Notes under the pieces: model-generated
What the model saw: only the letters and a program-made list of their open reading frames with translations
Told to the model about the DNA's origin: nothing
Databases searched by the model: none
Translations under genes and position numbers: made by a program
DNA from: Candidatus Omnitrophota bacterium
GTDB taxonomy: Bacteria > Hinthialibacterota > Hinthialibacteria > Hinthialibacterales > JAKPRU01
NCBI GenBank assembly: GCA_029570205.1
Contig: JAKQSI010000009.1
Location: forward strand, 1-5,004
Direction of reading: 5' to 3'
Length of the DNA: 5,004 nt
In this document: positions 1 through 5,004 of the stretch, piece after piece
Numbering within the stretch: the first letter of the stretch is position 1
How the letters are laid out: each line of letters opens with the position of its first letter

Positions 1-1
1 T

Positions 2-70
2 TGCACTGACGGCAACGACCCTGCCCTGACACGGGGATTATCCATGCCATTCACGGAACAGAATGAATAA
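2..70 (+). CDS. Possible C-terminal end of an upstream gene (partial)
   Basis: The frame starting at position 2 is open from the window edge to a TAA at 68-70 and would encode 22 residues ending in MPFTEQNE. The other two forward frames are closed early (TGA at 7-9 and TGA at 27-29), so this is the only forward frame that can carry an upstream gene into the next one. The stop overlaps the start of the glycosidase gene (ATG at 63-65) by 8 nt, an arrangement typical of co-translated operon neighbours. The piece is too short to show any domain, so no function is assigned. It may be chance: 22 open codons in a GC-rich sequence is weak evidence. Confidence 0.3.
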   Translation, partial: CTDGNDPALTRGLSMPFTEQNE

Positions 71-2543
71 AATCCTCATCCTGACCCTCCTCTCCCTTAT
101 CGGGAACCGGTGGTTCATCCCCACCGCGAAAGCGGCTCCGGCCATAGCTGGCGTCACGGCGCCGTCGCGGATTGGCAGATACGAAAAGTTCGAGATCACC
201 TTCGAAATAAGAAACTCCGCGGCGCGGAACTTTCAACTGCCCTTCGATCCCAACCCGCCCCGCGGCGTGGATCCCCGACAGGAACTGCACCGAGGCATCA
301 GCGTAGACGCCGAATTCACTCCGGACAATTGGAAAACGGTATATCGCCAGCCGGGCTTCTATTACCACTACTATCAGGAGAGCCGGGATAGTTCCGCGCA
401 AGAATGGAGATATCCGACAGCCAGGGCTGCATGGAAAGTGCGATTTTCTGCAAACCGTACAGGGACCTGGCACTATAGAATCCGGGCGACCGATGCCGGG
501 GGAGCCGGCGTTTCCGGGGTGTATTCCTTAACCGTCCAAGCCTCTTCCAGAAGGGGATTCCTGAAGGTCAGCAAAAGGGATCCCCGGTATTTTGAGTTCG
601 ACGATGGAAGCCTCTTCCTGGGTCCAGGCATCAACGCGGGAGGAAGCGTTACGGATCCCATAAAACACCTTGAGACCGATTTTAGCCAGCTTCAGAAGAA
701 CCGCATCCAGCTGGTTCGCAGATGGATCAGCGGGTTATATGGAGCTGCCTGGCCGCAATGGCTCGGAGGCAGGGGACTATACGACGGGTACCTCCCGCGC
801 ACGGGGATCCTGCCGTTCCATGATCCGGAACAAAACCGGGACCGAATGACGCTTTACCTCAAATATCCCGAAGACTGGCACGACGCCTGTATCATGAGAG
901 ACTGGAATACGCGCGAGGCTGTTAAACCGGATACTGCCTATAAGCTGAGCATCCGCTACTGGGGAACCAACATCAAAGGGCCACGCAAGGCCGGCCGTAA
1001 CTACGGATTGGTCGGCAAGATCACAGCCGCATGGGATCCTAAATGCTATGAACCGTCTGACGGCGCCGTCCTCACCGGCTACGGAAGAGACAGTTCCGGA
1101 TTGAATGTTATCGAGGGAATCTGGCATTCCCGGAATCGCAGCTTCCTTCCCCACGTGTACGTCGCACTGGAAAACGTGACGCACGGCGAGGCCTACATTC
1201 ACTCCATCTCCATGCGGGAACTGTTTCAGGATGGGCGCTCCGGGCCGGAGATCCTGCGGGAGTCTTCCATGGAATACGATCTCGTCATTCCAGACTTCGA
1301 GCCTTATGCACTGGACAGGTATCTGGAACTCGCGGAAAAACACGATATTTATCTGAAACTTGTCCTGATGGATAAAAACGACCCGCTGTACTACAAGCTC
1401 GAGGACGATGGGACATTCGCCATCAACGGCGAACGGGATAATCCGGACGGATTTTACGGGCTGGGCAGAGCGATGAACAGGACGAGATGGCTGCAGCAGG
1501 CATGGTGGAGGTACGCCCAGGCACGCTGGGGCTATTCGCCGAACATCCACTCGTGGGAACTCACAAACGAGGGAGATCCTTTCTCAAAAAAGCATTGGGA
1601 AATGGCCGATGAACTGGGGAAGTTCATGCACTGCGGAGTTTTCGGAGTGCCGACCGGGCGGGGCGATGCCGAACAATGCACATTTGAACATCCGAACCGC
1701 CATATGGTGACGACATCCTTCTGGCACAGTTTCCCGGCATATTCCGCCCGAACGGGCGAGGGCTTCTGGGGGAATCCCAAATACCCCAATGTCGATTATG
1801 CCGATGTCCATGCCTATACATCAACCAGCACTGCGCCTGTCGCGGACAAGCTGCTGATGGAAAAGGACGCTGCCTACTACCACCTGTGGCACAGCCGGCA
1901 ATACGGCACATGGAATCTGCATATGCCTGTCGTCCGCGGAGAAGCAGGAATGGTGCCCCATGCCGGCACCTCGGAAGCCATATCCGGTCTCGGGCTTCAT
2001 AGAGATCTGCCGGGCATCTGGTTTCACAACTACGTGTGGTCCACGCTCGGCAGCGGGGGATTGTACGAGATTTACTGGTACGCGGACCCTCACATTTATT
2101 CCAAAGGCCTTTATGATCACCGTCCGGTCGTTCTGTCCTTTCACAACTTCATGGCAGACGTCGCCCTGAATAACGGCCGGTACCGGGACCTCGAAGCAGA
2201 GACATCGAACCCGGACATTCGAGTGGTCGGCCAGAAGGATCAGACGTCCGGATCGGCCCATCTCTGGATTCAAAATAAAAGCCATACCTGGAAAAACGTG
2301 GTCGACGGAATGCCCATCCCTTCGGTCTCGGGCACCTTGCGGATAGGAGGATTCTCTCCAAAACAAACGTTTATCCTGGAGCGGTGGGACACCTTCAAAA
2401 CAATCGGGCAGCTCGTCGGAATCGAGGAATGCAGGTCTTCTGCAAACGGCTTTCTGGAAATTCCCGTAGCGTCCCTGAGAACGGACCTCGCCATAAAGGT
2501 CAAGCCCGCGGCCGGCGGGAATAGCTCGAGACCAGGCCACTGA
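63..2543 (+). CDS. Exported DUF5060-type glycoside hydrolase-like protein (clan GH-A fold)
   Basis: This 826-residue protein is predicted to be exported and to cleave glycosidic bonds in a polysaccharide. Residues 1-24 form a Sec signal peptide (MNK, hydrophobic stretch, AKA before A25). Residues about 27-157 form a beta-sandwich resembling DUF5060, including the motif TGTWHYRI. A TIM barrel follows, starting near GPGIN (187-191) and LVRRW (217-221). HSWELTNEGD (496-505) gives candidate acid/base E503. VDYADVHAY (577-585) and RGEAGM give candidate nucleophile E627, the strand-4/strand-7 glutamate pair of clan GH-A. Residues about 262-388 look like a beta jelly roll inserted in the barrel. The C-terminal domain carries WIQNKSHTW (735-743), seen in DUF5060-associated glycosidases. 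ATG 63 is chosen because the frame is closed by TGA at 27-29, and GGA at 55-57 is a weak Shine-Dalgarno site. Genes for a glycan ABC exporter follow, suggesting the exported polymer is the substrate. The exact GH family and substrate cannot be read from the sequence; activity is inferred. Confidence 0.85.
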   Translation: MNKILILTLLSLIGNRWFIPTAKAAPAIAGVTAPSRIGRYEKFEITFEIRNSAARNFQLPFDPNPPRGVDPRQELHRGISVDAEFTPDNWKTVYRQPGFYYHYYQESRDSSAQEWRYPTARAAWKVRFSANRTGTWHYRIRATDAGGAGVSGVYSLTVQASSRRGFLKVSKRDPRYFEFDDGSLFLGPGINAGGSVTDPIKHLETDFSQLQKNRIQLVRRWISGLYGAAWPQWLGGRGLYDGYLPRTGILPFHDPEQNRDRMTLYLKYPEDWHDACIMRDWNTREAVKPDTAYKLSIRYWGTNIKGPRKAGRNYGLVGKITAAWDPKCYEPSDGAVLTGYGRDSSGLNVIEGIWHSRNRSFLPHVYVALENVTHGEAYIHSISMRELFQDGRSGPEILRESSMEYDLVIPDFEPYALDRYLELAEKHDIYLKLVLMDKNDPLYYKLEDDGTFAINGERDNPDGFYGLGRAMNRTRWLQQAWWRYAQARWGYSPNIHSWELTNEGDPFSKKHWEMADELGKFMHCGVFGVPTGRGDAEQCTFEHPNRHMVTTSFWHSFPAYSARTGEGFWGNPKYPNVDYADVHAYTSTSTAPVADKLLMEKDAAYYHLWHSRQYGTWNLHMPVVRGEAGMVPHAGTSEAISGLGLHRDLPGIWFHNYVWSTLGSGGLYEIYWYADPHIYSKGLYDHRPVVLSFHNFMADVALNNGRYRDLEAETSNPDIRVVGQKDQTSGSAHLWIQNKSHTWKNVVDGMPIPSVSGTLRIGGFSPKQTFILERWDTFKTIGQLVGIEECRSSANGFLEIPVASLRTDLAIKVKPAAGGNSSRPGH

Positions 2544-2563
2544 AACGGCCCGACGAGCGCCAG

Positions 2564-2577
2564 TATTCAATTGAATA
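2564..2577. repeat. Perfect 14-bp AT-rich palindrome in the spacer before the permease gene
   Basis: TATTCAATTGAATA reads identically on both strands (two 7-bp halves, no spacer). It lies in the 98-nt gap between the glycosidase stop and the permease ATG and stands out as AT-rich within GC-rich flanks. Such a site could bind a dimeric regulator or form part of an internal promoter. As an RNA hairpin it would be poor because no loop is left, and no T-run follows, so it is not a standard terminator. No regulator is identified, and a chance palindrome is possible. Confidence 0.35.
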
Positions 2578-2634
2578 AACCCGGGGGGAGGAACGAAGCG
2601 ATAGTCCCTCCAAGAAAACCGGGCAGCTGAAATC

Positions 2635-2638
2635 GGAG
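2635..2638 (+). promoter_or_regulatory. Shine-Dalgarno site bearing on the permease start
   Basis: GGAG lies 3 nt before ATG 2642 and 9 nt before the in-frame ATG 2648. The spacing suits the second ATG better, so translation may begin at 2648, making the protein two residues shorter (MFLFRDN...). A stronger purine run, GGGGGGAGGAA at 2583-2593, is too far upstream and has no start codon at a suitable distance. Confidence 0.45.
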
Positions 2639-2641
2639 AAT

Positions 2642-3493
2642 ATGCCGATGTTTCTATTTCGGGACAATCCTGACCACGAGGTGTTGATTGAATCCACCGG
2701 CCGGTGGAAGAGACTCATCGATTTGCGGGATATTTACGAGTACCGGGACCTTCTCCGGATCATGATCTACCGCGCCATCCGCGCACGCTATGCCCAGTCC
2801 GCCCTGGGACTCTCCTGGGCCGTCATCCAACCTTTCTTTACAATGATCGTCTTCACCATCATTTTCGGCCGCCTGGTCCGAGTAGATTCCGACGGAGCGC
2901 CCTATGCCCTTTTCAGTTTTGCAGCCCTGGTGCCCTGGACCTACTTTCAGGAATCTCTCACCGATTCGGTTTCCTGTCTCATCGTCGAACAGAACACGAT
3001 CACAAAGAGCTATTTCCCCCGGATCATCCTTCCCGCTTCCCGCATTCTGGCGCGATTCGTGGATTTTCTGATTGCCGGCCTGCTATTGGCCGGAATGCTG
3101 GTCTGGTATGGCATGCCGCCCACCCCGGGAATTTTTGTTCTGCCGGTCCTGGTACTCATCCTCATGCTTGCGGCCGCAGGCACGGGATTTCTTTTTGGCG
3201 CTATGGCCGTCCAATACCGGGATATCAACTACGCGATGGCCTTTGTGACCCGCCTATTGATGTATTCGGCTCCGGTAGTTTATCCCGCCAGCATGGTGCC
3301 CGAAAATTTGCTGCCCTATTATTCGCTGAATCCGATGGTCGGAGTGGTGGAAGGATTTCGATCCGCCTTGCTGGCCACCCGGCCGATGCCCTGGGATCTG
3401 ATCCTGCCCGGCGCCGCAACCGCTGCGCTCCTCTTTATTTTTGGCACAGTATATTTCCGCAACAAAGAGCGGATCTTCGCGGATGTCGCATGA
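2642..3493 (+). CDS. wzm: ABC-2 type polysaccharide export permease (Wzm-like)
   Basis: This 283-residue inner-membrane protein is the channel-forming subunit of a glycan ABC exporter and would work as a dimer with two copies of the ATPase encoded next. The cytoplasmic N-terminus carries an amphipathic stretch with YRDLLRIMIYRAIRARYAQSALGLSWAVIQP (residues 34-64), the hallmark of ABC-2 polysaccharide/polyol-phosphate permeases (Wzm/TagG/KpsM relatives). About six hydrophobic segments follow, near residues 57-77, 87-107, 134-156, 163-190, 200-220 and 251-272. Other family motifs are SYFPRIILP (123-131), VQYRDINYA (190-198), SAPVVYPASMVPE (209-221), LNPMVGVVEGFR (229-240) and a basic end, RNKERIFADVA. 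Length is normal for the family. Upstream the frame is closed by TAA at 2576-2578. The end overlaps the ATPase gene, so the two are probably translated together. Assignment to the family is firm; the transported polymer (O-antigen, capsule or other) is not known. Confidence 0.93.
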   Translation: MPMFLFRDNPDHEVLIESTGRWKRLIDLRDIYEYRDLLRIMIYRAIRARYAQSALGLSWAVIQPFFTMIVFTIIFGRLVRVDSDGAPYALFSFAALVPWTYFQESLTDSVSCLIVEQNTITKSYFPRIILPASRILARFVDFLIAGLLLAGMLVWYGMPPTPGIFVLPVLVLILMLAAAGTGFLFGAMAVQYRDINYAMAFVTRLLMYSAPVVYPASMVPENLLPYYSLNPMVGVVEGFRSALLATRPMPWDLILPGAATAALLFIFGTVYFRNKERIFADVA

Positions 3494-4826
3494 TGCCGCC
3501 GGCCGGTGTTTAAATATGATGGGCATAACCGACACCATAATAGACGTGGAAAATCTCAGCAAGGCATACCTGCTGGGGCAAGAGGAAAAGCAGGACACCC
3601 TGGTTGCGTCCATGGCGGCGATGGTCCAGGCTCCCGTCCACAATCTGCGCCGTCTCATGAGGCTCAACACCTTCAAACTCGCCAAGGCGGATCCCGTCGA
3701 TACCGCAGATATTCTCTGGGCGCTCAAGAATATTTCCTTTCAGGTCAAACGCGGGGAATGCCTCGGCATTATCGGTCCGAATGGCGCGGGCAAATCCACT
3801 TTGCTGAAGATTCTCTCGCGAGTCACGGAGCCGACTCAGGGCCGCGTCTACATGAAGGGACGCATCTCCGCCCTGCTGGAGGTAGGAACGGGGTTTCACC
3901 CTGAACTCACCGGCCGGGAAAACATTTATCTGAATGGGACCATCCTTGGAATGAAAAAGGCGGAGATAGACCGCAAGTTCGACGCAATCGTTGATTTCTC
4001 GGGCGTTGCGAAATTTCTCGACACTCCCGTCAAACGCTATTCATCGGGAATGCGCGTTCGACTGGCCTTTTCGGTCGCGGCCCATCTCGAACCCGAGATC
4101 CTGATTGTCGACGAAGTTCTGGCCGTCGGGGATGCCGAGTTCCAGAGAAAATGCATGGGAAAGATGCAGGACGTAACGAAGGGAGCGGGGAGAACCGTTC
4201 TGTTTGTGAGTCACAATATGGCCGCCGTCCGAAGCCTCTGCGACAACGCGATTCTGCTGGAGTCGGGGCGCAATGTACTCTCCGGCACGGCCGCGGATGT
4301 TGTGGATTCGTATATGCGTGCCGCATCAACCGAAATTCTAACGGGACAGGCTCGGTTTCCTGAGGCCGACAAGTCCTCCCCCCATATGACAAAAGCAGAG
4401 ATCCGGGCCGGCGGCAACATCACGGGCAGGATACGAATGGGGGAATCCATTCAGCTGAGAATTTATTACGCATCCCCTTCTCCGCTTCGCGAACCCAAAA
4501 TCGGCTTCAGGATCATTGCTCAAACAGGGGAATCCATCATCCATTCCAGTAATCGCTATCAGGGCACTTCGAACCTATCCGGCGGCGGCGAATCGGGCTG
4601 TCTTCAGTGCAATCTTGGGATGGTTCCCCTTATGGAGGGCAGATATACCATCAGCCTCTGGTTTGGAAACGAGTCCGCGGATACCCACACCGTCCATGAT
4701 GCCTTGAAATTTGAAATTGAAGCGAGAAGCATTTCGGGCACCGGTGTGGCTCCCAACCCTCGCACCGGCTTTCTCTGGTGGCCGGTTGAATACTCCGTGG
4801 AAACGAATACGATAAATCCTGCCTGA
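3483..4826 (+). CDS. wzt: ABC transporter ATPase with C-terminal glycan-binding domain (Wzt-like)
   Basis: This 447-residue cytoplasmic ATPase powers export of a lipid-linked polysaccharide through the permease encoded just before it. The nucleotide-binding domain (about residues 20-275) shows Walker A GPNGAGKST (98-106, K104), the family motif VGTGFHPELTGRENIYLNG, signature YSSGM (186-190), Walker B ILIVDE (D210, E211), D-loop AVGD and switch histidine H244 in VSHNM. A long N-terminal insertion before Walker A, from LLGQEEKQD to VDTADILWALKN, is usual in Wzt-like proteins. Residues about 287-447 form a beta-rich domain matching the Wzt C-terminal type, with MGESIQLRIYY, MEGRYTISLWFGN and a terminal GFLWWPVEYSVE. 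In characterised Wzt proteins this domain binds the modified glycan end before export. Start: ATG 3483 overlaps the permease end by 11 nt and has GGA at 3471-3473. ATG 3516 or 3519 gives an N-terminus closer in length to relatives but lacks a visible Shine-Dalgarno site. TTG 3441 is less likely. Confidence 0.92.
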   Translation: MSHDAAGRCLNMMGITDTIIDVENLSKAYLLGQEEKQDTLVASMAAMVQAPVHNLRRLMRLNTFKLAKADPVDTADILWALKNISFQVKRGECLGIIGPNGAGKSTLLKILSRVTEPTQGRVYMKGRISALLEVGTGFHPELTGRENIYLNGTILGMKKAEIDRKFDAIVDFSGVAKFLDTPVKRYSSGMRVRLAFSVAAHLEPEILIVDEVLAVGDAEFQRKCMGKMQDVTKGAGRTVLFVSHNMAAVRSLCDNAILLESGRNVLSGTAADVVDSYMRAASTEILTGQARFPEADKSSPHMTKAEIRAGGNITGRIRMGESIQLRIYYASPSPLREPKIGFRIIAQTGESIIHSSNRYQGTSNLSGGGESGCLQCNLGMVPLMEGRYTISLWFGNESADTHTVHDALKFEIEARSISGTGVAPNPRTGFLWWPVEYSVETNTINPA

Positions 4827-4943
4827 CCCCGGGTCATTCAAGGCGCGTTCTTTCGAAAATCCCCCGCATCCCTCGGATCTCGAAACACCATCCGTCAGAC
4901 CTGCGTGGCGCGAAATCGGGAGAGGCCGCTGCGCCCGTATGGC

Positions 4944-4969
4944 TCCGCCTGAGGCCCCCGGCGGATTTT
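4944..4969 (+). terminator. Possible weak rho-independent terminator or RBS-masking hairpin
   Basis: TCCGCC (4944-4949) pairs perfectly with GGCGGA (4960-4965) across a 10-nt loop, and four T's follow directly (4966-4969). The 6-bp GC-rich stem and short T-run make a weak intrinsic terminator 118 nt after the ATPase stop. The 3' arm GGCGGA is also the only Shine-Dalgarno-like site for the possible start at 4974, so the hairpin could instead limit translation of a downstream gene. No distant promoter or second hairpin is visible nearby. Confidence 0.35.
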
Positions 4970-4973
4970 CGTG

Positions 4974-5004
4974 ATGCAGAACGGACACAATCGAGAGCAA
5001 CCGC
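4974..5004 (+). CDS. Possible start of a further operon gene (partial, cut by window edge)
   Basis: ATG 4974 opens a frame that stays open to the window end and reads MQNGHNREQP. GGCGGA at 4960-4965 sits 8 nt before the ATG, a good ribosome-binding distance; GTG 4971 in the same frame is an alternative. Only ten residues are visible, so the product is unknown. Export loci of this type often continue with glycosyltransferase or methyltransferase genes, but nothing here shows which. The 147-nt gap from the ATPase stop would be long for an operon with otherwise tight spacing. Confidence 0.3.
   Translation, partial: MQNGHNREQP

Follow-up and report, generated by a model that had tools for sequence, protein, structure and literature searches.

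In a bacterium of an obscure phylum we identified, directly ahead of a Wzm/Wzt polysaccharide exporter, the gene for a predicted exported, mannanase-like glycoside hydrolase whose relatives in other phyla reside in sugar-chain assembly loci far above chance, so that a role in trimming or releasing the surface polysaccharide of the cell itself is probable. The linkage to glycan loci is solid and the function of the enzyme is unproven; we infer its export, its catalysis, the glycan of its own locus as its substrate, and its biological role. The window, that is the whole stretch of DNA analysed, is the entire 5,004-bp contig C53 of a 4.39-Mb MAG. Three plus-strand open reading frames, 63–2543 (826 aa), 2642–3493 (283 aa) and 3441–4826, fill this contig, and because the window is the whole contig the gene content that can be read in the MAG at this locus is limited to these three genes. 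The first-pass annotation of an 826-aa protein encoded immediately ahead of Wzm and Wzt was borne out, with PF01061, PF00005 and PF14524 all scoring over their cut-offs.

The first gene (63..2543; all features are on the + strand) encodes a GH5-like glycoside hydrolase of clan GH-A, modeled by AF2 with a pLDDT of 92.3 and a pTM of 0.92. Its N-terminus, read by eye as MNKILILTLLSLIGNRWFIPTAKA followed by AP, is of the Sec type, with a putative signal peptide at approximately residues 1–25 (63..137) and low pLDDT at residues 1–17; the N-termini of the relatives, also read by eye, are clearly hydrophobic and stronger than that of the window enzyme. In the model the signal is followed by an N-terminal beta-sandwich of the DUF5060 type (residues 27–160, 141..542), a (beta/alpha)8 barrel interrupted by an insert (residues ~165–700, 555..2162), and a C-terminal beta-sandwich (residues 701–818, 2163..2516). 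GH5 mannanases align with the barrel over residues 164–705 at Z 20–23. The insert (residues 249–396, 807..1250) was modeled separately as a jelly roll with a pLDDT of 91.7 and resembles CBM16 and CBM4, its top Foldseek matches being CBM16 and CBM4-2 (E ~7e-4).

No family in Pfam or NCBIfam matched the enzyme over cut-off. PF16586 (DUF5060) scored 18.6 bits in the window enzyme, below its gathering cut-off of 27.2, and is matched by 37 of the 42 relatives at E <= 0.01; the closest solved structure is also that of a DUF5060 protein. For the window protein itself the earlier DUF5060-type label falls short of threshold. The Pfam Cellulase family PF00150 gave no match even at E 10, so we term the enzyme GH5-like and do not file it as a Pfam GH5 member.

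The profile built from the 42 relatives found ManDH5, a GH5 beta-mannanase of Dictyoglomus thermophilum (PDB 9gmj, 9gpa, 9gpc, 9gpe, 9gpg), at E 1e-60, and other mannanases weakly. ManDH5 is also the nearest solved structure (Z 35.7 over 514–518 residues, rmsd 2.8–3.2, 23–24% identity), followed by an unassigned Bacteroides protein at Z 25 and then by the GH5 mannanases. GH39 enzymes, the family of PslG, are among the weaker Foldseek matches, and the top fold matches do not bear GH39 out as the best family, the GH5 mannanases ranking far higher. ManDH5 and the window enzyme share the DUF5060 sandwich, the GH-A barrel, the C-terminal sandwich, into which the alignment extends as far as residue 816–817, and both catalytic glutamates. 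ManDH5 has 568 aa and a barrel without the CBM-like module, whereas the window enzyme has 826 aa, and the profile alignment skips the insert at residues 249–396, which has no counterpart in ManDH5.

We scored the clan GH-A/GH5-like signature as Arg, Asn-Glu, His-x-Tyr, Glu and Trp; all seven positions (R219, N502, E503, H583, Y585, E627 and W672) are invariant in the 42 sequences. The predicted acid/base E503 (1569..1571, motif HSWELTNE) aligns with ManDH5 E303, the residue mutated in the E303Q complexes, E303Q having been solved with mannotetraose. The predicted nucleophile E627 (1941..1943, motif RGE) aligns with the Glu of the ManDH5 motif HLVGEFG. Both the predicted barrel and the signature residues of clan GH-A are present, and together with the structural matches they support placing the modeled protein among the clan GH-A glycosidases; its N-terminus is signal-like. 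Two further points of the first-pass annotation, the clan (AF2 barrel, GH5 mannanases at Z 20–36) and the two candidate catalytic glutamates, agree with these results, and the Sec signal that it named is readable by eye.

The second gene (2642..3493) begins 98 bp after the enzyme gene and encodes Wzm, an ABC-2 type polysaccharide export permease (PF01061, 57.8 bits, cut-off 26.9), which the KpsM and galactan Wzm models of NCBIfam match below cut-off. The sole terminator-like site near the gap between the two genes, at 2632–2649, overlaps the Wzm start, and the total from the scan is within the number expected by chance. The third gene encodes Wzt, an ABC ATPase (PF00005, 85.6 bits) with a C-terminal glycan-recognition domain (Wzt_C, PF14524, 4389..4730, 52.8 bits, cut-off 30.4, residues 317–430 of the 3441 reading frame). 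Wzt more likely starts at the in-frame ATG at 3516, which lies beyond the Wzm stop (3493) and yields a putative protein of 436 aa (3516..4826), than at the TTG at 3441, which would overlap Wzm. The adjacent ABC2 permease, ABC ATPase and Wzt_C, each over cut-off, identify a Wzm/Wzt polysaccharide exporter with the same three components as the E. coli O9a type. To our knowledge the classical O9a locus, unlike the window, is without a dedicated glycosidase.

Mis-binning of the contig was rejected, as its GC content (0.56 versus 0.55 for the bin) and its tetranucleotides match the bin, the tetranucleotide distance being exceeded by 26% of chunks of its own genome. A search of the same MAG returned no second copy of the enzyme, and a second Wzt locus is present on contig C20.

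A single-sequence query of genome contigs found no relatives of the enzyme; an alignment query yielded 50 loci, which we fetched with up to 10 kb per side, in addition to loci from anonymous genomes. The glycan loci in which the enzyme recurs span Acidobacteriota, Chloroflexota and the window's own phylum, and no relative was found in plasmids or in viral contigs. The 50 genomes (194.8 Mb) contain 70 occurrences of Wzt_C; in the 690 kb of flank examined the domain lies near the enzyme in 4 loci versus 0.22 expected (P 6e-5). For the ten closest loci the count is 3 versus 0.064 expected (P 2e-5), or 2 when the sister loci L045 and L050 are merged (P 0.0017). Strict assembly markers, with seeds from the same or a sister locus left out, were detected in 6 of 9 close loci and in 0 of 26 stretches drawn at random from those genomes (P 5e-5); with sisters merged they were detected in 5 of 8 (P 2e-4), and with seeds from the test loci included, in 7 of 9 versus 0 of 26. 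These counts show that the closest relatives are non-randomly linked to loci for glycan assembly, and the enrichment of Wzt_C near the relatives indicates that the adjacency of enzyme and exporter is not accidental.

The first-pass annotation had proposed counting how often a Wzm/Wzt pair lies near homologues of the enzyme, and had taken a family living mostly away from exporters, or beside SusCD, as evidence against its reading. The excess of Wzt_C agrees with that reading; family-wide, Wzm or Wzt lies within ~10 kb in just 6 of the 50 fetched loci, so homologues are indeed mostly away from exporters. The SusD part of the objection did not materialize: no enzyme locus matches any of six SusD proteins taken from the 6 Bacteroidota genomes of the set that have SusD. 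Two apparent Wzt matches were not counted as they are other ABC ATPases, the one in L062 having ABC_tran without Wzt_C and the one in L052 adjoining BPD_transp_1 permeases.

In the tree, the window and L042–L051 form a close clade. Seven of its nine loci with real flanks are glycan-assembly loci and four hold Wzm; the flanks of L048 were too short to score. The locus with an enzyme 66% identical to that of the window (L042) reads GT4, GT4, enzyme, Wzm, Wzt, PQQ, GT2, GT4. In L045 and L050 a PQQ gene overlaps the enzyme start and Wzt-Wzm-GT2 lies 7–9 kb away. The enzyme is accompanied by Wzz, Wzy and GT2 in L046, by Wzy, a WbaP-type transferase and GT2 in L047, by Wza, GT2 and, near the contig end, Wzm in L049, and by an adjoining WbaP-type transferase in L043, while the flanks of L044 and L051 hold no assembly genes. 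Outside the close clade, L081 and L083 read GT2, Wzy_C, enzyme, Wzm, Wzt, and L033 reads enzyme, Wzz, Wzy, GTs, Wzm, Wzt. Wzm and then Wzt directly follow the enzyme in L042, L081 and L083, and lie within its 10-kb surroundings in L045, L050 and L033; two distinct lineages of the enzyme, window/L042 and L081/L083, have the enzyme-Wzm-Wzt order. Pfam confirmed Wzy_C, Wzz, Bac_transf, Poly_export and GT1/GT2 in the enzyme loci. The recurrent link is to glycan-assembly loci in general (Wzy, Wzz, Wza, WbaP-type transferase, glycosyltransferases) and is found mainly in the closest clade. The remaining, more distant loci mostly contain a PQQ-propeller neighbour, dockerin proteins, sulfatases or housekeeping genes.

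These neighbourhoods bear on two other readings. An enzyme secreted as a catabolic mannanase for plant or other foreign polysaccharide, with an accidental place beside Wzm/Wzt, would fit the beta-mannanase ManDH5 as nearest solved relative, the specialised carbohydrate fermentation of the sister species of D. thermophilum (PMC5167688), and the many distant relatives outside glycan loci. We consider it unlikely, as Wzt_C and assembly markers are enriched around the closest relatives, the loci are without SusD, and the enzyme directly precedes Wzm-Wzt in two lineages. It also seems quite unlikely that the enzyme attacks polysaccharides in the matrix of its neighbours, or recycles polymer that has been shed, while being co-regulated with the cell's own polymer and not acting during export. 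The predicted extracellular architecture with its CBM-like insert, and the dockerin-like tails and dockerin neighbours of some relatives, would suit such a role. What argues against it is that in the closest clade the enzyme gene sits among Wzy, Wzz and Wza in assembly loci.

The steadiest neighbour of the enzyme across the family is a secreted PQQ_2/BamB-like beta-propeller protein (L042:8758-10236, L045:6690-9869, L050:6642-9818, and also in L046, L051, L058 and L063–L078), the gene overlap with the enzyme start being 4 bp in L045 and L050. This protein is perhaps a partner of the enzyme or a glycan binder. The window contig ends 178 bp after Wzt; a PQQ-propeller query for the neighbouring contig gave only weak matches, in the interior of other contigs, none of which could be named as the neighbour. 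The large enzyme is also encoded by several Patescibacteria with small genomes (L051–L062), where it either has a dockerin-like tail (L051, L061) or adjoins dockerin genes; in most cases these bacteria are without Wzt_C exporters.

In the Chloroflexota members the protein closes with a few hydrophobic residues, for example IYLPFIL or IFLPILL (L045:12436-12490; L050:12379-12424; L066, L052), possibly a sorting tail. Downstream of Wzt are NeuB in L083, and a cytidylyltransferase-like start (L081:20139) and FkbH/DUF4910 genes in L081, a gene content that suggests nonulosonic-acid glycans in Chloroflexota surface-polymer loci.

The retaining mechanism of clan GH-A permits transglycosylation, and Chloroflexota, which include relatives of the enzyme, are thought to be without LPS onto which a glycan could be ligated. 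The barrel might accordingly transfer exported chains to a surface acceptor, anchoring them with no hydrolysis; we regard this as very unlikely, since the sequence has no specific sign of it and the solved kin are mostly hydrolases.

The enzyme and the exporter differ in conservation. The window and L042 share 66% identity in the enzyme and 41% in Wzm; for L081 and L083 the values are 61% and 44%. Placed in one tree alongside 35 other Wzt proteins, the enzyme-linked Wzt are scattered and require 6 changes, compared to a shuffled mean of 6.6, and a single ancient GH-Wzm-Wzt unit was rejected on this result. The better conservation of the enzyme than of Wzm, together with the ungrouped Wzt, indicates that no single lineage of exporters goes with the enzyme; the alternatives are an exchange of exporters at a fixed locus and a move of the enzyme itself. 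Loci with the same gene order and a far better conserved enzyme look as if the exporter had been replaced in them. The 10–11 kb read at two further Wzm/Wzt loci of the L042 and L081 genomes contain no such enzyme. A tentative reading, which we hold at less than even confidence, is that this unnamed GH-A subfamily (DUF5060 sandwich, barrel with inserted CBM, C-terminal sandwich, often an adjoining PQQ beta-propeller gene) is a portable glycan-processing module of several phyla that has repeatedly joined varied Wzm/Wzt or Wzy-type export loci independently of the exporter.

On balance we favour a dedicated, exported, retaining GH5-like endo-beta-glycanase of the surface-polysaccharide locus. Synthesis of the polymer would take place in the cytoplasm and its export through Wzm/Wzt; the enzyme would leave the cell via Sec, bind the polymer with the CBM-like insert, and cut internal beta-linkages with E503 as acid/base and E627 as nucleophile. 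Cutting may trim chain length, release the polymer from the cell, or clear stalled or mis-localised chains. The substrate backbone is perhaps mannose- or glucose-like and beta-linked. Against this role stand the few relatives with an exporter nearby (6 of 50), the other surroundings of the distant relatives, the further Wzm/Wzt loci read without the enzyme, the differing histories of enzyme and exporter, and the naming of the nearest solved relative, ManDH5, as a mannanase.

The window pairs a GH-A hydrolase with a Wzt that carries Wzt_C, whereas VexL belongs to the polysaccharide lyases, has another fold and is part of a KpsMT-like capsule system. According to two papers that cite Liston et al. 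2018 PNAS (PMC9597891, PMC9603273), VexL of Achromobacter denitrificans is a depolymerase of the Vi antigen and cleaves polymer in connection with an ABC transporter-dependent polysaccharide system; on this account, dedicated depolymerases in ABC-dependent systems are already known. BcsZ and PgaB are hydrolases of synthase-dependent systems (PMC7112194). PslG, PelA, PgaB and BcsZ resemble the window enzyme as exported glycosidases encoded with polymer assembly machinery, and differ in glycosidase family and export route, the window polymer being one exported by an ABC transporter. Hydrolases acting on their own polymer are thus well described for synthase-dependent systems, and for ABC-dependent export the literature we found points to VexL alone. 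A GH5-like enzyme that recurs in glycan loci is an expressible candidate for the cutting or release of surface glycans in largely uncultured bacteria, and a possible tool for cutting such glycans.
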